A DNA stretch of 64,000 nucleotides from Actinomycetes bacterium (GTDB lineage Bacteria; Actinomycetota; Aquicultoria; UBA3085; Oleimmundimicrobiaceae), in the NCBI GenBank assembly GCA_030614255.1, contig JAUWKI010000003.1, positions 28,003 to 92,002 on the forward strand, read 5' to 3'. Both the position numbers and the translations under genes were made by a program. The notes under the pieces were generated by a model that saw only the letters and a program-made list of their open reading frames with translations, had not been told where the DNA came from and did no database searches. Positions 1-64,000 of the stretch are shown piece by piece (position 1 is the first letter of the stretch; the number at the start of each line of letters is the position of its first letter).

Positions 1-572
1 AAGGATTTAATCCTAGAGTTAAAATGTCATATGGACCTCCGCTTTCGGTTGGGGTAAGTAGTGAATCTGAATATATGGACATATTTTTAAACAACCATCT
101 TTCCTTGAAGGAGGTCGTGGATCTACTAAACATGGTTTTGCCCGATGGCTTGTACATCTATCGAGCAAAATATGTCTTACTGGATGAGCCATCGATAACA
201 AAATTTGTAAATTTTGCCGAATATCAGATAGAGGTTGCCGTACCATCATTGGGTGTTAGCGATATTAAAGATCGAATCGAGGAACTGTTTTCCAAAAAGG
301 AATTCAAGTTTGTAAAAAAGGGGAAAGAAAAAGTTTTACCGACAAAGCAGGCAGTTTCTCGCATTGAAATTAACTATTTTGAGTTGGGGAAGGCGACAAT
401 CAACGTCTTATTATCCATCGGGGACCTGGGGAGCGTGCGGCCCGAAGCGTTAATGAAATCGCTTTTTTCTAGACCTGATTGTGACGAGGACTATGTAATA
501 TTAAATATCCATCGCATTGGTTTGTATGCTAAAATCGGGGATGAATTTTATAGCCCCATTGATACGAGGTGA
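1..572 (+). CDS. Radical-SAM-linked protein (DUF2344/TIGR03936 type), 5' truncated by window
   Basis: The reading frame is open to the window edge: codons from base 3 read GFNPRVKMSYGPPLSVGV, which matches the conserved GFNPRPRISFGPALPVGV-like segment near the N-terminus of this family. The ATG at 24 used by the ORF track is therefore internal and the gene starts upstream. In the family this small protein sits directly after a B12-binding radical SAM protein and before RNase G, and it is probably an RNA or tRNA modification partner of unproven role. Here rng follows after 15 bases, which fits that context. What is seen is the last ~190 residues; the function of the family is not established. 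Confidence 0.85.
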   Translation, partial: GFNPRVKMSYGPPLSVGVSSESEYMDIFLNNHLSLKEVVDLLNMVLPDGLYIYRAKYVLLDEPSITKFVNFAEYQIEVAVPSLGVSDIKDRIEELFSKKEFKFVKKGKEKVLPTKQAVSRIEINYFELGKATINVLLSIGDLGSVRPEALMKSLFSRPDCDEDYVILNIHRIGLYAKIGDEFYSPIDTR

Positions 573-587
573 AATAAGGGAATTACA

Positions 588-2099
588 ATGAAAGCAGAAA
601 TTAATGAAATAATGATTACCGCGGATGAAGATGAGGTCCGCGTAGCAATCGTCGAAGATGCAAAACTTGCTGAAATCTATATTGAACGCATCAACTTTCA
701 TTCCATTGTTGGAAATATTTATTTGGGGAGAGTAAAAGATGTCTTACCCGGGATGGAAGCTGCTTTTGTCGATGTTGGTTTGAGGAAGAGTAGTTTTTTA
801 TACGTCGACGAGGTGCTTTTTCCGGAAGAAGAGCTGGACCCCGCTTCTTTAAAAATACAACATATATTGAAGCAAGGTCAGGATATTTTGGTTCAGGTTG
901 TACGTGATCCCATGGGGACCAAAGGAGCAAGAGTTACTACGTTCATTAGTCTGGCAGGCAAATATCTTGTCTTGATGCCTTACAGTGACTCAGTTGGGGT
1001 TTCAAGGCGTCTCCCCGAAAAGGAAAAAACAAGGTTAAAGGAGCTTGGTCAGAAAATTAAGCCACGGAATATGGGCTTGATTGTAAGAACCGCCGCGGAG
1101 GATGCCGGGCTGGATGATTTAAAAAAGGATTTAAATTATCTGAAGCGGTTATGGAAAGAAATCAGAGCGAAGGCCAACCGAAGCAAGCCCCCGAAGTTGA
1201 TTCATTCAGAAGAAGAGCTGGCTTTAAAGATGGTTAGAGACGTATTTACTTCGGATTTCCAGCGTTTAATTATTGATTGTCCGACAAGGTATAAAAAAAT
1301 AATGAATTATTTGAAAAAATCAAATCCAGAGCTCAGAAGCAAAGTTCGATTATATAAAGACAGTATGTCTCTTTTTGATAAGTTTGACATTAACTCTCAA
1401 ATTGAAAATTCTTTAAACAGAAAGGTTTGGCTTCGCTCAGGTGGCTATATAAGTATCGACTCAACAGAGGCTCTTATAGCAATCGATGTGAACACAGGAA
1501 AGTATATCGGTAAGACCAGTCTGGGAGAGACGATACTTAAAACAAATCTTGAGGCGGCAGAAGAAATTGTGCGTCAAATTCGTCTTAGAGATATAGGAGG
1601 CATTATTGTTATAGATTTTATAGACATGATGGATTCGCGCCATAAAAAACGACTTTCTCAGACATTTAACGAAGCTCTTACTCAAGATCGGACGAAAAGC
1701 AAGGTTGTCGAAATATCCAAATTGGGTTTAGTTGAGATGACAAGAAAGAATGTTTCTGAAGGGATAATGGGAGTCTTGCATGAGAATTGTCCTTGTTGTA
1801 ACGGTACGGGCAAAATCTCTTCAGAGGAAACAATTTTCATAAATCTTAAGAGAAAACTATATGCGTATTGCGTATCACATTCAGAGAGAGCTTTTTTGTT
1901 TAAGCTGCACCCCGACGCAGCCGCCTTCATAACCGGCAAAAATCAGGAAGGTTTGCGAAGTCTGCGAAGGCGAACAAAGAAGACCATATATATCATCAAG
2001 AGTTTGGATATTTCACGTGATGAGTTTGAATTGGTTGCAGGAGGCCACAGGATTAGTGTAAAGAAAATTTTTGTAGATATGTCTAAATCTATGAATTGA
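588..2099 (+). CDS. rng: Ribonuclease E/G family endoribonuclease
   Basis: Endoribonuclease that cuts single-stranded AU-rich RNA in mRNA decay and rRNA/tRNA maturation, acting in the cytoplasm. The 503-residue length is that of RNase G rather than the long RNase E. An S1-type RNA-binding segment lies near residues 37-120 (GNIYLGRVKDVLPGMEAAFVDVG). The catalytic magnesium-binding segments are seen as AIDVNTGKYIG and IIVIDFIDM, and the zinc-link cysteines as CPCCNGTG near residue 405. The ATG at 588 lies 15 bases after the previous stop. The rng-rplU-rpmA-obg order is common in Gram-positive bacteria. A promoter for rplU is embedded in its 3' end. Confidence 0.95.
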   Translation: MKAEINEIMITADEDEVRVAIVEDAKLAEIYIERINFHSIVGNIYLGRVKDVLPGMEAAFVDVGLRKSSFLYVDEVLFPEEELDPASLKIQHILKQGQDILVQVVRDPMGTKGARVTTFISLAGKYLVLMPYSDSVGVSRRLPEKEKTRLKELGQKIKPRNMGLIVRTAAEDAGLDDLKKDLNYLKRLWKEIRAKANRSKPPKLIHSEEELALKMVRDVFTSDFQRLIIDCPTRYKKIMNYLKKSNPELRSKVRLYKDSMSLFDKFDINSQIENSLNRKVWLRSGGYISIDSTEALIAIDVNTGKYIGKTSLGETILKTNLEAAEEIVRQIRLRDIGGIIVIDFIDMMDSRHKKRLSQTFNEALTQDRTKSKVVEISKLGLVEMTRKNVSEGIMGVLHENCPCCNGTGKISSEETIFINLKRKLYAYCVSHSERAFLFKLHPDAAAFITGKNQEGLRSLRRRTKKTIYIIKSLDISRDEFELVAGGHRISVKKIFVDMSKSMN

Positions 2100-2124
2100 C
2101 ATGGAAAGATTCGTGCGATATTAT
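2096..2124 (+). promoter_or_regulatory. Sigma-70 type promoter for rplU
   Basis: TTGACA at 2096-2101 and TATTAT at 2119-2124 are separated by 17 bases. The -35 box overlaps the last codons of rng. The predicted start lies about 28 bases before the rplU initiation codon. This is sequence inference only. Confidence 0.7.
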
Positions 2125-2159
2125 TAGTGGCTGTGTAAACATAAAAGGGGGAGCTTACT

Positions 2160-2717
2160 CTGTACGCGTTAATTAAATCCGGAGGAAAACAGTATAAAGT
2201 TAAAGCTGGTGATGTTGTGTTACTTGAAAAGGTTGAGGGCAAAGCTGGCGATTCAGTCGAATTAAAAGATATAGTTTTTGTGTCAGATGAAGATAAAAAA
2301 GTAGTGAAACCCGATGCTCTATCTAAGGCCAATGTTAAAGGTACTATCATTGAACAGGCAAAAGGTAACAAGATAATTGTTTATAAACACAAAGCTAAAA
2401 AGGGTTATCGAAGGAAGAGGGGTCACCGTCAGCTTTTAACTAAAGTAAAAATAGATGAGATTATACTCGGCGAGAAAAAATCCAAGGCTTTAGAAAAACC
2501 GAAGAAGACAGTTGTGAAGAAGACAACAAAAGCCGCATTAGAGAAGAAAGAAGCTAAAGAGAAAAAGGTACAGAAGAAGGTTGCGTCTAAACCGGCCACA
2601 AAAGTAGCGGTTAAGACAACTGCAAAAAAGGAAACGAAAAAACCTGCGAAGTCAGTGAAGTCGTCAACCAAAAAGTCTTCATCAAGCAAAGGAAAGACTG
2701 CTTCGAAATCTAAATAA
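2160..2717 (+). CDS. rplU: Large ribosomal subunit protein bL21 with lysine-rich C-terminal tail
   Basis: bL21 binds 23S rRNA in the large subunit. The ORF track begins at an internal GTG (2217). The true N-terminus YALIKSGGKQYKV, diagnostic for bL21, is encoded upstream, and the only possible initiator in front of it is CTG at 2160. That CTG sits 7 bases after a GGGGGAG ribosome binding site, with no ATG, GTG or TTG in the right place. The normal bL21 core ends near residue 103 (KVKIDEIIL). Residues 104-185 form an extra Lys/Ala/Thr/Ser-rich tail with histone-H1-like repeats (KKTVVKKTTKAA, KKPAKSVKSSTKK). The gene has its own promoter, and rpmA follows with another. Confidence 0.93.
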   Translation: MYALIKSGGKQYKVKAGDVVLLEKVEGKAGDSVELKDIVFVSDEDKKVVKPDALSKANVKGTIIEQAKGNKIIVYKHKAKKGYRRKRGHRQLLTKVKIDEIILGEKKSKALEKPKKTVVKKTTKAALEKKEAKEKKVQKKVASKPATKVAVKTTAKKETKKPAKSVKSSTKKSSSSKGKTASKSK

Positions 2718-2738
2718 CTTATCTGAAATGCTTTTTCT

Positions 2739-2768
2739 TTGACAAAAGACTGCAATTTTTGTTAAAAT
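2739..2768 (+). promoter_or_regulatory. Sigma-70 type promoter for rpmA
   Basis: TTGACA (2739-2744) and TAAAAT (2763-2768) with an 18-base spacer lie between rplU and rpmA. The position is right for a separate rpmA transcript, with the GGAGG ribosome binding site and ATG about 30 bases downstream. Confidence 0.65.
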
Positions 2769-2799
2769 CTTTATGGAAGATTTTTTTGGAGGAATTTAA

Positions 2800-3054
2800 A
2801 TGGCTCATAAAAAAGGACTAGGAAGTACCCGAAACGGAAGAGACAGCAATTCACAAAGACTGGGCGTAAAAAGGTTCGGCGGTCAGTTTGTTACTGCTGG
2901 AAGCATCATCGTTAGACAGAGAGGAACCAAATTTAAGCCGGGCTTAAATGTTGGCCTTGGTTGCGATGATACCCTTTTTGCAAAGGTTGATGGCACTGTT
3001 AGGTTTTACAAGAGCAAAAATAACAAGAAGATAGACGTTATAGATAACGCTTAA
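2800..3054 (+). CDS. rpmA: Large ribosomal subunit protein bL27
   Basis: bL27 lies at the peptidyl transferase centre, with its N-terminal tail reaching toward the tRNA ends. The 84-residue product begins [22 protein letters not shown], the canonical form. It lacks the cleavable N-terminal extension that Firmicutes remove with the Prp protease, which fits a non-Firmicute. The start is an ATG after TTTTGGAGGAATTTAA. It follows rplU, and a terminator hairpin follows it before obg. Confidence 0.97.
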
Positions 3055-3096
3055 CAATAGATTAAAAAGTAGAACTTAACATTTGTATTCAAGAGG

Positions 3097-4444
<1,348 letters not shown>

Positions 4445-4468
4445 ATTAATTGCGTTAAGGAGAGCAAA

Positions 4469-5590
4469 GTGAAAAAGTGTCTTAATGGTCAGAAAAAGAT
4501 TGTTGTTAAGATAGGGACGAGTTTAATTGCAACCTCTTCTGGTCGGTTGAATTCAGACTGGATAGAGAGTTTGGTTAATCAAGTGGCTGCTTTAAAGAAA
4601 CAAGGACACCAAGTTCTTATCGTAACATCTGGCGCGATTGCGGCTGGAGTCGAAGGATTGGGGTTAAAATGTCGGCCTAAGGAAATTCCCGAGCTTCAAG
4701 CGGCTGCTTCTGTCGGGCAAGGTTTGCTGATTGAACGCTATGCCAATCTTTTTAACAAATTTGGTTTTAAGGTTGGACAGGTTCTCGTGACTCAGTTTGA
4801 TATTACTCATCGTCAGCAATATTTAAATACCAGAAATACTCTTAATAAGCTCTTTGAACTGGGAATTATTCCAATCGTAAATGAGAACGATACCACGGCA
4901 ACAGACGAGATAAAGTTCGGTGATAACGATACATTGGCTGCATTGGTGGCTAGTTTGGTCAAAGCTGATCTCCTAATCTTACTTTCAGATATCGATGGTC
5001 TTCATACGGCTGACCCTCGTCTAAGCGGTGACGCAAAACCTGTTCGCGAAGTGGCGGTTATAACTCCAGAGATTGAGTCGTTGGCTGGTGACGCGGGGAC
5101 GAAATTTGGTTCCGGTGGCATGGTCACGAAAATTCAAGCTGGCAAAATTGCAACATTTTCGGGTGTTTGCATGATTATAGCGGATGGAAGAAAGTCCAAC
5201 GTTGTTCTCGATGTGGTCGAAGGAAAATCAATAGGCACTGTCTTTCTTCCCCGGAAGAAAAGAGTTTCAAGCAAAAAGCTCTGGATAGTATTTGGTCGCA
5301 CACCTAGAGGAAAAGTAAAGGTGGATGATGGTGCGAAAAAAGCCATAATTGAGGGCGGAAAAAGTTTGCTTCCAGCAGGAGTAGTTGATTGTTCCGGAAA
5401 ATTTGATGTCGGGGATGCGATAGATATTGTAGATTCTGTCGATGAAACTTTTGCGAAGGGTCTTACGAATTTTGGCTTTGAGGAGATTAAAACAATCAAG
5501 GGCCTAAAGAGAAGCGAGATTGTAAAGAAGCTTTCAGGTGAGCCAAGTGTAGAGATAGTTCACAGGGACTGCCTGGTAATTTTAGAGTAG
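4469..5590 (+). CDS. proB: Glutamate 5-kinase
   Basis: Phosphorylates glutamate to gamma-glutamyl phosphate, the first and feedback-controlled step of proline synthesis. The amino-acid kinase domain begins [12 protein letters not shown] and holds [30 protein letters not shown] and [13 protein letters not shown]. The C-terminal ~95 residues from KLWIVFG form a PUA domain, so this is the long 373-residue form. The GTG start at 4469 has AAGGAGAGC upstream. proA lies 86 bases downstream, and the two products work as a pair. Confidence 0.96.
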
Positions 5591-5676
5591 AAAGTTAAAA
5601 GTGGAAAGTTTAATATAGAAGCTTAAGTCCGTCTAGTAATATTATTGCGAAAGTAAGATTATTTTGGAGGCAAGAT

Positions 5677-6924
5677 ATGAGCGAAGTTTTAGAGCTGGGA
5701 AAGAGAGCCAAGAAGGCATCGGTAAAACTCGCAAATGTTTCTACCGAGTTGAAGAATCGTGCGTTAAATGCTATGGCGGATGCGCTAATCGTAAATGCCA
5801 AAGAAATTATCAAGGCCAATAAAAAAGATTTAGAAGAGGGCAAAAGGAGAAATATTTCCACGGCACTAATGGATCGTCTGCTTTTAAACGAAGCTCGCAT
5901 TGAAGATATGGCAAGAGATCTCAAAGAGGTCGCTTTTTTGAAAGATCCGGTCGGTGAATTAGTAAAAGGGCGGAAATTGCCGAACGAGCTTGAAGTGTTG
6001 CAGGTCAGAGTCCCGTTGGGTGTAGTTGGTTTAATTTATGAAGCGAGGCCAAATGTAACCGTTGATGCGGCGGGTCTCTGTATCAAGTCAGGTAATGCCA
6101 TTATATTACGAGGTGGTTCGGTGGCCATAAATTCAAACCTTGCTCTGACCGACATTATCGCTGATGCTGGAGTCAAAGAAGGGCTTCCTGAAAATTGTAT
6201 CCAATCCATTTCAACAGCGGATAGGGCAGCTGTCACAGAGTTGATGAAGATGCATGGCTACGTCGATGTCTTAATTCCTCGTGGAGGAGCATCTCTGATT
6301 CAATCCGTAATTAAGAATTCAACGGTTCCGGTCATTGAGACGGGAGTTGGCAATTGCCATATATTTATAGATAAATCGGCAAATCTGAATATGGCCAAAG
6401 AAATTGTAGTAAATGCCAAATGTCAGCGTCCCGGTGTCTGCAATGCGGCGGAGACGTTGTTGGTTCACAAAGATGTGGCCGAAAAGTTTCTTCCTGGGAT
6501 TTTACGAAAGCTTCAGGAAAGAGATGTCGAAATTTTCGGATGTCCTATTACACACTCTATCTGCTCGGATGTAAATGAAGCGACTGAGGATGACTGGAAA
6601 ACTGAGTATTTAGATTTAAAAATGGCTGTTAAGATTGTCCCATCCCTAAATGAAGCTATCTTACATATTCAAAAGTATGGGACAAATCACTCCGAGGCGA
6701 TAGTGACCGAAGATTACTCTGCGGCTAAAAGTTTTACCGAGGAAGTCGATGCCGCTGCAGTATATGTAAATGCCTCAACGCGTTTTACCGATGGCGGACA
6801 GTATGGTTTGGGGGCCGAGATGGGTATAAGTACTCAAAAGCTTCACGCAAGGGGTCCAATGGGGCTTGAGGCGTTGACTTCAACAAAGTATGTAATCTAC
6901 GGAAAAGGACAGATTCGCTCCTAG
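5677..6924 (+). CDS. proA: Gamma-glutamyl phosphate reductase
   Basis: NADPH-dependent reduction of gamma-glutamyl phosphate to glutamate semialdehyde, the second step of proline synthesis, in the cytoplasm. The 415-residue length is typical. The aldehyde-dehydrogenase-like NAD-binding part holds VPLGVVGLIYEARPNVT. The catalytic cysteine lies in CQRPGVCNAAETLL, and the C-terminus has TRFTDGGQYGLGAEMGIST. The ATG at 5677 follows TTTTGGAGGCAAG. A spacer of word-like repeats follows with no clear terminator. Confidence 0.96.
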   Translation: MSEVLELGKRAKKASVKLANVSTELKNRALNAMADALIVNAKEIIKANKKDLEEGKRRNISTALMDRLLLNEARIEDMARDLKEVAFLKDPVGELVKGRKLPNELEVLQVRVPLGVVGLIYEARPNVTVDAAGLCIKSGNAIILRGGSVAINSNLALTDIIADAGVKEGLPENCIQSISTADRAAVTELMKMHGYVDVLIPRGGASLIQSVIKNSTVPVIETGVGNCHIFIDKSANLNMAKEIVVNAKCQRPGVCNAAETLLVHKDVAEKFLPGILRKLQERDVEIFGCPITHSICSDVNEATEDDWKTEYLDLKMAVKIVPSLNEAILHIQKYGTNHSEAIVTEDYSAAKSFTEEVDAAAVYVNASTRFTDGGQYGLGAEMGISTQKLHARGPMGLEALTSTKYVIYGKGQIRS

Positions 6925-7322
6925 ATATTGGCAAATGCTTGCCCGCCTCTGGCGGGGCAGATGGCTGATGGCTGATGGCTTATGGCAGATGGCTGATGGC
7001 TGATAGCAGATGGCAGATGGCTAATAGTAAATAAATGGGTAATGGGTAAAGTAAATAAACTAAAAGAGGAGAGCACGGAGCATAGAGCTTAGAAAAAGTT
7101 AACAAGCAAACTCCCGACTATCGACTAACAGACTACCGACTGATGGGCTGATAGCAGATGGCTTATGGCTGATAGCTGATGGCAGATGGCTTATGGCTGA
7201 TAGAAAGTTGAGAGGGTAAAGGAAAAAACCAACAAACTACCGACTCCTCACTACGGACTACCGACTGATGGGCTGATGGTTTAGAAAGAGTTATTATAGT
7301 AAAATTGTTTTAGGTGATCACA
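6925..7322 (+). repeat. Intergenic spacer of word-like repeats, no gene
   Basis: About 390 bases hold no credible gene. A CCCGCC-tctg-GGCGGG type palindrome (near 6943-6960) is followed by runs built from a few words: gctgatggc, gcagatggc, gctgatagc and gactaccgac, in irregular order at 6961-7022, 7141-7203 and 7243-7280. Units vary in length, so this is neither a tandem repeat nor a CRISPR array. The nadD ribosome binding site is at the right end. Confidence 0.7.
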
Positions 7323-7958
7323 TTGCTCCAAAAAAGACCAATTAAAATCGGTATAATGGGTGGAACTTTTGACCCCATTCACAATGGTCATCTGGTTACG
7401 GCCGAAGAAGCTTTAATCCAATTTGAATTGGATAAAGTGGTTTTTGTGCCCGCGGGATATCCTCCTCACAAGGAAGTAAGGAAGTCTTTGGACCCGGTTG
7501 AACGTTATCTTATGACAGTCATTGCAACGGCTTCGAATCCGGACTTTGAAGTGTCAAGGATTGAGGTAGATAGAAAAGGTCCATCATATACGATAGACAC
7601 CGTTCGTGAGTTTAGGAAAGTTTATGGAGTTGAGGCGGAGATATTCTTTATTACCGGAGCCGATGCAATGCTTGAGATTATTACCTGGAAAGACGCGGAC
7701 GAGCTAGCCAAAATGTGTAAATTTATTGCCGCAACTCGCCCGGGATATTGTCTAAGGAAATTTGAGGAACTTCACGTTCTACCTTACGAAAACAAAGAAC
7801 CTGAGCCCGGCAAACTAAAGATACATATAATGGAGATACCGGCGCTTGCAATCTCCTCAACCGATATCAGACGACGCGTTTCACAGGGCTATCCCATACG
7901 TTATCTTGTTCCGGAGGGAGTTGTAAATTATGTTCTTAAACGCGAATTTTATAGGTGA
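7323..7958 (+). CDS. nadD: Nicotinate-nucleotide adenylyltransferase
   Basis: Joins ATP and nicotinate mononucleotide to form deamido-NAD, a central step of NAD synthesis. The nucleotidyltransferase signature GGTFDPIHNGHL is near the N-terminus and ISSTDIRRR near the C-terminus; length is about 211 residues. The ORF track uses GTG 7314. I prefer TTG 7323 because AGGTGA lies 5 bases before it, while GTG 7314 has no ribosome binding site. yqeK follows 6 bases after the stop. The group nadD-yqeK-LytR_C-rsfS is a classic cluster. Confidence 0.95.
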   Translation: MLQKRPIKIGIMGGTFDPIHNGHLVTAEEALIQFELDKVVFVPAGYPPHKEVRKSLDPVERYLMTVIATASNPDFEVSRIEVDRKGPSYTIDTVREFRKVYGVEAEIFFITGADAMLEIITWKDADELAKMCKFIAATRPGYCLRKFEELHVLPYENKEPEPGKLKIHIMEIPALAISSTDIRRRVSQGYPIRYLVPEGVVNYVLKREFYR

Positions 7959-7964
7959 TTTTAT

Positions 7965-8549
7965 TTGAGATACAGCAAAGAAGAAATTTTAGATTTGCTT
8001 GCCAATTGGTTGGATGAAGAGTTCTTTACCCACAGTTTAAGGGTTAGAGATATGGCTAAGGGGATGGCCGAAAAATTTGGAGTTGACACGGAAAAAGCGG
8101 CTCTTGCTGGTTTGCTTCACGATTATGGAAAAGGCATAAAAGAAATCGATATAATTTCCGAGGCAAAAAAACTCAATATTCCCGTGGGTTATATCGAAGA
8201 AAGCGACCCATATTTACTTCACGCACCCGTCGGAGCAGAATTAATATCTTCCCAACTGGGAATCGATGACTCTAATATTATAAATGCGGTGAGTCGGCAT
8301 ACCGTGGGGGAGCCATCCATGTCTAAGTTGGATATGATAGTATATATAGCTGATATGGTTGAGCCGGCTCGCACTTTTTCTGGTCTGGAAAAAATCAGAG
8401 ATTTTGATGGAAAACGGCTGATTGAAGTCTTTGAGTTGGCATATACTCATACGCTTTGTCACTTGGTAAGAAGAAAGAAACTAATTCATCCTAAAACATT
8501 TGAGGTTTGGAATTGGATTCAACTGGTGAGGATAGAAGAAGGACATTAA
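7965..8549 (+). CDS. yqeK: HD-domain hydrolase YqeK (symmetrical Ap4A hydrolase family)
   Basis: Family members hydrolyse diadenosine tetraphosphate to two ADP. The HD-domain metal ligands are visible: HSLRV early, AGLLHDYGKG, then SRHTVGE and YIADMVEP. The 194-residue length is normal. The TTG start at 7965 has AGGTGA overlapping the nadD stop, so translation is probably coupled. The next gene starts inside the 3' end of this one in another frame. Confidence 0.93.
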   Translation: MRYSKEEILDLLANWLDEEFFTHSLRVRDMAKGMAEKFGVDTEKAALAGLLHDYGKGIKEIDIISEAKKLNIPVGYIEESDPYLLHAPVGAELISSQLGIDDSNIINAVSRHTVGEPSMSKLDMIVYIADMVEPARTFSGLEKIRDFDGKRLIEVFELAYTHTLCHLVRRKKLIHPKTFEVWNWIQLVRIEEGH

Positions 8550-9613
8550 AAAAAGATTCCAGAGCAAGCAAAAGGCGGGAAAAAAAGCAAAAATTAAGAC
8601 GCCGAATTATGCTTATTGTTGGCGCTACGCTAATCGTTGCTTTGCTTATCGGGGTAGTTGGTTCTCATTTCTTTGGAGATGGAGATGCCGATAATCTTGC
8701 TACCTCAAACTCTTCGGCTACAACTTCGAATAAGAATGCTAAAGTGGATGACTCTTCCTCGAAACCGGAGCTTGGTGACTCAGTCATTTTCCTGGTAATG
8801 GGCGTACAAGACGAGAATGGCGAAGAACTTGTGGTTGAAACGCTGGCCCTATTTTGTGATTTAAAAGCGGGCATTTTAAATGGGATATCTGTTCCAAAAG
8901 ATACTATTATTGAGATTCCGGGGTTAGGTTTTGAAAGAGTTAGCGAGATGCTTTCTTTAAAGAAGGATTCAACAGCAGTATCTGCCGTTCAAAATCTTTT
9001 CGGGGTCGAGCTTCATGGCTATGCAAAATTAGACCTTTTTGATCTCGAGAGAATTATGGATAAGAACGATTTTGAAAAAGTATTTGATAAGGCAAAAAGT
9101 TCGGATATTATATCGGAGCATCAAGAGAAGATATCATTGGCAATTGCCTCGATGGATCACCATGAAGATATAAATATTTTGCCCCTTCCCGTAAAAAATC
9201 ATGCGGTGGGAGATAAAATCTATTATGAGCCCAACAGAGAAGAGCTGGAAGGACTGCTCGCACGTCTTTGGGGAGTAGAAGTTGAACAGTCTGAGAAAAC
9301 AAAGGTTATGGTTTTAAATGGATGTGGGGTTCCCGGAGTTGCGGGAGAAGTTGCGGATAAGCTGATAAATATGGGATACCAGGTAGTGGGCACAAAAAAT
9401 GCGGATAATTTCAGTTACAAAGAGACTCAAATATTAGTTTATGGCGACAATGATGATGCCGCAAACGACATTCAGAAAGCGTTGGGGGTAGGTATAATTA
9501 TCGATCGGGCCATCACCCAGGAAGTAACTGATATTGTTGTGGTCGTGGGGAAAGATTATAATTTTGATGAAGAGCAAGATTCTGACGAAGATTTTCATGA
9601 GGAAGCAAATTAA
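8513..9613 (+). CDS. Membrane-anchored LCP-like / LytR C-terminal domain protein
   Basis: A strongly basic N-terminus (RRREKKQKLRRR) is followed by one membrane segment (IMLIVGATLIVALLIGVVG), so the rest is outside the cell. The middle part resembles a LytR-CpsA-Psr core (VIFLVMGVQDE, ISVPKDTIIEIPG, VQNLFGVELHGYAKLDLFDLERIMD), but the normal IPRDT arginine is Lys and the region is short. The C-terminal ~90 residues (KVMVLNGCGVPGVAGEVADKL) are a LytR_C domain. LCP enzymes attach polymers to peptidoglycan; the core changes make catalysis doubtful. TTG 8513 fits the GAGG site better than TTG 8507. It overlaps yqeK. Confidence 0.75.
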   Translation: MDSTGEDRRRTLKKDSRASKRREKKQKLRRRIMLIVGATLIVALLIGVVGSHFFGDGDADNLATSNSSATTSNKNAKVDDSSSKPELGDSVIFLVMGVQDENGEELVVETLALFCDLKAGILNGISVPKDTIIEIPGLGFERVSEMLSLKKDSTAVSAVQNLFGVELHGYAKLDLFDLERIMDKNDFEKVFDKAKSSDIISEHQEKISLAIASMDHHEDINILPLPVKNHAVGDKIYYEPNREELEGLLARLWGVEVEQSEKTKVMVLNGCGVPGVAGEVADKLINMGYQVVGTKNADNFSYKETQILVYGDNDDAANDIQKALGVGIIIDRAITQEVTDIVVVVGKDYNFDEEQDSDEDFHEEAN

Positions 9614-9632
9614 GCAAGGAGGCGATTGTTTA

Positions 9633-10004
9633 CTGAACGCTAAAGAAATTGCGAGGATGGCTGCGGATGCGGCGGTCGGCAAAAAAGCTGAAGACATCAT
9701 CATTTTAGACTTGAGCGATCTGTTGGGAATTGTCGATTACTTTGTAATCTGTGAAGGTAAAAATGATCGACAGGTTGATTACATTTCGGACTCAATTAAA
9801 GAAGAGTTGAGAAAAGACAGAGTAAAACCGTTCGGGGTTGAAGGAAATGGTAGAGCAGGATGGGTTTTGCTCGACTATGGCAGCGTGGTTATTCACGTAT
9901 TTACAACTGAGGTGAGACAGTACTATCAAATTGAGCGTCTCTGGAAAGATGCGCCTCAACTTGAGTGGGAAGAAACTTCCCGGCAAAAAGCAAACGCAGA
10001 ATAA
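9633..10004 (+). CDS. rsfS: Ribosomal silencing factor RsfS
   Basis: Binds uL14 on the 50S subunit and blocks subunit joining in starvation. The core KAEDIIILDLSDLLGIVDYFVICEGKNDRQVDYIS and GRAGWVLLDYGSVVIHVF is typical. The ORF track runs far upstream into the previous gene. From family memory, 17 residues precede the KxEDI segment, which places the initiator at CTG 9633. A perfect AAGGAGG lies at 9616-9622, 10 bases before it. ATG 9597 is the nearest standard start but lacks a good binding site and would put AAGGAGG inside the gene. It is followed directly by the T-box promoter. Confidence 0.92.
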   Translation: MNAKEIARMAADAAVGKKAEDIIILDLSDLLGIVDYFVICEGKNDRQVDYISDSIKEELRKDRVKPFGVEGNGRAGWVLLDYGSVVIHVFTTEVRQYYQIERLWKDAPQLEWEETSRQKANAE

Positions 10005-10006
10005 TA

Positions 10007-10035
10007 TTGACATAGTTAAGCTGCTTTTATATAAT
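10007..10035 (+). promoter_or_regulatory. Perfect-consensus sigma-70 promoter for the T-box/tRNA-Ala leader
   Basis: TTGACA (10007-10012), exactly 17 bases, then TATAAT (10030-10035). It is the only perfect consensus promoter I found here, as expected for a stable-RNA gene. It begins 3 bases after rsfS. The predicted start near 10042 precedes the T-box Stem I. Confidence 0.85.
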
Positions 10036-10224
10036 AATTTGGCAATTAAATACGGAGCTTTGAAGAAGAGCAGTAGACCTTAGACAAGATTTTAGAGAGT
10101 TGGGATGGTGGAAACCAATATCTGGTCGAGTCGAATTTATCTCTAAGCTTGGAGCTAAAAGTCATTGTGCTATTAAGCTTCGCGTTTAGTAAACATTAAG
10201 TCACCAAAAGAGAGCGAGTTTTGT

Positions 10225-10299
10225 GGGGATGTAGCTCAGTGGGAGAGCGCCTCCTTGGCGTGGAGGAGGCCGAGGGTTCAATCCCCTCCATCTCCACCA
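10225..10299 (+). tRNA. tRNA-Ala (anticodon GGC), inside the T-box leader
   Basis: A complete cloverleaf: acceptor GGGGATG/CATCTCC, D-stem GCTC/GAGC, anticodon stem CCTCC/GGAGG with loop TTGGCGT, T-arm GAGGG-TTCAATC-CCCTC, discriminator A and an encoded CCA. The acceptor carries the G3-U70 pair that defines alanine identity. The anticodon GGC reads GCC/GCU. No separate promoter is seen directly before it; the perfect promoter at 10007 is 190 bases upstream, with T-box Stem I in between. The T-box terminator would serve as its terminator. Confidence 0.95.
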
Positions 10300-10336
10300 A
10301 TTTATATCGCTAAATAGGGTGGTACCGCGAAAGAAT

Positions 10337-10367
10337 CCTTTCGTCCCTTTGGGTGAAAGGTTTTTTT
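10337..10367 (+). terminator. T-box terminator hairpin
   Basis: The stem CCTTTC/GAAAGG, extended by CCC/GGG around a TTT loop, is followed by seven T. Its 5' arm contains CGTCCC, which can pair with the GGGTGG part of the T-box to form the alternative antiterminator. Confidence 0.85.
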
Positions 10368-10912
10368 GTTAGTTTTGTAAAGTACCAGTTTATCTGATGT
10401 ATATATTTTAAATGAAGCATTTTTATTAAATTTTAATTTGTTCATTTTTTTGCGCGCCTACTCGCTTACTCTCGCAGAGCGAAATCGCTATTTACCCTTC
10501 GGGCACGCGATTCCTGTCTGCCCTGCCTACCGGCAGGCAGGGTGCCGCTTCTACTCGAGTTTCACTCGTTTAACGGTGTGCTCAGAGTCACTCCAAGCAA
10601 GAGCCACGAGATGTTTTAAAAGCCACAAAATCTATAAAGACTCTATTGGTTTTTCTAAGGGCTAAAGGCTGGGGGGGCTAATGGCTAGAGGCTGTTTTAA
10701 AAAGCTCTTTTGCTTTTCCTGGTGGCTGAAAGCTGGCAGCTGGAGGCTGAAAGCTATATTTTAATGATATAATATTCCAATCACTGGCTCTGACGATAAA
10801 ATTGAGACCAGATACTGATTAATGATTTAGCTAAAAAGTGAGACCAACTTGAGTTGGCAAGATATCGCTCGCATCGGGGCGGAAGTTTATACCAGTTTCT
10901 ATTGGAGGCAGT
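10368..10912 (+). repeat. Long spacer between T-box and leuS: repeat copy, word repeats, possible second promoter
   Basis: 545 bases without a credible gene. 10441-10620 resembles the interior of the inverted-ended repeat family (compare CGAAATCGCTATTT...GGGCACGCGATTCCTG with 26700-26745) and contains a CCTGCCTACCGGCAGGCAGG palindrome. 10660-10756 is word-like repeats (gctaaaggct, gctgaaagct, ggctggcagct). An extended -10 TGATATAAT lies at 10765-10773 and could give leuS its own transcript. GAGACCA occurs twice (near 10804 and 10842), and CCAACTTGAGTTGG forms a small hairpin. ORF 10438-10665 is not credible. Confidence 0.55.
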
Positions 10913-13375
10913 GTGGAAAAGTACGATTTTGCGCGGATTGAGAAAGAGTGGCAGAAAAAGTGGGAAGAATCGAAGATATATGAGGTCTCAGAAGATTCTG
11001 CGCAAAATAAAAAATATATCCTCGAGATGTTTCCATATCCTTCAGGGAACATCCATATGGGCCACGTAAGAAACTATTCCATCGGTGACGTCGTTGCCCG
11101 TTATAACAGGATGAGGGGCTACAATGTACTTCATCCAATTGGCTACGATGCTTTTGGCATGCCGGCTGAAAATGCGGCGATAGCCCACGGGGTTCATCCC
11201 AAGAAGTGGACTACCAAGAATATTGATATCATGCGAAATCAATTAAGAGGCCTGGGTTTGAGCTATAACTGGGATCGTGAAATCACAACCTGTGAGCCGG
11301 ATTATTATAAATGGGGCCAATGGTTGTTTCTGCAGTTCTACAAAAGAGACTTGGTATATCGCAAGAAAGCCAAGGTAAATTGGTGTAATTCTTGCGAAAC
11401 AGTTCTTGCTAATGAACAAGTTGAAGCGGGAGGTTGCTGGAGATGTGGTACTCCGGTTGAGCCGAAAGAGCTTGCGCAATGGTTCTTCAATATCACAAAT
11501 TATGCCGAACCCTTATTAAAAGATCTTGATAAACTCCCGGGTTGGCCTGAGCGGGTCAAGGTTATGCAGAAGAACTGGATTGGCAGAAGTGAAGGAGCTT
11601 GGGTTGATTTTTCATTGAAGGACGGTGAGACTGTCACCGTCTTTACAACGCGACCTGATACCCTTTTTGGCTGCACGTTTTTCTTGCTTGCTCCAGAGCA
11701 TGCTCTCGTTGATGAACTCATCAAAGACACTCCTTATAAAGACGAGGTTGTGAAGTTTAGAAAAAAAGTTGCCAAAGAGACCGAGATAGATAGAACATCT
11801 ACTGAAATTGAAAAGAATGGGTGCTTTACCGGAGCGTATATTATAAATCCCGTAAACAGAAAAAAGATACCGATTTGGGTAGCCGATTATATTCTCATGG
11901 AATACGGAACAGGAGCGGTCATGGCGGTTCCTGCCCATGATGAGAGAGATTTTGCTTTTGCCAAGAAATACAATCTTCCCATTGAGCCGGTTATCCAGCC
12001 GACAGGTGAAGATTTTAGTTTGGGTCTCAAAGAGGCGTATGTGAGCGAAGGAGTAATGATAAACTCCGGTCAGTTTACCAATATGCCCAGCAAAGAGGGA
12101 GCAAGAGCGGTAACCAAATGGTTAAAGAAGCAGGGTAAGGGCGATTTTGCGGTGAATTACCGCCTACGTGATTGGTTGATTTCTCGCCAGCGTTACTGGG
12201 GCAACCCAATACCTATAATTTATTGTGATGAGTGTGGTGTAGTTCCTGTTCCCGAAGAAGATTTACCGGTCGTATTGCCGGACGATGTGGAGATTACGGA
12301 AAAAGGCGGCTCTCCTTTAGCTAAACATGAGAGCTTTGTGAACACGACGTGTCCGAGATGCTCTAAGCCCGCCAAACGGGAGACCGATACTATGGATACC
12401 TTCACTTGCTCTTCGTGGTATTTCCTTCGTTATACAAGTCCTCATGAAGACAAAGGGCCCTTCAGTGTTGAGGCGGCTAATTACTGGATGCCTGTCGACC
12501 AGTATATCGGTGGCATCGAACATGCGATTATGCACCTGCTATACTCTCGTTTTTTTACTAAAGTTATGAAAGATATGGGTTTGTGCGATGTTGAGGAACC
12601 ATTTTCCAACTTGTTAACCCAAGGGATGGTTATAAAAGACGGGGCCAAGATGTCTAAATCTAAAGGCAATGTGGTTGATCCCAATGAGATAATCAAAACC
12701 TATGGAGCAGATACCGCAAGATTGTTTATCCTTTTTGCTTCACCTCCGGAAAAAGAACTCGAATGGAGTGATCAGGGAGTTCAGGGCTCTTACAGGTTTT
12801 TAAACAGGGTTTGGAGAATCGTTAAAAAGAATATAGAAGCTTCAAAAACGGATAGAAAATCCAAGTTGGATGAGGTTGACAGAGAACTCCAGAGGGTAAT
12901 TCATCGAACGGTAAAGAAAGTTACAATCGATATCGAGCGCTTCAATTTAAACACAGCCATAAGCGCGACAATGGAACTCGTAAATGCCAATCATAAATAT
13001 TATGATGATAAAAATGAAGTAGAAGTAAATTCGGAGATATTAGCCGAGGCCAACGAAAAGTTGCTACTCACTCTCGCTCCTTTCGCTCCCCATATCACCG
13101 AAGAGCTATGGAAAATGACGGGAAAGACGGAGAGTGTTCATCGTGCCAATTGGCCGGTTTTTGATGAGAAGCTTGCAAAAGCTGAAGAGATAGCTCTCAT
13201 TGTCCAGGTTAATGGTAAGGTGAGGGACAAGATAACGGTCTCTGCAGATATAGGAGAGGAAGAGATGAAAGAAGTCGCGCTTTCCAGTGAAAGACTGAGG
13301 CAGTTTACTAAGGGGAAGGAAATTGTTAAAGTGATAGTTATTCCAAAAAAACTTGTCAACGTGGTTGTGAGGTAA
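10913..13375 (+). CDS. leuS: Leucyl-tRNA synthetase
   Basis: Charges tRNA-Leu with leucine. The class I signatures are seen as [14 protein letters not shown] (HIGH type) and [14 protein letters not shown] (KMSKS). The inserted editing domain lies around residues 220-415 ([31 protein letters not shown]), and zinc-type cysteines around residues 158-180 ([13 protein letters not shown]). 820 residues is normal. The GTG start at 10913 has TTGGAGGCA upstream. It is probably controlled by the T-box leader 545 bases upstream, although repeats and a possible second promoter intervene. lepB follows after 2 bases. Confidence 0.97.
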
Positions 13376-13377
13376 TA

Positions 13378-13980
13378 GTGGAGGGAGAAAAAGAGATAGT
13401 TGAAAAGGAACAGTTGCTCAAGGATGAAGTTTCAGTACAGCCCTGTACCGAGAATCAGGAGTTAAGAAGTAACCCGTTTGTGGTCTTTATTAAAGAGACT
13501 GTTTTTATCATTGTTGCAGCTCTTATCTTTTCATTTATAATACGTTTCTTTGTCGTTGAGGCCTTTACCATCCAACAACACTCTATGGACCCGACGCTCC
13601 ATGACGGCGACAGAGTTCTCGTTAGCAAATTCATCTATCGCTTATCGGATATTGATTATGGTGACATCATAATTCTCGAGTCTCCCATGAATGAGACGGA
13701 TTTCGTAAAAAGAGTTATTGCTACCGAAGGGGAGACGGTAGAGTTTAAAGAGGGCGATTTGCTTATCGATGGAGAGTATATTGATGAATCATATGTGAAG
13801 AAACATGATTCGAATAGCTCGGGACCGCTTGAGATATCCGAAGATGAAATCTTTGTTGCCGGTGATAACCGCGCTAACAGCTTTGACAGCCGTATTTTTG
13901 GGCCGATCTTAGAAGATGATGTGGTGGGGAAGGTGTTCTTCATCTATTGGCCGGTGGATAGAATAGGATATATAAACTAG
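13378..13980 (+). CDS. lepB: Signal peptidase I
   Basis: Membrane serine protease that removes signal peptides of secreted proteins. One membrane segment spans residues 37-58 (KETVFIIVAALIFSFIIRFFVV). The catalytic serine is Ser69 in QQHSMDPTL and the general base is Lys111 in FVKRVIATEGE. The family GDNRANSFDSR box is present near residue 162. It starts at GTG 13378, almost touching the leuS stop, so the genes are likely cotranscribed. A perfect hairpin with T-rich tail follows. Confidence 0.95.
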   Translation: MEGEKEIVEKEQLLKDEVSVQPCTENQELRSNPFVVFIKETVFIIVAALIFSFIIRFFVVEAFTIQQHSMDPTLHDGDRVLVSKFIYRLSDIDYGDIIILESPMNETDFVKRVIATEGETVEFKEGDLLIDGEYIDESYVKKHDSNSSGPLEISEDEIFVAGDNRANSFDSRIFGPILEDDVVGKVFFIYWPVDRIGYIN

Positions 13981-14008
13981 TTTCCAAATTTGGAAGCTAG
14001 TTTTGTTT
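13976..14008 (+). terminator. Intrinsic terminator after lepB
   Basis: ACTAG-TTTCCAAATTTGGAAG-CTAGT folds into a long hairpin overlapping the lepB stop, followed by TTTTGTTT. Confidence 0.65.
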
Positions 14009-14089
14009 GACCGTTTATTTTTTTCTACTTGTTTTTCCTCGACTTTTACGGCTACTCTCTTTTCATAATTTCTGTTTTTAATTATTTTT

Positions 14090-14296
14090 GTGGGTTGCTC
14101 TCGACTCTTGATTCGAGCATTTCTCCTCCTTGCTTCACTTCTCGGCGGCGACCTGCCTGCCTGCCGGTAGGCAGGCAGAACTCACCCCGATAAATCGGGG
14201 CTCAAACAGCTTCGGTCGAAACCCCGCCTCGTCGATTGCTCGTCGGCGCTCTCATATGCCTGCCCGCCTCTGGAGGGTCGCCAACGAACAACCCAC
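14090..14296. repeat. Inverted-ended repeat family, copy A
   Basis: The left end GTGGGTTGCTC (14090-14100) and right end GAACAACCCAC (14286-14296) are inverted repeats with one mismatch. The interior holds a CCTGCC/GGCAGG palindrome. It encodes no transposase. Related copies are at 23036-23255 and 26650-26847. Confidence 0.65.
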
Positions 14297-14316
14297 CCGG
14301 GTTTTAAAACCAAAAG

Positions 14317-14366
14317 ACAGCTTCGGCTTATTTCCTGAACAACCTATTTTTACGCCTAAAAATGAC
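14317..14366. repeat. 50-bp exact repeat, copy 1
   Basis: These 50 bases, beginning acagcttcggcttatttcc, are identical to 23225-23274. They follow the right end of repeat copy A here and form the right part of copy B there. Confidence 0.9.
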
Positions 14367-14830
14367 CCCTCGTTTCACTCCCCTTTGTTCCTCCAGGGCC
14401 TGTGGCGGGGTCATCCCGGAACAGAGTGAGGGATGATATGGCGATTAAAAAAGTGTGCTCATATATCTGCTCGACAGAGCGTAGTTGTAGGTGGGTCGCC
14501 AATGAACAACCTACCCGGATTTTAAAAAAACCAACAACAAGCTTTTATTTTGATTTTCCTGGAAGCTGATAGCTGAAGTCTGGCGACTGATTTTAAATGA
14601 TATGGCGATTGTCATTTTTAATTTTTTATTTCCAAGCACAACAAGCAAAGTAATTTGTTGGTTTGGAAAGATTTCCTTAGTTAATTAAGTCTGCTACTCA
14701 ATTGATAAAACTTTCTCTTATAAATATTGAGTTATTCATATCAGTATCCTCGTTTTCTTGCTATTTGCATTGGGACAGGCCCCAAAAGCAATATGGCGGT
14801 TTAATTTGTATTCATTTGCTGGCCTCCTCA

Positions 14831-14856
14831 TTTCCGAATTATCGATAATTCGGAAA
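14831..14856. repeat. 26-bp perfect palindrome
   Basis: TTTCCGAATTATC and its exact reverse complement meet without a loop. It could be a protein-binding site or the remnant of a hairpin. No T-run follows, so it is unlikely to be a terminator. Confidence 0.8.
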
Positions 14857-15042
14857 TAGTTTGAGATGAAACCCGAAGGGCTAAAAAATAAAGCATGAAG
14901 GAGTCTTTGGTTTTTTGTTGAATTATCTACATACAGTTAAATGCAATGGACTAAATACACTTCACACTTCAGTTGCAGTATACATTCTCTCAAAATTCCA
15001 ACCAGCCAATAATAAATATCTATGGTTTAAGGAGGGATTAAA

Positions 15043-15450
15043 ATGAGGAAAATTCGGAAATGGCTTAATTCTTCATCTTTTTTAAGCATAGTTGTAATAA
15101 TTATTGGGGTAATATTTTTATTTGGTATTTTAGGTTGCGAGTTCACCTCACAAAAAGAAACACTTCCTTATGCTGAAGAGAAAATTGAATCTACGCAAAA
15201 TGAAACGACACCGGTCGAAGAACCAAAAAAAGAAGCAACTGCTAACGGGGAAGCCGATACAGAAGTAATCCCAAAGGAATCAGAACAACCTCTGGAGTCA
15301 CCAATTGAACAGCCTAAAGAAGAGAAGAAAGAAATTACCGTCTACATAACTAAAACTGGAGAGTGCTATCATAGCGCAGGCTGTCAATATCTTAGACAAA
15401 GCTGTATCCCAATAGGTTTGGAAGCTGCCAAACCTAATTATAGGCCATGA
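15043..15450 (+). CDS. Membrane-anchored protein with YHxxxCxYL motif, stopped by TGA at a Cys position
   Basis: 135 residues: a basic start, one hydrophobic segment (SIVVIIIGVIFLFGILGC, possible lipid-attached Cys32), a Glu/Pro/Lys-rich linker (33-100), then VYITKTGECYHSAGCQYLRQ, a small metal-binding-like module often found at the end of secreted nucleases and surface proteins. In that module the expected end is GYxPCxxCNPP. Here the frame reads NYRP, then TGA, then SRCNPPL and TAA. So the stop replaces the first Cys of the CxxC, and the true product may reach 15474 if TGA is read through. The start has AAGGAGGGATTAAA. Function unknown. Confidence 0.65.
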   Translation: MRKIRKWLNSSSFLSIVVIIIGVIFLFGILGCEFTSQKETLPYAEEKIESTQNETTPVEEPKKEATANGEADTEVIPKESEQPLESPIEQPKEEKKEITVYITKTGECYHSAGCQYLRQSCIPIGLEAAKPNYRP

Positions 15451-15518
15451 AGCCGTTGCAATCCTCCGCTGTAAGCGGATAATGTTTATAAAAATTTTTA
15501 GGGGGGGGGGTGAGATTA

Positions 15519-15656
15519 ATGCCAACAACAGGCGAGAAACCAGGAATTGGTAGATATGTTTGCTTGAGTTGTGGACAGGTTGTTCACTTAGATGATAATG
15601 ACGATACTTTGCCACCATGTCCACGCTGCAATGGAACTAAATTTAAAAAAGATTAA
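15519..15656 (+). CDS. Small zinc-ribbon protein (45 aa)
   Basis: This gene is too short for the ORF track: MPTTGEKPGIGRYVCLSCG and so on, 45 residues. Two CxxC knuckles (Cys15/18 and Cys34/37) frame an acidic loop (LDDNDDTLPP), a typical rubredoxin-like or zinc-ribbon fold. The ATG at 15519 is preceded by a run of ten G then TGAGATTA, so the homopolymer itself forms the ribosome binding site. It lies 69 bases after the preceding TGA-interrupted gene and may be cotranscribed. No specific function is known to me. Confidence 0.75.
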   Translation: MPTTGEKPGIGRYVCLSCGQVVHLDDNDDTLPPCPRCNGTKFKKD

Positions 15657-15860
15657 TTAAACGCCTTTGCTTCGCCATTCACTGTCAGTTGGTAGCTGAA
15701 AGTTAGAGATTGACAATTGATTACACTTTTGATTCCCTCGACTACCGATTCCCAACTCCTAACTAAATGCAGGACAAAAGTATGTTTTGTTGAAATTTTA
15801 AAAATATGTCTAGTCATTAAACTTTTTTAAACAGATTAAATTAGGAGGTTATAGTCGAGA
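15657..15860 (+). repeat. Spacer with word-like repeats
   Basis: The words gtagctgaaagtt, gactaccgattcc and caactcctaactaa recur here as in other spacers. An AGGAGG at 15844-15849 is the likely ribosome binding site of the next gene. No gene is seen. Confidence 0.5.
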
Positions 15861-16988
15861 ATGAAGTCATTTACAATTAGTTTTGGCGGGTGGGAACGTT
15901 GTGGGCACCCTGATTTCCAGTGTTTTTTTCGAGTTAAAAGAGGAGAATTGAATTTCCCAATTTCAATTACTTTACAAGGGGTATGTGTTATGGCTCTCAA
16001 TCTTAGCAAAGAGGAAGTTAAGGAATTGCTTCCAAAAATTGGACTTGAGTGTATTTTACGCAAGATAGCTGGGGGTGACTATCCTGACATAAGTACTAAT
16101 GGATTCCAAAATATTCTTATAGATTCACCTGAACAGCTTGACTCATACATCAATAAATACTCAAAAAAGAATTGTAAATTTCAAAGTGAAGAGACAAGGG
16201 GGTTGATGTGTAATGCTCATCCTATTACAGATGAGTTAGATGGGATGACTTCAAGGATATTGTGTCAGAAGTGTTTATTACCAGATTCGCGTACTCTGTG
16301 TTCTTATCTTGTGCACCCTCAGGTTGTTGGATCCAAATCACAAAAAAAATTGGAACGTCTCATATCTTGGGCCATTTGTGAAAAAGGTGTAGATGCGGGC
16401 AATACTTCGAAGTGTGTTCCTGGCGGCAATGATTGTTGGGAGTTTGTTTATGAACCACCTGAACTCATCTATGAAGTACCTTTAGATCTTCCAGATAGAG
16501 TAGCAGACGAAATGGATTTTATAAATCTTGTGTTTAAGGATGTTTGTAACAAAAGAGTTGTTAAACTGAGTCAGGCACGTTCTGTTGCGGGGCTGTATGG
16601 TGATTGTAAGAGCGAAGAGGATTTTATGCACAAGGTAGCAGTCATTTCAGATATAATATCAAATACTTCTGTAAAATCTTTTTTGTCAAAAGAAAGAATC
16701 AGTGATTTGGAAACAAACAAGAGGACAGGTTCTATAAATGAATTGGAAGCATTCTTAAGTGAACGGTTTCCAGGATTTGAAGAAAGTATTGTTTTAAATC
16801 TTCGCAACATCCAAAAAATTAGAAATAGTTTTCCAATCCATTCTCGTTCTATGAACTTGATAAACAGCTTTAATGAACTTTATATTGAATACCCACCATT
16901 GAACTGGAACGATGCTTACCTGAAAGTTTTATTTTCTTTTTGGCAAAGTTTTCGGGAATTAAGAAGACTTATGCAAGGCCGTAAGTAG
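15861..16988 (+). CDS. Uncharacterised protein with HEPN-like C-terminus
   Basis: 375 residues, no full-length family recognised. The first half holds many Cys and His (CNAHPITDELDG, CQKCLLPDSRTLC), suggesting a metal-binding part. The C-terminal ~110 residues look all-helical and contain IRNSFPIHSR, which fits the R-N-x4-H motif of HEPN ribonucleases, followed by a helix ending ELRRLMQG. HEPN proteins occur in abortive infection and toxin systems. It lies directly before a DpnI-type endonuclease, which fits a defence context. ATG 15861 is 11 bases after AGGAGG; ATG 15990 (MALNLSKEE) is the alternative start. The HEPN call is from motif only. Confidence 0.5.
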   Translation: MKSFTISFGGWERCGHPDFQCFFRVKRGELNFPISITLQGVCVMALNLSKEEVKELLPKIGLECILRKIAGGDYPDISTNGFQNILIDSPEQLDSYINKYSKKNCKFQSEETRGLMCNAHPITDELDGMTSRILCQKCLLPDSRTLCSYLVHPQVVGSKSQKKLERLISWAICEKGVDAGNTSKCVPGGNDCWEFVYEPPELIYEVPLDLPDRVADEMDFINLVFKDVCNKRVVKLSQARSVAGLYGDCKSEEDFMHKVAVISDIISNTSVKSFLSKERISDLETNKRTGSINELEAFLSERFPGFEESIVLNLRNIQKIRNSFPIHSRSMNLINSFNELYIEYPPLNWNDAYLKVLFSFWQSFRELRRLMQGRK

Positions 16989-17086
16989 GTCTTTTCGGAA
17001 TCACACTGATTAATGGATTTTTCTAACAAACTGAGGACAAGAGTACTTCTTGTTAAACCTTAGGGCGTGGGAATGGAGATGTAAAT

Positions 17087-17860
17087 ATGAACCTGACAAT
17101 GTATAAACGGGAAGTTTTCGAAAACTATATAAGCAATTCACAAATTGCCCGTGTATTGTCTGAGAATTGGTTTTCTTCGGAAATGTATTGTCCTTGTTGT
17201 TTAAATGAAGAATTAAATCCTCATTCCGCTAACACCAAAGTAGCTGATTTTTTTTGCGAAAGATGTGGGAACGAATTTCAGTTAAAAAGCTCTAAAAAAA
17301 ATTTTGGAAAAAGGGTTGTCGATGGCGAATTTTATACCATGATTAATTTTATTCAAGACAATAAAACCCCAAATTTTTTTCTGATGAGTTACTCGTCAGA
17401 TGATTGGACAGTTAAAGATTTAGTTTTGGTTCCAAGATTCTTCATATCACCCTCAATCATAGAAAAGAGGAACCCTCTCTCCGCCAATGCCAGAAGGGCG
17501 GGGTGGACAGGATGTAATCTTTTAATCGATAGAATCCCCAAAGAAGGCAGAATTGGGATAGTGAAAAATCAAGAGATGGTTGATAAATTAAAGGTTAATA
17601 AAGTTTGGAGAAAAATGTCTTTCTTGGGTAACAGGAAACCGGACTTAAGAGGTTGGACTTCTGATGTATTGAAATGCGTAGAAGAATTGAAAAAGAGGGA
17701 GTTCGAGCTCAGTGAATTATATAAATATGAGAACTATCTTGAAGAACTGCATCCAAGTAACCGACATATTAAAGCAAAAATTAGGCAACAATTACAAATT
17801 CTTAGAGATAATAATGTTATTAAGTTCGAATCGCCCGGAAGATATTCTTTGATTGATTAA
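17087..17860 (+). CDS. dpnC: DpnI-type methyl-directed restriction endonuclease
   Basis: Close to DpnI over the whole 257 residues by memory of that sequence (ARVLSENW, CPCC...NP, VADFFCERC, PNFFLMSY, ARRAGWTGCN, KAKIRQQLQILRDN). DpnI cuts GATC only when adenine is methylated, using an N-terminal PD-(D/E)xK domain with a zinc knuckle (Cys35/38/57/60) and a C-terminal winged helix that also reads methyladenine. The catalytic Asp54 and Lys67 align with DpnI D53 and K66, but the middle acidic residue (E64 of DpnI) is Gln65 here (EFQLKS). No Dam methylase or DpnD lies next to it. The ATG has GGAGATG upstream. Confidence 0.88.
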   Translation: MNLTMYKREVFENYISNSQIARVLSENWFSSEMYCPCCLNEELNPHSANTKVADFFCERCGNEFQLKSSKKNFGKRVVDGEFYTMINFIQDNKTPNFFLMSYSSDDWTVKDLVLVPRFFISPSIIEKRNPLSANARRAGWTGCNLLIDRIPKEGRIGIVKNQEMVDKLKVNKVWRKMSFLGNRKPDLRGWTSDVLKCVEELKKREFELSELYKYENYLEELHPSNRHIKAKIRQQLQILRDNNVIKFESPGRYSLID

Positions 17861-17895
17861 GCTATTTAGAATTTAAAGTTGGAAGGAGCTGAATA

Positions 17896-18108
17896 ATGGA
17901 ACAATATATAGGTATCGAAATCGGAGATTCTGCATATACAGAATTTATGATGAAGGATGGGGAGTTTAAGCAGACCGAAGACGGCGTTTTTTTAGGCAGG
18001 GTTACTGCGAGGAACAAACAAGAAGCTTTGGAGAAAATCAAATGCCTTGGGTGGAACAAAAACAGAGTTTTTGATGAAGTTATAATTGAAGAAATTTGTC
18101 TTAGATAG
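17896..18108 (+). CDS. Small hypothetical protein (70 aa)
   Basis: I recognise no family. MEQYIGIEIGDSAYTEFMM begins an acidic, probably alpha/beta 70-residue protein with no Cys pair, membrane segment or signal. The start is convincing: GGAAGGAGCTGAATA lies just before the ATG, 35 bases after the dpnI-like gene, so it may belong to that unit, possibly as a small accessory or regulatory protein. That role is only a guess from position. Confidence 0.6.
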   Translation: MEQYIGIEIGDSAYTEFMMKDGEFKQTEDGVFLGRVTARNKQEALEKIKCLGWNKNRVFDEVIIEEICLR

Positions 18109-18257
18109 CAGATAACTTTTTATACACTCTACCCGTCGTTACCCTATACCCTTATTTTGATAGTGGCTGGTAGCTAGTTTTTGACACCCGACCAATGATT
18201 TGCCCCTGTTATTTCTATGTTGGTTTCAAGCTCTCGGAAAAGAATCCCTCTTGTTTT

Positions 18258-18285
18258 TTGCTCATCTACAAGGTTAATCTATAAT
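18258..18285 (+). promoter_or_regulatory. Possible promoter for the isochorismatase-like gene
   Basis: TTGCTC (18258-18263) and TATAAT (18280-18285) with a 16-base spacer lie 40 bases before the ATG. Confidence 0.45.
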
Positions 18286-18324
18286 TAACTAAACTTATCT
18301 TTATAAATTGTCAAAAGGAGCACT

Positions 18325-18864
18325 ATGCTAAGTGTTGAGAATACTGTCTTAATTGTAATCGATGTTCAGGAAAAGCTCGCGAAAGCGATGTATGAGAGAG
18401 AAAATCTCATTGAGAATCTTCAGAAGCTTATCAAAGGGATTAAGGTATTGGAAATCCCCATTATCTGGCTTGAGCAAAATCCTCAAGGGTTAGGGCCGAC
18501 TTTGCCTGAAGTCGCCCAGCTTCTTTCTGACCTTGAGCCTATAAGTAAATTTAGCTTTAGTTGCTGCGCAAGTGAGCGTTTTATGAAAGAAATGAAAACC
18601 TTGAAACGCAATCATGTTTTATTGGCGGGCATTGAGACTCATGTTTGTGTTTATCAAACCGCTAAAGACCTGGTTAAATTGGGATACAAAGGGCAAGTTG
18701 TTGCCGATACTGTTTCTTCAAGAACGGCTGAGAATAAACAGATTGGTTTGGAACGGATAAAGGAAGTGGGCGGGAGTTTAACAAGCACAGAGACTGCGTT
18801 ATTTGAACTGTTAAAGGTTGCCGAGGGCCCAAAATTTAAAAAAATCCTTAAAATAGTTAAGTAG
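18325..18864 (+). CDS. Isochorismatase-fold cysteine hydrolase
   Basis: Alpha/beta hydrolase of the nicotinamidase/isochorismatase superfamily. The catalytic triad is visible as Asp13 (VLIVIDVQEKL), Lys75 (EPISKFSFS) and Cys108 (IETHVCVYQTA), with the cis-peptide GIET segment typical of YcaC-like and hydrolase-2 members. The 179-residue length is normal. The substrate cannot be told from sequence; the short form without nicotinamidase metal-site histidines argues against a true nicotinamidase. It stands alone with AAAAGGAGC upstream and a likely promoter, between the restriction gene and a toxin-antitoxin pair. Confidence 0.88.
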   Translation: MLSVENTVLIVIDVQEKLAKAMYERENLIENLQKLIKGIKVLEIPIIWLEQNPQGLGPTLPEVAQLLSDLEPISKFSFSCCASERFMKEMKTLKRNHVLLAGIETHVCVYQTAKDLVKLGYKGQVVADTVSSRTAENKQIGLERIKEVGGSLTSTETALFELLKVAEGPKFKKILKIVK

Positions 18865-18919
18865 TCTGTTGGGTGATTGATTTTATGGTTATTTTTAGAA
18901 ATTCCCAATGTTGGTTTTA

Positions 18920-18956
18920 TTGATTCATACACATAATTATGGTATATTGTGTGTAT
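18920..18956 (+). promoter_or_regulatory. Promoter and inverted-repeat operator of vapBC
   Basis: TTGATT (18920-18925), 17 bases, TATATT (18943-18948). ATACACA (18927-18933) and TGTGTAT (18950-18956) form an inverted repeat flanking the -10 box, as expected for an operator bound by the VapBC complex. Confidence 0.6.
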
Positions 18957-18989
18957 CTGATATAGAAGCTGTGTTTTGAGGTGAGCGGA

Positions 18990-19196
18990 ATGAGAACAAA
19001 TATAGTTTTGAACGATAAATTGGTAAAAGAAGGTTTAAAACTGACGAAGCTTAAAACCAAAAAAGACCTGGTTGATGTGGCTTTGAAAGAATTGGTTGAA
19101 AGAAGAAAGCGTAAGAGAATTTTGAAACTTGAAGGAAAGATTGCTTGGGAAGGGAATCTGGAAGAGCTAAGGGGCACTCGTTTTGATATTGATTGA
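18990..19196 (+). CDS. vapB: VapB-type antitoxin
   Basis: 68 residues beginning MRTNIVLNDKLVKEGLKLTKLKTKKDLVDVAL, the ribbon-helix-helix DNA-binding segment of the VapB/DUF2191 group. A C-terminal tail (EGKIAWEGNLEELRGTRFDID) likely fills the toxin active site. The ORF track starts at GTG 18981; ATG 18990 is better because GAGGTG lies 5 bases before it and the family begins MRTNI. It overlaps vapC by 14 bases, which is typical of toxin-antitoxin pairs, and probably autoregulates at the inverted repeat upstream. Confidence 0.85.
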   Translation: MRTNIVLNDKLVKEGLKLTKLKTKKDLVDVALKELVERRKRKRILKLEGKIAWEGNLEELRGTRFDID

Positions 19197-19581
19197 TACC
19201 TCGGTCTGGATAGATTTTTTCAGAGGTGCAGACACACTTCATAGGGTTGCTATGCACAAGTTAATTGAGGAAGACGACATCTGTCTCGCCGACATTATCG
19301 TTGCTGAAATTTTACAGGGCATTAAATCAGATAAGGATTTTAAGGTTGTAAAATCTCGTCTTTTAGAGTTTCCGATTTATTCCTTAAAGGACGTTCATTC
19401 CTATATCCAATCTGCCCAAATTTATCGAGCTTGCAGAAGAAGAGGACTTACAATAAGAAAGTTAGTAGATTGTTTCATTGCTCAAATTGCCATTGAAAAC
19501 GAACTTGCACTTTTCCACAATGATAAAGATTTCGACTCAATTGCTAAAACAATTAAAGAACTGCAAATCTATAGACTTTAA
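19183..19581 (+). CDS. vapC: VapC-type PIN-domain toxin ribonuclease
   Basis: PIN-domain endoribonuclease, normally aimed at tRNA or rRNA and held in check by VapB. It starts at TTG 19183 (MILIDTSVWIDFFRG) inside vapB. The acidic metal ligands are in place: Asp5 (LIDTSVWID), Glu42 (IIVAEILQG), Asp98 (LVDCFIAQIA) and Asp in HNDKDFDSIA. The 132-residue length is standard. The RNA target cannot be predicted. No terminator is seen; a repeat-rich spacer follows. Confidence 0.92.
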   Translation: MILIDTSVWIDFFRGADTLHRVAMHKLIEEDDICLADIIVAEILQGIKSDKDFKVVKSRLLEFPIYSLKDVHSYIQSAQIYRACRRRGLTIRKLVDCFIAQIAIENELALFHNDKDFDSIAKTIKELQIYRL

Positions 19582-20049
19582 AACGGGTGGTTAAAGCTTC
19601 TTGCTCCTGACCAACACATTTTACTTTTTTCTCTGTTCTTAAGTTCTTCTGAAAGCTGAATGCTGTTTCAATGACTCCTGACTAGCGAAGCCCCTGCCTA
19701 CCGCCGTGCCTACCGGCAGGCAGGGCAGGCAGGGGGTGACCCTTAGGGTTACTCTCCTTAATCCTAATTCCTATCAGTTGGGAGTTTCTTAGTAAGAAGT
19801 CCCATTAGAGGCGGGCAAGCGAGAGTTTTCTAATTGGCTTGCTGGGTTTTTCTCTATTCTTTTATGCTCTCAGCTCTTAAGCTTTTCTGAAAGCTGGTAG
19901 CTGGCGTCTGGAAGCTGAATTTCCTTTCCCCATTACCCTGATTTTCCCTGGCGGCTGGAGACTGGAAGCTGGAAGCGGATAGCTAATTTTCCCTTGCGTA
20001 GTATATAATCTTCTGCAAAAATGGAAATTGAGACGGAAAGGTGGCTGAA
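19582..20049 (+). repeat. Repeat-rich spacer with palindrome and word repeats
   Basis: A compound palindrome (CCTGCCTACCGCCGTGCC and TACCGGCAGGCAGGGCAGG) lies at about 19693-19735. Word-like repeats (gaaagctgaatgctg, gctggtagctggcg, ctggaagctgg) occur at 19650-19672 and 19889-19985. TATAAT at 20004-20009 may be the -10 box of the ABC transporter operon, but no good -35 is seen. No gene. Confidence 0.55.
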
Positions 20050-20910
20050 ATGGAAAAAGTTATTTTGGCTGAGAAGATAGCTTATTCTTATAACAAGACG
20101 CTCGCGGTGGACCACATCTCTTTCCACATCGATAAAGGCGAGATTTTGGGTTTTCTCGGCCCTAACGGAGCGGGCAAAACCACCACGATTAAGATGCTTA
20201 TTGGTCTCCTAGCTCCCCAAGATGGAAAAATTTCTGTCCTCGGAATGGATACGGCAAAAGAGCTAAATAAAATACAAGCTCAAATCGGCGTCTGCTTTGA
20301 GGAGAAAAACCTTTACGAGGAGATGTCCGCTATTGAGAACCTCAAATTCTTCGCCTCTCTCTTCGGGATAAAAAAGATTGATGCTGCCGCGCTTCTAAAA
20401 AAGGTGAATCTCCTTGTTGAGAAGAGACAAAAGGTTGCTAGTTTTTCAAAAGGAATGAAACAGCGCTTGATGATGGCTAGGGCTCTTATAAACTATCCTA
20501 AAGTTCTCTTTTTAGATGAGCCAACGGATGGCTTGGACCCTGTTTCCGCGAGAGCCGTTCGAGATGTTATTCTTGAAGAGAAGGAAAAAGGGGCCACCAT
20601 ATTTCTTACCACTCATGACATGATGGAAGCGGACAAGCTCTCAGACAGAGTCGCTTTCATAAACGAAGGTAAGATTTCCGTAATTGACACACCTGAAAAC
20701 CTCAAACACGAGTATGGAAAACGGATTCTTAAAATTCGTTACCGGTTAGACGGGAGAGTAGAAGAAGAAGAACTTTCCCTTGAAGATAAAGATATGAGCA
20801 AACGCATCGATGAAATTAATTCCAAACATTCTATTTTAGATATGCACACTGAAGAGGCGACTCTTGAGGATATCTTCATCAAGTTTACCGGCAGGAAGTT
20901 AGAAGGATGA
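20050..20910 (+). CDS. ABC transporter ATP-binding protein (NatA/CcmA-like)
   Basis: Energy-coupling subunit of an ABC-2 exporter. Walker A GPNGAGKTT, Q-loop FEEKN, signature FSKGMKQRL, Walker B VLFLDEPTDGLDP and switch His in TTHDMMEADK are all intact, and a C-terminal extension of ~80 residues is typical of sodium/drug/antibiotic exporters. ATG 20050 is 6 bases after AGGTGG; the track start is GTG 20041. It overlaps the first permease by ATGA. Substrate unknown; NatAB-type Na+ efflux or drug export is possible. Confidence 0.92.
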   Translation: MEKVILAEKIAYSYNKTLAVDHISFHIDKGEILGFLGPNGAGKTTTIKMLIGLLAPQDGKISVLGMDTAKELNKIQAQIGVCFEEKNLYEEMSAIENLKFFASLFGIKKIDAAALLKKVNLLVEKRQKVASFSKGMKQRLMMARALINYPKVLFLDEPTDGLDPVSARAVRDVILEEKEKGATIFLTTHDMMEADKLSDRVAFINEGKISVIDTPENLKHEYGKRILKIRYRLDGRVEEEELSLEDKDMSKRIDEINSKHSILDMHTEEATLEDIFIKFTGRKLEG

Positions 20911-21944
20911 ACCGCATTCTTTCAATCGTCAAAAAGGATGTTATCCAGATTTTCCGCAACCGTTTCATAGCGGTCATAACTTTTCTCGCGATTTTTGTTT
21001 ACGCCATCATATTCCATGTTATGCCTTCTAAGGTTGAAGAAATGTACAGTATGGGTTTTTACTTTGAAAAAGGGCGAGAGGCTGTCGAAGAACAGATCTC
21101 TGAGGAAGAAGGCGTGGAAGTAGTATGGGCCGATGATGAAAATGAGTTAAAGAAGCTAGTTGAAGATGAGGATGTCCAGGTGGGGCTTTCTTTTACTTTA
21201 CTCGAAGGAAAGCCAAAAATCGTTTTATATACTTCCACTCAAACTCCTGAAGAAATAAGGGAGGCAGGCGATGTTATTGCCAGAGAAGCTGCCTACAGCC
21301 TTTCAGGATATCCTCTCAATGTGGAATTTGACGAGGTTGTTATCGGACCAGATTTACTAGGGGAGCAGATTCCCTTTAGGAATAAGATGCGCATTCTCTT
21401 TGTGGTGATGATTCTCTCGGTTGAGTTTTTTGCGTTAGGTAATTTAATTTCAGAGGAGATTCGCAAAAAGACCGCGGATGCTATTCTTGTTACGCCCGTT
21501 AGCATCCCCGAGTTTATGACCGCCAAGGTAGCTACCGGCATCTTTTTGACCCTTTCCGAAGGAATTCTTGCTGCTTTTCTGCTAAATATTATTAGCTTCG
21601 ATACTGTACTTCCTTTTGTTGTCCTTCTTTTTCTCGGTGCCCTCCTTGTTGTTGCCGTCTCATTTGTTTTGGGGACGATAAGCAGAAGTTTTCTGGGATT
21701 AACCGCGTATGGGACTCTCTTTATGATTGTTTTTATGATTCCCACTTTTACTCTTATTTTCCCCGGTGGTTATTCCTTTTGGATTAAAGCTGTGCCTTCT
21801 TATCATTTAATTATCCCGCTGGATGGAATAATAAATTACGGATATGTCCTCTCTGATTATTTGCCCGAGATGGCTTATCTTGGTTCATTTAACATAGTCG
21901 TTTTATTACTTGGACTTTATGTTTTAAGAAGGAGGCTTACATGA
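20907..21944 (+). CDS. ABC-2 type permease, first subunit
   Basis: 345 residues. One N-terminal membrane helix (FIAVITFLAIFVYAIIFHVM) is followed by a soluble acidic domain outside the membrane (about 40-165), then five hydrophobic segments from about residue 170. This is the ABC-2 / NatB-like layout. Its start overlaps the ATPase stop as ATGA, and its own stop overlaps the second permease in the same way, so all three should be made together. The two permeases differ in sequence, so a heterodimer is likely. Confidence 0.88.
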   Translation: MNRILSIVKKDVIQIFRNRFIAVITFLAIFVYAIIFHVMPSKVEEMYSMGFYFEKGREAVEEQISEEEGVEVVWADDENELKKLVEDEDVQVGLSFTLLEGKPKIVLYTSTQTPEEIREAGDVIAREAAYSLSGYPLNVEFDEVVIGPDLLGEQIPFRNKMRILFVVMILSVEFFALGNLISEEIRKKTADAILVTPVSIPEFMTAKVATGIFLTLSEGILAAFLLNIISFDTVLPFVVLLFLGALLVVAVSFVLGTISRSFLGLTAYGTLFMIVFMIPTFTLIFPGGYSFWIKAVPSYHLIIPLDGIINYGYVLSDYLPEMAYLGSFNIVVLLLGLYVLRRRLT

Positions 21945-22990
21945 GCATATCACGTATTTTCTCCATAATGAAAAGAGAGTTAAGCCTAGGACCTCGTAGT
22001 CCGATGCTCTTATTCGCCCTTGCTCTTCCGCTAATATTAACTGCGGTTTTTCAGTTAATTTTTGGGGGACTATGGCAAGAAAAACCCGTATTAGCTGTTT
22101 ACGATGTAGGTGATGGGGTTGTAATTTCTGAACTTGAAAAAAATAAAGCGATAGATATTATCGATGCTGATTCAGAAGATGAAATTTTAAATTTAGTTGA
22201 AGTTAGGGAAGCGGATGTGGGTGTAATTTTCCCCCAAGACATCGAAGACATATTAAAGGAGGGTAAAGAGGTTACCCTAAAAACTTATGTCGACGGTGAG
22301 GCATACGCAAAAGATAGAACGATAATCGCTGCAACTATGCTATCTGTTCTAAGGAGCATCGCACCTGAAGGCCCCGAGGTGGATTTCGAACAAATTCTTC
22401 TTGGGGAAGAGAGGGGGCTTGGTATTTTAGAGATGATGCTCCCGTTTCTTGTTTTGTATGGTGTCATGGGGGGCGCATTCTTAGGCCCCGCGATTCTTCT
22501 CGTTGGAGCAAAAGAAAAGAAAACCATCACAGCTCTTCTGGTTACACCCTCAAGCAAAGCTGAGATTCTTGCGGCGTTTGGTATTATGGGTGTGGTGCTT
22601 GCTGTGATTATGGGAATAGTGGTTCTTTTGTTAAATGGTGGCTGGACTCAACCGCCTCTGATGATTCCTTTGCTCATTCTAAGCTCTATTTTTATGGCTG
22701 AATTGGGGCTCATAGCGGGCCTTGCGGTTAATGATTTGAACACGCTTTTTGCTAACATGAAGATCTTCGGTATCCTTTTGGTGGCTCCAGAACTCTTCAT
22801 TATTTTTCCAAAATGGCCACAGTGGATTGCAAAGATTTTTCCCACTTACTACTTCATGCATCCTGTGTTGAGGATAAGTATTTATGGAGATGGTCTTGCT
22901 GAGGTTGGCTGGGAATTATTGGTTCTGCTCGGTTTTATAATCCTCTTTTTTATCCCCATTCCTTTTTTAGCCAAGAGATTGGGGAAGTAA
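21941..22990 (+). CDS. ABC-2 type permease, second subunit
   Basis: 349 residues with the same layout: N-terminal membrane helix (MLLFALALPLILTAVFQLIF), extracellular domain (about 45-155), then five or six membrane helices including LEMMLPFLVLYGVMGGAFLGPAILL. KKTITALLVTPSSKAEIL is the cytoplasmic coupling loop that contacts the ATPase and corresponds to KKTADAILVTPVSIPEFM of the partner. It is the last gene of the operon; no terminator is seen. Confidence 0.88.
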   Translation: MSISRIFSIMKRELSLGPRSPMLLFALALPLILTAVFQLIFGGLWQEKPVLAVYDVGDGVVISELEKNKAIDIIDADSEDEILNLVEVREADVGVIFPQDIEDILKEGKEVTLKTYVDGEAYAKDRTIIAATMLSVLRSIAPEGPEVDFEQILLGEERGLGILEMMLPFLVLYGVMGGAFLGPAILLVGAKEKKTITALLVTPSSKAEILAAFGIMGVVLAVIMGIVVLLLNGGWTQPPLMIPLLILSSIFMAELGLIAGLAVNDLNTLFANMKIFGILLVAPELFIIFPKWPQWIAKIFPTYYFMHPVLRISIYGDGLAEVGWELLVLLGFIILFFIPIPFLAKRLGK

Positions 22991-23035
22991 AAAGGTAGGC
23001 GAAGACCGCCAGCCTTGTTTAATTGGCAATTTTTT

Positions 23036-23255
23036 GTGGGTTGCTCTAAAGCTCCGGTTTGTCTCCCTACTCATTCGACTCTTGCAGTGCGAAACTTTAC
23101 TTCCTTCATTTCCGTGCCTACCGGCAGGCACGGCAGAACTCGTCAGGCTAAACTATATCCTTCCCTTTGACTTTTAAGCCAAAGCTTCCAACTATGTTGT
23201 AAGTCGGGTATAAGCCTGGCTCAAACAGCTTCGGCTTATTTCCTGAACAACCTAT
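23036..23255. repeat. Inverted-ended repeat family, copy B
   Basis: The left end GTGGGTTGCTC (23036-23046) is identical to copy A; the right end GAACAACCTAT (23245-23255) matches its complement at 8 of 11 positions. The interior has the CCGTGCC/GGCACGG palindrome and shares ACTCTTGCAGTGCGAAA-like sequence with copy C. Confidence 0.6.
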
Positions 23256-23274
23256 TTTTACGCCTAAAAATGAC
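23225..23274. repeat. 50-bp exact repeat, copy 2
   Basis: Identical over 50 bases to 14317-14366. Confidence 0.9.
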
Positions 23275-23536
23275 ATGGCATATAAAGAAGCGTGTTTCCG
23301 TATGCTTGTCTGCCTCTGGAGGGGCTGATAGTTAAATTTTCTCCTCCCTTGACGGGAGGGGATTAAGGGGAGGGTGAAAGAGTTCTAAGCATTTTTAGTT
23401 TTTATTTGAGCTTGCTCCCGACCCCTGACTAAGAGACTACCGACTAGTTAGGGCTGGTGGCTGTTTTTAATTTAAAGGATTTTGAATGCGTTTGGAGAAT
23501 TAAACCCTCGGTGTTTTCGTATAAAAAGAAAGCGGG

Positions 23537-24187
23537 TTGCCAGTGTCGATTTTAAACAAACTCAAAGAGCTAGCAGAGAAAATATTTGACGAATTTTATT
23601 TAAGCAGGGGACAGGTTTATGCCGTGGGAACTATTGTTGCTCTTTTGGTTTTGGGAAGCGGGGTACTGTATTCAAGGAGTAAACCTGTGGTTGAGGTAAA
23701 GGAAATAACGGAAATAAGTGAATCAGGGTCTGAAGACATACAAGAGGAAGCCAACGAGGAAGCAAAAAAGATATATGTGCACGTCTGTGGGGCAGTGAAG
23801 AGTGCTGATGTTTATCTGTGCGAAGAAGGAGATAGAGTAAAGGATGCCATTGCTAAGGCAGGTGGCGCGAGAGATGAAGCCAATTTGGAAGCGCTTAACC
23901 TGGCAGCGAAACTCATCGATGGCCAGAAAGTTTATGTGCCGAAAGTTGGAGAAAATATCACTGCTGATGTTTTTGGAGCATCCTTAACCGGAGCTCTTAT
24001 TAATCTTAATAGTGCGACCTGCAAACAACTTGAGGAGTTGCCCGGAATTGGTGAAGTGATTGCTCAAAGGATTGTCGATTACAGGACGGAACACGGAGGA
24101 TTTAAAATAGTGGATGAGCTTCTAGAAGTGGAAGGAATCGGTTCAAAAAAGTTTGAGGACATAAAAGACAAGGTTGTGGTTAATTGA
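23537..24187 (+). CDS. comEA: Competence protein ComEA (DNA receptor)
   Basis: Membrane-anchored receptor that binds incoming double-stranded DNA. One membrane helix (VYAVGTIVALLVLGSGVLYS, about 30-48) is followed by a soluble-ligand-binding beta-grasp domain (IYVHVCGAVKSADVY to VYVPKVGE) and a C-terminal helix-hairpin-helix pair (LINLNSATCKQLEELPGIGEVIAQRIVDY, VEGIGSKKFEDIK). 216 residues is typical. TTG 23537 is used; GTG 23543 is equally possible. The stop overlaps the comEC start, so natural transformation is a reasonable inference for this organism. Confidence 0.93.
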   Translation: MPVSILNKLKELAEKIFDEFYLSRGQVYAVGTIVALLVLGSGVLYSRSKPVVEVKEITEISESGSEDIQEEANEEAKKIYVHVCGAVKSADVYLCEEGDRVKDAIAKAGGARDEANLEALNLAAKLIDGQKVYVPKVGENITADVFGASLTGALINLNSATCKQLEELPGIGEVIAQRIVDYRTEHGGFKIVDELLEVEGIGSKKFEDIKDKVVVN

Positions 24188-26502
24188 AGGAGAAGGGCTT
24201 CCCGCCCATTTTCTGGCTCTCACTCTTATATATCCTCGGTCTTATTGTAAGCAGTTTTATCGATTTTCAAATTACCTATTTATTATTTGCTCTTATTGTG
24301 ACTCTTCTATTTCTTTTCTTTGTTAACTCAAAGTCCTCAAAACTTGGGAAAGCGTCTGTTCTTCTTTTATTCTTGCTGCTCGGAGTGTTTTTAATTACGT
24401 TGAATAAAAATAGTGTTGAAAGAAGCTTGCTCTCTCAGTTTGCCAAGGAACAGAAGACCATTGCTGTCAAGGGAGTTGTGGTCGGCAATTTAGTAAAGAA
24501 GGGCGAAAAAGTTGTCTTTGATTTGAAAGTAAACGAGGTCAGCGATGAAGAAGATGTTTATTTTATATCCGAAAAGACAAGGATAAGTGTTCAAAGAGGA
24601 TACGATATTAAACTTAAACCGGGGCAATGTGTATCTATTGAAGGCACTCCTTATGTTCCTACCAGCATGGATTCATTTAATTACAAAGAGTATCTACTGA
24701 GAAAAAGAATAGCAACCCTATTTTCTGTATATCCAAAAAGTGTAGAGATTTGCGGCGAGAAGAAAACCTTTATTATCGAGTTACGCGAAAAGCTTAAAAC
24801 CCAAACCGAGATGGCTCTTAATTCTGAACAATCAGCACTTTTAAACGGAGTTTTACTAGGCGACCGTTCTCAAATTTCGGATATTACAAGAGAGGATTTT
24901 GCCAAAGCGGGAATAGCTCATCTTTTGGCGGTTTCAGGGTTGCACGTGGGAATCATTGCGGGAATTGTGTTCTTTCTTTTTGGCCGGGTGTCTCTTCCCA
25001 TAAGAACAACTCTGGCAATTATATCTATTCTCTTTTACGCATTTTTAGTCGGCAACCAACCCTCTGTTCTTAGGGCCTCGACAATGCTTATAATTGGCTA
25101 TTTCGGCTGGTTGCTTGCCAGAGAGAAGGACATCTTATCGGCGATTTCTGCTGCCGCGTTGATTTTATTGGTCTATGATCCCTTTATGATTTACAATGTC
25201 GGATTTCAATTATCTTTCTTAGCGACTCTTGGAATAATCTTTATAGCTCCCATCATCCAGTCTGTTTTAAGCTCTCCATTTAAAAAATTAAATATGGCTA
25301 TTTCCGTAACGTTAGGTGCGCAATTGGGGATAGTTCCAATTTTAATCTACTATTTTCAGCGTTTGTCCTTGATGACAGTAGTTTCCAATTTAGTTGTCAC
25401 GCCTTTGCTTGCTCCGGTTCTTTTTGCCGGGATGATTGCCTCGTTTGTCGGATCTTTTTCTCAATGCTTTGCGGCTCCGTTTTACAAACTGACCGGATTT
25501 TTTCTCGACCTCTTAAGGGGCGCTGCCGGGTTTTTCGCCTCTGCTCCTGGTGGGAGTATCAATTTTGCTCGCCCACCTCTCGTAGCTATCTTCGGATATT
25601 ATGCGGCACTTTGTGGTGGCTTATTTTGTGTAAAGCGTAAGAAGTTTTCGCTGAATTTGAAGTGGCTTGTGATTCTATTCCTCGTTCTTTTTTCGACTGT
25701 TGTTTGGTTTCAGGTGGGGGCAAGCTCTCTTCCCAAGGACTTTTCCGTCAGTTTTTTGGACGTAGGACAGGGAGATGCCATCTTGATTAGAACGCCAGAA
25801 GGGGAAACGATATTGATTGACGGAGGAGAAGCATATAATCGTTTGAATGATTGTCTGCTACAACTTGGTGTTAGGAAAATTGATTTGCTTGTGTTGACTC
25901 ATCCCCACGCCGATCATGTTGGAGGATTGGCAAAGATTTTTGGTGATTATAATGTGGGGATGGTTCTAGATGGTGGACAACCCCACGCTTCTTCGCTATA
26001 TCTGAATTTTCTTTCCATGATAGAGGAGACGAATACTTCTTATAAGCTGGCCCGGGCCGGACAAAAATTTTTAATCGGGGACGAGCTCGAAATTTTTGTT
26101 CTTCATCCCGGAAAAGAGTTCATAAAGGGGACAGATTCGGATTTGAATAACAACTCGGTTGTCATGAAGTTAGAGCATGGCGATATATCCTTCTTGTTTA
26201 CCGGCGATGTGGAAGAGGAAGCAGAAAGGGAGATTCTTTTAGGTGGAGGAAATTTGACTAGCGATATTTTAAAAGTTCCTCATCACGGAAGTTCAAGTGG
26301 CTGTTATTTAAAGTTTCTCGAAAACGTAAATCCAAAAGTGGCGGTGATATCAGCGGGTGAGAATAATCGATATGGTCATCCGGCAAGTTCAACCTTGAAC
26401 AAACTTAAACAACTCGGCGTAGAAATTTACAGAACGGATAAGAACGGAACTGTGACTATAACATCTGACGAAAATAAACTTTGGGTGGGGACAGAGAAGT
26501 AA
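24184..26502 (+). CDS. comEC: ComEC/Rec2 competence DNA channel
   Basis: Inner-membrane channel that takes up single-stranded DNA. 772 residues: N-terminal membrane helices and an OB-like DUF4131 part (about 1-200), the Competence domain with LLAVSGLHVGIIAG and many helices (about 215-480), and a C-terminal metallo-beta-lactamase-like domain (SVSFLDVGQGDAILIRTPEG, LTHPHADHVGG, PHHGSSSGC) that may degrade the non-transported strand. The TTG start overlaps the comEA stop (TTGA). It has all three domains, so it looks complete. Confidence 0.94.
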   Translation: MKEKGFPPIFWLSLLYILGLIVSSFIDFQITYLLFALIVTLLFLFFVNSKSSKLGKASVLLLFLLLGVFLITLNKNSVERSLLSQFAKEQKTIAVKGVVVGNLVKKGEKVVFDLKVNEVSDEEDVYFISEKTRISVQRGYDIKLKPGQCVSIEGTPYVPTSMDSFNYKEYLLRKRIATLFSVYPKSVEICGEKKTFIIELREKLKTQTEMALNSEQSALLNGVLLGDRSQISDITREDFAKAGIAHLLAVSGLHVGIIAGIVFFLFGRVSLPIRTTLAIISILFYAFLVGNQPSVLRASTMLIIGYFGWLLAREKDILSAISAAALILLVYDPFMIYNVGFQLSFLATLGIIFIAPIIQSVLSSPFKKLNMAISVTLGAQLGIVPILIYYFQRLSLMTVVSNLVVTPLLAPVLFAGMIASFVGSFSQCFAAPFYKLTGFFLDLLRGAAGFFASAPGGSINFARPPLVAIFGYYAALCGGLFCVKRKKFSLNLKWLVILFLVLFSTVVWFQVGASSLPKDFSVSFLDVGQGDAILIRTPEGETILIDGGEAYNRLNDCLLQLGVRKIDLLVLTHPHADHVGGLAKIFGDYNVGMVLDGGQPHASSLYLNFLSMIEETNTSYKLARAGQKFLIGDELEIFVLHPGKEFIKGTDSDLNNNSVVMKLEHGDISFLFTGDVEEEAEREILLGGGNLTSDILKVPHHGSSSGCYLKFLENVNPKVAVISAGENNRYGHPASSTLNKLKQLGVEIYRTDKNGTVTITSDENKLWVGTEK

Positions 26503-26955
26503 GTAAGCTGCCAGTCTCCAGCTTAATTGTTAATTAATTATGCAAAACTAAAAAGAAGTCATTGCGAGCCCTGCAGTATTTTTGCAGAGCATGGCAATCT
26601 CGTTTTCAATTATAATAATTGCTCTTTTATTTATTCAATTATATTTTTTGTAGGTTGCTCTAATGTTCTGGTTTGCCTTCCTATTCATTTGACTCTTACA
26701 GTACGAAATTGCTATTTGTCCTAAAGGGCACGCAATTCCTGCCTGCCCTGCCTGCCGGTAGGCAGGGCGGTGTAGGCACGGTGCCGCAACTGTTCGAGTC
26801 TCATTCACTTAACGGTCGGCTGCACAGTCACCTTACGAGCAACCTACCTGGGTTTAAACGATAAAGATAATCTTATTCTATCAAACAATTTTTTAAAGTT
26901 AAGATTTGATATATTATTAAAACAGTTATTTGTGAACTTAATTTAAGGAGAATTA
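26503..26955 (+). repeat. Repeat-containing spacer before holA
   Basis: It holds the best-preserved copy of the inverted-ended repeat (26650-26847) and a short word repeat at the left. ORFs 26527-26724 and 26673-26864 fall within the repeat and are not credible genes. The AAGGAG site of holA is at 26946-26951. Confidence 0.6.
26650..26847. repeat. Inverted-ended repeat family, copy C (perfect 11-bp ends)
   Basis: GTAGGTTGCTC (26650-26660) and GAGCAACCTAC (26837-26847) are exact inverted repeats bounding 198 bp. The interior contains CCTGCCTGCCGGTAGGCAGG near 26745. There is no coding capacity for a transposase, so this is MITE-like. Confidence 0.75.
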
Positions 26956-27924
26956 TTGAAAAAAGAGAACACTAAATCATTAAAACCGGTTTATATAATC
27001 TACGGAAAAGAAAAACTGCTTCTTGAGGAAGCGGTGGGCAGACTTAAAAAAAAGCTTTCCAATGTTGTGGATCTAACCCTAAATTACGAAGAATTCAGGG
27101 GAGCGGAAACGAGCGTTGATATTATTTTGGGAGCTGCGAATACGCCCCCTTTTCTTTCAGATAAGCGGCTTATAGTCGTCAAGGAGGCAGATAAATTAAA
27201 GGCCTCAGACGAGCTCATAAATTATCTCGAAAAACCACCTCCCTTTACTCATCTTATTTTGATGGCGGCTAAAATCGATAAAAGAAGCAGACTTTTTAAG
27301 ACTGCGAAGAAAGAAGGTTACGATTACGAATTCAAGTCACCAAATCGAAGAGAGATGCCAGGGTGGATAGGGGAGAGGTTCTTGAAAAAGGGGAAGAAGA
27401 TTAGTAGGGATGCAGTTAATTATCTTTGCCTAAATCTTGATAACGATTTAATGAGAATGCAAAGCGAAATTGAAAAAATATGTCTCTATCACGAGAACAG
27501 GAAGGAGCTCAATCTAGACGACATTCGACCTTTGATAAAAAAATCTTCAGAAAGCTCGATATTTGAGCTTGTTGATTTAATTGGTAAACGTCAAGAAGGT
27601 AAGGCTCTTGATGTCTTAAATAACCTGATACAGAGTGGGGAAAAGTTGCCTTTTATATTTCATATGATGCTTCGGCAGTTTCGGTTACTCCTTAAAACCA
27701 AGGTTCTTCTGGAAGTTAGAAAGATTCCACATTCAAAGCTAATTCAAGAACTAAACTTGCACCCCTTTGTGGTTAGCAATTATCGAGAACAAAGCAGAAA
27801 TTTCACCATCGAGCAACTTAAGAAGGCGCATAAATTGTTTTTAGAAGCCGAGGTTGATTTAAAAACGGGCAAGAAGGAACCGCGATTAATATTAGAGACT
27901 TTGATTGCGAAGGCTTTAGATTAA
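26956..27924 (+). CDS. holA: DNA polymerase III delta subunit
   Basis: Clamp-loader delta subunit that opens the sliding clamp. 322 residues, beginning KPVYIIYGKEKLLLEEAVGRL, the AAA+-like domain I without a working P-loop, followed by the clamp-interaction part and the C-terminal collar domain (KLPFIFHMMLRQFRLLLKTKVLLE). The TTG start at 26956 has AAGGAG 4 bases upstream. In many bacteria holA lies between comEC and rpsT, exactly as here. Confidence 0.94.
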   Translation: MKKENTKSLKPVYIIYGKEKLLLEEAVGRLKKKLSNVVDLTLNYEEFRGAETSVDIILGAANTPPFLSDKRLIVVKEADKLKASDELINYLEKPPPFTHLILMAAKIDKRSRLFKTAKKEGYDYEFKSPNRREMPGWIGERFLKKGKKISRDAVNYLCLNLDNDLMRMQSEIEKICLYHENRKELNLDDIRPLIKKSSESSIFELVDLIGKRQEGKALDVLNNLIQSGEKLPFIFHMMLRQFRLLLKTKVLLEVRKIPHSKLIQELNLHPFVVSNYREQSRNFTIEQLKKAHKLFLEAEVDLKTGKKEPRLILETLIAKALD

Positions 27925-27925
27925 A

Positions 27926-27955
27926 CCTTAAGAAATAAGGGTCTTAATAAAACCC
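27926..27955 (-). terminator. Possible terminator of rpsT
   Basis: On the minus strand GGGTTTT-ATT-AAGACCC (one G-U pair) is followed by TTATTTCTT. It lies between the convergent holA and rpsT genes, about 70 bases after the rpsT stop. Confidence 0.4.
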
Positions 27956-28023
27956 AAGCTCAATTGAATAGTTTTTTGTCAGTTCGATAATTAACTGCAC
28001 CATAACTGCGTATTTTTTTAAAT

Positions 28024-28563
28024 CTAGTTCTTCTTTTTTGTAGCAGTCTTAGCCGTGTTTTTCTTTGTTGTGGATGCTTTAGATGCGGTCTTCTTTGTTG
28101 TCGTTTTTTTAGCAGCTGCTTTAGTTGCAGGTTTCTTTGTCTTTGTTGATTTGGTGGAAATTTTGGCTGCTGTTTTTGTGGTAGCTTTCTTCGCCTTTGT
28201 CGATTTGGCCGGAGTTTTGGTGGCTGTTTTTAGGGTTTTTGGTTTTTCGACCGTTTCGGAAACAACTTCAGGTGTCTTTTCAACTTTCTTCGCCGGTTTC
28301 TCTACCATAACACTCAGTCTTTTTACGAATTTTGCTTTTTTGTTGGCTGCGTTATTTTTGTGTATTATCTTTTTTGAAGCAGCTTTGTCCAAAGCCCTTA
28401 TAACGGTACTTAAAATATTTGATGCCTTTTCTTTATCGCCCTCTTTAGTGGCTTTGTTGAATGTTAAACTTAACGTCTTTAGTTCAGATTTTATGCTTTT
28501 GTTTTTAAGACGCCTTACCTCAGATTGTTTTGCTCTCTTAATTTGCGATTTAATATTTGCCAA
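28024..28563 (-). CDS. rpsT: Small ribosomal subunit protein bS20 with long basic C-terminal tail
   Basis: bS20 binds 16S rRNA. Residues 1-87 are the normal protein (MANIKSQIKRAKQSEVRRLKNK, with AASKKIIHKNNAANKKAKF). Residues 88-179 are an added tail made of Lys, Ala, Thr and Ser repeats (KTPAKSTKAKKATTK, KKTTTKKTASKAS), like a histone H1 tail and like the tail on bL21 in this window. The ATG has AGGAGG 8 bases upstream on the minus strand. It has its own promoter, overlapping that of murJ. ORF 28055-28645 on the plus strand is its shadow. Confidence 0.94.
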   Translation of the reverse strand: MANIKSQIKRAKQSEVRRLKNKSIKSELKTLSLTFNKATKEGDKEKASNILSTVIRALDKAASKKIIHKNNAANKKAKFVKRLSVMVEKPAKKVEKTPEVVSETVEKPKTLKTATKTPAKSTKAKKATTKTAAKISTKSTKTKKPATKAAAKKTTTKKTASKASTTKKNTAKTATKKKN

Positions 28564-28598
28564 AAGTTTTTCCTCCTATATATTTAAAAACAGTGGGA

Positions 28599-28627
28599 AG
28601 TATATCATATCATCCATGCTTCGACAA
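28599..28627 (-). promoter_or_regulatory. Promoter of rpsT
   Basis: On the minus strand TTGTCG (28622-28627) and TATACT (28599-28604) are 17 bases apart. The -35 box lies within 20 bases of the divergent murJ -10 box. Confidence 0.55.
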
Positions 28628-28642
28628 GATAATCAAAGGATG

Positions 28643-28651
28643 TGATATAAT
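28643..28651 (+). promoter_or_regulatory. Extended -10 promoter of murJ-lepA
   Basis: TGATATAAT is an extended -10 element. The -35 region is poor (TCGACA with a 19-base spacer). It lies 32 bases before the murJ ATG. Confidence 0.5.
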
Positions 28652-28682
28652 ACTTTGATTATTAGAAGGAGTCAATTTAAGT

Positions 28683-30329
28683 ATGGAATCTTTCGATGAA
28701 GTAAGCGCCGAAGAGGCGGTAATATCTTCACCAATCTTACCCGAGGATAAAAAATCGGTTCAGACATCTTTCTTAGCCAAGGCAACGTTAATTGTTATGA
28801 TAGCGACTTTGGGTAGTCGTATGTTTGGCTTTTTGCGAGAAGTGGTCATGGCTGCCTATTTTGGAAACGGAATGGCCGCAGATGCTTACAGGGTGGCTTA
28901 TGCAATTCCAAATCTACTATTGCAACTTTTTGGGAGCGCAGCCATTGGTTCTGCTTTTATCCCGGTAATTACGAAGTATCTGACCGATAAAGACGATGAA
29001 GGTGTCAATGTGGTCGCGAGTAGTGTGATAAATCTTCTGACTTTGATTTTTGCTTTTTTTATGATAATTTGTTTTGTTTTTGCTCCACAAATAAGTAAAT
29101 TAATAGCTCCCGGGTTTGTAAGTGATGCTGCCAAGTTTAACCTAACCGTGCAAATGACCCGCATAATGACTCCCGCAATTCTTTTTTTGGGGATGTCGGG
29201 TTTTGTGATGGGAATGTTGCATTCGTATAATCACTTCACAGCTCCGGCTGTTGCTCCCGTGTTTTTCAACATTTTAATCGTCTCTTCGATTGTAATTTTG
29301 ACACCTAATGTGGGCCCGATTAGTTTAGCAGTTGGTGTTACGTTAGGTGCGTTAGCTCAATTTCTGTTCCAAGTACCTTTTTTACGAAACAGGGGTTGGA
29401 CCTACTCTTTTAAATTATCGTGGAATCATCCTGGCGTAAAACAGATTGCGGCGCTTGTCGTTCCCATTGTTTTCAGTTTGGCAAGTATCGAAATCAACGT
29501 ATTTATTGATACTCGTTTTACATCAATCTTAGAAGCCGGGAGCGTTGCAGCTATACATTATGCTCTTAGGGTTTGGAATTTGCCCATGGGGATATTTGCG
29601 ATTGCCATTTCAACTGTGCTTTTTCCTATGTTTTCAAGACAAGCTGCTTTAAAGGATTTATCCGGCTTGAAAGATTCATTTTCCTTGGGGCTAAGGGTGG
29701 TTTTTTTGGTAATGATTCCTGCCTCTGTTGGCTTGATAGTTCTTGCAAACCCTATTATTAAATTACTTTTTGAAAGAGGAGCTTTTGGCATCGATGCAAC
29801 CTCAGTGACCGCTTACGCATTGGTTTTTTATTCTTTTGGACTTACATCGGCCGGGGCGTTGCATCTAGTAAACAGAGCTTTCTATTCTCTCAAGGATACT
29901 CTGACCCCAACGATAGTCGCAGTTATTGCCATAACGGTTAATTATTTTTGTGATTGGGCTTTGGTTGGGCCTTTGAAGCATGGGGGGATAGCACTCTCAA
30001 CATCGATTGTTATGACTTTTAACTTTTTGTGTCTGCTTATCATTATGAGGAAGCGAGTTGGTCAGATGGGCGGACGCAAAATAGTCATCACCCTTTTTAA
30101 AATTTGTTTAGCTTCCGCGGTGCTTGGTGCGGGAGCATTTTATAGCTGGAAGTTAATGGTTTCTCTAGTTGGAGAATCTGCGCTTGGACAAGCTCTCTCC
30201 GTCGGCACGGGAATAGGTGTTGGAATTTTCGCCTACCTTTTAACCGCGAAAGTTTTAAAACTTGAAGAAATTTCAATTTTTACAAATTTAATTCGAAACA
30301 AATTTAAGAGAGGCAAGAAAACAAACTAA
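28683..30329 (+). CDS. murJ: Lipid II flippase MurJ
   Basis: Moves the peptidoglycan precursor lipid II across the membrane. 548 residues with about 14 membrane helices of the MOP/MVF fold: SRMFGFLREVVMAAYFGNGMAADAYRVAYAIPNLL at the start, with the essential central-cavity arginines near the N-terminus. The N-terminal 30 residues are acidic and cytosolic. lepA starts at the base right after its stop, so they form one transcript. Mycobacterial-type extra domains are absent. Confidence 0.94.
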   Translation: MESFDEVSAEEAVISSPILPEDKKSVQTSFLAKATLIVMIATLGSRMFGFLREVVMAAYFGNGMAADAYRVAYAIPNLLLQLFGSAAIGSAFIPVITKYLTDKDDEGVNVVASSVINLLTLIFAFFMIICFVFAPQISKLIAPGFVSDAAKFNLTVQMTRIMTPAILFLGMSGFVMGMLHSYNHFTAPAVAPVFFNILIVSSIVILTPNVGPISLAVGVTLGALAQFLFQVPFLRNRGWTYSFKLSWNHPGVKQIAALVVPIVFSLASIEINVFIDTRFTSILEAGSVAAIHYALRVWNLPMGIFAIAISTVLFPMFSRQAALKDLSGLKDSFSLGLRVVFLVMIPASVGLIVLANPIIKLLFERGAFGIDATSVTAYALVFYSFGLTSAGALHLVNRAFYSLKDTLTPTIVAVIAITVNYFCDWALVGPLKHGGIALSTSIVMTFNFLCLLIIMRKRVGQMGGRKIVITLFKICLASAVLGAGAFYSWKLMVSLVGESALGQALSVGTGIGVGIFAYLLTAKVLKLEEISIFTNLIRNKFKRGKKTN

Positions 30330-32144
30330 ATGGATATATTAGATCCTCGAAGGATTCGGAACTTTTCAATAATTGCTCATATTGACCACGGAAAATCAAC
30401 TCTTGCAGATCGTTTGCTTGAGATTACTCACACCATTTCTGAGCGAGAGATGAAAGAGCAGGTTTTAGACCGCATGGATTTAGAGCGCGAGCGCGGCATA
30501 ACCATAAAAGCTCAGGCTGTAAGGATTTCCTATAAAGCCAAAGACGGGGAAAAGTACATTTTAAACTTGATTGATACACCTGGGCACGTAGACTTCACGT
30601 ACGAGGTCTCTAGAAGTCTTGCCGCATGCGAGGGAGCACTTTTGGTCGTTGATGCTTCCCAGGGGGTTGAGGCGCAAACTATAGCAAATACCCATCTTGC
30701 TTTAGACAATAATTTGGAGATAGTTCCCGTTCTTAACAAGATCGACCTACCCAGCGCTGAACCCGAAAGAGTTAAACACGAAATTGAAGAGAGTTTGGGA
30801 ATTGATACATCTAATGCTCTCATGGTGAGTGCCAAAACAGGAGAAGGCATTGATGAGGTTCTAGAGGGCATAATTGAAATGATTCCCGCTCCCGACGGGG
30901 GTGCGGAGGCCCCTTTAAAAGCACTCATCTTTGACTCAATTTATGATTCCTACAGGGGTGTAATTATTTTTGTTAGAATTTTTGATGGAAAGATTGAACC
31001 CGGTATGAAAATTAAAATGATGGCAACGGGAAAAGTTGCGGAAGTTGAAGACGTGGGGGTGTTTCGCCCCAACATGATGAGCGTTCCCAAGTTGTCCGTT
31101 GGTGAAGTGGGTTATGTCATAGCCGGAATTAAAAATGTGAAGGAAACAAAGGTAGGAGACACTATTACTGAGGAAAAGCGGTCCACAAGTAAACCGCTTG
31201 CCGGATATCGAGAAGCAAAGCCGGTGGTCTTTTGTGGGCTCTATCCGCTAGATGGTGGTGAGTATGAAACCTTGAGGGATGCGCTTGACAAACTTAAGTT
31301 AAATGATCCTTCCTTCGTTTATGAGCCGGAAACTTCAAGAGCTCTCGGGTTTGGTTTCCGATGCGGTTTTTTGGGTCTTTTGCATATGGAGATAGTGAAA
31401 GAGCGTTTAGAAAGAGAGTATAAACTCGATCTACTCGCGACTGCTCCTAACGTTGCATACAGTGTGGTGAGGGTCGGTAAGGCAGCGGAATTTATCAGTA
31501 ACCCGGCAGATCTTCCCTCTCCTGGTGAAATAGAGAAAATTGAGGAACCCTACGTCTCGATTTCAATTCTGCTTCCTCCGGAATTTGTTGGAGGAATTAT
31601 GGACCTATGTCAGGATAGGCGCGGTGAATTCAAGGATATGCAGTATCTTAGCGTTAACAGAGTTCAACTTCACTATCACTTGCCTTTAAGCGAAATGATG
31701 TATGGTTTTTATGACTCTTTAAAGTCTCGCACCAGGGGCTATGGCTCGATGGATTATGAGCACATTGGTTACAAAGAATCGGATTTAGTCAGATTGGACA
31801 TACTGCTTGCCGGAGAACCAATAGATGCTCTCTCTTTTATAGTTCACAAAGACTCCGCGTATTTTCGGGGCAGGGAGCTTGTTAAAAAATTGAGGGAGAT
31901 AATCCCACGTCAATTTTATGATGTCCCGATACAAGCGGCCATAGGAAACAAAATACTGGCTCGTGAAACCATAAAAGCTAAACGCAAGGATGTTTTGGCT
32001 AAATGCTATGGAGGAGACATTACTCGCAAAAGGAAGCTCCTTGAAAGACAAAAGGTGGGCAAAAAGAGGATGAAGAGTTTGGGCAAGGTTGAGGTTCCAC
32101 GAGAAGCCTTTTTGGCAGTTCTAAAGGTAGATAAAGAGAAATAG
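30330..32144 (+). CDS. lepA: Elongation factor 4 (LepA)
   Basis: Ribosome-bound GTPase related to EF-G, involved in initiation and back-translocation. G domain signatures [24 protein letters not shown] and NKIDLPSA are intact, and switch I reads [12 protein letters not shown]. The C-terminal LepA-specific domain ends with KRKKDVL-type basic segments ([42 protein letters not shown]). 604 residues is standard. The ATG at 30330 touches the murJ stop. hemW follows after 17 bases; lepA-hemW-hrcA-dnaJ is a classical order. Confidence 0.97.
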
Positions 32145-32161
32145 GAATTAAGGTTGGATTT

Positions 32162-33331
32162 ATGGTGCTAAATAAGCCCCTTGGTTTATACATACATATT
32201 CCTTTTTGTAAGCAAAGGTGCAGCTACTGCGATTTTAATTCGCACTCGGGTCTTGAAGATTTATATGACCAATATATTAAGTCTATTTGCGTGGAAATTG
32301 AAAAATCTGTTCAAGAACAGACAACTTTCAGCGAGGTTGTTTCGATTTATTTTGGTGGTGGCACTCCTTCTATTTTGCCCACACATTGTCTTGAGAAAAT
32401 TCTTACGACCTGTTCTTCATTATTTCGCGTTTCAGAAAGGGCCGAGATAACTATCGAGGCAAATCCTGAAACGATAACGCGGGAGAAATTGAAAAAATTA
32501 AAGACCGCGGGGTTCAATCGCCTGAGCATCGGGGCACAGTCCTTTGACGATGAATTGTTAAAAATTTTAGGTAGAAAACATTCTTCAAAAGAGGTTAATA
32601 AGTGTTATTCGTATGCCAGAGAAGTTGGTTTCGATAACATTAATTTGGATTTAATCTTTGGAATTCCCGAGCAAACCATAGGTTGCTGGAACGACACGCT
32701 GGAAAAAACAGTTGGGCTTGGTCCCGACCATATTTCTGCTTACGGTCTTGAGGTTCATCAAGAAACCGTATTGTGCAAGCAGATAGATGATGGTTTGTTT
32801 AAGGTATCTGAAGAAGATATTCAAGCCGATATGTATCTTAACTGCATTACATTTTTAAGTGATAAAAGAATGATTCAGTATGAACTGTCGAACTTTGCTA
32901 AGCCTGGCAAAGAATGCAAACATAATCTGTTATATTGGAGAAACGAAAATTACCTTGGCTTTGGTGCCGGGGCTCATTCTCATATCGATAATCTACGATT
33001 TAAGAATGCAGATAATCCAATTAGCTACATTAAAAAACTAAAAACCGGTCAAGATGTTTCGGAAAAATATGAAGAATTATCAGATAGTATTGCTTTAAGC
33101 GAAACTATCTTTTTGAATCTGAGACTTATAGACGGCATTAACTTAGAAGAATTTGAGGCAAAATTTGGTTTTAAATTGCACGATGTTTATTCAAGACAGA
33201 TAGACGACTTGGTAAAAAAAGAACTTCTTGTTTACCACCCGCCATCGGGGGCAGGCGGAGAAAACCTTAGATTAACAAAGAAAGGCCTACTTTTGGCCAA
33301 CCAAGTTTTTGCCGAGTTTATACCTGATTGA
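32162..33331 (+). CDS. hemW: Heme chaperone HemW (radical SAM)
   Basis: Radical SAM protein that carries heme; older annotation calls it oxygen-independent coproporphyrinogen oxidase-like. The iron-sulfur cysteines are in PFCKQRCSYCDFNSH (CxxxCxxC), with FGGGTPS as the GGE-type SAM motif and a C-terminal HemN_C part. 389 residues. It lacks the N-terminal extension of the true decarboxylase HemN. The ATG at 32162 follows AAGGTTGGATTT. It lies between lepA and hrcA, as in many Gram-positive bacteria. Confidence 0.93.
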   Translation: MVLNKPLGLYIHIPFCKQRCSYCDFNSHSGLEDLYDQYIKSICVEIEKSVQEQTTFSEVVSIYFGGGTPSILPTHCLEKILTTCSSLFRVSERAEITIEANPETITREKLKKLKTAGFNRLSIGAQSFDDELLKILGRKHSSKEVNKCYSYAREVGFDNINLDLIFGIPEQTIGCWNDTLEKTVGLGPDHISAYGLEVHQETVLCKQIDDGLFKVSEEDIQADMYLNCITFLSDKRMIQYELSNFAKPGKECKHNLLYWRNENYLGFGAGAHSHIDNLRFKNADNPISYIKKLKTGQDVSEKYEELSDSIALSETIFLNLRLIDGINLEEFEAKFGFKLHDVYSRQIDDLVKKELLVYHPPSGAGGENLRLTKKGLLLANQVFAEFIPD

Positions 33332-33356
33332 CATACCGAATTTAGGGTGATACGTT
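33328..33356 (+). promoter_or_regulatory. Promoter of hrcA-dnaJ
   Basis: TTGACA (33328-33333) overlaps the hemW stop. TACGTT at 33351-33356 is a weak -10 at 17 bases. It lies just upstream of the CIRCE operator, which fits a heat-shock promoter kept off by HrcA. Confidence 0.5.
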
Positions 33357-33365
33357 AATAAAATG

Positions 33366-33392
33366 TTAGCAGTCTATTAAGGAGAGTGCTAA
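33366..33392 (+). promoter_or_regulatory. CIRCE operator (HrcA binding site)
   Basis: TTAGCAGTC, nine bases, GAGTGCTAA. The consensus is TTAGCACTC-N9-GAGTGCTAA, so one base differs in the left arm. The AAGGAG ribosome binding site of hrcA lies inside the spacer and right arm, and the GTG start is one base after it. HrcA binding, or the hairpin in mRNA, could block both transcription and translation. Confidence 0.92.
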
Positions 33393-33393
33393 A

Positions 33394-34431
33394 GTGCGAG
33401 CTCTTGATAGTCGTAAGGAATTTATTTTAAAAACTGTTGTTGAGGATTACATTGAGTACGCGGAACCCGTTGGCTCACAACGGATTGTTGAAGACTATGG
33501 TTTAAAAGTTAGTTCCGCTACTGTTCGCAACGAGCTTGCTTTCTTAGAAAAAGCGGGCTACTTGTTGCAGCCGCACACGTCGGCCGGGCGAATTCCCACG
33601 GACAATGGATACCGATATTATGTAGACGAGTTGTTTGAAAAAAACAAAGATTTTACTTTTTCTGATGAAAAATCTGTTTTTAAAATTTTCTCCGCATTAG
33701 ACAATGAACTTGAGATGCTTATGCGTGAGGCCTCATGTTTATTATCGAAACTTACCAACTATGCAGCTTTTGTTCTTGCCCCTTGCACAAAAGAAAATTA
33801 CTTAAAACATATAGACTTAGTGCTGATTCGTGCCCACACAGTTTTGGTAGTTCTGATAACAAATACCGGTCATGTTTCAAAAAGATTCATAGACTTCGAT
33901 TACGAGTTGTCCCAGAGCTCTCTTCATAGTTTGGAGATTTTGCTCAATGAAAGACTTGCCAATCTGGGAGCAAGAGAGATTGCTACGGTCGGGCAAAGCT
34001 TAATTGAATTTTCACCCGAGGTTCGAAATGTGGCCGGAAAGGTAATGGAACACATCTTAGGTTGTCTTGTCGGCGATGATTATGAACGGCTTTTTCTTAG
34101 AGGAACTTCGAATATAATGTTGCAACCGGAATTTCAAAATTCAAGAAAGTTCAAAATAATCTTGGAAATATTGGAACAAGGTGATATTATTGCAAACTTA
34201 TATAGTGATATTCCAAAACCTGGTCTTGTATCAGTGAAGATAGGTCATGAAAACCTTAAGGAAGAAGTTAGTGAGTGTAGTCTAGTGGTTGGCGCTTATG
34301 GCGCAAAGGGTCAAAATTTAGGCGCTTTAGGGGTTTTAGGCCCGACTCGTCTGGATTATTTTCGCGCGATATCGGTAGTAAGTGGTATTTCTAGAAGCTT
34401 AAGTTATTTTATCGAATCTTTATATGTTTAG
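33394..34431 (+). CDS. hrcA: Heat-inducible transcription repressor HrcA
   Basis: Represses chaperone genes by binding CIRCE and is kept active by GroEL. 345 residues: N-terminal winged helix (SATVRNELAFLEKAGYLLQPHTSAGRIPTDNGYRYYVDEL) and C-terminal GAF-like and dimerisation parts. The GTG start is directly behind the CIRCE element, so the gene is autoregulated. dnaJ follows; grpE and dnaK, which usually lie between hrcA and dnaJ, are not in this window. Confidence 0.96.
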   Translation: MRALDSRKEFILKTVVEDYIEYAEPVGSQRIVEDYGLKVSSATVRNELAFLEKAGYLLQPHTSAGRIPTDNGYRYYVDELFEKNKDFTFSDEKSVFKIFSALDNELEMLMREASCLLSKLTNYAAFVLAPCTKENYLKHIDLVLIRAHTVLVVLITNTGHVSKRFIDFDYELSQSSLHSLEILLNERLANLGAREIATVGQSLIEFSPEVRNVAGKVMEHILGCLVGDDYERLFLRGTSNIMLQPEFQNSRKFKIILEILEQGDIIANLYSDIPKPGLVSVKIGHENLKEEVSECSLVVGAYGAKGQNLGALGVLGPTRLDYFRAISVVSGISRSLSYFIESLYV

Positions 34432-34440
34432 GGGATGTTG

Positions 34441-35517
34441 ATGGGAAAAAGAGATTATTATGATGTATTGGGTACAAATAGAGATGCAACCGAGAGGGAG
34501 ATAAAGAAAGTCTATCGTAATCTTGCGCGTAAATATCACCCTGATGTCAACTGTGTCGATGCCGATGCTGAAGAAAAATTCAAGGAAATTGTCGAAGCTT
34601 ATGAGGTGCTTTCTGATTCGGAGAAGCGGTGTCAATACGATAATTTCGGTCACACAAAAGCAGGGATGAGTTTCGATGGTTCCGGTGTCTTTGATGACAT
34701 TTTCGGGATGGTTTTTAGAGACTTCGGGTTTCAAAACAGAACACGCCCGATGAAAGAAAGGGGTTCCAACTTAATTTTCGAAGTTGCCATTGAGCTTGAA
34801 GAAGTTTATCGAGGTGTCGAGAAGGTCGTAACTATTAAAAAAGCTGCTATGTGTGGGGAATGTAACGGTAGCGGGGCTGAGCACGGAACTCATGCCGAAA
34901 CCTGTACTTTGTGTGGAGGTTCAGGCTTTATTCGGACAACTCATAGGAGTCTTTTTGGAAACTTGGTAAAAACCCAGACATGCAAAGAGTGCGAGGGTAG
35001 AGGGAGAACCATTTCTTCCGTCTGTTCAGTTTGTGGCGGAGAAGGGCGAGTTAATGAAAGTTGTGACATTACAGTCGAGATTCCAGCCGGAGTGCCCTCA
35101 GGGTCGCGACTTAAAATTACAGGTCAGGGTGAGGCGGGATTTCGTGGAGGTCCTGCGGGAGACTTATATATAAGTGTTTATGTTAAACCCCATCAGTTTT
35201 TTGAAGTGAACGGTAGCAACACAGTTTGTAATTACACCATTAGTTTTAGTCAGGCTGCTCTTGGAGCGACAGTTGAGATTTTGACTCTCGATGGGAAGGA
35301 AAAATTCAAGATTCCCCCAGGGGTTCAAAGCGGAACAATCTTTAACTTAAAAGGGAAGGGCTTGCCGTATCTTAACAGTAGAAAAAAAGGGGATCAACTG
35401 GTAAGAGTTGTTGTTGCTACCCCTACCAAGTTAAATGAAGCACAAAAAAAATTGTTGAAAACTCTTGCCGAAATTGGCAAAGAAGATTTGGGTTTAAAAA
35501 AGAGAATCCTCAATTAG
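34441..35517 (+). CDS. dnaJ: Chaperone DnaJ (Hsp40)
   Basis: Co-chaperone that stimulates DnaK. J domain with HPD (KYHPDVN, near residue 32), a short glycine/phenylalanine part (about 70-95), four zinc-finger repeats CxxCxGxG ([32 protein letters not shown]) and C-terminal substrate domains. About 358 residues. ATG 34441 ([11 protein letters not shown]) is 6 bases after AGGGG; the ORF track uses ATG 34435. It is transcribed with hrcA and thus under CIRCE control. A broken prmA follows. Confidence 0.96.
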
Positions 35518-35536
35518 TTTGTGAGGTATTTCTATT

Positions 35537-35632
35537 TTGAAATGGGTTGAGTTAACCTTAACTGTTCCTCGTCAAGATGAAGCACTTATGATAGCAATTT
35601 TTTCTTTTTTGGTTCTCGGTGTTTGCTTTTGA
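35537..35632 (+). pseudogene. prmA: Remnant of prmA (ribosomal protein L11 methyltransferase N-terminus)
   Basis: A TTG start 20 bases after dnaJ opens a 31-codon frame reading MKWVELTLTVPRQDEALMIAIFSFLVLG, then TGA. MKWxEl.l.v..e..e is how PrmA begins, and dnaJ-prmA-(rsmE)-mtaB is the usual gene order. The remaining ~250 codons are absent: only 100 bases separate this stop from mtaB. So the gene seems deleted, leaving its first ~28 codons and start site. The identification rests on a short segment plus position. Confidence 0.5.
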
Positions 35633-35734
35633 TAACAATGGAGAAAAGGACTTATTTTGCATTCATTTAGTCGATTTTTTAAAAGTTGAAGCACTCATGG
35701 AAAAAGTATTTTAAAAGTGTATTAGGAGATAAAA

Positions 35735-37042
35735 GTGCTTAAATTTGCAATATGTACTTTAGGGTGCAAGGTGAACCAATATGAGTCAGAGTGTATCGCC
35801 GGTGATTTTATGCGCCGAGGTTTTAACCTGGTTAATTTCACGGAACCTGCTGATATATATATCATAAATACCTGCACAGTAACGAATATAACGGAAGCGA
35901 AGTCTAGAAAAATAATAAGACGAGCAGCAAGAAAAAATCCAGGAGCTTTCATCGTGGTAACCGGTTGTTATGCTGAGCTAAAATCCGATGACATAAAAGC
36001 CATTGGATGCGTTGATTTGGTGGTGGGAAACGGTGGAAAGGCCGATGTGGCCCATTTGGTCTCAGAAGCGTTGTCGGTCTCAGATGTTGTCGAAGTAGTT
36101 AAATTATTAAAAAAGCCAAATTTTCATACCCGCGCGTTGGTAAAGATTCAGGATGGCTGTGACCAGTTCTGTTCTTACTGCATAGTCCCATATACAAGAG
36201 GTAGTTTAAAAAGCAGAGATCCAAGAGAGGTCGTTACTGAAGTTGAAAGACTTGTTGAGTCGGAAGTTAAGGAGGTAGTGTTAACCGGTATTCATCTTGG
36301 GAAGTATGGGTGGGATTTGAATGAGAAAGATGCTTTGGAGAAGTTGCTTCTTAAATTGAATGATGTTGCGGGTCTGGAAAGAATACACTTGAGTTCGATA
36401 GAGCTAAAAGAGTTAACACCTGGTTTAATTTCACTGATGGTCTCCGAGTCTAAAATTTGTCGCCATCTCCATATACCGCTTCAGAGCGGTTCGGATAAAA
36501 TTTTACGCTCCATGAACAGGAATTATACTGCGAATGATTTTATTGAGACGGTAGGGCAAATCAAAAATTTGGTTCCGGAAGTTGCGATAACGACGGATGT
36601 GATAGTTGGGTTTCCCGGCGAAACGGAAGAGTGTTTTCAGCAGACAGAATCGTTAGTCAAAAGAGTGGGTTTCAGAAAGTTGCATGTATTTCGTTTTTCG
36701 CCTCGCAGTGGGACAAGGGCTGCCGAAATGAGTGATAAAATTCCCGATTTCACTAAAAAAAGTCGCTCTTATCGGCTTATAAAAACTGGGGAAATGTTGG
36801 CAGACGACTTCTTAAATCAATTTCTTGGCAGGAAATTGGAGGTTTTAGTTGAAAGGTTTAATGATAAAAAACTGTTGACAGGTCTTACCGATAATTATAT
36901 GAGGGTTAATTTTGAGGGTTTTGATAGATTATGGGGACAGATTGCAAGTATCCAAGCATTGAAAGTTCAAAACGGCGAAATTTATGGCAAAATTATGGAT
37001 GAAGACAAGGCCGATAGTGTCGCCGTTGTAAATCAAATTTAG
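35735..37042 (+). CDS. mtaB: tRNA t6A37 methylthiotransferase MtaB
   Basis: Adds a methylthio group to threonylcarbamoyl-adenosine 37 of ANN-reading tRNAs. N-terminal UPF0004 domain with Cys ligands (FAICTLGCKVNQYES, TCTVTN, VTGCYAEL), radical SAM motif QDGCDQFCSYCIVPYTRG, and a C-terminal TRAM-like segment (LEVLVERFNDKKLLTGLTDNY). 435 residues. GTG start at 35735 with AGGAGATAA upstream. The KVNQYESE signature separates MtaB from MiaB and RimO. hit follows after 12 bases. Confidence 0.94.
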   Translation: MLKFAICTLGCKVNQYESECIAGDFMRRGFNLVNFTEPADIYIINTCTVTNITEAKSRKIIRRAARKNPGAFIVVTGCYAELKSDDIKAIGCVDLVVGNGGKADVAHLVSEALSVSDVVEVVKLLKKPNFHTRALVKIQDGCDQFCSYCIVPYTRGSLKSRDPREVVTEVERLVESEVKEVVLTGIHLGKYGWDLNEKDALEKLLLKLNDVAGLERIHLSSIELKELTPGLISLMVSESKICRHLHIPLQSGSDKILRSMNRNYTANDFIETVGQIKNLVPEVAITTDVIVGFPGETEECFQQTESLVKRVGFRKLHVFRFSPRSGTRAAEMSDKIPDFTKKSRSYRLIKTGEMLADDFLNQFLGRKLEVLVERFNDKKLLTGLTDNYMRVNFEGFDRLWGQIASIQALKVQNGEIYGKIMDEDKADSVAVVNQI

Positions 37043-37054
37043 GAGGAGTTTAAA

Positions 37055-37399
37055 ATGACAGGGTGTATTTTTTGCAAAATTATCCAGGGCCAAATTCCGA
37101 GCGAAATTGTTTACGAGGATGACAATGTAGTTGCTTTTCGTGATATCAATCCTCAGGCAAGAATTCATATCGTGATTGTGCCCAGAAAACACATTAATCC
37201 GATGAATGAAATCAATGAAGGCCAAGCTAAAATATTTTCTGATATTTTTTTAGCGGCGAAGAAAATTGCTGTTCAACAAAAGATTGGACAACGTGGTTTT
37301 AGAATGATAGTGAACGTGGGTCCTGATGCTGGTCAAGAGATTGAACATCTACATTTCCATCTACTTGGTGGAGAAAAATTGGGCAAATTGGTGGGATAG
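37055..37399 (+). CDS. HIT family purine nucleoside phosphoramidase (HinT-like)
   Basis: Small dimeric hydrolase of AMP-lysine and related phosphoramidates. CIFCKIIQGQIPSEIVYEDD opens the protein and the histidine triad HLHFHLLGG (HxHxH) is near the C-terminus; IVPRKHINPMNE is also typical. 114 residues. The ATG has TAGGAGGAG upstream and lies 12 bases after mtaB; yqeY starts 10 bases after its stop. The mtaB-hit-yqeY run is common and probably one transcript. Confidence 0.94.
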   Translation: MTGCIFCKIIQGQIPSEIVYEDDNVVAFRDINPQARIHIVIVPRKHINPMNEINEGQAKIFSDIFLAAKKIAVQQKIGQRGFRMIVNVGPDAGQEIEHLHFHLLGGEKLGKLVG

Positions 37400-37409
37400 G
37401 GGAGGAACT

Positions 37410-37877
37410 ATGGGTCTCAAAGAAGACATAAGATTGCATATGAAAGAAGCGTTGAAGGCTTCTTTAAAAGATGGTAACGAAAAAATTAGGTTATCTACTT
37501 TAAGATTGCTAATGGCTGAGATAAAAAATGTCGAAATTGAAAAGAAAGAAGAGCTTTCTGACGAGGAAATAATCGAGGTGGTTTCAAGACATATAAAGAA
37601 ACGCAAGGAAGCCATCGAGAGCTATCAGAAATTCGAGAGGATGGATGCTGCTCGGAAAGAACAGAAGGAACTAAGCATCCTTCAATCATATATGCCGGCT
37701 CAACTTGCCGAAAAAGAGATAAGGGATATTATAACTGAAGCAATTAAAAATATGGGAGCATGTGAGCCAAGAGATATGGGCAAGGTAATGAAAGAGGTAA
37801 TGCCTCGTTTAAAAGGCCGAGCGGATGGGAAAATAGTAAACAAGCTGGTAAGGGAACTGCTAGTGGGAGAGGATTGA
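37410..37877 (+). CDS. yqeY: GatB/YqeY domain protein
   Basis: Related to the tRNA-binding tail domain of the GatB amidotransferase subunit; as a free protein its role is unclear. MGLKEDIRLHMKEALK and DMGKVMKEVMPRLKGRADGKIVNKLVRELL are typical, 155 residues. The ORF track begins 84 bases too early, inside hit; ATG 37410 has GGGGAGGA just upstream. It is the last gene of this run, before the phoH promoter region. Confidence 0.92.
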   Translation: MGLKEDIRLHMKEALKASLKDGNEKIRLSTLRLLMAEIKNVEIEKKEELSDEEIIEVVSRHIKKRKEAIESYQKFERMDAARKEQKELSILQSYMPAQLAEKEIRDIITEAIKNMGACEPRDMGKVMKEVMPRLKGRADGKIVNKLVRELLVGED

Positions 37878-37907
37878 AGCGAAAGCGCTCATTGAGCGGG
37901 AGTATTT

Positions 37908-37937
37908 ATCGACCTTATGGTCGATGCTTGATATAAT
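37908..37937 (+). promoter_or_regulatory. phoH promoter with inverted repeat over the -35 region
   Basis: ATCGACC-TTAT-GGTCGAT (37908-37925) is a perfect 7-bp inverted repeat. TATAAT lies at 37932-37937, with TCGACC at 17 bases upstream as a poor -35. The repeat could be an operator, or a weak terminator of the upstream operon. Confidence 0.5.
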
Positions 37938-37973
37938 TTGATTAATAGTCGCATAAAGTGAGGAAATGTTGGA

Positions 37974-38945
37974 TTGAAAACTAAACAGATAAAAATTTTG
38001 GTCCCGGATGACCAATCGATGGTTGCTCTCTTAGGGCATCATGATGAGCTTCTTAAATTAATTGAATCGGAGTTTAACGGCGAGATCTTGGTAAGAGGCA
38101 ATGAGATTTCGATTTTCGGAGAGGAAGAAGAGGTAGACGTAACGGCGGGGATTTTTGAGGAGTTGTTGAGCATATTGGAAGCTGACATTCAGATCGACAA
38201 ACAGGTTGTTGAACAAACGATAGATTTAGTTTCTAGTGAAACAAAAATTTCTCCCAAAGAGATTTTTACCGACAGAATACTCACTCATCGGGGTAGAGTT
38301 ATCAAGCCCAAAACGGCTGGCCAAAAAAGATACATCGATGCCATAAGAAAAAACACCATAACCTTTGTAATTGGCCCTGCAGGAACGGGTAAAACTTATT
38401 TAGCTATGGCGATGGCTGTAAAAGCCCTGAAAGAACAGTCAGTTTCCCGGATTATCCTAACCCGACCTGCCATCGAAGCGGGAGAAAAGTTAGGATATCT
38501 GCCAGGAACATTATACGAAAAGGTCGATCCTTATTTACGACCTCTTTTTGATGCTTTGTATGATATGATGGACGCTGAGCAATTTCGAAAATTAATGGAA
38601 CAGGGCACTATAGAGGTTGCGCCTCTCGCATACATGAGGGGAAGAACGCTTAATGATGCCTTTATACTTTTAGACGAGGCCCAAAATACTTCTCCCGAAC
38701 AGATGAAGATGTTCTTAACACGGCTAGGTTTTGGCTCAAAAGTTGTTGTGACCGGAGACGTAACCCAAGTTGATCTACCTCAAGATGTTCATTCCGGGTT
38801 GGTTGTTATCGAGAAAATATTAAAGAAACTTGATGACATCACGTTTATTCACTTAACAGCCGAAGACGTTGTTAGGCATAAACTTGTCCAAAAAATAGTT
38901 GAGGCTTACGGGGAATTTAAGGAAAAGAAAGCTAAAAAACAGTAA
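37974..38945 (+). CDS. phoH: PhoH-like ATPase
   Basis: P-loop ATPase of the PhoH family, linked to RNA metabolism through conserved association with ybeY. N-terminal KH-like part (about 1-115), then GPAGTGKTYLAMAMAV (Walker A), FILLDEAQNT (Walker B) and VVTGDVTQVDLP. 323 residues. The TTG start at 37974 follows GAGGAAATG. The order phoH-pgpH-ybeY-dgkA-(cdd)-era is the standard Gram-positive cluster. Confidence 0.95.
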   Translation: MKTKQIKILVPDDQSMVALLGHHDELLKLIESEFNGEILVRGNEISIFGEEEEVDVTAGIFEELLSILEADIQIDKQVVEQTIDLVSSETKISPKEIFTDRILTHRGRVIKPKTAGQKRYIDAIRKNTITFVIGPAGTGKTYLAMAMAVKALKEQSVSRIILTRPAIEAGEKLGYLPGTLYEKVDPYLRPLFDALYDMMDAEQFRKLMEQGTIEVAPLAYMRGRTLNDAFILLDEAQNTSPEQMKMFLTRLGFGSKVVVTGDVTQVDLPQDVHSGLVVIEKILKKLDDITFIHLTAEDVVRHKLVQKIVEAYGEFKEKKAKKQ

Positions 38946-38964
38946 ATTTTGGGGGAGAGTTAGA

Positions 38965-41133
38965 GTGGTAGCACGTGTTTTAAATGAGGTTAAAAAAGGA
39001 TTCCTGAAAAATAAGTCTTTAAAAAATAAAAACTTTCAGAGAATTGTTTTGGGGTTCGCAGTTTTTATTATATTAACGGGTATTCTTGCTTTTGATTTTG
39101 TTCCTGAAATGGTCGATATCGAAGCGGGGAAACCAAGTTCTGAAACCATAAATGCTTCTAGAGCAATAGAATTTATCGATGCTGAAAAAACGGAAGAACA
39201 AAAGGAAGCGGTTGCGGCAAGTGTTGAAGAGATATACAAGAGAGATGTTACCGCGGTTACCAGGGTTCAAGAAAAAGTTAGGAGCTTTTTTCAGCAGGTC
39301 GAAAACACTAGGGTCATTCAGCTTCCATCTGAAAATAACAAAGAGGACAAATCTGCCGGTGAAAAAGCTCTTTTAGAAGCACAATTGTCTGCTCTTAAAG
39401 AAAAAGCTGGCTATGCCATTTCCGAAAAGACCCTTCTTTCCTGTCTTACAATATCAGATGATGAAATTCAAAATTTAGAGCAAAAAACTATTAGCATTGT
39501 TACTCAGGTTATGAGTGGGAATATCATGGAAGAATATCTTGCTGACAAAAAAAAGGAATTAGGCCGAATGGTTGCCACGTTAACCTTGCCAACTTCGCAA
39601 ATTGAAGCGGTGACTGAAATTGGAGGAGCATTCATCGAGCCAAACTATTATTACGATGCTGAACAAACGCAAAAATTGAAGGACGAAGCCATAGCAGAGG
39701 TCAATCCTTATATGATTAAAAAAGTTGCAGGTGAAACCATAGTAAGAGAAGGCGAGATTGTTACGGATGAGCAAATTAAGATCTTAGCGGAGCTCGGATT
39801 GCTTAGAAAAGGGATAGAGGTCAATAAGATTATCGGCATGATTTTATTGATATTGGGCATAATATTCTTTCTCGTAATTTATATTTACAGATTCCAGAAA
39901 GAGATTTATGATAATGTTCTTTTTCTACTTTTGTTGGGAATTCTTTTGGTGTCCGTTACTTTAATTGCCAAGGCCATAACCCCATTTTTCCCCAGTTATT
40001 TAATTCCAATTGCTGCTGTTGCGATGCTTACCGGTATTCTCCTTAACTCTCGAATCGGGATTGTTATGGTATTGGCATCAAGCATAGTAACTAGCCAGAT
40101 TGTCGGGAACAATCTCCAATATTTAACCGTTTCAGTTTTAGGTGGGTTATTTGCAATCTATCTAGTTTCAAACATTACTCATCGAGGTGACCTTACTCGA
40201 GCGGGAATTTGGTTGAGCTTGGCACTAATGTATCTATGTTTCGCTGTTGGTTTAACTTTGGACGCTAATATTTTTGATGCTTTAAGAAGTATGGGGTGGG
40301 GGTTGGCTAGTGGAATATCTTCAGCCATTTTAACCATCGGGGCTTTACCGTTTTTGGAATCGGGTTTTCACATAACTACTGATATCAAAATATTGGAGTT
40401 AGCAAATTCATCACAACCATTGCTTCGTGAGCTCATGATAAATGCACCAGGGACATATAACCATAGTGTTATGGTGGGCAATTTAGCTGAAGCAGCGGCT
40501 GAGGAGATTGGGGCGAATCCACTTCTAGCTCGTGTCAGCAGCTATTACCATGATATTGGCAAATTAAAAAGACCCTTCTTCTTCGTTGAAAATCAAGTGG
40601 GTGGCGAGAATCCTCATGATAAAACCAATCCTAATTTGAGCTATTTAATTATTAATGCGCACGTTAAAGACGGGGTTGAGATGGCCAAGAAACACAGACT
40701 TCCTAAAGAGATTGTAGAGATTATAGAACAACACCACGGCACCGGTTTGGTAGCTTATTTTTATCATCGAGCCAAAAAAGAAAGAGGCGAACACGAGGTG
40801 CTAGAATCCCAATTTCGCTATATGGGCGAAAAACCGACAACCAAAGAGGCTGCAATCATTATGCTTGCCGATTCTATTGAAGCTGCTGCCAGAACGATTT
40901 CCAAACTATCACCAATCAGATTGGAGCAACGTACCAAGAAAATCATTCAAGACAAACTAGACGACGGCCAACTCGATAAAAGTAATTTGACACTTGGTGA
41001 CCTTGGGAGAATTTCCAAAGCATTCACTCAGGCGCTTACCAGTATTTATCATTCGAGGATTGAATATCCTGACTTAAAAGTTATCTCCTCTTCGAAAGGC
41101 ACACTTGCTCATGGAAATTTTAATAAACAATAA
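38965..41133 (+). CDS. pgpH: 7TM-HD family c-di-AMP phosphodiesterase (PgpH type)
   Basis: Membrane phosphodiesterase that degrades cyclic di-AMP. One N-terminal helix, a large extracellular 7TMR-HDED domain (about 60-275), seven membrane helices (about 285-465) and a cytosolic HD domain with NHSVMVGNLAEAAAEEIGA, YYHDIGKLKRPFFFVENQ and EQHHGTGLVAYFYHRA. The ORF track starts inside phoH; GTG 38965 (VVARVLNEVKKG) has GGGGGAG 7 bases upstream, giving ~722 residues. It overlaps the ybeY start. Confidence 0.93.
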   Translation: MVARVLNEVKKGFLKNKSLKNKNFQRIVLGFAVFIILTGILAFDFVPEMVDIEAGKPSSETINASRAIEFIDAEKTEEQKEAVAASVEEIYKRDVTAVTRVQEKVRSFFQQVENTRVIQLPSENNKEDKSAGEKALLEAQLSALKEKAGYAISEKTLLSCLTISDDEIQNLEQKTISIVTQVMSGNIMEEYLADKKKELGRMVATLTLPTSQIEAVTEIGGAFIEPNYYYDAEQTQKLKDEAIAEVNPYMIKKVAGETIVREGEIVTDEQIKILAELGLLRKGIEVNKIIGMILLILGIIFFLVIYIYRFQKEIYDNVLFLLLLGILLVSVTLIAKAITPFFPSYLIPIAAVAMLTGILLNSRIGIVMVLASSIVTSQIVGNNLQYLTVSVLGGLFAIYLVSNITHRGDLTRAGIWLSLALMYLCFAVGLTLDANIFDALRSMGWGLASGISSAILTIGALPFLESGFHITTDIKILELANSSQPLLRELMINAPGTYNHSVMVGNLAEAAAEEIGANPLLARVSSYYHDIGKLKRPFFFVENQVGGENPHDKTNPNLSYLIINAHVKDGVEMAKKHRLPKEIVEIIEQHHGTGLVAYFYHRAKKERGEHEVLESQFRYMGEKPTTKEAAIIMLADSIEAAARTISKLSPIRLEQRTKKIIQDKLDDGQLDKSNLTLGDLGRISKAFTQALTSIYHSRIEYPDLKVISSSKGTLAHGNFNKQ

Positions 41134-41569
41134 GCAAGACAGCATAGAGGTAGATTTATTATCTTTAAAAAAATTGGCTGAATTTATTTTAGTTTTTGAG
41201 AAGATAAGTTCCCTGACTGAGTTGAGTGTAGCTTTTTTGGATGAAGAAGAAATGGAGAGACTTAATTCCCAATACAGAAAAATGGATGTGTCCACAGATG
41301 TTCTTTCCTTCCCCTTGTTTGATAAATTACCACATAATGAGACAGAGCATCCTTTAGTGCTCGGTGATGTTATAATTTGTCCTGTTGTTGCACGACGAAA
41401 TGCTCAGAAAGTAGGTCATTCAATAGAAAGAGAACTAGAGTTGTTGCTTATTCACGGAGTGTTACATTTGCTCGGCTATGATCATGTTGACTCTGGGAGT
41501 GAAACGCTAATGAAGGCACGACAGAGAAAGATTTTAAACAAATTTGCGCGAAGTGAGTTCGGTGCTTAA
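41111..41569 (+). CDS. ybeY: Endoribonuclease YbeY
   Basis: Metal-dependent RNase involved in 16S rRNA 3' maturation and ribosome quality control. The zinc site HGVLHLLGYDH (HxxxHxxxxxH) is near the C-terminus, and MDVSTDVLSFP is the family motif. 152 residues from ATG 41111 (MEILINNKQ); TTG 41105 is an alternative with better spacing from GG at 41098. It overlaps pgpH by ~23 bases and its stop overlaps the next ATG. Confidence 0.94.
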   Translation: MEILINNKQDSIEVDLLSLKKLAEFILVFEKISSLTELSVAFLDEEEMERLNSQYRKMDVSTDVLSFPLFDKLPHNETEHPLVLGDVIICPVVARRNAQKVGHSIERELELLLIHGVLHLLGYDHVDSGSETLMKARQRKILNKFARSEFGA

Positions 41570-42270
41570 TGAAAGAACGCTCTTTAGTAAAAAGTTTCAA
41601 TAATGCCATTGAGGGCATCATCTATGTTTTAAAAACACAGCGTAACATAAGAATACATTTTTTGGCCGCTGTAATTGCTTTGGCCGTGAGTCTTATTCTG
41701 GGCGTTAATCGCGTGGAATTTATGTTGCTTCTTTTTGCCATATCTTTGGTGATTACCGCTGAGCTCTTAAACACTGCGATAGAATATGGTATCGATGTTA
41801 TAATCACTACTTTCGACCCGTTAGCAAAGATTGCTAAAGATGTTGCTGCTGCCGCAGTTTTAATTGCCAGTATAAATGCTTTATTGATTGGGTATTTTAT
41901 ATTTTTTTCGCACTTAAGCAACTTTACGTTATTTTTTTTTAAAAGGGTAAGAGAAACACCGATTCATTTGACAATTACGACGCTTCTTTTAGTTAGCATT
42001 TTGGTAATTGGACTCAAAGCATTGGCGGGTCACAAAGACTTTCTTAAAGGAGGATGGCCCAGTGGCCACAGCGCCCTGGCGTTTAGTGCTTTTGCGGCGA
42101 TTGCTTTTATCGGAAATAATGCTGTATTGACAACTTTGGCATTTTTTATGGCACTCGTAGTGTCTCATGGTCGCATTCAGTCCGGAGTACATTCTTGGCC
42201 TCAGGTTTTAGCAGGGTCTGTTTTGGGATTTTTGGTTACAACACTATTATTTCAATTATTTTATTTTTAA
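41569..42270 (+). CDS. dgkA: Fusion of undecaprenol/diacylglycerol kinase (DgkA) and PAP2-like phosphatase
   Basis: Residues 1-113 are a DgkA kinase with three membrane helices (AELLNTAIEYGID and KDVAAAAVL are the active-site helices). Residues 130-233 are a PAP2-like membrane domain with PSGH (164-167) and GRIQSGVHSWPQ (Arg202, His208). In acid phosphatases the His is followed by xxxD; here that residue is Gln212. The pair could phosphorylate and dephosphorylate undecaprenol in the carrier-lipid cycle. Fusions of this kind are known in several bacteria. It starts with TAATG overlap on ybeY. Confidence 0.9.
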   Translation: MKERSLVKSFNNAIEGIIYVLKTQRNIRIHFLAAVIALAVSLILGVNRVEFMLLLFAISLVITAELLNTAIEYGIDVIITTFDPLAKIAKDVAAAAVLIASINALLIGYFIFFSHLSNFTLFFFKRVRETPIHLTITTLLLVSILVIGLKALAGHKDFLKGGWPSGHSALAFSAFAAIAFIGNNAVLTTLAFFMALVVSHGRIQSGVHSWPQVLAGSVLGFLVTTLLFQLFYF

Positions 42271-42286
42271 ACGGAGGGGTATTTAA

Positions 42287-43585
42287 TTGAAATCGAATAT
42301 TCTTGTTCAATTAGTCGGGTTTTTAATGCTACTTTCTTTATCTGCATTTACTTCTATGGCGGAGGTCGCACTTATCTCGGTAAATCGGATAAGAATAAGG
42401 CACCTTGCTAAAGAAGGAGCTAGCAGAGCAGCAACTTTAGAAAAATTACTGGATGAACCCAGTAGGTTTTTAGCAACAGTCCTTCTTCTTAATAACATCG
42501 TAAATATTGGAGCAGCCTCGCTGGCTACAATACTGGTTTCACAATATATCTCCTCTTACGTTGTCATTGTTTCAACCGGCATAGTTACTTTTTTGGTTCT
42601 TGTCTATGGGGAGATAACGCCAAAAACCTATGCAATCCAAAATGCTGAGAGGGTCTCACTATCGTTGGCGAAAACCGTATTAGTCTTATCGAAGATTTTA
42701 TATCCTGTAGTTCATATACTTATAATCATTGCTAACTTTTTCATCAGAATTTTTGGCGGGAAACCTTTAAAAGAAGGACTCTTTGTTACCGAAGAGGAGA
42801 TAAAAACCTTAATTGCGGCTGGTGAGGAAGCAGGTGTAATCGAAGAAGAAGAGAAGGAGATGATTCACAGCATCTTTGAATTTGGAGACACTATGGTTAA
42901 AGAGATTATGGTTCCGAGAATAGATATGGTAGCCATAAAAGATACTGCTACGATTAAAGAATTGCTTGAGTTAATCGTTAAAAAAGGACATTCCAGGATC
43001 CCTGTTTATGAAGGAACTGTCGATAACGTTGTAGGAATCACTTACGCGAAAGATTTGCTCGCGGCTCCTAGTAGAGATAGACTTTCTGTTTCTTTTGAAG
43101 ATTTAATACGACCTGCTTATTATGTGCCCGAAACCATGAAATTGGATGATTTATTGAGGGAACTAAGAAATAGGAAGACTCATATGGCTATAGTTGTCGA
43201 TGAGTATGGGGGCACAGCGGGTCTTGTTACCATAGAGGATGTATTGGAGGAGATAGTTGGTGAGATATTTGACGAATATGATTTAGTAACAAAGATGGCC
43301 GAGCGTATCGATGATGATAATATAAGAGTAGATGCGCGAATGAATCTAGATGAAGTAAGTGAAGTTTTGGGGATAAAACTTCCCGACGTAGAGTATGAGA
43401 CAATAGGAGGTTTTGTTTACGATTTGATTGGCAAAATTCCCGTTACAGGTGAAAAAGTCGATTTTACAATTGCTTCAAAATGGAGGTTGACATTTACCGT
43501 CGAAAAAATCGTCAAAAGACGCATATCAAAAATTTTGATAACCAGGAGTGAATTGGCAAAAGGAAATGATAGCGAGGAATCGTGA
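42287..43585 (+). CDS. CNNM/CorC-type transporter with CBS pair (hemolysin C family)
   Basis: Likely Mg2+ or other cation transport or regulation protein. An N-terminal DUF21 membrane domain (about 1-190, MAEVALISVNRIRIRHLA, VYGEITPKTYAIQNAERVS) is followed by two CBS domains (VPRIDMVAIKDTATIKELL, MKLDDLLRELRNRKTHMAIVVDEYGGTAGLVTIEDVLEEIVGEI) and a CorC_HlyC domain (IRVDARMNLDEVSEVLGI). 432 residues, TTG start with GGAGGGG upstream. Its stop overlaps the cdd start as GTGA. Confidence 0.92.
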   Translation: MKSNILVQLVGFLMLLSLSAFTSMAEVALISVNRIRIRHLAKEGASRAATLEKLLDEPSRFLATVLLLNNIVNIGAASLATILVSQYISSYVVIVSTGIVTFLVLVYGEITPKTYAIQNAERVSLSLAKTVLVLSKILYPVVHILIIIANFFIRIFGGKPLKEGLFVTEEEIKTLIAAGEEAGVIEEEEKEMIHSIFEFGDTMVKEIMVPRIDMVAIKDTATIKELLELIVKKGHSRIPVYEGTVDNVVGITYAKDLLAAPSRDRLSVSFEDLIRPAYYVPETMKLDDLLRELRNRKTHMAIVVDEYGGTAGLVTIEDVLEEIVGEIFDEYDLVTKMAERIDDDNIRVDARMNLDEVSEVLGIKLPDVEYETIGGFVYDLIGKIPVTGEKVDFTIASKWRLTFTVEKIVKRRISKILITRSELAKGNDSEES

Positions 43586-43986
43586 AGCTAAAAGACTTGA
43601 TTGACTTGGCCTTCAAGGCGAAAAAAAATGCATACGCTCCGTATTCAGGTTTTAGCGTTGGGGCAGTTTTGTTAGGTGAAAACAGTCGCACATTTACCGG
43701 TTGTAACGTAGAAAATTCTTCTTATGGATTATCTATGTGTGCAGAAAGAATCGCTTTGTTTAAAGCGGTTTCAGAGGGATGTAGGGACTTTGAGCTTTTG
43801 ATCCTGGTCTCTGATTCTGATGAGTTTTGTTTACCATGCGGAGCGTGTAGACAAGTTTTGTGGGAGTTTAGTAACGATTTAAGAATTGTAATGTCAAACA
43901 AGAAGAAAGAGGTTAAAGAGACCTGGGTGGAAGAGCTTTTGCCTGAGGCATTTTCCCTTAACAAGAAAGCCAAAGGAGGACAATAG
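43582..43986 (+). CDS. cdd: Cytidine deaminase
   Basis: Deaminates cytidine and deoxycytidine in pyrimidine salvage. Zinc and catalytic residues: CAERIALF (Cys and Glu of C-A-E) and PCGACRQVLWEF (two Cys). 134 residues, tetramer-type. AYAPYSGFSVGA is the substrate-binding segment. GTG start overlaps the CNNM gene. A cdd gene between dgkA and era is common in Firmicutes and relatives. Confidence 0.96.
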   Translation: MKLKDLIDLAFKAKKNAYAPYSGFSVGAVLLGENSRTFTGCNVENSSYGLSMCAERIALFKAVSEGCRDFELLILVSDSDEFCLPCGACRQVLWEFSNDLRIVMSNKKKEVKETWVEELLPEAFSLNKKAKGGQ

Positions 43987-43991
43987 CGCTT

Positions 43992-44459
43992 TTGGAAGTA
44001 AGAATTATTAGGGAGGTTAATTCTGGTTTAATTAAGGAGCTCACCTTCTTAGAAGAGGATATTTTTCAGCGGGGAGGGTTGAACGAATGGACTCTCCCTG
44101 TCTTCATTAGATACGGCAGGGTTTATGTCTTGGAGGAAAAAGGAGAAATCGAAGGCGTAGCGGAATTTATTAGAGACTGGAATGATACAAAACGTGTTTT
44201 TTTGGTGGGTTTTTATATTCGGCAAGACAGGAGAAGAAAGGGCTTGGGCAAGTTTTTTTTAAAGAAAATCATCGAACTTTTAAAGAAAGAAGATGTAAGA
44301 GATATAAGAGCAACTGTTTCATCTGCTAATGAAGTAGCATTAATGTTGTATGAGAAATCAGGTTTTGTAAAAGCGGGTTATTTAATGAATGAGTATGGCC
44401 CAGGTGAGGATAGACTGCTTATGAAGTTAAACTTAGAGGGGGCTAGGTTTGATGAATGA
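43992..44459 (+). CDS. GNAT family N-acetyltransferase
   Basis: Acetyl-CoA dependent acetyltransferase; the target is unknown, though RimI-like protein N-acetylation is possible. The acetyl-CoA binding motif is seen as VGFYIRQDRRRKGLGKFFLKKII (R/Q-x-x-G-x-G). ANEVALMLYEKSGFVKAGYLMNEYG is the C-terminal GNAT signature. 155 residues, TTG start at 43992, 5 bases after cdd. It overlaps the era start by a few bases, so translation may be coupled. Confidence 0.88.
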   Translation: MEVRIIREVNSGLIKELTFLEEDIFQRGGLNEWTLPVFIRYGRVYVLEEKGEIEGVAEFIRDWNDTKRVFLVGFYIRQDRRRKGLGKFFLKKIIELLKKEDVRDIRATVSSANEVALMLYEKSGFVKAGYLMNEYGPGEDRLLMKLNLEGARFDE

Positions 44460-45342
44460 TGATTTCAAAAGTGGATTCGTGGCTATAGTGGGGAGGCCAA
44501 ATGTGGGTAAATCCACCTTGGTTAACGCTCTTATCAAGCAAAAGGTTGTCATAACATCCGATAAACCTCAAACTACTCGTCACAAGGTTAGGTGCATTTT
44601 AAACCAGCCGGATGCGCAAATTATCTTTATGGATACACCGGGATTACACAAACCGCACGATTTACTGGGAGAGTGTCTTAATAAAAAAGTTAGAAGTGCC
44701 TTAAATGAGGTAGATGCCATCTGCTTCCTGGTTGATGCTTTCAAACTTATCGGTAAAGGAGATGCTTTTATAGCTAAGGAGTTAAGTAGGCTTGATACTC
44801 CGGTTATTCTGGTCTTAAATAAGATAGACAAAGTTAACCAGACTGATTTAAGTGTTCAAGAGGAGATAGGACGCGATCTGGGGCAATTTGAAAAGCTTAT
44901 CTCCATTTCGGCCCTGAGTGGTGATAATTTGGGTGTTTTGATTGATGAAATCGTTAAGTTATTACCAAGGGGCCCAAAGTATTATCCTGATAATATTATT
45001 ACGGATCAGCCTGAAAAGGTTATCATCGCCGAACTTGTTAGGGAGAAAGTTTTAGAGCTAACAAAAGAAGAAGTGCCACATAGCGTTGTGGTGAGAGTCG
45101 AAAGTATTTCCAGGAGAACAAATAAGGATATAGTTGATGTAGAGGCTTATGTTTTTGTAGAGAGGAACTCTCAAAAAGGAATAATTATAGGCAAGGGTGG
45201 TAAGATGCTCAAGGAAGTTGGACAAAAAGCTCGCGTGGATATAGAAAGTCTCTTAGGCAGCCAAGTCTTTTTGAGTCTCAGGGTTAAGGTTATAAAGAAA
45301 TGGCGAACCAATAAAGATATAATTCGTGATATGGGTTATTAA
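44452..45342 (+). CDS. era: GTPase Era
   Basis: Binds the 16S rRNA 3' end in 30S maturation. G1 GRPNVGKST, G3 DTPGLHKP, G4 NKIDKV, and a C-terminal KH domain (KGIIIGKGGKMLKEVGQKARVDIE). About 296 residues. ATG 44452 follows GAGGGGGCTAGGTTTG; TTG 44449 is possible. It overlaps the GNAT gene by 8 bases. Presence next to ybeY is meaningful, since both act on 16S 3' end processing. Confidence 0.96.
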   Translation: MNDDFKSGFVAIVGRPNVGKSTLVNALIKQKVVITSDKPQTTRHKVRCILNQPDAQIIFMDTPGLHKPHDLLGECLNKKVRSALNEVDAICFLVDAFKLIGKGDAFIAKELSRLDTPVILVLNKIDKVNQTDLSVQEEIGRDLGQFEKLISISALSGDNLGVLIDEIVKLLPRGPKYYPDNIITDQPEKVIIAELVREKVLELTKEEVPHSVVVRVESISRRTNKDIVDVEAYVFVERNSQKGIIIGKGGKMLKEVGQKARVDIESLLGSQVFLSLRVKVIKKWRTNKDIIRDMGY

Positions 45343-45365
45343 TAAAAATATAAGGTAGGGGGCAA

Positions 45366-46736
45366 TTGGAAGAGAGAAACGAAGTTATCTTAAAAACCAT
45401 AAATAGATTGCTCGTTGAGGATAAGCTTCCTAAGATTACAACCATTCTTGGGAAGCTCTACCCAGCTGATGCTGCAGAGATTGTCGCACACCTTAGCGAA
45501 GAAGACCAAAAGAAAATATTTGAAGTTTGGGCTCCGGACCAGTCGGCAAACACATTGCTTGAGATGGAAGAAGATGATCAAGTCGATATTGCCGAAAGTC
45601 TAAGTATTTCAGCTATCTCCGAAATCTTAAATGAGATGCCTTCTGATGATGGTGCCGACTTAATTGCGGACTTATCAGAAGAGACTGCCGAGAAAGTCCT
45701 TGCGGCAATGGAGCCAGAAGTAGCGGCCGGGGTTAGAAATCTTTTAAAGCATGGCGAAGAAACAGCCGGCGGGTTGATGAACCCCGAAATTGTAACCCTG
45801 AGAAAGGACATGACGGCCGAAGAGGCAATAGATGAGTTAAGACGGAAAGCTCCAGGCGATGAAAACATATATTATATTTTTGTTATTAACAACGACAATC
45901 AACTGGTCGGCGTGGTCTCCCTCAGAGAGTTGATTATAACTTCTCCCCAGACTCTCATAAAAGAAATTATGAATCCGGATGTTATTCATGTTGGGGTGGA
46001 GACGGACCAGGAAGAAGCTGCGAAGATTTTCACAAAATATGATCTTTTAGCACTGCCTGTAGTTGATCAAGAACAAAAACTTTTGGGTATTGTTACTGTC
46101 GATGACGTCTTGGATGTTGTCGAAGAAGAAGCTACAGAGGATATGTATAAGTTATCCGGTACGATGGACATTGAGGAAAGCGATGTTATGAAAGGCCCAT
46201 TTGTTCGGGTTGTAAGAGCACGACTTCCTTGGTTAGTGGTTGCATTAGTCGGTGAAGTTCTGGTGGTAGGAGCCATTGCTGAGTATTATCAACATTTACT
46301 GATATTATTACCTGCTTTGGTTATTTACTGGGCATGTATGACTTCGGTTGGCGGAAATTGCTCGTTTCAGACATCGACTGTAGCCGTTCGTGACTTGGCA
46401 ATTGGACACATTGATTCGAAAACTATATTTTTACGCGTATTAAAAGAGATGAGACTGGCTTTGATAATGGGATTGATTACGGGCGCGGCGCTTTTTTTGA
46501 TTGCGTCAATTTGGCAAAGATATTTACCCTTAGCAATTATTGTTGCAATTGCAAATGTTTTGATAATATTATCAGGTGCATTTACGGGTACCGTGGTCCC
46601 CCTTGTTTTTAATGCAGTAGGCATAGACCCTGCGGTCTCTTCCAGCCCCTTTTTGGCGCTTATCATGGATGCAGTCAGTCTTTTTATATATTTTTACATC
46701 GCTGCTCAAGTTTTAGGGAGATATTCTTGTTTGTAG
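45366..46736 (+). CDS. mgtE: Magnesium transporter MgtE
   Basis: Mg2+ channel. N-terminal MgtE_N superhelix (about 1-125, AEIVAHLSEEDQKKIFE), a CBS pair (about 130-255, GGLMNPEIVTLRKDMTAEEAIDEL, DLLALPVVDQEQKLLGIVTVDDVLDVVEEE), a plug helix and five membrane helices at the C-terminus (SVGGNCSFQTSTVAVRDLAIG). The cytosolic domains sense Mg2+ and gate the pore. 456 residues, TTG start at 45366 with GTAGGGGG upstream. Confidence 0.94.
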   Translation: MEERNEVILKTINRLLVEDKLPKITTILGKLYPADAAEIVAHLSEEDQKKIFEVWAPDQSANTLLEMEEDDQVDIAESLSISAISEILNEMPSDDGADLIADLSEETAEKVLAAMEPEVAAGVRNLLKHGEETAGGLMNPEIVTLRKDMTAEEAIDELRRKAPGDENIYYIFVINNDNQLVGVVSLRELIITSPQTLIKEIMNPDVIHVGVETDQEEAAKIFTKYDLLALPVVDQEQKLLGIVTVDDVLDVVEEEATEDMYKLSGTMDIEESDVMKGPFVRVVRARLPWLVVALVGEVLVVGAIAEYYQHLLILLPALVIYWACMTSVGGNCSFQTSTVAVRDLAIGHIDSKTIFLRVLKEMRLALIMGLITGAALFLIASIWQRYLPLAIIVAIANVLIILSGAFTGTVVPLVFNAVGIDPAVSSSPFLALIMDAVSLFIYFYIAAQVLGRYSCL

Positions 46737-46745
46737 GGAGAAGGA

Positions 46746-47456
46746 ATGACATCAGAAAAACTTGCCAAGCATATAGATCACACTATTTTAAAAACTCAGG
46801 CAACCTCGGAGGATATTCTTTTAGTTTGTAATGAAGCGAAAAAATATAGTTTTGCCACAGTTTTTGTAAATTCTTATTTTGTTCCTTTTGTAGACCGCGA
46901 ACTGAGAGAAACGAATATAGGTGTCGGAACAGTCGTCGGTTTTCCCCTGGGAGCAAGTTCTTCAGCGGTTAAGTGTTTTGAAACCGAAAGCGGAATATTA
47001 AACGGGGCGAACGAAATAGATATGGTTATAAATTTAGGTGCTCTTAAAGACGGAAATTCAAAAGAGGTTTATCTCGATATTGTTGCCGTTGTTGAATCAG
47101 CACGCTTAGCTGGATTAAAAGTTGGTTTAAAAAAAGTGATTGTAAAAGTAATTATCGAGACCTGTTATTTAACCGATAATGAAAAAAGAGAAGCGGCAAA
47201 GATAGTAATGGAAGCCGGCGCCGATTTTGTTAAAACTTCCACTGGTTTTGGTCCCGAAGGAGCCAAGGTTGAGGACGTGGCTCTCATAAAAGAAGTTGTT
47301 GGCAACAAGCTTGGAATCAAAGCATCCGGTGGCATAAAAACGTGCGAGCAGGTTTTATCGATGATAGAAGCGGGAGCAACGCGTATCGGCACAAGCTCTA
47401 GTGTTGAGATAATGGAAAATTTTTTAAAGAGGGCAAAAGGTGAAGTCAGGAGCTAA
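46746..47456 (+). CDS. deoC: Deoxyribose-phosphate aldolase
   Basis: Splits 2-deoxyribose 5-phosphate into glyceraldehyde 3-phosphate and acetaldehyde in nucleoside breakdown, fitting the nearby cytidine deaminase. TIM barrel of 236 residues; IDHTILKTQAT at the start, Schiff-base Lys in GADFVKTSTGFGPEGA, second Lys in GIKASGGIKT, VKVIIETCYLTD as the substrate strand. ATG at 46746 is 9 bases after mgtE with GGGAGAAGG upstream. Confidence 0.96.
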   Translation: MTSEKLAKHIDHTILKTQATSEDILLVCNEAKKYSFATVFVNSYFVPFVDRELRETNIGVGTVVGFPLGASSSAVKCFETESGILNGANEIDMVINLGALKDGNSKEVYLDIVAVVESARLAGLKVGLKKVIVKVIIETCYLTDNEKREAAKIVMEAGADFVKTSTGFGPEGAKVEDVALIKEVVGNKLGIKASGGIKTCEQVLSMIEAGATRIGTSSSVEIMENFLKRAKGEVRS

Positions 47457-47689
47457 AAGTTAGAAGAGACAGTTCTAAGCCGTTGTTACCATGCCTATCG
47501 TACCTGTCGGCCTGCCGGCAGGCAGGCAAGTCTCGATGTTTCATCGGGGCGAAGCAATCTCTAAAACCGGAAGCTGGTAGTTAGTTGATAGGGGTAAGGT
47601 TGAAACTAAAAATCAAACTCTCCACTCTTGACTAACAGACTACCGACTGGTAAAAACTGTGCCCGATGACAAGCAGGAGTGGTGTTTTA
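47457..47689 (+). repeat. Spacer with CCTGCCGGCAGG palindrome and word repeats
   Basis: CGGCCTGCCGGCAGGCAGG lies near 47510-47530. The words ggaagctggtag and gactaacagactaccgactgg follow to 47650. No gene or clear promoter is seen. AGGAG at 47675-47679 serves recO. Confidence 0.5.
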
Positions 47690-48484
47690 GTGCCTTCACA
47701 TGAAGTTAAAGGTTCTTTATATAAAACTAGAGGCATAGTTTTAAAATCCATAAAACTTGGTGAGGCCGATAAGATTATAATTTTTTTTACCAATTTTCAT
47801 GGAAAAGTAAGTGCTGTCGCGAAGGGATTGCGAAGAACTAAAAGTAAATTCGGAGGAAGGCTCGAACCATTTACGTATGTTGACCTCTTACTTTATAAGG
47901 GTAGAAACTTAGATACAATTACTCAAGCTGAAATTATTACTTCTTTTTCGGAAATCAGGGAAGATTTAAATAAGATAGCTTATGGGTTACCCATGCTTGA
48001 TTTGATGAACAAAGTATCTATTGAACGTGAGAAAGACAAAAGAGTTTTTGAGTTTCTTTTATCCAGCTTAAAAACCTTGTCTAAGATAACTATAAACACA
48101 GACCTTCTTTTAGTGGCATTTGACCTAAAACTTCTTTCCCTGTCTGGTTTTTTACCCATTCTTAACAGATGTGTTGTCTGTAGCAAAACTATGAACCATT
48201 TTAAGGAGACCTTTTTTAGTTGTGAGAAGGGTGGGCTTATCTGTAAAGAATGCGGTTATTTTGGTTATCGGGGGGGCGAAGTTGGGCCGGATATAGTTTT
48301 TATAAGTTCTCAAGCAGCCAGTCTACTCTCAACTTTGCTGAGAGCCAGCGCCGGTGATTTAGATAAAATTGAAGTTTCAGAGAAGCCAAGGAAGGAAGTT
48401 TTAACGGTTGTTCGAAAATACGTTGATTTTCATATACAAGCCCAGCTTAAAAGCAGAGAATGTATAAACAAATTAAAAGGTTGA
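47690..48484 (+). CDS. recO: DNA repair protein RecO
   Basis: Helps load RecA at gaps in the RecFOR pathway. N-terminal OB fold (YKTRGIVLKSIKLGEADKIIIFFTNFHGKVSAVAKGLRRTKSKFGGRLEPFTYVDLLLYKG), then a helical part and four zinc cysteines (CVVCSKTMNHF, CEKGGLICKECG). About 264 residues. The ORF track starts at ATG 47666; GTG 47690 sits behind AGGAG and gives a family-like N-terminus. era-...-recO-glyQS is a typical order. Confidence 0.93.
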   Translation: MPSHEVKGSLYKTRGIVLKSIKLGEADKIIIFFTNFHGKVSAVAKGLRRTKSKFGGRLEPFTYVDLLLYKGRNLDTITQAEIITSFSEIREDLNKIAYGLPMLDLMNKVSIEREKDKRVFEFLLSSLKTLSKITINTDLLLVAFDLKLLSLSGFLPILNRCVVCSKTMNHFKETFFSCEKGGLICKECGYFGYRGGEVGPDIVFISSQAASLLSTLLRASAGDLDKIEVSEKPRKEVLTVVRKYVDFHIQAQLKSRECINKLKG

Positions 48485-48489
48485 TGATT

Positions 48490-48518
48490 TTGACATTGAT
48501 TGTTATTTTGCTTATTAT
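48490..48518 (+). promoter_or_regulatory. Promoter of glyQS
   Basis: TTGACA (48490-48495), 17 bases, TATTAT (48513-48518), directly after recO. It leaves a leader of about 180 bases before glyQ. Confidence 0.7.
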
Positions 48519-48637
48519 TTAATCCGTGCAAACAAAGCTGTTTAGTCGGTAATTATTTTAAAAGAATAGGTTGTAAGCAGCACTTATTTTAAAAAATAAT
48601 ATTAGAGACAGGTTGGAGTGAGAGTGCAAAAAGAAGT

Positions 48638-48683
48638 CCTCTTGTCCAGGGGGTATTAATATACTTTCGGGGAAGAGGTTTTG
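48638..48683 (+). terminator. Terminator-like hairpin in the glyQS leader (possible attenuator)
   Basis: CCTCTT (48638-48643) pairs with AAGAGG (48673-48678), followed by TTTTG. Inside lies GTATTAATATAC, a second palindrome. It lies 22 bases before the glyQ ATG. No T-box sequence (GGTGGNACCGCG type) or Stem I is seen, so the mechanism, if any, is unknown. Confidence 0.45.
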
Positions 48684-48704
48684 TTGTAAACACAGGGGAT
48701 GTGA

Positions 48705-49571
48705 ATGAACTTCCAAGAGATAATTATGAATTTACAGGCCTATTGGGCCAACTATGGATGCATCATAGCTCAACCATATGATTTAGAGGTAGGGGCGGGA
48801 ACTTTTAATCCACATACTTTCCTAAGATGTTTGGGGCCTGAGCCCTGGAAAATTGCTTATGTTGAACCAGCTCGCCGGCCAACTGATGGACGTTATGGCG
48901 AAAACCCAAATCGGCTCCAGCATTATTATCAATTTCAAGTAGTGCTTAAGCCAGCTCCTGATGATATCCAAAACATCTATCTTGAGAGTCTTGAACAAAT
49001 TGGTATTGATCCCAGGAAACACGACATACGCTTTGTTGAAGATGATTGGGAATCGCCCACATTGGGAGCTTGGGGGCTGGGCTGGGAAGTTTGGCTAGAC
49101 GGCATGGAAATAACCCAATTTACATACTTTCAGCAAATAGGAGGCATCGATTTGAAACCCATTTCGGTGGAGTTAACGTATGGATTAGAAAGAATTGCCA
49201 TGTATGTTCAGGAAAAAGATAATGTTTTTGACCTGGAATGGGGGAATGGCTTAAAGTACGGCGATATTCATCATCAAGGAGAGGTGGAATGGTCCAAGTA
49301 TAATTTTGAGATTGCGGATACGGTTATGCTGAATGATTTATTCGATAAATTCGAAAAAGAGTGCGAGCTTATTCTCTCTAAAGATTTGGTCTTGCCGGCC
49401 TATGACTATGTCCTTAAATGTTCACACGTTTTTAATCTTCTGGATGCCAGAAGAGCGATTAGTGTGACTGAGCGAACACGCTTCATTGCACGGGTTCGTG
49501 ATCTTGCACGCAAGTGTGCCGGTGCTTATATGTCCCAAAGGGAGAAGATGGGATACCCACTTCTTAAGTAG
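48705..49571 (+). CDS. glyQ: Glycyl-tRNA synthetase alpha subunit
   Basis: Catalytic-site subunit of the bacterial alpha2beta2 enzyme. [48 protein letters not shown] is diagnostic; class II motifs include [23 protein letters not shown]. 288 residues. glyS follows after a ~135-base insertion of spacer repeat. The two-gene type is usual in Gram-negatives, Firmicutes and some deep Actinobacteria. Confidence 0.96.
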
Positions 49572-49707
49572 TTGGCAGTAAATAAAGAATGTTTTAAATT
49601 TTTTATTTTTTATTACTTACTATGGACTTCCCGCCTGCCAACACCTGAAGGTGTAGCCAATGGCGGGTAGGCCGACCAAGAAACCAATAGCTAAAGCAGG
49701 AGTATTT
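49572..49707. repeat. Hairpin-rich repeat between glyQ and glyS
   Basis: Nested inverted repeats: CCCGCC (49630-49635) with GGCGGG (49662-49667), and ACACCT/AGGTGT (49641-49654) inside. Subunit genes of one enzyme are normally a few bases apart, so this repeat looks inserted. Confidence 0.55.
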
Positions 49708-51801
49708 ATGGATACAAAGGACTTAATTTTAGAGATAGGAACGGAAGAGATGCCCTCTATGGCACTCAACGTGGGAATCGAACAATTAAAGAACAATGCC
49801 ATAAAATTGCTCGATGAAAACAGGCTTTCCTGTTTCGAAGCAAAAACATATGGTACTCCAAGGCGTTTGGTTTTAAATGTTGTCGGCTTGCAATCACAAC
49901 AGCGGGAAGAAATAAGGGAGACGAAGGGACCTCCGGCGAACGCGGCATTTACCAATGGTGGGGAGGCGACTGCTGCTGCGAAAGGTTTTGCCAAATCGCA
50001 AAGGGTAAAAGTATCTGATTTGAAAATTCGTGAGACCTCCGAAGGAACCTATGTTTTTGCCATCAAGAAAGAACAAGGCAAAGAAACATCGAAAATTCTC
50101 CCCGAAATTTTACCAAAATTGATATCATCCATTTCTTTTAATAAGTCCATGAGGTGGCAGGGTGGCAACGTTCGCTTTGTTCGGCCCATTCGCTGGCTTT
50201 TAGCTTTACATGGAGAGGAAGTCGTGAGATTTACATTTGTTGATCTGAAGTCAAACAATTTGACGTGGGGACATCGTTTTCTTGTAAAAAGTCCTATTAA
50301 AATGAAAAACCCTAGGGAATATTTTTCTTTGATAAAGAAAGCCGGTGTGGTTGTGGATCAGAAGGAACGGAAAGAAATTATTGAGGATAGCATCAAAGGG
50401 CTTTTGAAAAAAGAAAAAGAAAGACCCGTTATAAATCCCAAAACTTTTGCTGAAGTTATAAATTTGGTAGAGTCTCCACATATTATCTGCGGTACTTTTT
50501 CAGATAGCTATCTTAGTTTGCCGCGGCAAGTACTGACGACTGCGATGGAATCACATCAACGTTATTTTCCTGTTGAAGACATTGATGGCAAATTAAAATC
50601 CAAGTTTATCATTGTTCATAATGGCGATGCTACTTATGATGACATTATTAGAAAAGGTCACGAAAGAGTTCTTGGAGCGCGGCTTGCGGACGCGAAGTTT
50701 TTCTTCGAAGAAGATCGGAAAGAACCACTTGTTAAAAATATCGAAAAACTTGAGGGTGTTGTTTTTCAAGATAAACTTGGGACGGTATATAGCAAAGTTA
50801 AACGTGTTGGAAAAGTAACCGGCTTTTTAGCCAAACAGATGGAAGTCGATGATTCGACGAAGGATTATGCAAAAAGGACTGCTTATTTAAGCAAAGCTGA
50901 TTTGGTGACGGAGATGGTTGGAGAGTTTCCTGACCTTCAGGGCGTAATGGGGAGAGAATATGCAATGTTGTCCGGAGAGAACGAAGAGGTTGCTAAAGGT
51001 ATTTTTGAACACTATCTGCCGCGTTACTCTGATGACATTTTGCCCGAATCTGATGTGGGAAAAATTGTAAGCATTGCGGATAAAGCAGATACTATAACAG
51101 GTTGTTTTTCGGTAGGGCTTCTACCAACTGGCTCAGAAGATCCTTATGCTTTGCGTCGTCAAGCACAAGGTATAATAAACATAGTTCTCAATAACGAGTT
51201 AAATCTGTCGCTCATCGAGCTTATAAAGTTTACGCTATCTGGGTACAAAAGAGATAAGATAGAATTTTACCAGGATGAAGAGCGAATTTTGGAGGAACTT
51301 GAAAGTTTCTTCCTGGGAAGATTAAAACAGCAATTTTTAAGCGCGGGATTTCAATACGATGTCGTTGACTCCGTTTTGGCATTGGGATTGAATAATTTAG
51401 TGGTCCTTAGGGAAAAAGTTAAGATTATGTCCAAATACAGGGAAGAAAGCTTAATGAAAGATTTGTTTACAGCGTTCATAAGATGTAGAAATTTAGCGGT
51501 GCATGGGTTAGGGATAACAGTCAATGAAAATTTGTTTGAGCAAGAAGAGGAAGAGAAGTTGTTTCGAGCGATTTTGCAATCAGAAAAAGATATGAATGAA
51601 GCCTTGAAAAATAGTAATTATGAAGAGGTCATGAAAATCTTGGCTAACTTAAGACCGATAGTCGATAAATTTTTTGATGAAGTCTTGGTGATGGCGAAGG
51701 AGAAAGAGCTACAGGATAACCGAATCAAACTACTAAATAAGTCTGTTCAAATATTTCAATCGGTTGCCGATTTTTCCAAACTAGCCATAGCTGCCGGGTA
51801 G
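49708..51801 (+). CDS. glyS: Glycyl-tRNA synthetase beta subunit
   Basis: tRNA-binding subunit of GlyRS. MDTKDLILEIGTEEMPSMAL is the classic beginning; an HD-like region and C-terminal anticodon-binding DALR-like part follow (LNKSVQIFQSVADFSKLA). 697 residues. The ORF track starts 16 codons early, in the repeat; ATG 49708 is preceded by GCAGGAG. It is expressed with glyQ from the promoter at 48490 if the intervening hairpins are read through. Confidence 0.95.
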   Translation: MDTKDLILEIGTEEMPSMALNVGIEQLKNNAIKLLDENRLSCFEAKTYGTPRRLVLNVVGLQSQQREEIRETKGPPANAAFTNGGEATAAAKGFAKSQRVKVSDLKIRETSEGTYVFAIKKEQGKETSKILPEILPKLISSISFNKSMRWQGGNVRFVRPIRWLLALHGEEVVRFTFVDLKSNNLTWGHRFLVKSPIKMKNPREYFSLIKKAGVVVDQKERKEIIEDSIKGLLKKEKERPVINPKTFAEVINLVESPHIICGTFSDSYLSLPRQVLTTAMESHQRYFPVEDIDGKLKSKFIIVHNGDATYDDIIRKGHERVLGARLADAKFFFEEDRKEPLVKNIEKLEGVVFQDKLGTVYSKVKRVGKVTGFLAKQMEVDDSTKDYAKRTAYLSKADLVTEMVGEFPDLQGVMGREYAMLSGENEEVAKGIFEHYLPRYSDDILPESDVGKIVSIADKADTITGCFSVGLLPTGSEDPYALRRQAQGIINIVLNNELNLSLIELIKFTLSGYKRDKIEFYQDEERILEELESFFLGRLKQQFLSAGFQYDVVDSVLALGLNNLVVLREKVKIMSKYREESLMKDLFTAFIRCRNLAVHGLGITVNENLFEQEEEEKLFRAILQSEKDMNEALKNSNYEEVMKILANLRPIVDKFFDEVLVMAKEKELQDNRIKLLNKSVQIFQSVADFSKLAIAAG

Positions 51802-51865
51802 GTTTTATTTAAGAGAAAGATGAAAATTTTAATCAAATAAATTTAAGGCTGGCAAAGGGATGTTA

Positions 51866-52678
51866 ATGACAGAGATGAAAAATATATATGTACTTTCAGA
51901 TTCTCTAGGGGATACAGCGGAGCAAGTGGCCAAAGCTGCGGCAAGCCAGTTTGCTGAAAAATTTAAGGTAATAAAATGGCCAAAAATTAGGGATAAAAAT
52001 CAGATTGAGGCGGTTATAAACAAAGCAAAAATTGGTCCAAGCGTTATATTTTATAGTTTGGTTGCCCCTCAATTGAACGAGTTTTTAGAGACGAAAGCTA
52101 ATGAGTTTGGGATTCCCGTATTGAATGTCTTAAGTCCTGCAATAAGTGTGCTGGAAGAATTTTCTGAAGCTTCAGCGGAGCTTAGACCGGGAGCTTCCAG
52201 GGAAATAGACCACGGGTATTTTCGAAAAATCGAGGCGATAAATTTTGCGGTTAAACATGATGATGGAAGAAGCATGGAAAACATTAAAGAAGCTGAAATC
52301 GTTCTCGTAGGAGTTTCTAGAACCTCCAAAACTCCTCTTTCCGTATATTTAGCTTATCGTGGCTGGAAGGTGGCTAATATCCCCTTAATTTATGGAATCG
52401 AGCCAAGCAAACAACTTTTTGAAATATCACCCGAAAAGGTAGTTGGCCTTGATATTAATGAAAATTCATTAAGAGAAATCAGAGAACAAAGGCTGGAAGC
52501 GTTGGGGGCTCCAAAAAATGGTTACGCGAATGCCGGTTACATATTGAAAGAACTCGATTATGCGCGTTCTATAATGAAAAAAATCGGATGCAGGATTATA
52601 AATACTACGTATAAAGCGATTGAAGAGACGGCTAGTGAAATATTGAAATACTATAATAGTAAAGATAATCATATTTGA
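51866..52678 (+). CDS. ppdR: Pyruvate, phosphate dikinase regulatory protein (DUF299 kinase/phosphorylase)
   Basis: Bifunctional enzyme that inactivates PPDK by ADP-dependent threonine phosphorylation and reactivates it by phosphorolysis. The P-loop-like LVGVSRTSKTPLSVYLA is diagnostic. About 270 residues. ATG 51866 is 6 bases after AAAGGG; the track uses ATG 51860. It lies directly before ppdK, which identifies PPDK, rather than PEP synthase, as the target. Confidence 0.93.
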   Translation: MTEMKNIYVLSDSLGDTAEQVAKAAASQFAEKFKVIKWPKIRDKNQIEAVINKAKIGPSVIFYSLVAPQLNEFLETKANEFGIPVLNVLSPAISVLEEFSEASAELRPGASREIDHGYFRKIEAINFAVKHDDGRSMENIKEAEIVLVGVSRTSKTPLSVYLAYRGWKVANIPLIYGIEPSKQLFEISPEKVVGLDINENSLREIREQRLEALGAPKNGYANAGYILKELDYARSIMKKIGCRIINTTYKAIEETASEILKYYNSKDNHI

Positions 52679-52689
52679 GGGGGTTTGGA

Positions 52690-55347
52690 ATGTCGGTTAA
52701 GAAATATGTTTATGATTTCGAAGAAGGGAACGCGAGCATGAAATTTATATTGGGAGGCAAGGGTTCCAATTTAGCAGAGATGACGATGCTTGGTTTTCCC
52801 GTTCCTCCAGGTTATACAATCACAACGGATGCTTGCAATGCTTATTCTAAGATAGAGAAGTACCCCAATGGTTTAGAAGAGGAAATTAAAGAATATCAAG
52901 ATAAGCTGGAGAAAAAACTAGGTAAGGAATTAGGAGATGTTAACGATCCACTATTGCTCTCCGTTCGTTCGGGTGCAGCGTTTTCAATGCCGGGCATGAT
53001 GGACACAGTTTTAAATCTCGGATTAAATGAGGAGACGATAAAGGGTCTTATTAAACAGACCAAGAACGATAGGTTTGCTTATGATGCATACAGGCGATTT
53101 ATAATGATGTACTCCGACATTGTGCTTAAAGTAGAAAAGAATAAATTTGAGCATGAGTTAAGGGAGATGAAGAAAGAGCGGGGAGTTAAGCAGGACACTG
53201 AACTTACGGCAGACGACTTGAAAGAGTTAGTTGATATTTATAAAGACATTGTAAGAAAAGAAACCGGTGAAGAGTTTCCGAAAGACCCCAAGATTCAACT
53301 AAAAAAAGCGGTAACTGCTGTCTTTGAATCCTGGAATAACCCTCGTGCAAAAACATATCGTAAACAATACAAAATTTCAGATGATTTGGGCACGGCTGTT
53401 AACATTCAGACGATGGTTTTTGGAAACAAAGGTAGTGACTCTGCCACGGGCGTTGCGTTTACCAGGGATCCTGCAACTGGTGAAAAGAAAATTTTTGGAG
53501 AGTATCTTACAAATGCCCAAGGAGAAGACGTTGTGGCTGGTGTTCGTACTCCAAAGACTCTCACAAACCTTAAAGAAGAGATGCCCGATACTTACGAGAA
53601 GTTGATGAAGGCCATGGAGAATTTAGAAAAACACTATCGTGATATGCAAGATATAGAGTTCACAGTAGAGCAGGGCAAACTTTATATGCTTCAAACAAGA
53701 ACTGGCAAGAGAACGGCTGCTGCAGCATTGAAGATTGCTGTGGATATGGTAAACGAGGGTTTAATTACCAAGAAGATGGCAATAGAAAGGATTGATCCCT
53801 CTCAGCTTGATCAACTTCTTCACCCTAGAATTGACCCGAAAGCTAAACTAAAGATTCTAGCAACTGGTTTGCCTGCCTCTCCGGGAGCTGCCACTGGAGA
53901 AGTTGTTTTTAATGCTGATACTGCAGAGGAAGAAGGTAGTGCTGGCAAGAGAGTCATATTGGTTCGATGGGAAACTACCCCGGACGATATTCATGGTTTA
54001 ATAGCAGCTCAAGGTGTGCTTACTGTTCATGGAGGAATGACGAGTCATGCTGCTGTTGTGGCACGGGGCATGGGAAAACCTTGTGTCGCTGGATGTGAAG
54101 CGATGAAATTGGATTTGGAAAAGCAATTTTTTGAGATAAACGGAACGATAGTTAAATCCGGAGACATTATAAGTATCGATGGGAGCACGGGTCGAATAAT
54201 TTTAGGAGAAGCGCCTCTTATCCCTCCCAACGTTAGTCCGGACTTTCAAGAGATTCTTAAGTGGGCGGATAAATATCGCGTACTTGGCGTTAGAGCAAAT
54301 GCTGATACTCCTGAAGATGCGAAGAAGGCGAGAGAGTTTGGTGTTGAGGGCATCGGTCTTTGCCGTACTGAACATATGTTCTTCGGAGATGAACGGCTGC
54401 CCCTAGTGCAAAAAATGATTTTGTCTGAGACAAATGAGGAAAGAGAAGATGTTTTAGAGAAGCTTCTGCAGTTTCAAAGAGGAGATTTTGAGGGCATCTT
54501 TAAAGCTATGTCAGGGCTACCTGTAACAATTAGACTTTTAGATCCTCCTCTTCATGAATTTTTACCCAATTTGGCAGATTTAAGAGTTGAGATTACTGAG
54601 ATGAAATTCAAGAAGATCGATGAAACTCAAATCGCCAAAAAAGAGAAGATTTTGCACAAAGTGAGAGTGGAAACCGAGATGAACCCAATGCTGGGTTTAA
54701 GAGGATGCAGACTTGGTATAGTTTATCCCGGGGTCTATAATATGCAGGTTAAAGCAATAATGGAAGCGGCTTGCAACATAAAAAAAGAAGGTTATGAGCC
54801 GGTGGTCGAAATAATGATTCCCTTAGTTTCTCATGTAAACGAACTTATGACTACTCGTGGAAAAGCAGAGGAAACAATCAAAGAAGTTCTAGCAGAAAAA
54901 GGGGTAGATATCGCATATAAGATAGGAACGATGATTGAACTGCCGCGTGCTGCTATAACCGCAAATGAAATTGCGGAGCATGCGGACTTTTTTTCCTTTG
55001 GAACGAATGATTTAACTCAAACGACGTTTGGTTTTAGTCGCGATGACGCTGAAGCGAAGTTTTTAGCAAGATATCTTGAGGATAAAATATTGCCTGTTAA
55101 TCCATTTGAAGTTATCGATCAAAGTGGCGTTGGTAGTCTAGTTGACACAGCTTGCAAGCTTGCTCGAAAAACTAAACCAGATATCAAGCTGGGTATCTGT
55201 GGGGAGCATGGCGGTGAGCCATCTTCAATTGCGTTCTGCCACAAAATTGGTCTCACCTACGTAAGCTGTTCTCCTTATAGGACTCCCTTGGCCAGACTTG
55301 CCGCGGCACAAGCTGCCATTGGTGCAAAAGGGGACACAACGAAATAA
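52690..55347 (+). CDS. ppdK: Pyruvate, phosphate dikinase
   Basis: Interconverts pyruvate + ATP + Pi and PEP + AMP + PPi. N-terminal ATP-grasp (KYVYDFEEGNASMKFILGGKGSNLAEM), swivelling domain with the phospho-histidine and regulatory threonine in GGMTSHAAVVARGMGKPCVAG, and the C-terminal TIM barrel with GICGEHGGEPSS (catalytic Cys is CGE). About 885 residues. The ATG at 52690 follows GAGGGGGTTTGGA. Together with the K+-dependent pyrophosphatase nearby it suggests PPi-linked energy saving. Confidence 0.96.
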   Translation: MSVKKYVYDFEEGNASMKFILGGKGSNLAEMTMLGFPVPPGYTITTDACNAYSKIEKYPNGLEEEIKEYQDKLEKKLGKELGDVNDPLLLSVRSGAAFSMPGMMDTVLNLGLNEETIKGLIKQTKNDRFAYDAYRRFIMMYSDIVLKVEKNKFEHELREMKKERGVKQDTELTADDLKELVDIYKDIVRKETGEEFPKDPKIQLKKAVTAVFESWNNPRAKTYRKQYKISDDLGTAVNIQTMVFGNKGSDSATGVAFTRDPATGEKKIFGEYLTNAQGEDVVAGVRTPKTLTNLKEEMPDTYEKLMKAMENLEKHYRDMQDIEFTVEQGKLYMLQTRTGKRTAAAALKIAVDMVNEGLITKKMAIERIDPSQLDQLLHPRIDPKAKLKILATGLPASPGAATGEVVFNADTAEEEGSAGKRVILVRWETTPDDIHGLIAAQGVLTVHGGMTSHAAVVARGMGKPCVAGCEAMKLDLEKQFFEINGTIVKSGDIISIDGSTGRIILGEAPLIPPNVSPDFQEILKWADKYRVLGVRANADTPEDAKKAREFGVEGIGLCRTEHMFFGDERLPLVQKMILSETNEEREDVLEKLLQFQRGDFEGIFKAMSGLPVTIRLLDPPLHEFLPNLADLRVEITEMKFKKIDETQIAKKEKILHKVRVETEMNPMLGLRGCRLGIVYPGVYNMQVKAIMEAACNIKKEGYEPVVEIMIPLVSHVNELMTTRGKAEETIKEVLAEKGVDIAYKIGTMIELPRAAITANEIAEHADFFSFGTNDLTQTTFGFSRDDAEAKFLARYLEDKILPVNPFEVIDQSGVGSLVDTACKLARKTKPDIKLGICGEHGGEPSSIAFCHKIGLTYVSCSPYRTPLARLAAAQAAIGAKGDTTK

Positions 55348-55552
55348 CAGATAGCTGATGTCTGCCCCGCCAGCGGCAGACACGGCGGCAGGCAGGTCGT
55401 GGCAATCTCTAAACATGTGATGTGGAAACGTAGTGACACGATGACATAGTAGCGAAGAAGCTAAAAAGCTGGTGGAGGATAGTTTAAACTATCAGCTATC
55501 GAGGCCGTAAGGCCGGGCTTACCAATAACTGTTAAATAATTTAAGGAGCAAT
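55348..55552 (+). repeat. Spacer with palindromes after ppdK
   Basis: GTCTGCCCCGCCAGCGGCAGAC (near 55360-55381) is a hairpin, followed by GGCGGCAGGCAGG. GGCCGTAAGGCC lies at 55503-55514. No T-run follows them. No gene. Confidence 0.5.
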
Positions 55553-56146
55553 ATGCTGATTGTTGGAATTAATGGAAGCCCCAATAAAGACGGGAATGTT
55601 TTCTATCTACTTGAAGTTGCCTTAGAGGCCGCGAAAAGAAAAGGGGCGAGTGTCTATATTGAACATGCTTGTGATGTTCTCAAGGGGCAAGAGAAACCAT
55701 ATTGTGATGCCTGTTCAAGTCCATGCAATAGAAGCTGTTTTGAGGGCACGTTGTTAGAAAAATCACTTATGAATTTAGAAGAAGCAGACGCGGTTATTCT
55801 TGCAAGTCCAGTCTATTTTGGAACTGTGTCATCCCAGCTTAAAGCGTATTGGGATAAAACCAGATCATTAAGAACAGGGAAGTCTCTTTTGGGCAAACCA
55901 GGAGGAGCTATAGCCGTTGGGGCTTCAAAATTTGGTGGGCAAGAAACTACCGTAAGAGCTCTCCACGATATGATGTTGATTCAAGGGATGAGCATAGCAG
56001 GAGACGGAGCGAGCGATTTTGATGCCGGTCATCAGGGAGTTTGTGGAGTAAAACCGACAAAAGATGATTTATATGCAATTAAACGAGCAAAGATATTAGG
56101 GGCAAGAATTTTTGAAGAAGCAAGTAAAGTGGTAGATGGCAGATAG
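55553..56146 (+). CDS. Iron-sulfur-flavoprotein-like NAD(P)H/FMN oxidoreductase
   Basis: Flavodoxin-fold reductase of the NADPH-dependent FMN reductase family: VGINGSPNKDGN (phosphate loop for FMN) and ILASPVYFGTVSSQLKAYWDKT (flavin ring). Between them, CDACSSPCNRSC (Cys x2 Cys x3 Cys x3 Cys) resembles the compact Fe-S motif of archaeal and clostridial iron-sulfur flavoproteins, so it may carry a 4Fe-4S cluster and pass electrons or reduce oxygen and peroxide. 197 residues, AAGGAGC upstream. It stands alone between two repeat spacers. Partner unknown. Confidence 0.85.
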   Translation: MLIVGINGSPNKDGNVFYLLEVALEAAKRKGASVYIEHACDVLKGQEKPYCDACSSPCNRSCFEGTLLEKSLMNLEEADAVILASPVYFGTVSSQLKAYWDKTRSLRTGKSLLGKPGGAIAVGASKFGGQETTVRALHDMMLIQGMSIAGDGASDFDAGHQGVCGVKPTKDDLYAIKRAKILGARIFEEASKVVDGR

Positions 56147-56526
56147 CAGATAGCAGATGGCTAAAAGCATAGAGCAGAGAAAATATAGAGCATGGAGTAT
56201 AGGGTGTGGAGTATAGAGATTAGAGCGGAGAGCTTAGAGCAGAGAGAAAAACCAGCAAGCCAACCAGAAAACTCCCAACTGCCAGCTGCCAACTAATAAC
56301 TCCCGACTGATGGCTGATGCTTGCCCGTCGCTGGTGGGACTAATGGAATATAGAACATAGAGTATAGAAGAGATAAAAAACGAAGAATGAAAAATCATAA
56401 TTAAAAATTAAAAATGTTTTAATAGTATTTTAAGAATTTTATCTTTTAGGATTCGGTTTTCAATTTTAAATTTTTCTATATCGTTTTTCTTTTTTAATTG
56501 GCCGGCGACTGATTTTGGGGTGAATA
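56147..56526 (+). repeat. Word-like repeat spacer before dgt
   Basis: 380 bases: gcagatagcagatagcagatgg at the left, then tatagagcatggagtatagg and gagcttagagcagagag, then aactgccagctgccaac and ctgatggctgatgc. The right third is AT-rich without a clear promoter. No gene. Confidence 0.65.
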
Positions 56527-57555
56527 ATGGATATCCGCGAAATGTTAGAGGAAAAAGAGAGGAAGCTTCTCTCTTCATGTGCCCAACTTAGCGAAAATTC
56601 TAAAGGTCGCAAGATTTTTGTTAAGCAATGTCCTATCAGGACGGAGTTCCAACGGGATAAGGATAGAATAATTCACTCCAAATCATTTAGACGCCTTTCT
56701 CACAAAACCCAGGTTTTTTTGGCTCCTGAGGGTGATCACTACCGCACTCGTTTAACTCATACTTTAGAAGTTACTCAAATATCTCGTACGATTGCCAGAG
56801 CGTTAAAGTTAAATGAAGATTTAACGGAAGCCATTGCTTTGGGGCACGATTTAGGGCATACACCTTTTGGTCATACTGGCGAAGGTGCGTTGACTGAATG
56901 TTTGCAAGAGATAAAAGATGATTATAAAGGTGTCCCGGAATTATTTGAGCATAATAAACAGAGTCTTCGTGTTGTTGATTATTTAGAATATGAAGGCAAG
57001 GGGTTAAATCTTACGTGGGAAGTTAGAGATGGCATATTAAATCACACGAGAAATAATTCACCCTCAACCCTTGAAGGACAAATTGTAAGGATTGCTGATA
57101 GAGTAGCTTATATTAATCACGATATTGATGATGCCATACGGGCAAAAATGATTAAAGAAAAGGATTTGCCAGACAAATCCATAAAGATTCTTGGCAAACA
57201 TCATGGGGTAAGGATAAATAATATGGTCTTCAATATGGTTGAGGCGAGCAAGGACAGTAAGCAAATAAAATTAAGTAATGATTTTACAAAAGCGATGAAT
57301 AAGTTGCGCGGTTTTCTCTTTGAAAAGGTGTATATCAACTCCGCTGCAAAAGCCGAGGAACCCAAAGCTAAAAAGGTTATCGAGATGCTTTTTTTCTATT
57401 ATTTAAACAATTCGGACAAGATGCCTCAGGAATTTCAAACGGATAAAAGAGCTGAGCTTCCCTTAAAGATTTGTGACTATGTGGCCGGAATGACTGACAG
57501 GTATGCGCTTAATAAATTTAAAGATCTTTTTATGCCTAGGGGATGGATGGTATAG
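56527..57555 (+). CDS. dgt: dGTPase-like HD-domain triphosphohydrolase
   Basis: Hydrolyses dGTP or other dNTPs to the nucleoside and triphosphate. Metal-binding HD motif: [10 protein letters not shown] (His), [15 protein letters not shown] (His-Asp) and [14 protein letters not shown] (Asp). [21 protein letters not shown] is the family N-terminal motif. 342 residues, the short dGTPase-like form. ATG with GGGGTGAATA upstream. In many Gram-positive genomes dgt-dnaG-rpoD are neighbours; here hppA lies between. Confidence 0.93.
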
Positions 57556-57646
57556 AACTTCGTTACTTTATGAAAGGTCTATTTTAATATGCCGATGCTG
57601 TGTGTTAAAATTGTTCAAATTATTTGAAAAGAAAGGAGACTGGTGC

Positions 57647-59665
57647 ATGATAGAAAACATAGGTTTCGTGGCTCCTCTTGCCGGCGTAATCGCTCTGATT
57701 TTTGCTGGTTATTTTGCGAGTTTGGTAATGAAACATTCCCCGGGAAACCAAACGATGCAGGAGATATCGAAGGCGATTCAAGAGGGGGCCATGGCTTTTT
57801 TAACTCGCGAATATAAGGTTTTGAGTTTCTTTGTTTTATTTATGGCTATTTTACTCTTTGTATTTATTAATCCCTTTACGGCAGTAGCTTTTATTGGTGG
57901 TGCCATTTTATCAGCTACAGCTGGATTTATTGGTTTAACCATTGCTACCAGGGCGAATACTAGAACCACAAATGCGGCAAAAGAAGGTGTGGCTCAAGCG
58001 CTAAACGTTGCTTTTAGAGGTGGGGCTGTAATGGGGATGTCGGTCGTAGGTCTTGGCCTTTTAGGTTTGGGTATATTTTTCATGATATTTAAGGACCACA
58101 CGAACGGATACCAAATTATTAACGGTTTTGCTTTAGGAGCTAGCTCAGTTGCTTTATTTGCTCGTGTTGGAGGAGGAATTTATACGAAAGCAGCCGATAT
58201 CGGAGCAGATTTAGTGGGGAAAGTTGAGGCTGGCATACCGGAAGATGATCCAAGAAATCCTGCTGTTATTGCTGATAATGTTGGCGATAATGTTGGCGAT
58301 GTTGCAGGAATGGGCGCTGACTTGTTCGAGTCATATGTGGGTTCAATAGTTGCCGCAATGACTTTAGGGGCATTGGTGTTGGGTCCAGATGGAATGTTGC
58401 TTCCTTTTTTAATTGCAGCAGCTGGAATTATTTGTTCGATTATAGGAGCTTACTTCGTCCGAGTTAGTAAAGATAATACCCATCTACACAAAGCTTTAAG
58501 TAGGGGCACTTATGTTGCTGCGATTCTTGTGGTTGTTGCCTCTTTTGGTTTGGTATATTGGGTTTTAGGTGCCGATAAAATTTCCTTTTTCTGGGCAATT
58601 GTTGCTGGTCTTGGGGCCGGTGTCGCAATTGGTTTCATAACTGAGGTCTATACTTCCGCTTCTTATAAGTTTGTAAAAGAGATTGCTAATTCCGCAAAAA
58701 CCGGACCGGCGACCACCATTTTGACCGGGTATTCTATTGGATTAAAGAGCACGGTTTGGCCGGTTATTTTAGTTTGTTTAGCTATTTTTGTAGCTTATGT
58801 ATCTGGTGAGGCCGCAATGCAAGGCGGTGGAGTGTATGGAATATCTCTTGCAGCTCTTGGTATGTTAGCTACAACTGGTATTGTAGTCGGGGTTGATGCT
58901 TATGGACCCATTGCCGATAACGCCGGCGGAATTTCGGAGATGGCCGGGTTGGGTCCGGATGTAAGAAAAGTAACAGATAGCTTGGATGCTGTTGGGAACA
59001 CCACAGCTGCTATAGCGAAAGGATTTGCAATAGGTTCAGCGGCTTTGACGTCACTGGCATTGTTTAGTGCTTACTCAAAAGCTGTCGGATTAACTGTTAT
59101 CGATATTTTAAATTACAAGGTGGTTATAGGCATCTTTATAGGGGCCGCGTGTCCTTATCTCTTTGCTTCTTTAACCATTCAAGCTGTGGGGAAAGCTGCT
59201 TTCTCAATGATTGAGGAAGTTCGCAGACAATTTAGAGAGATTAAGGGCCTTATGGAAGGAAAAGCTAAAGCTGACTATCATCGTTGTGTTGATATTAGTA
59301 CGGCTTCGGCACTAAGAGAGATGGTTGTTCCAAGTCTTCTTGCTGTGGGCACTCCAATTCTAGCGGGATTGGTTTTGGGAGCCGAGGCTCTGGGTGGTTT
59401 ACTTGTGGGGGTTCTTGTCTCAGGATTCTTAATGGCTGTTATGATGGCAAATGCCGGTGGAGCTTGGGATAATGCCAAAAAATATATAGAAGCTGGTAAC
59501 TTAGGGGGAAAGGGTTCAGATGTTCATAAAGCGGCCGTTGTAGGTGATACCGTGGGAGATCCATTTAAGGACACAGCGGGCCCATCTATGAATATCTTAA
59601 TTAAAATTATGAGTATTGTTGCACTTGTTTTTGCTCCTATTTTTGCAAATTCGCTTCTTCATTAG
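57647..59665 (+). CDS. hppA: K+-dependent membrane-bound pyrophosphatase (ion pump)
   Basis: Hydrolyses PPi and pumps H+ or Na+ across the membrane with ~16 helices. [21 protein letters not shown] is the substrate and metal loop; [17 protein letters not shown] is the second. The segment [10 protein letters not shown] has Ala where K+-independent enzymes have Lys, so K+ dependence is expected. H+ versus Na+ specificity cannot be settled by eye. ATG 57647 has AAAGGAGACTGG upstream; the ORF track extends into dgt. About 672 residues. A perfect terminator hairpin follows. Confidence 0.95.
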
Positions 59666-59691
59666 GTAAGATTCAAGCTTTTGTGTTAATT

Positions 59692-59721
59692 AAAAAGAGA
59701 GCGCGTACGCGCTCTCTTTTT
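59692..59721. terminator. Intrinsic (bidirectional) terminator after hppA
   Basis: AAAAAGAGAGCGCGT and its exact complement form a 30-base perfect palindrome with A5 on one side and T5 on the other, 27 bases after the hppA stop. Confidence 0.9.
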
Positions 59722-59851
59722 AATTTCTCAAGGATTATTAATTGATGTGTCGAATAATGATATACATTGGAAAAAAATAGTAAAACCATTCTTTTTTTGT
59801 GCCTACAGGAACCTACCCGGTTTGTGTGGGTATTTATAGAGCATAGGTTGT

Positions 59852-61639
59852 GTGAAAATGTTTGGACGCATAAAAGAAGAAGACATAAATGAGATTAGAG
59901 AAAGGAACGATCTGGTCGAGGTTGTTTCGGGATATGTTAATTTAAAAAAAACGGGAAGAGTCTTTAAGGGGCTCTGTCCTTTCCATAAAGAAAAAACTCC
60001 TTCTTTTGTTGTGGATCCCATAAAACAGCTCTATCATTGTTTTGGTTGTGGAGAAGGAGGGAACGTCTACAATTTTTTAATACGGGTTGAAAATGTCGAT
60101 TTTCCTGAGGCTGTTCAGATGCTTGCAGAAAAGGCGAACTACACCATACATTACGAGCGTCCGAGTGATTCCAAATTAGCCTCTCGCAAAACAAGAATGT
60201 GGGACATAAATGAGTTAGCTCAAAAACATTATAGTCATAATTTGTTAAAAACAAGTGACGGGGAAAGGGCACGGAATTATTTAAAAAAACGTGGGTTTCA
60301 AGAAGAAACACTTAAGACTTTTAAACTGGGTTTTGCGCCAAGAGATGGGAAGAGACTTCTGGGGCTTTTAACTCAAAAAGGGTACGGTATCCAGGAGCTA
60401 ATTGATGTTGGTTTAATTGTCAAAAGGGATAAGGGTTCTTGCGATTTATTCAGGAACAGGATTATCTTTCCAATATTTGATTTAAAAGGTAAGCATATTG
60501 CTTTTGGCGGAAGAGTTATAGAAAAGGAATTACCAAAATATATAAATTCGCCAGAGACGGTCATCTTCCACAAGAGCTCGACTTTGTATAGTCAGTCTCT
60601 TGCGAAAAGCGAAATAGTAAGATTAAATTATGCTCTAATTGTGGAAGGTTATACAGATGTTATTTCGTTATATCAGGCTGGGATAAAAAATGTTGTTGCG
60701 ACGCTTGGAACAGCACTTACCTCTGATCACCTACATCTGTTGTCTAGGTTTACAAGTAGAGTCGTTCTTCTGTTTGATGCAGACAAGGCTGGTATGGCGG
60801 CTGCTGAAAGAGGATTAGACTTGCTTGGTCAGTCAAAAGTTGATGTGTTCGTTCTCTCTTTACCTGCCGGCAAGGATCCCGCGGATTTCATTACTAGTGA
60901 GGGGAGAGATGCTTTTAAGAAACGGTTAGGTAGTGCCGTTTCTTTGATTGGTTTCTGCATAAACCAGGTGCTCAAAAAACATGATCTTAAGGATCCCCTG
61001 GGAAAAACCAAGGCGGTAGACGAAGCAGTGGGTGTGATTGCGCGTTTAGATAACGTTATTTTGAAAGAGGACTATTTAAAAAAACTAGGAGATAGATTGA
61101 ATATTTCATACGATTCTCTCTTGGCTCAGATGAAAAAAGTTAAAAGAAGAAAATTTGAAACCGAAGATTCTGTTGTGACCGTGTTGCTTGATGCTCAGGC
61201 TAAATCTGAGCGAGAAGCTTTAAAATTTATTTTACAATACCCGGATAGAGTGAGTAAGTTTTTACCCAAGCTCAAGGATGAGTTTTTTACGTACTCATTA
61301 CATAAGGAGTTGCTCGTATTCTTAAAAGGGTTACCGAGTGAGAAGATAGGTTCCGCTAATTTTATTAATTCAATTTCCAAGGAAAAACTTATTAATTTAA
61401 TTACAGCTCTCACTCTTGAGCCAATTCATGTTGATGCCGATAATTGGAATAAATACTTTTCAGATATTTTGATTAGACTCAAGGGTTTTTACCTTGAACG
61501 TCAAATTAATAAGTGGAAGAAAAAATTAAAGGAAGCCGAGGAATCCAACTTGGCCAACAATACAAAGGAGATAGATTCAATTTTTAATGAATTAAATGAA
61601 TTAGAAAAAGAGAGAAGAAAATTAAAACAACAAGTCTAA
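59852..61639 (+). CDS. dnaG: DNA primase
   Basis: Makes RNA primers at the replication fork. Zinc-binding N-terminus (CPFHKEKTPSF, YHCFGCGEGGN; C-H-C-C ligands), catalytic TOPRIM domain (IVEGYTDVISLYQAGIKNVVATLGTAL, LLFDADKAGMAAAERG) and a C-terminal DnaB-interaction helical region rich in charged residues. 595 residues. GTG 59852 or ATG 59858 are possible starts. rpoD follows after ~77 bases, the classic macromolecular-synthesis pair. Confidence 0.95.
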   Translation: MKMFGRIKEEDINEIRERNDLVEVVSGYVNLKKTGRVFKGLCPFHKEKTPSFVVDPIKQLYHCFGCGEGGNVYNFLIRVENVDFPEAVQMLAEKANYTIHYERPSDSKLASRKTRMWDINELAQKHYSHNLLKTSDGERARNYLKKRGFQEETLKTFKLGFAPRDGKRLLGLLTQKGYGIQELIDVGLIVKRDKGSCDLFRNRIIFPIFDLKGKHIAFGGRVIEKELPKYINSPETVIFHKSSTLYSQSLAKSEIVRLNYALIVEGYTDVISLYQAGIKNVVATLGTALTSDHLHLLSRFTSRVVLLFDADKAGMAAAERGLDLLGQSKVDVFVLSLPAGKDPADFITSEGRDAFKKRLGSAVSLIGFCINQVLKKHDLKDPLGKTKAVDEAVGVIARLDNVILKEDYLKKLGDRLNISYDSLLAQMKKVKRRKFETEDSVVTVLLDAQAKSEREALKFILQYPDRVSKFLPKLKDEFFTYSLHKELLVFLKGLPSEKIGSANFINSISKEKLINLITALTLEPIHVDADNWNKYFSDILIRLKGFYLERQINKWKKKLKEAEESNLANNTKEIDSIFNELNELEKERRKLKQQV

Positions 61640-61716
61640 CTGTTTAATTTTGAAGTTGTCTATGCGGTAACTTAAAGATTTGATTGAGACTTTGACTGTT
61701 CGGAGGATTGAAAAGA

Positions 61717-62913
61717 TTGAAACAAAAAGCAACTGAGTTTGAAATTAAAGAGGTAAAGCAGCTCTTTTTAGAAGGGCAAAGAAAAGGGAGACTGACAACC
61801 GACGAGATTGCAGATGCTCTTCAGGATGTTGATCTTATCGCAGAGCAGATAGAGAATATTTATACGGAGCTATCAAATCTGAATGTTAATATAGTGGACT
61901 CAACAGATTCATTGAGCCCAGAGGATGTGAAAGAAAAGCCGGAGACTAATAAAAATAAGTCAACGAGGGCAAAAAAGACTTTTGAGGGTTCATTGAAAAC
62001 CTCAACCAGTGACCCGGTGCGAATGTATCTAAAGGAAATTGGGAAAGTTCCTCTTCTTACTGCTAAAGAGGAAGTTGAACTGGCAAAAAAGATAGAGACG
62101 TGGGAAAATGCCAGTGAAAAATTAGAAAAAGAGGAAGAAGACCTAACGTCTCTTGAGAAAAGACGTTTAAGAAGAGCCGAGCGTGAGGGTCTAGCCGCGA
62201 AGAGGAAATTAGTGGAGGCAAACTTAAGACTCGTGGTCTCGATTGCAAAACGCTATGTTGGCAGAGGAATGCTTTTTCTTGATTTGATTCAAGAAGGAAA
62301 CCTGGGGCTCATTAGGGCCGTTGAAAAATTTGATTATAGGAAGGGTTATAAATTCTCAACTTATGCGACATGGTGGATTAGACAAGCTATAACCCGAGCT
62401 ATAGCCGATCAGGCGAGGACCATACGAATTCCTGTTCACATGGTTGAAACGATTAATAAACTTATCAGAGTGCAGAGACAGTTACTGCAAGATTTGGGGC
62501 GGGAACCTTTACCTGAAGAAATAGCGGAGAAAATGGATTTTACTCCCGAAAAAGTTCGAGAGATTTTAAAGATATCTCAAGAGCCCGTGTCGCTCGAAAC
62601 GCCGATTGGGGAAGAGGAAGACAGTCAGCTTGGAGATTTTATTGAAGACAAAGAGGCCCAAGTGCCGGTGGATGCGGCTTCTTTCAGGCTTCTGCAAGAA
62701 CAGCTGAGGGGTGTATTGTCGGAGTTAAACGAGAGAGAAAAGAGGGTTATCGAGCTTCGGTTCGGTCTTTTAGACGGATATCCTCGCACCTTGGAGGAAG
62801 TGGGTCGGGTTTTTGGTGTAACTCGTGAGCGTATTAGGCAAATAGAATCAAAGACGTTAAGTAAACTTCGTCATCCTTGCCGTAGCGAAAAACTTAAAGA
62901 TTATCTAGAGTAG
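61717..62913 (+). CDS. rpoD: Primary sigma factor RpoD/SigA
   Basis: Housekeeping sigma factor. Region 1.1-like acidic N-terminus (about 1-90), region 1.2 ([29 protein letters not shown]), region 2 ([61 protein letters not shown]), region 3, and region 4 ([30 protein letters not shown]). The end [13 protein letters not shown] resembles actinobacterial HrdB. TTG 61717 is 10 bases after GGAGG; TTG 61708 is too close. About 398 residues. It should read the TTGACA/TATAAT promoters noted here. Confidence 0.96.
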
Positions 62914-62970
62914 AGTTATCTGCTAGCTGGTTTCAAGATTTTGTCGTTTAAATTCAGGCAAGCTTTGTAC

Positions 62971-63000
62971 TTGAAATCATCATTTCTCTTACCGTATAAT
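62971..63000 (+). promoter_or_regulatory. Promoter of tRNA-Asn
   Basis: TTGAAA (62971-62976), 18 bases, TATAAT (62995-63000), then GCACTAGTGC, a 10-bp palindrome at the start-site region. The tRNA begins 37 bases downstream. Confidence 0.7.
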
Positions 63001-63036
63001 GCACTAGTGCTCATCAGAAGATAGAATAAAATTTGT

Positions 63037-63112
63037 TCCCCGGTAGCTCAACAGGTAGAGCGGGTGGCTGTTAACCACTAGGTCGTAGGTTCGAATCCTA
63101 CCCGGGGAGCCA
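63037..63112 (+). tRNA. tRNA-Asn (anticodon GTT)
   Basis: Cloverleaf: acceptor TCCCCGG/CCGGGGA, D-stem GCTC/GAGC, anticodon stem GGTGG/CCACT with loop CTGTTAA, T-arm GTAGG-TTCGAAT-CCTAC, discriminator G and encoded CCA. The anticodon GTT reads AAC and AAT. Confidence 0.96.
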
Positions 63113-63118
63113 AAGTAT

Positions 63119-63150
63119 AAATGAGTCCAAACGGACTCATTTATTATTAT
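63119..63150 (+). terminator. Terminator after tRNA-Asn
   Basis: AATGAGTCC-AAAC-GGACTCATT is a 9-bp perfect stem followed by TATTATTATC, 7 bases after the tRNA. Confidence 0.6.
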
Positions 63151-63325
63151 CTTTTAAGAGCAGATGTTAACAACTATTGGAATTCCTTATTTATTGTCTC
63201 TCTTGTGAAAGAGCCAATTTTCTTGGAGTAAAAATGTTTTTAGCTGGTTCGATTTTTGTGGTAGCCAGTTGTTCTTTGGGTATATTTGTCTTAAGGTGTT
63301 TATAAATTATTTGGGAGATGATTAT

Positions 63326-63751
63326 ATGCTGGTAAAAAATGGTGACACTGTGAATATTCATTACACTGGTAAGTTTGAAGATGGGCAGGAGTTTGATAGC
63401 AGCAAGGGTAAGGATCCTTTGACTTTTAAAGTTGGCAGCGGGCAAGTTATTCCGGGTTTTGAAGAAGCGGTAATTGGAATGAAAGAGGGAGAAAAAAAGA
63501 AAATTTCTATTTCTCCCGAAAAAGCATATGGAGAATTAAGAAAAGACTTGATAAAAGAGTTTCCTCGAAGCATGCTGGGAACTGGCCAAGTATCGGTAGA
63601 CCAAGTAGTTCAACTTAAAACTGTAGATGACCAAATCGTTTCCGCAAGAGTTGAGGGACTAGCCGATAATACTGTAACCTTCAATTTGAATCATCCTTTG
63701 GCAGGAAAAACTCTCTGTTTTAAACTTGAACTGATTAATATAGAAAAATAG
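63326..63751 (+). CDS. FKBP-type peptidyl-prolyl isomerase (SlyD-like)
   Basis: Proline isomerase and chaperone. FKBP part begins VKNGDTVNIHYTGKFEDGQEFDSSKGKDPLTFKVGSGQVIPGFEEAVIGMKEGEKKKISISPEKAYGE, with an IF-type insert (from about residue 70) and the strand NHPLAGKTLCFKLEL, which mark the SlyD group. The His-rich metal tail of enterobacterial SlyD is absent. 141 residues from ATG 63326 behind GGGAGATG; the ORF track start is too early. Confidence 0.92.
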   Translation: MLVKNGDTVNIHYTGKFEDGQEFDSSKGKDPLTFKVGSGQVIPGFEEAVIGMKEGEKKKISISPEKAYGELRKDLIKEFPRSMLGTGQVSVDQVVQLKTVDDQIVSARVEGLADNTVTFNLNHPLAGKTLCFKLELINIEK

Positions 63752-63839
63752 TTCACAACAAACCGGATAAGCGCCATTAAATATTTCAAGAGACTAAAAA
63801 GGATTTATTTTAACGCTAAATCTTTTTTTCTTTGTTTAA

Positions 63840-64000
63840 TTCAGCGGGAAATCCCCGCCTGTAAGGGCGGGGCTGAGAGCATTTTCCTGCATCTTCTTGT
63901 AAGATAAGAGCATGAGAGCAAGAAAATCAGCTCATGCTGTATACAAAACTCAATATCACATAGTTTGGATAACAAGGTATCGGAGAAAGATATTGGTAAA
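63840..64000 (+). mobile_element. IS200/IS605-type element, left end (cut by window edge)
   Basis: A subterminal hairpin CCCCGCC-TGTAAG-GGCGGGG lies at 63853-63872, about 40 bases before a transposase start. IS200/IS605 elements have such imperfect palindromes instead of inverted ends. The exact left border and the rest of the element cannot be seen. Confidence 0.8.
63912..64000 (+). CDS. tnpA: IS200/IS605 transposase TnpA, N-terminal fragment
   Basis: The ATG at 63912 opens MRARKSAHAVYKTQYHIVWITRYRRKIL, matching the start of single-strand Y1 transposases (HIVWxTKYR). The frame is still open at the window end, so completeness is unknown. The catalytic HUH and Tyr lie beyond the window. It is too short for the ORF track. 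Confidence 0.85.
   Translation, partial: MRARKSAHAVYKTQYHIVWITRYRRKILV

Follow-up and report, generated by a model that had tools for sequence, protein, structure and literature searches.

A tRNA-Ala(GGC) gene inserted in Stem III of a T-box leader ahead of leuS

Introduction

How can one leader RNA hold both a T-box switch and the complete gene of a tRNA that is not its ligand, and do both parts still serve where they occur together? The question is raised by the window, a stretch of 64,000 nucleotides of contig JAUWKI010000003.1 from an actinomycete genome of 1.44 Mb (97% complete), in which such a leader lies in the gene order nadD, yqeK, an ORF without assignment, rsfS, leader, leuS and signal peptidase I. 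An earlier note on this DNA had proposed the arrangement from the letters alone. Here we examine its anatomy, its spread among bacteria, the selection acting on it, and its state in the window's own family.

Results

A complete tRNA within a T-box leader

The features of the locus are as follows.

10007..10035, + strand: promoter TTGACA-17-TATAAT, 12/12 match, directly 3' of rsfS
10051..10351, + strand: T-box leader with tRNA insert (RF00230, 92.5 bits, E 5.2e-21, model positions 1-219 of 219)
10051..10148, + strand: T-box Stem I with AGTA and distal loop GGTGGAAACC, from the RF00230 alignment; kept in family members except G004
10136..10138, + strand: specifier position, UUU, in the register given by alignment with relatives
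10208..10212, + strand: RRRxG purine motif AAGAG ahead of Stem III, from the sequence; motif as in PMC7583486
10213..10217, + strand: Stem III 5' strand AGCGA, from fold and covariation
10225..10299, + strand: tRNA-Ala(GGC), anticodon 10257-10259, encoded CCA 10297-10299, G3:U70 (ARAGORN; RF00005, 68.6 bits)
10307..10311, + strand: Stem III 3' strand UCGCU, from fold and covariation, followed by conserved AA (10312-10313)
10316-10329, + strand: T-box core AGGGTGGTACCGCG, from the sequence
10316..10348, + strand: antiterminator, A1 AGGG/CCCU and A2 GCGAAAG/CUUUCGU with a terminal G-U pair, from a fold of 10312-10351
10320-10326, + strand: 7-nt antiterminator bulge UGGUACC, from the same fold
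10337..10367, + strand: intrinsic terminator, stem-loop 10337-10360 plus T7, from the sequence and an extended fold
10523-10540, 14157-14174, 19706-19723, 23114-23131, 26748-26765 and 47508-47525: copies of the palindromic repeat CTGCCTACCGGCAGGCAG in the window
10913..13375, + strand: leuS, leucyl-tRNA synthetase (TIGR00396), GTG start with GGAGG upstream

The match to RF00230 covers the whole model, including the AGTA/GNUG loop and specifier loop of Stem I, and so bears out the Stem I that the earlier note had claimed. The gathering score of RF00230 is 93, and the window's match misses this default threshold by 0.5 bit; because the T-box thus scores just under the curated cut-off, a default Rfam scan reports the tRNA alone. 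In the RF00230 alignment the tRNA appears as an insert within the Stem III hairpin of the model, where AGCGA pairs with TCGCT, and 7 nt separate the tRNA from the Stem III strand on each side. The purine motif precedes this helix and the AA that follows it belongs to the discriminator motif described in PMC7583486. The earlier note had the tRNA either replacing Stem III or inserted into it; insertion stands and replacement does not, since the base helix and the RRRxG/AA motif are retained and the tRNA caps Stem III. The tRNA itself is intact, as had been claimed, with a cloverleaf fold, anticodon GGC, the G3:U70 pair, discriminator A and encoded CCA, and these identity elements predict that it can be charged with alanine.

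The T-box core and terminator of the earlier note were likewise found in place, with the 7-nt UGGNACC bulge in an antiterminator that competes with the terminator. With its 3' end withheld the sequence folds into the antiterminator, and when complete into the terminator; the fold of the whole leader has a z of -3.1. The specifier fares differently. A leucine-type triplet had been expected ahead of leuS, and the window carries UUU, which is no leucine codon, whereas most relatives carry CUC; the claim of leucine sensing in the window is therefore lowered. Homology nevertheless assigns the element to the T-boxes despite its UUU, and its leucine specificity has probably been lost or changed. Three further T-boxes occur in the window's genome, and the tRNA insert is absent from those of their loci that were fetched.

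The perfect promoter match, also noted earlier, is the only one between 9800 and 11000. The spacer from the terminator to leuS is ~545 nt long and contains repeat-bearing DNA, and the best promoter candidate ahead of leuS is weak (9/12 match). The palindromic repeat CTGCCTACCGGCAGGCAG is dispersed over the window, with 10 matches on both strands where chance would give 0.01, and one of these copies falls in the spacer from the terminator to leuS.

Spread of the composite leader

A total of 85,000 species genomes were scanned for a tRNA T-arm, CCA and a T-box core at short distance, with amino acid and gene left unspecified, and at least 119 places were found where a tRNA T-arm lies just upstream of a T-box core. 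Among the matches listed, ARAGORN found a tRNA in 115 (114 Ala(GGC) and one Ala(CGC)) and leuS lies downstream in 110, several of those without leuS ending too soon after the core, at the end of the locus or contig, to tell. An automatic search read the specifier as CUC in 105 of 111 of the matches listed, and inspection by eye did so in five of the other six. In L185, an Anaerolineales record, no leucine codon could be placed at the specifier; L185 is also the sole carrier among the matches listed with a tRNA-Ala anticodon CGC in place of GGC.

By record title, the matches listed belong to Bacillota (58), Chloroflexota (35), Thermomicrobiota (8), Armatimonadota (3), Atribacterota (3) and Coprothermobacterota (2), with one record each from Caldisericota, Actinomycetota, Pseudomonadota and Thermodesulfobacteriota, and two unplaced. 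The composite thus reaches roughly eight or more phyla; its tRNA is always an alanine tRNA, and the gene that it precedes is almost always leuS. A search model built from 70 carriers gave exactly one high-scoring match in 52 of 63 genomes from the class of Syntrophomonas wolfei and in 27 of 47 from the class of Ktedonobacter, and no high-scoring match in Actinomycetota sampled from other classes than that of the window. When 51 T-box cores of relatives were inspected, all leuS T-boxes among them had the tRNA, and inserts of other tRNAs were not seen. The LeuS tree of the carriers groups mostly by phylum (13 changes, where the least possible is 9 and shuffling gives 45), a pattern compatible with an ancient arrangement and a certain amount of transfer or of mislabelling of bins. 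In one carrier (G012:C4, L074) the tRNA is set apart from the T-box core by ~165 nt of additional sequence, and in several others, including L132, L149 and L175, leuS starts at least 1 kb past the core.

In 18 of the 21 carrier genomes examined, that of the window among them, the tRNA-Ala(GGC) of the leader is the only GGC copy found by an exact-pattern search, run partly on draft genomes, that a divergent second copy could escape. The other three, all Ktedonobacteria, possess an additional free tRNA-Ala(GGC), which means that not every carrier depends on excision. One additional pattern match, in G012, was judged by eye to be no tRNA.

Selection on Stem III, tRNA and promoter position

Compensatory changes, which the earlier note had proposed to look for, were found not only in the tRNA but also in the helix around it. 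In an alignment of 70 carriers such changes affect 15 of the 23 pairs predicted, nearly all in the tRNA, whose helices are preserved throughout and whose alanine identity pair G3:U70 is invariant (70/70). RNAalifold alone gave no Stem III because the lengths of the flanks vary, and the named helix was compared with shuffles instead: 75.5% of its cells are paired against 60% in shuffles, and 77 cells are doubly changed, a count that none of 500 shuffles reached, against 26.5 in the shuffles. With a slid partner strand at most 49% are paired. In an alignment-free test, cognate flanks pair at a mean of -10.6 kcal/mol and swapped flanks at -7.0 (p ~1e-4), a gap that is partly due to differences in composition between species. 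The AA after Stem III is present in 66 of the 70 carriers and the RRRxG motif in 42 of 70 by a fixed-column count.

A tRNA that completes Stem III could in principle serve as a structural cap unused in translation. We consider this hardly credible, given that alanine identity is always kept, the tRNA is canonical everywhere, its CCA is mostly encoded, and most carrier genomes yielded no other tRNA-Ala(GGC). Very improbable, too, is a ligand or blocker acting in cis, whereby the ACCA end of the embedded tRNA would pair with the UGGU bulge and the switch would sense tRNA-Ala maturation. The sequence permits this pairing in the window, where ACCA lies 20 nt upstream of UGGU, but the encoded CCA is missing in 13 of 84 carriers and a GGC anticodon does not match a CUC specifier, and on these two grounds the idea was rejected. 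Also rejected was a second codon, CUC followed by the alanine codon GCC: GTC, ACC or ATC stands there in 37 of 106 carriers, and the bases after CUC appear, in a helix read by eye, to be part of the basal Stem I helix.

The position of promoters points to one transcript. Relatives have 67 strong promoter matches 180-270 nt before the tRNA where ~0.7 would be expected, and only 5 in the last 150 nt before it, against ~1 expected; the window's promoter lies in the same interval (-270 to -180) as most of these. A separate promoter for the tRNA was not seen in the window and is rare in relatives. These data agree with the earlier proposal of a single transcript that has no second promoter and ends at a common terminator. 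On the three points that the earlier note had made decisive, Stem I matches the T-box model, the arrangement recurs in relatives (Bacillota, Chloroflexota and other phyla), and no promoter was seen directly before the window's tRNA.

Erosion of the switch in the window's family

Members of the window's family differ in how much of the T-box they retain. The core is intact in G002, where the specifier is CUC, and in the window, where it is UUU. In G003, which shares UUU, the core is damaged (AAGGTGGTATTGCG). G001 (C65, likely the true locus) has UUC and a Stem I remnant and has lost the antiterminator, and the locus of G004 comprises just a promoter, the tRNA and a CGTCCC-bearing terminator. 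A second contig of G001 (C130, L064) was rejected as a same-genus example, its LeuS grouping with Atribacterota and the contig probably being a contaminant of the bin. The T-box is absent in the same way from G022, G032 and G035, which, like G004, keep promoter, tRNA and terminator ahead of leuS. In other families of the window's class tRNA-Ala(GGC) lies beside leuS or rsfS and a T-box was not seen. Across the family the tRNA has hardly changed even as the switch decays, so the tRNA seems to be the component that the locus cannot lose.

This series bears on whether the T-box is already dead in the window's species, the locus being a tRNA-Ala unit with a terminator and leuS being expressed separately. 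We give this an even chance. The UUU specifier, the long repeat-bearing spacer and the relatives G003, G001 and G004 speak for it, whereas the antiterminator with its bulge and the terminal G-U pair of A2, the Stem III motif and the terminator are all intact in an element of 92.5 bits, and the promoter match ahead of leuS is weak. Leucine control may thus be weakened or lost in the window's species, and since the T-box half is decaying in this family, the relatives are the safer ground for claiming a leucine response.

The loci that lack a T-box also suggest that the tRNA could be a passenger, that is, a tRNA-Ala between rsfS and leuS that merely shares the leader by co-transcription and is tolerated by Stem III, an element that varies among T-boxes in both stem and loop (PMC7583486). 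Excision of the tRNA requires no regulatory role, and a single old event followed by inheritance would also yield a conserved composite. The same tRNA, gene and insertion point together with a maintained Stem III in many phyla argue instead for a stable and probably useful composite, and we put the chance of a mere passenger a little below even.

A model for the composite leader

Our preferred reading, to which we assign a probability of roughly 0.8, is that of a leader with two functions, in which a Leu-responsive T-box governs leuS and tRNA-Ala is excised from the same RNA. From the single promoter ahead of Stem I, one RNA with both sensor and tRNA would be made, in the order Stem I, tRNA-Ala within Stem III, and antiterminator or terminator. 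Stem I would read a tRNA via its specifier, which in nearly all carriers, with CUC, would be tRNA-Leu(GAG). Charged tRNA-Leu would lead to a stop at the terminator and a short RNA that includes tRNA-Ala, and uncharged tRNA-Leu to read-through into leuS. RNase P and 3' nucleases would free tRNA-Ala in both states, a release that would be required because most carriers have no other tRNA-Ala(GGC) gene that was found. Excision would come afterwards and sever the sensor from the antiterminator. What was observed directly is the architecture with its conservation and covariation, the common promoter position, the linkage to leuS, the alternative folds and, in the genomes checked, the single copy of the tRNA gene; from there we infer the leucine response of the CUC carriers, the excision, and this order of decision first and cleavage later.

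Whether switching is also mechanically coupled to tRNA maturation is more doubtful, and we regard it as rather unlikely. RNase P can be slowed when the leader of a tRNA pairs with the 3' RCCA (PMC9433436), and Stem III joins the tRNA leader and trailer farther out than that pairing. A paired Stem III might thus slow RNase P, with excision cutting off the sensor after the decision. If so, excision would end the sequestration of tRNA-Leu and give the leuS mRNA a new 5' end, and leucine status and the supply of alanine tRNA would be tied in one RNA.

Discussion

The composite leader shares with class I transcriptional T-boxes of the leuS type (RF00230), known from Bacillota, the Stem I, specifier, Stem III-AA element, antiterminator with UGGN bulge, terminator and position before leuS. 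It differs in its Stem III, which ordinarily forms no more than a short hairpin (Rfam model; PMC7583486) and here is capped by a complete gene for a tRNA that is not the ligand. Its other likenesses are to systems of two further kinds.

Ordinary tRNA genes in mixed tRNA-mRNA transcripts are excised by RNase P, and there, too, a tRNA has to be cut from a longer RNA leading to a protein gene; here, however, the tRNA sits inside a regulatory fold and its excision would split sensor from switch. Tandem or two-codon T-boxes, such as that of glyS in Staphylococcus, also involve more than one tRNA per leader, but both are ligands in trans, whereas one of the two here is a product encoded in cis.

The literature searched, with key older T-box surveys outside its scope, contained no description of a tRNA gene within a T-box leader, and a term search of the survey that Wels and colleagues published in 2008 (PMC2494555) gave no mention of the arrangement. 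The earlier statement that no example had been described thus held in a full-text search, although older T-box surveys may contain a mention. A riboswitch holding a functional gene for a different, mostly single-copy tRNA is accordingly an arrangement for which we found no description. Annotation can miss or split it, as the Rfam cut-off drops the window's T-box and lists the tRNA alone.

The composite makes several matters testable: the limits of what can be placed in Stem III, the way in which a tRNA is released from a folded switch, and the reason for joining leucine control to an alanine tRNA. In such leaders tRNA processing and T-box antitermination must use one common RNA, and a large share of some bacterial classes would make a needed tRNA solely from within a regulatory leader.
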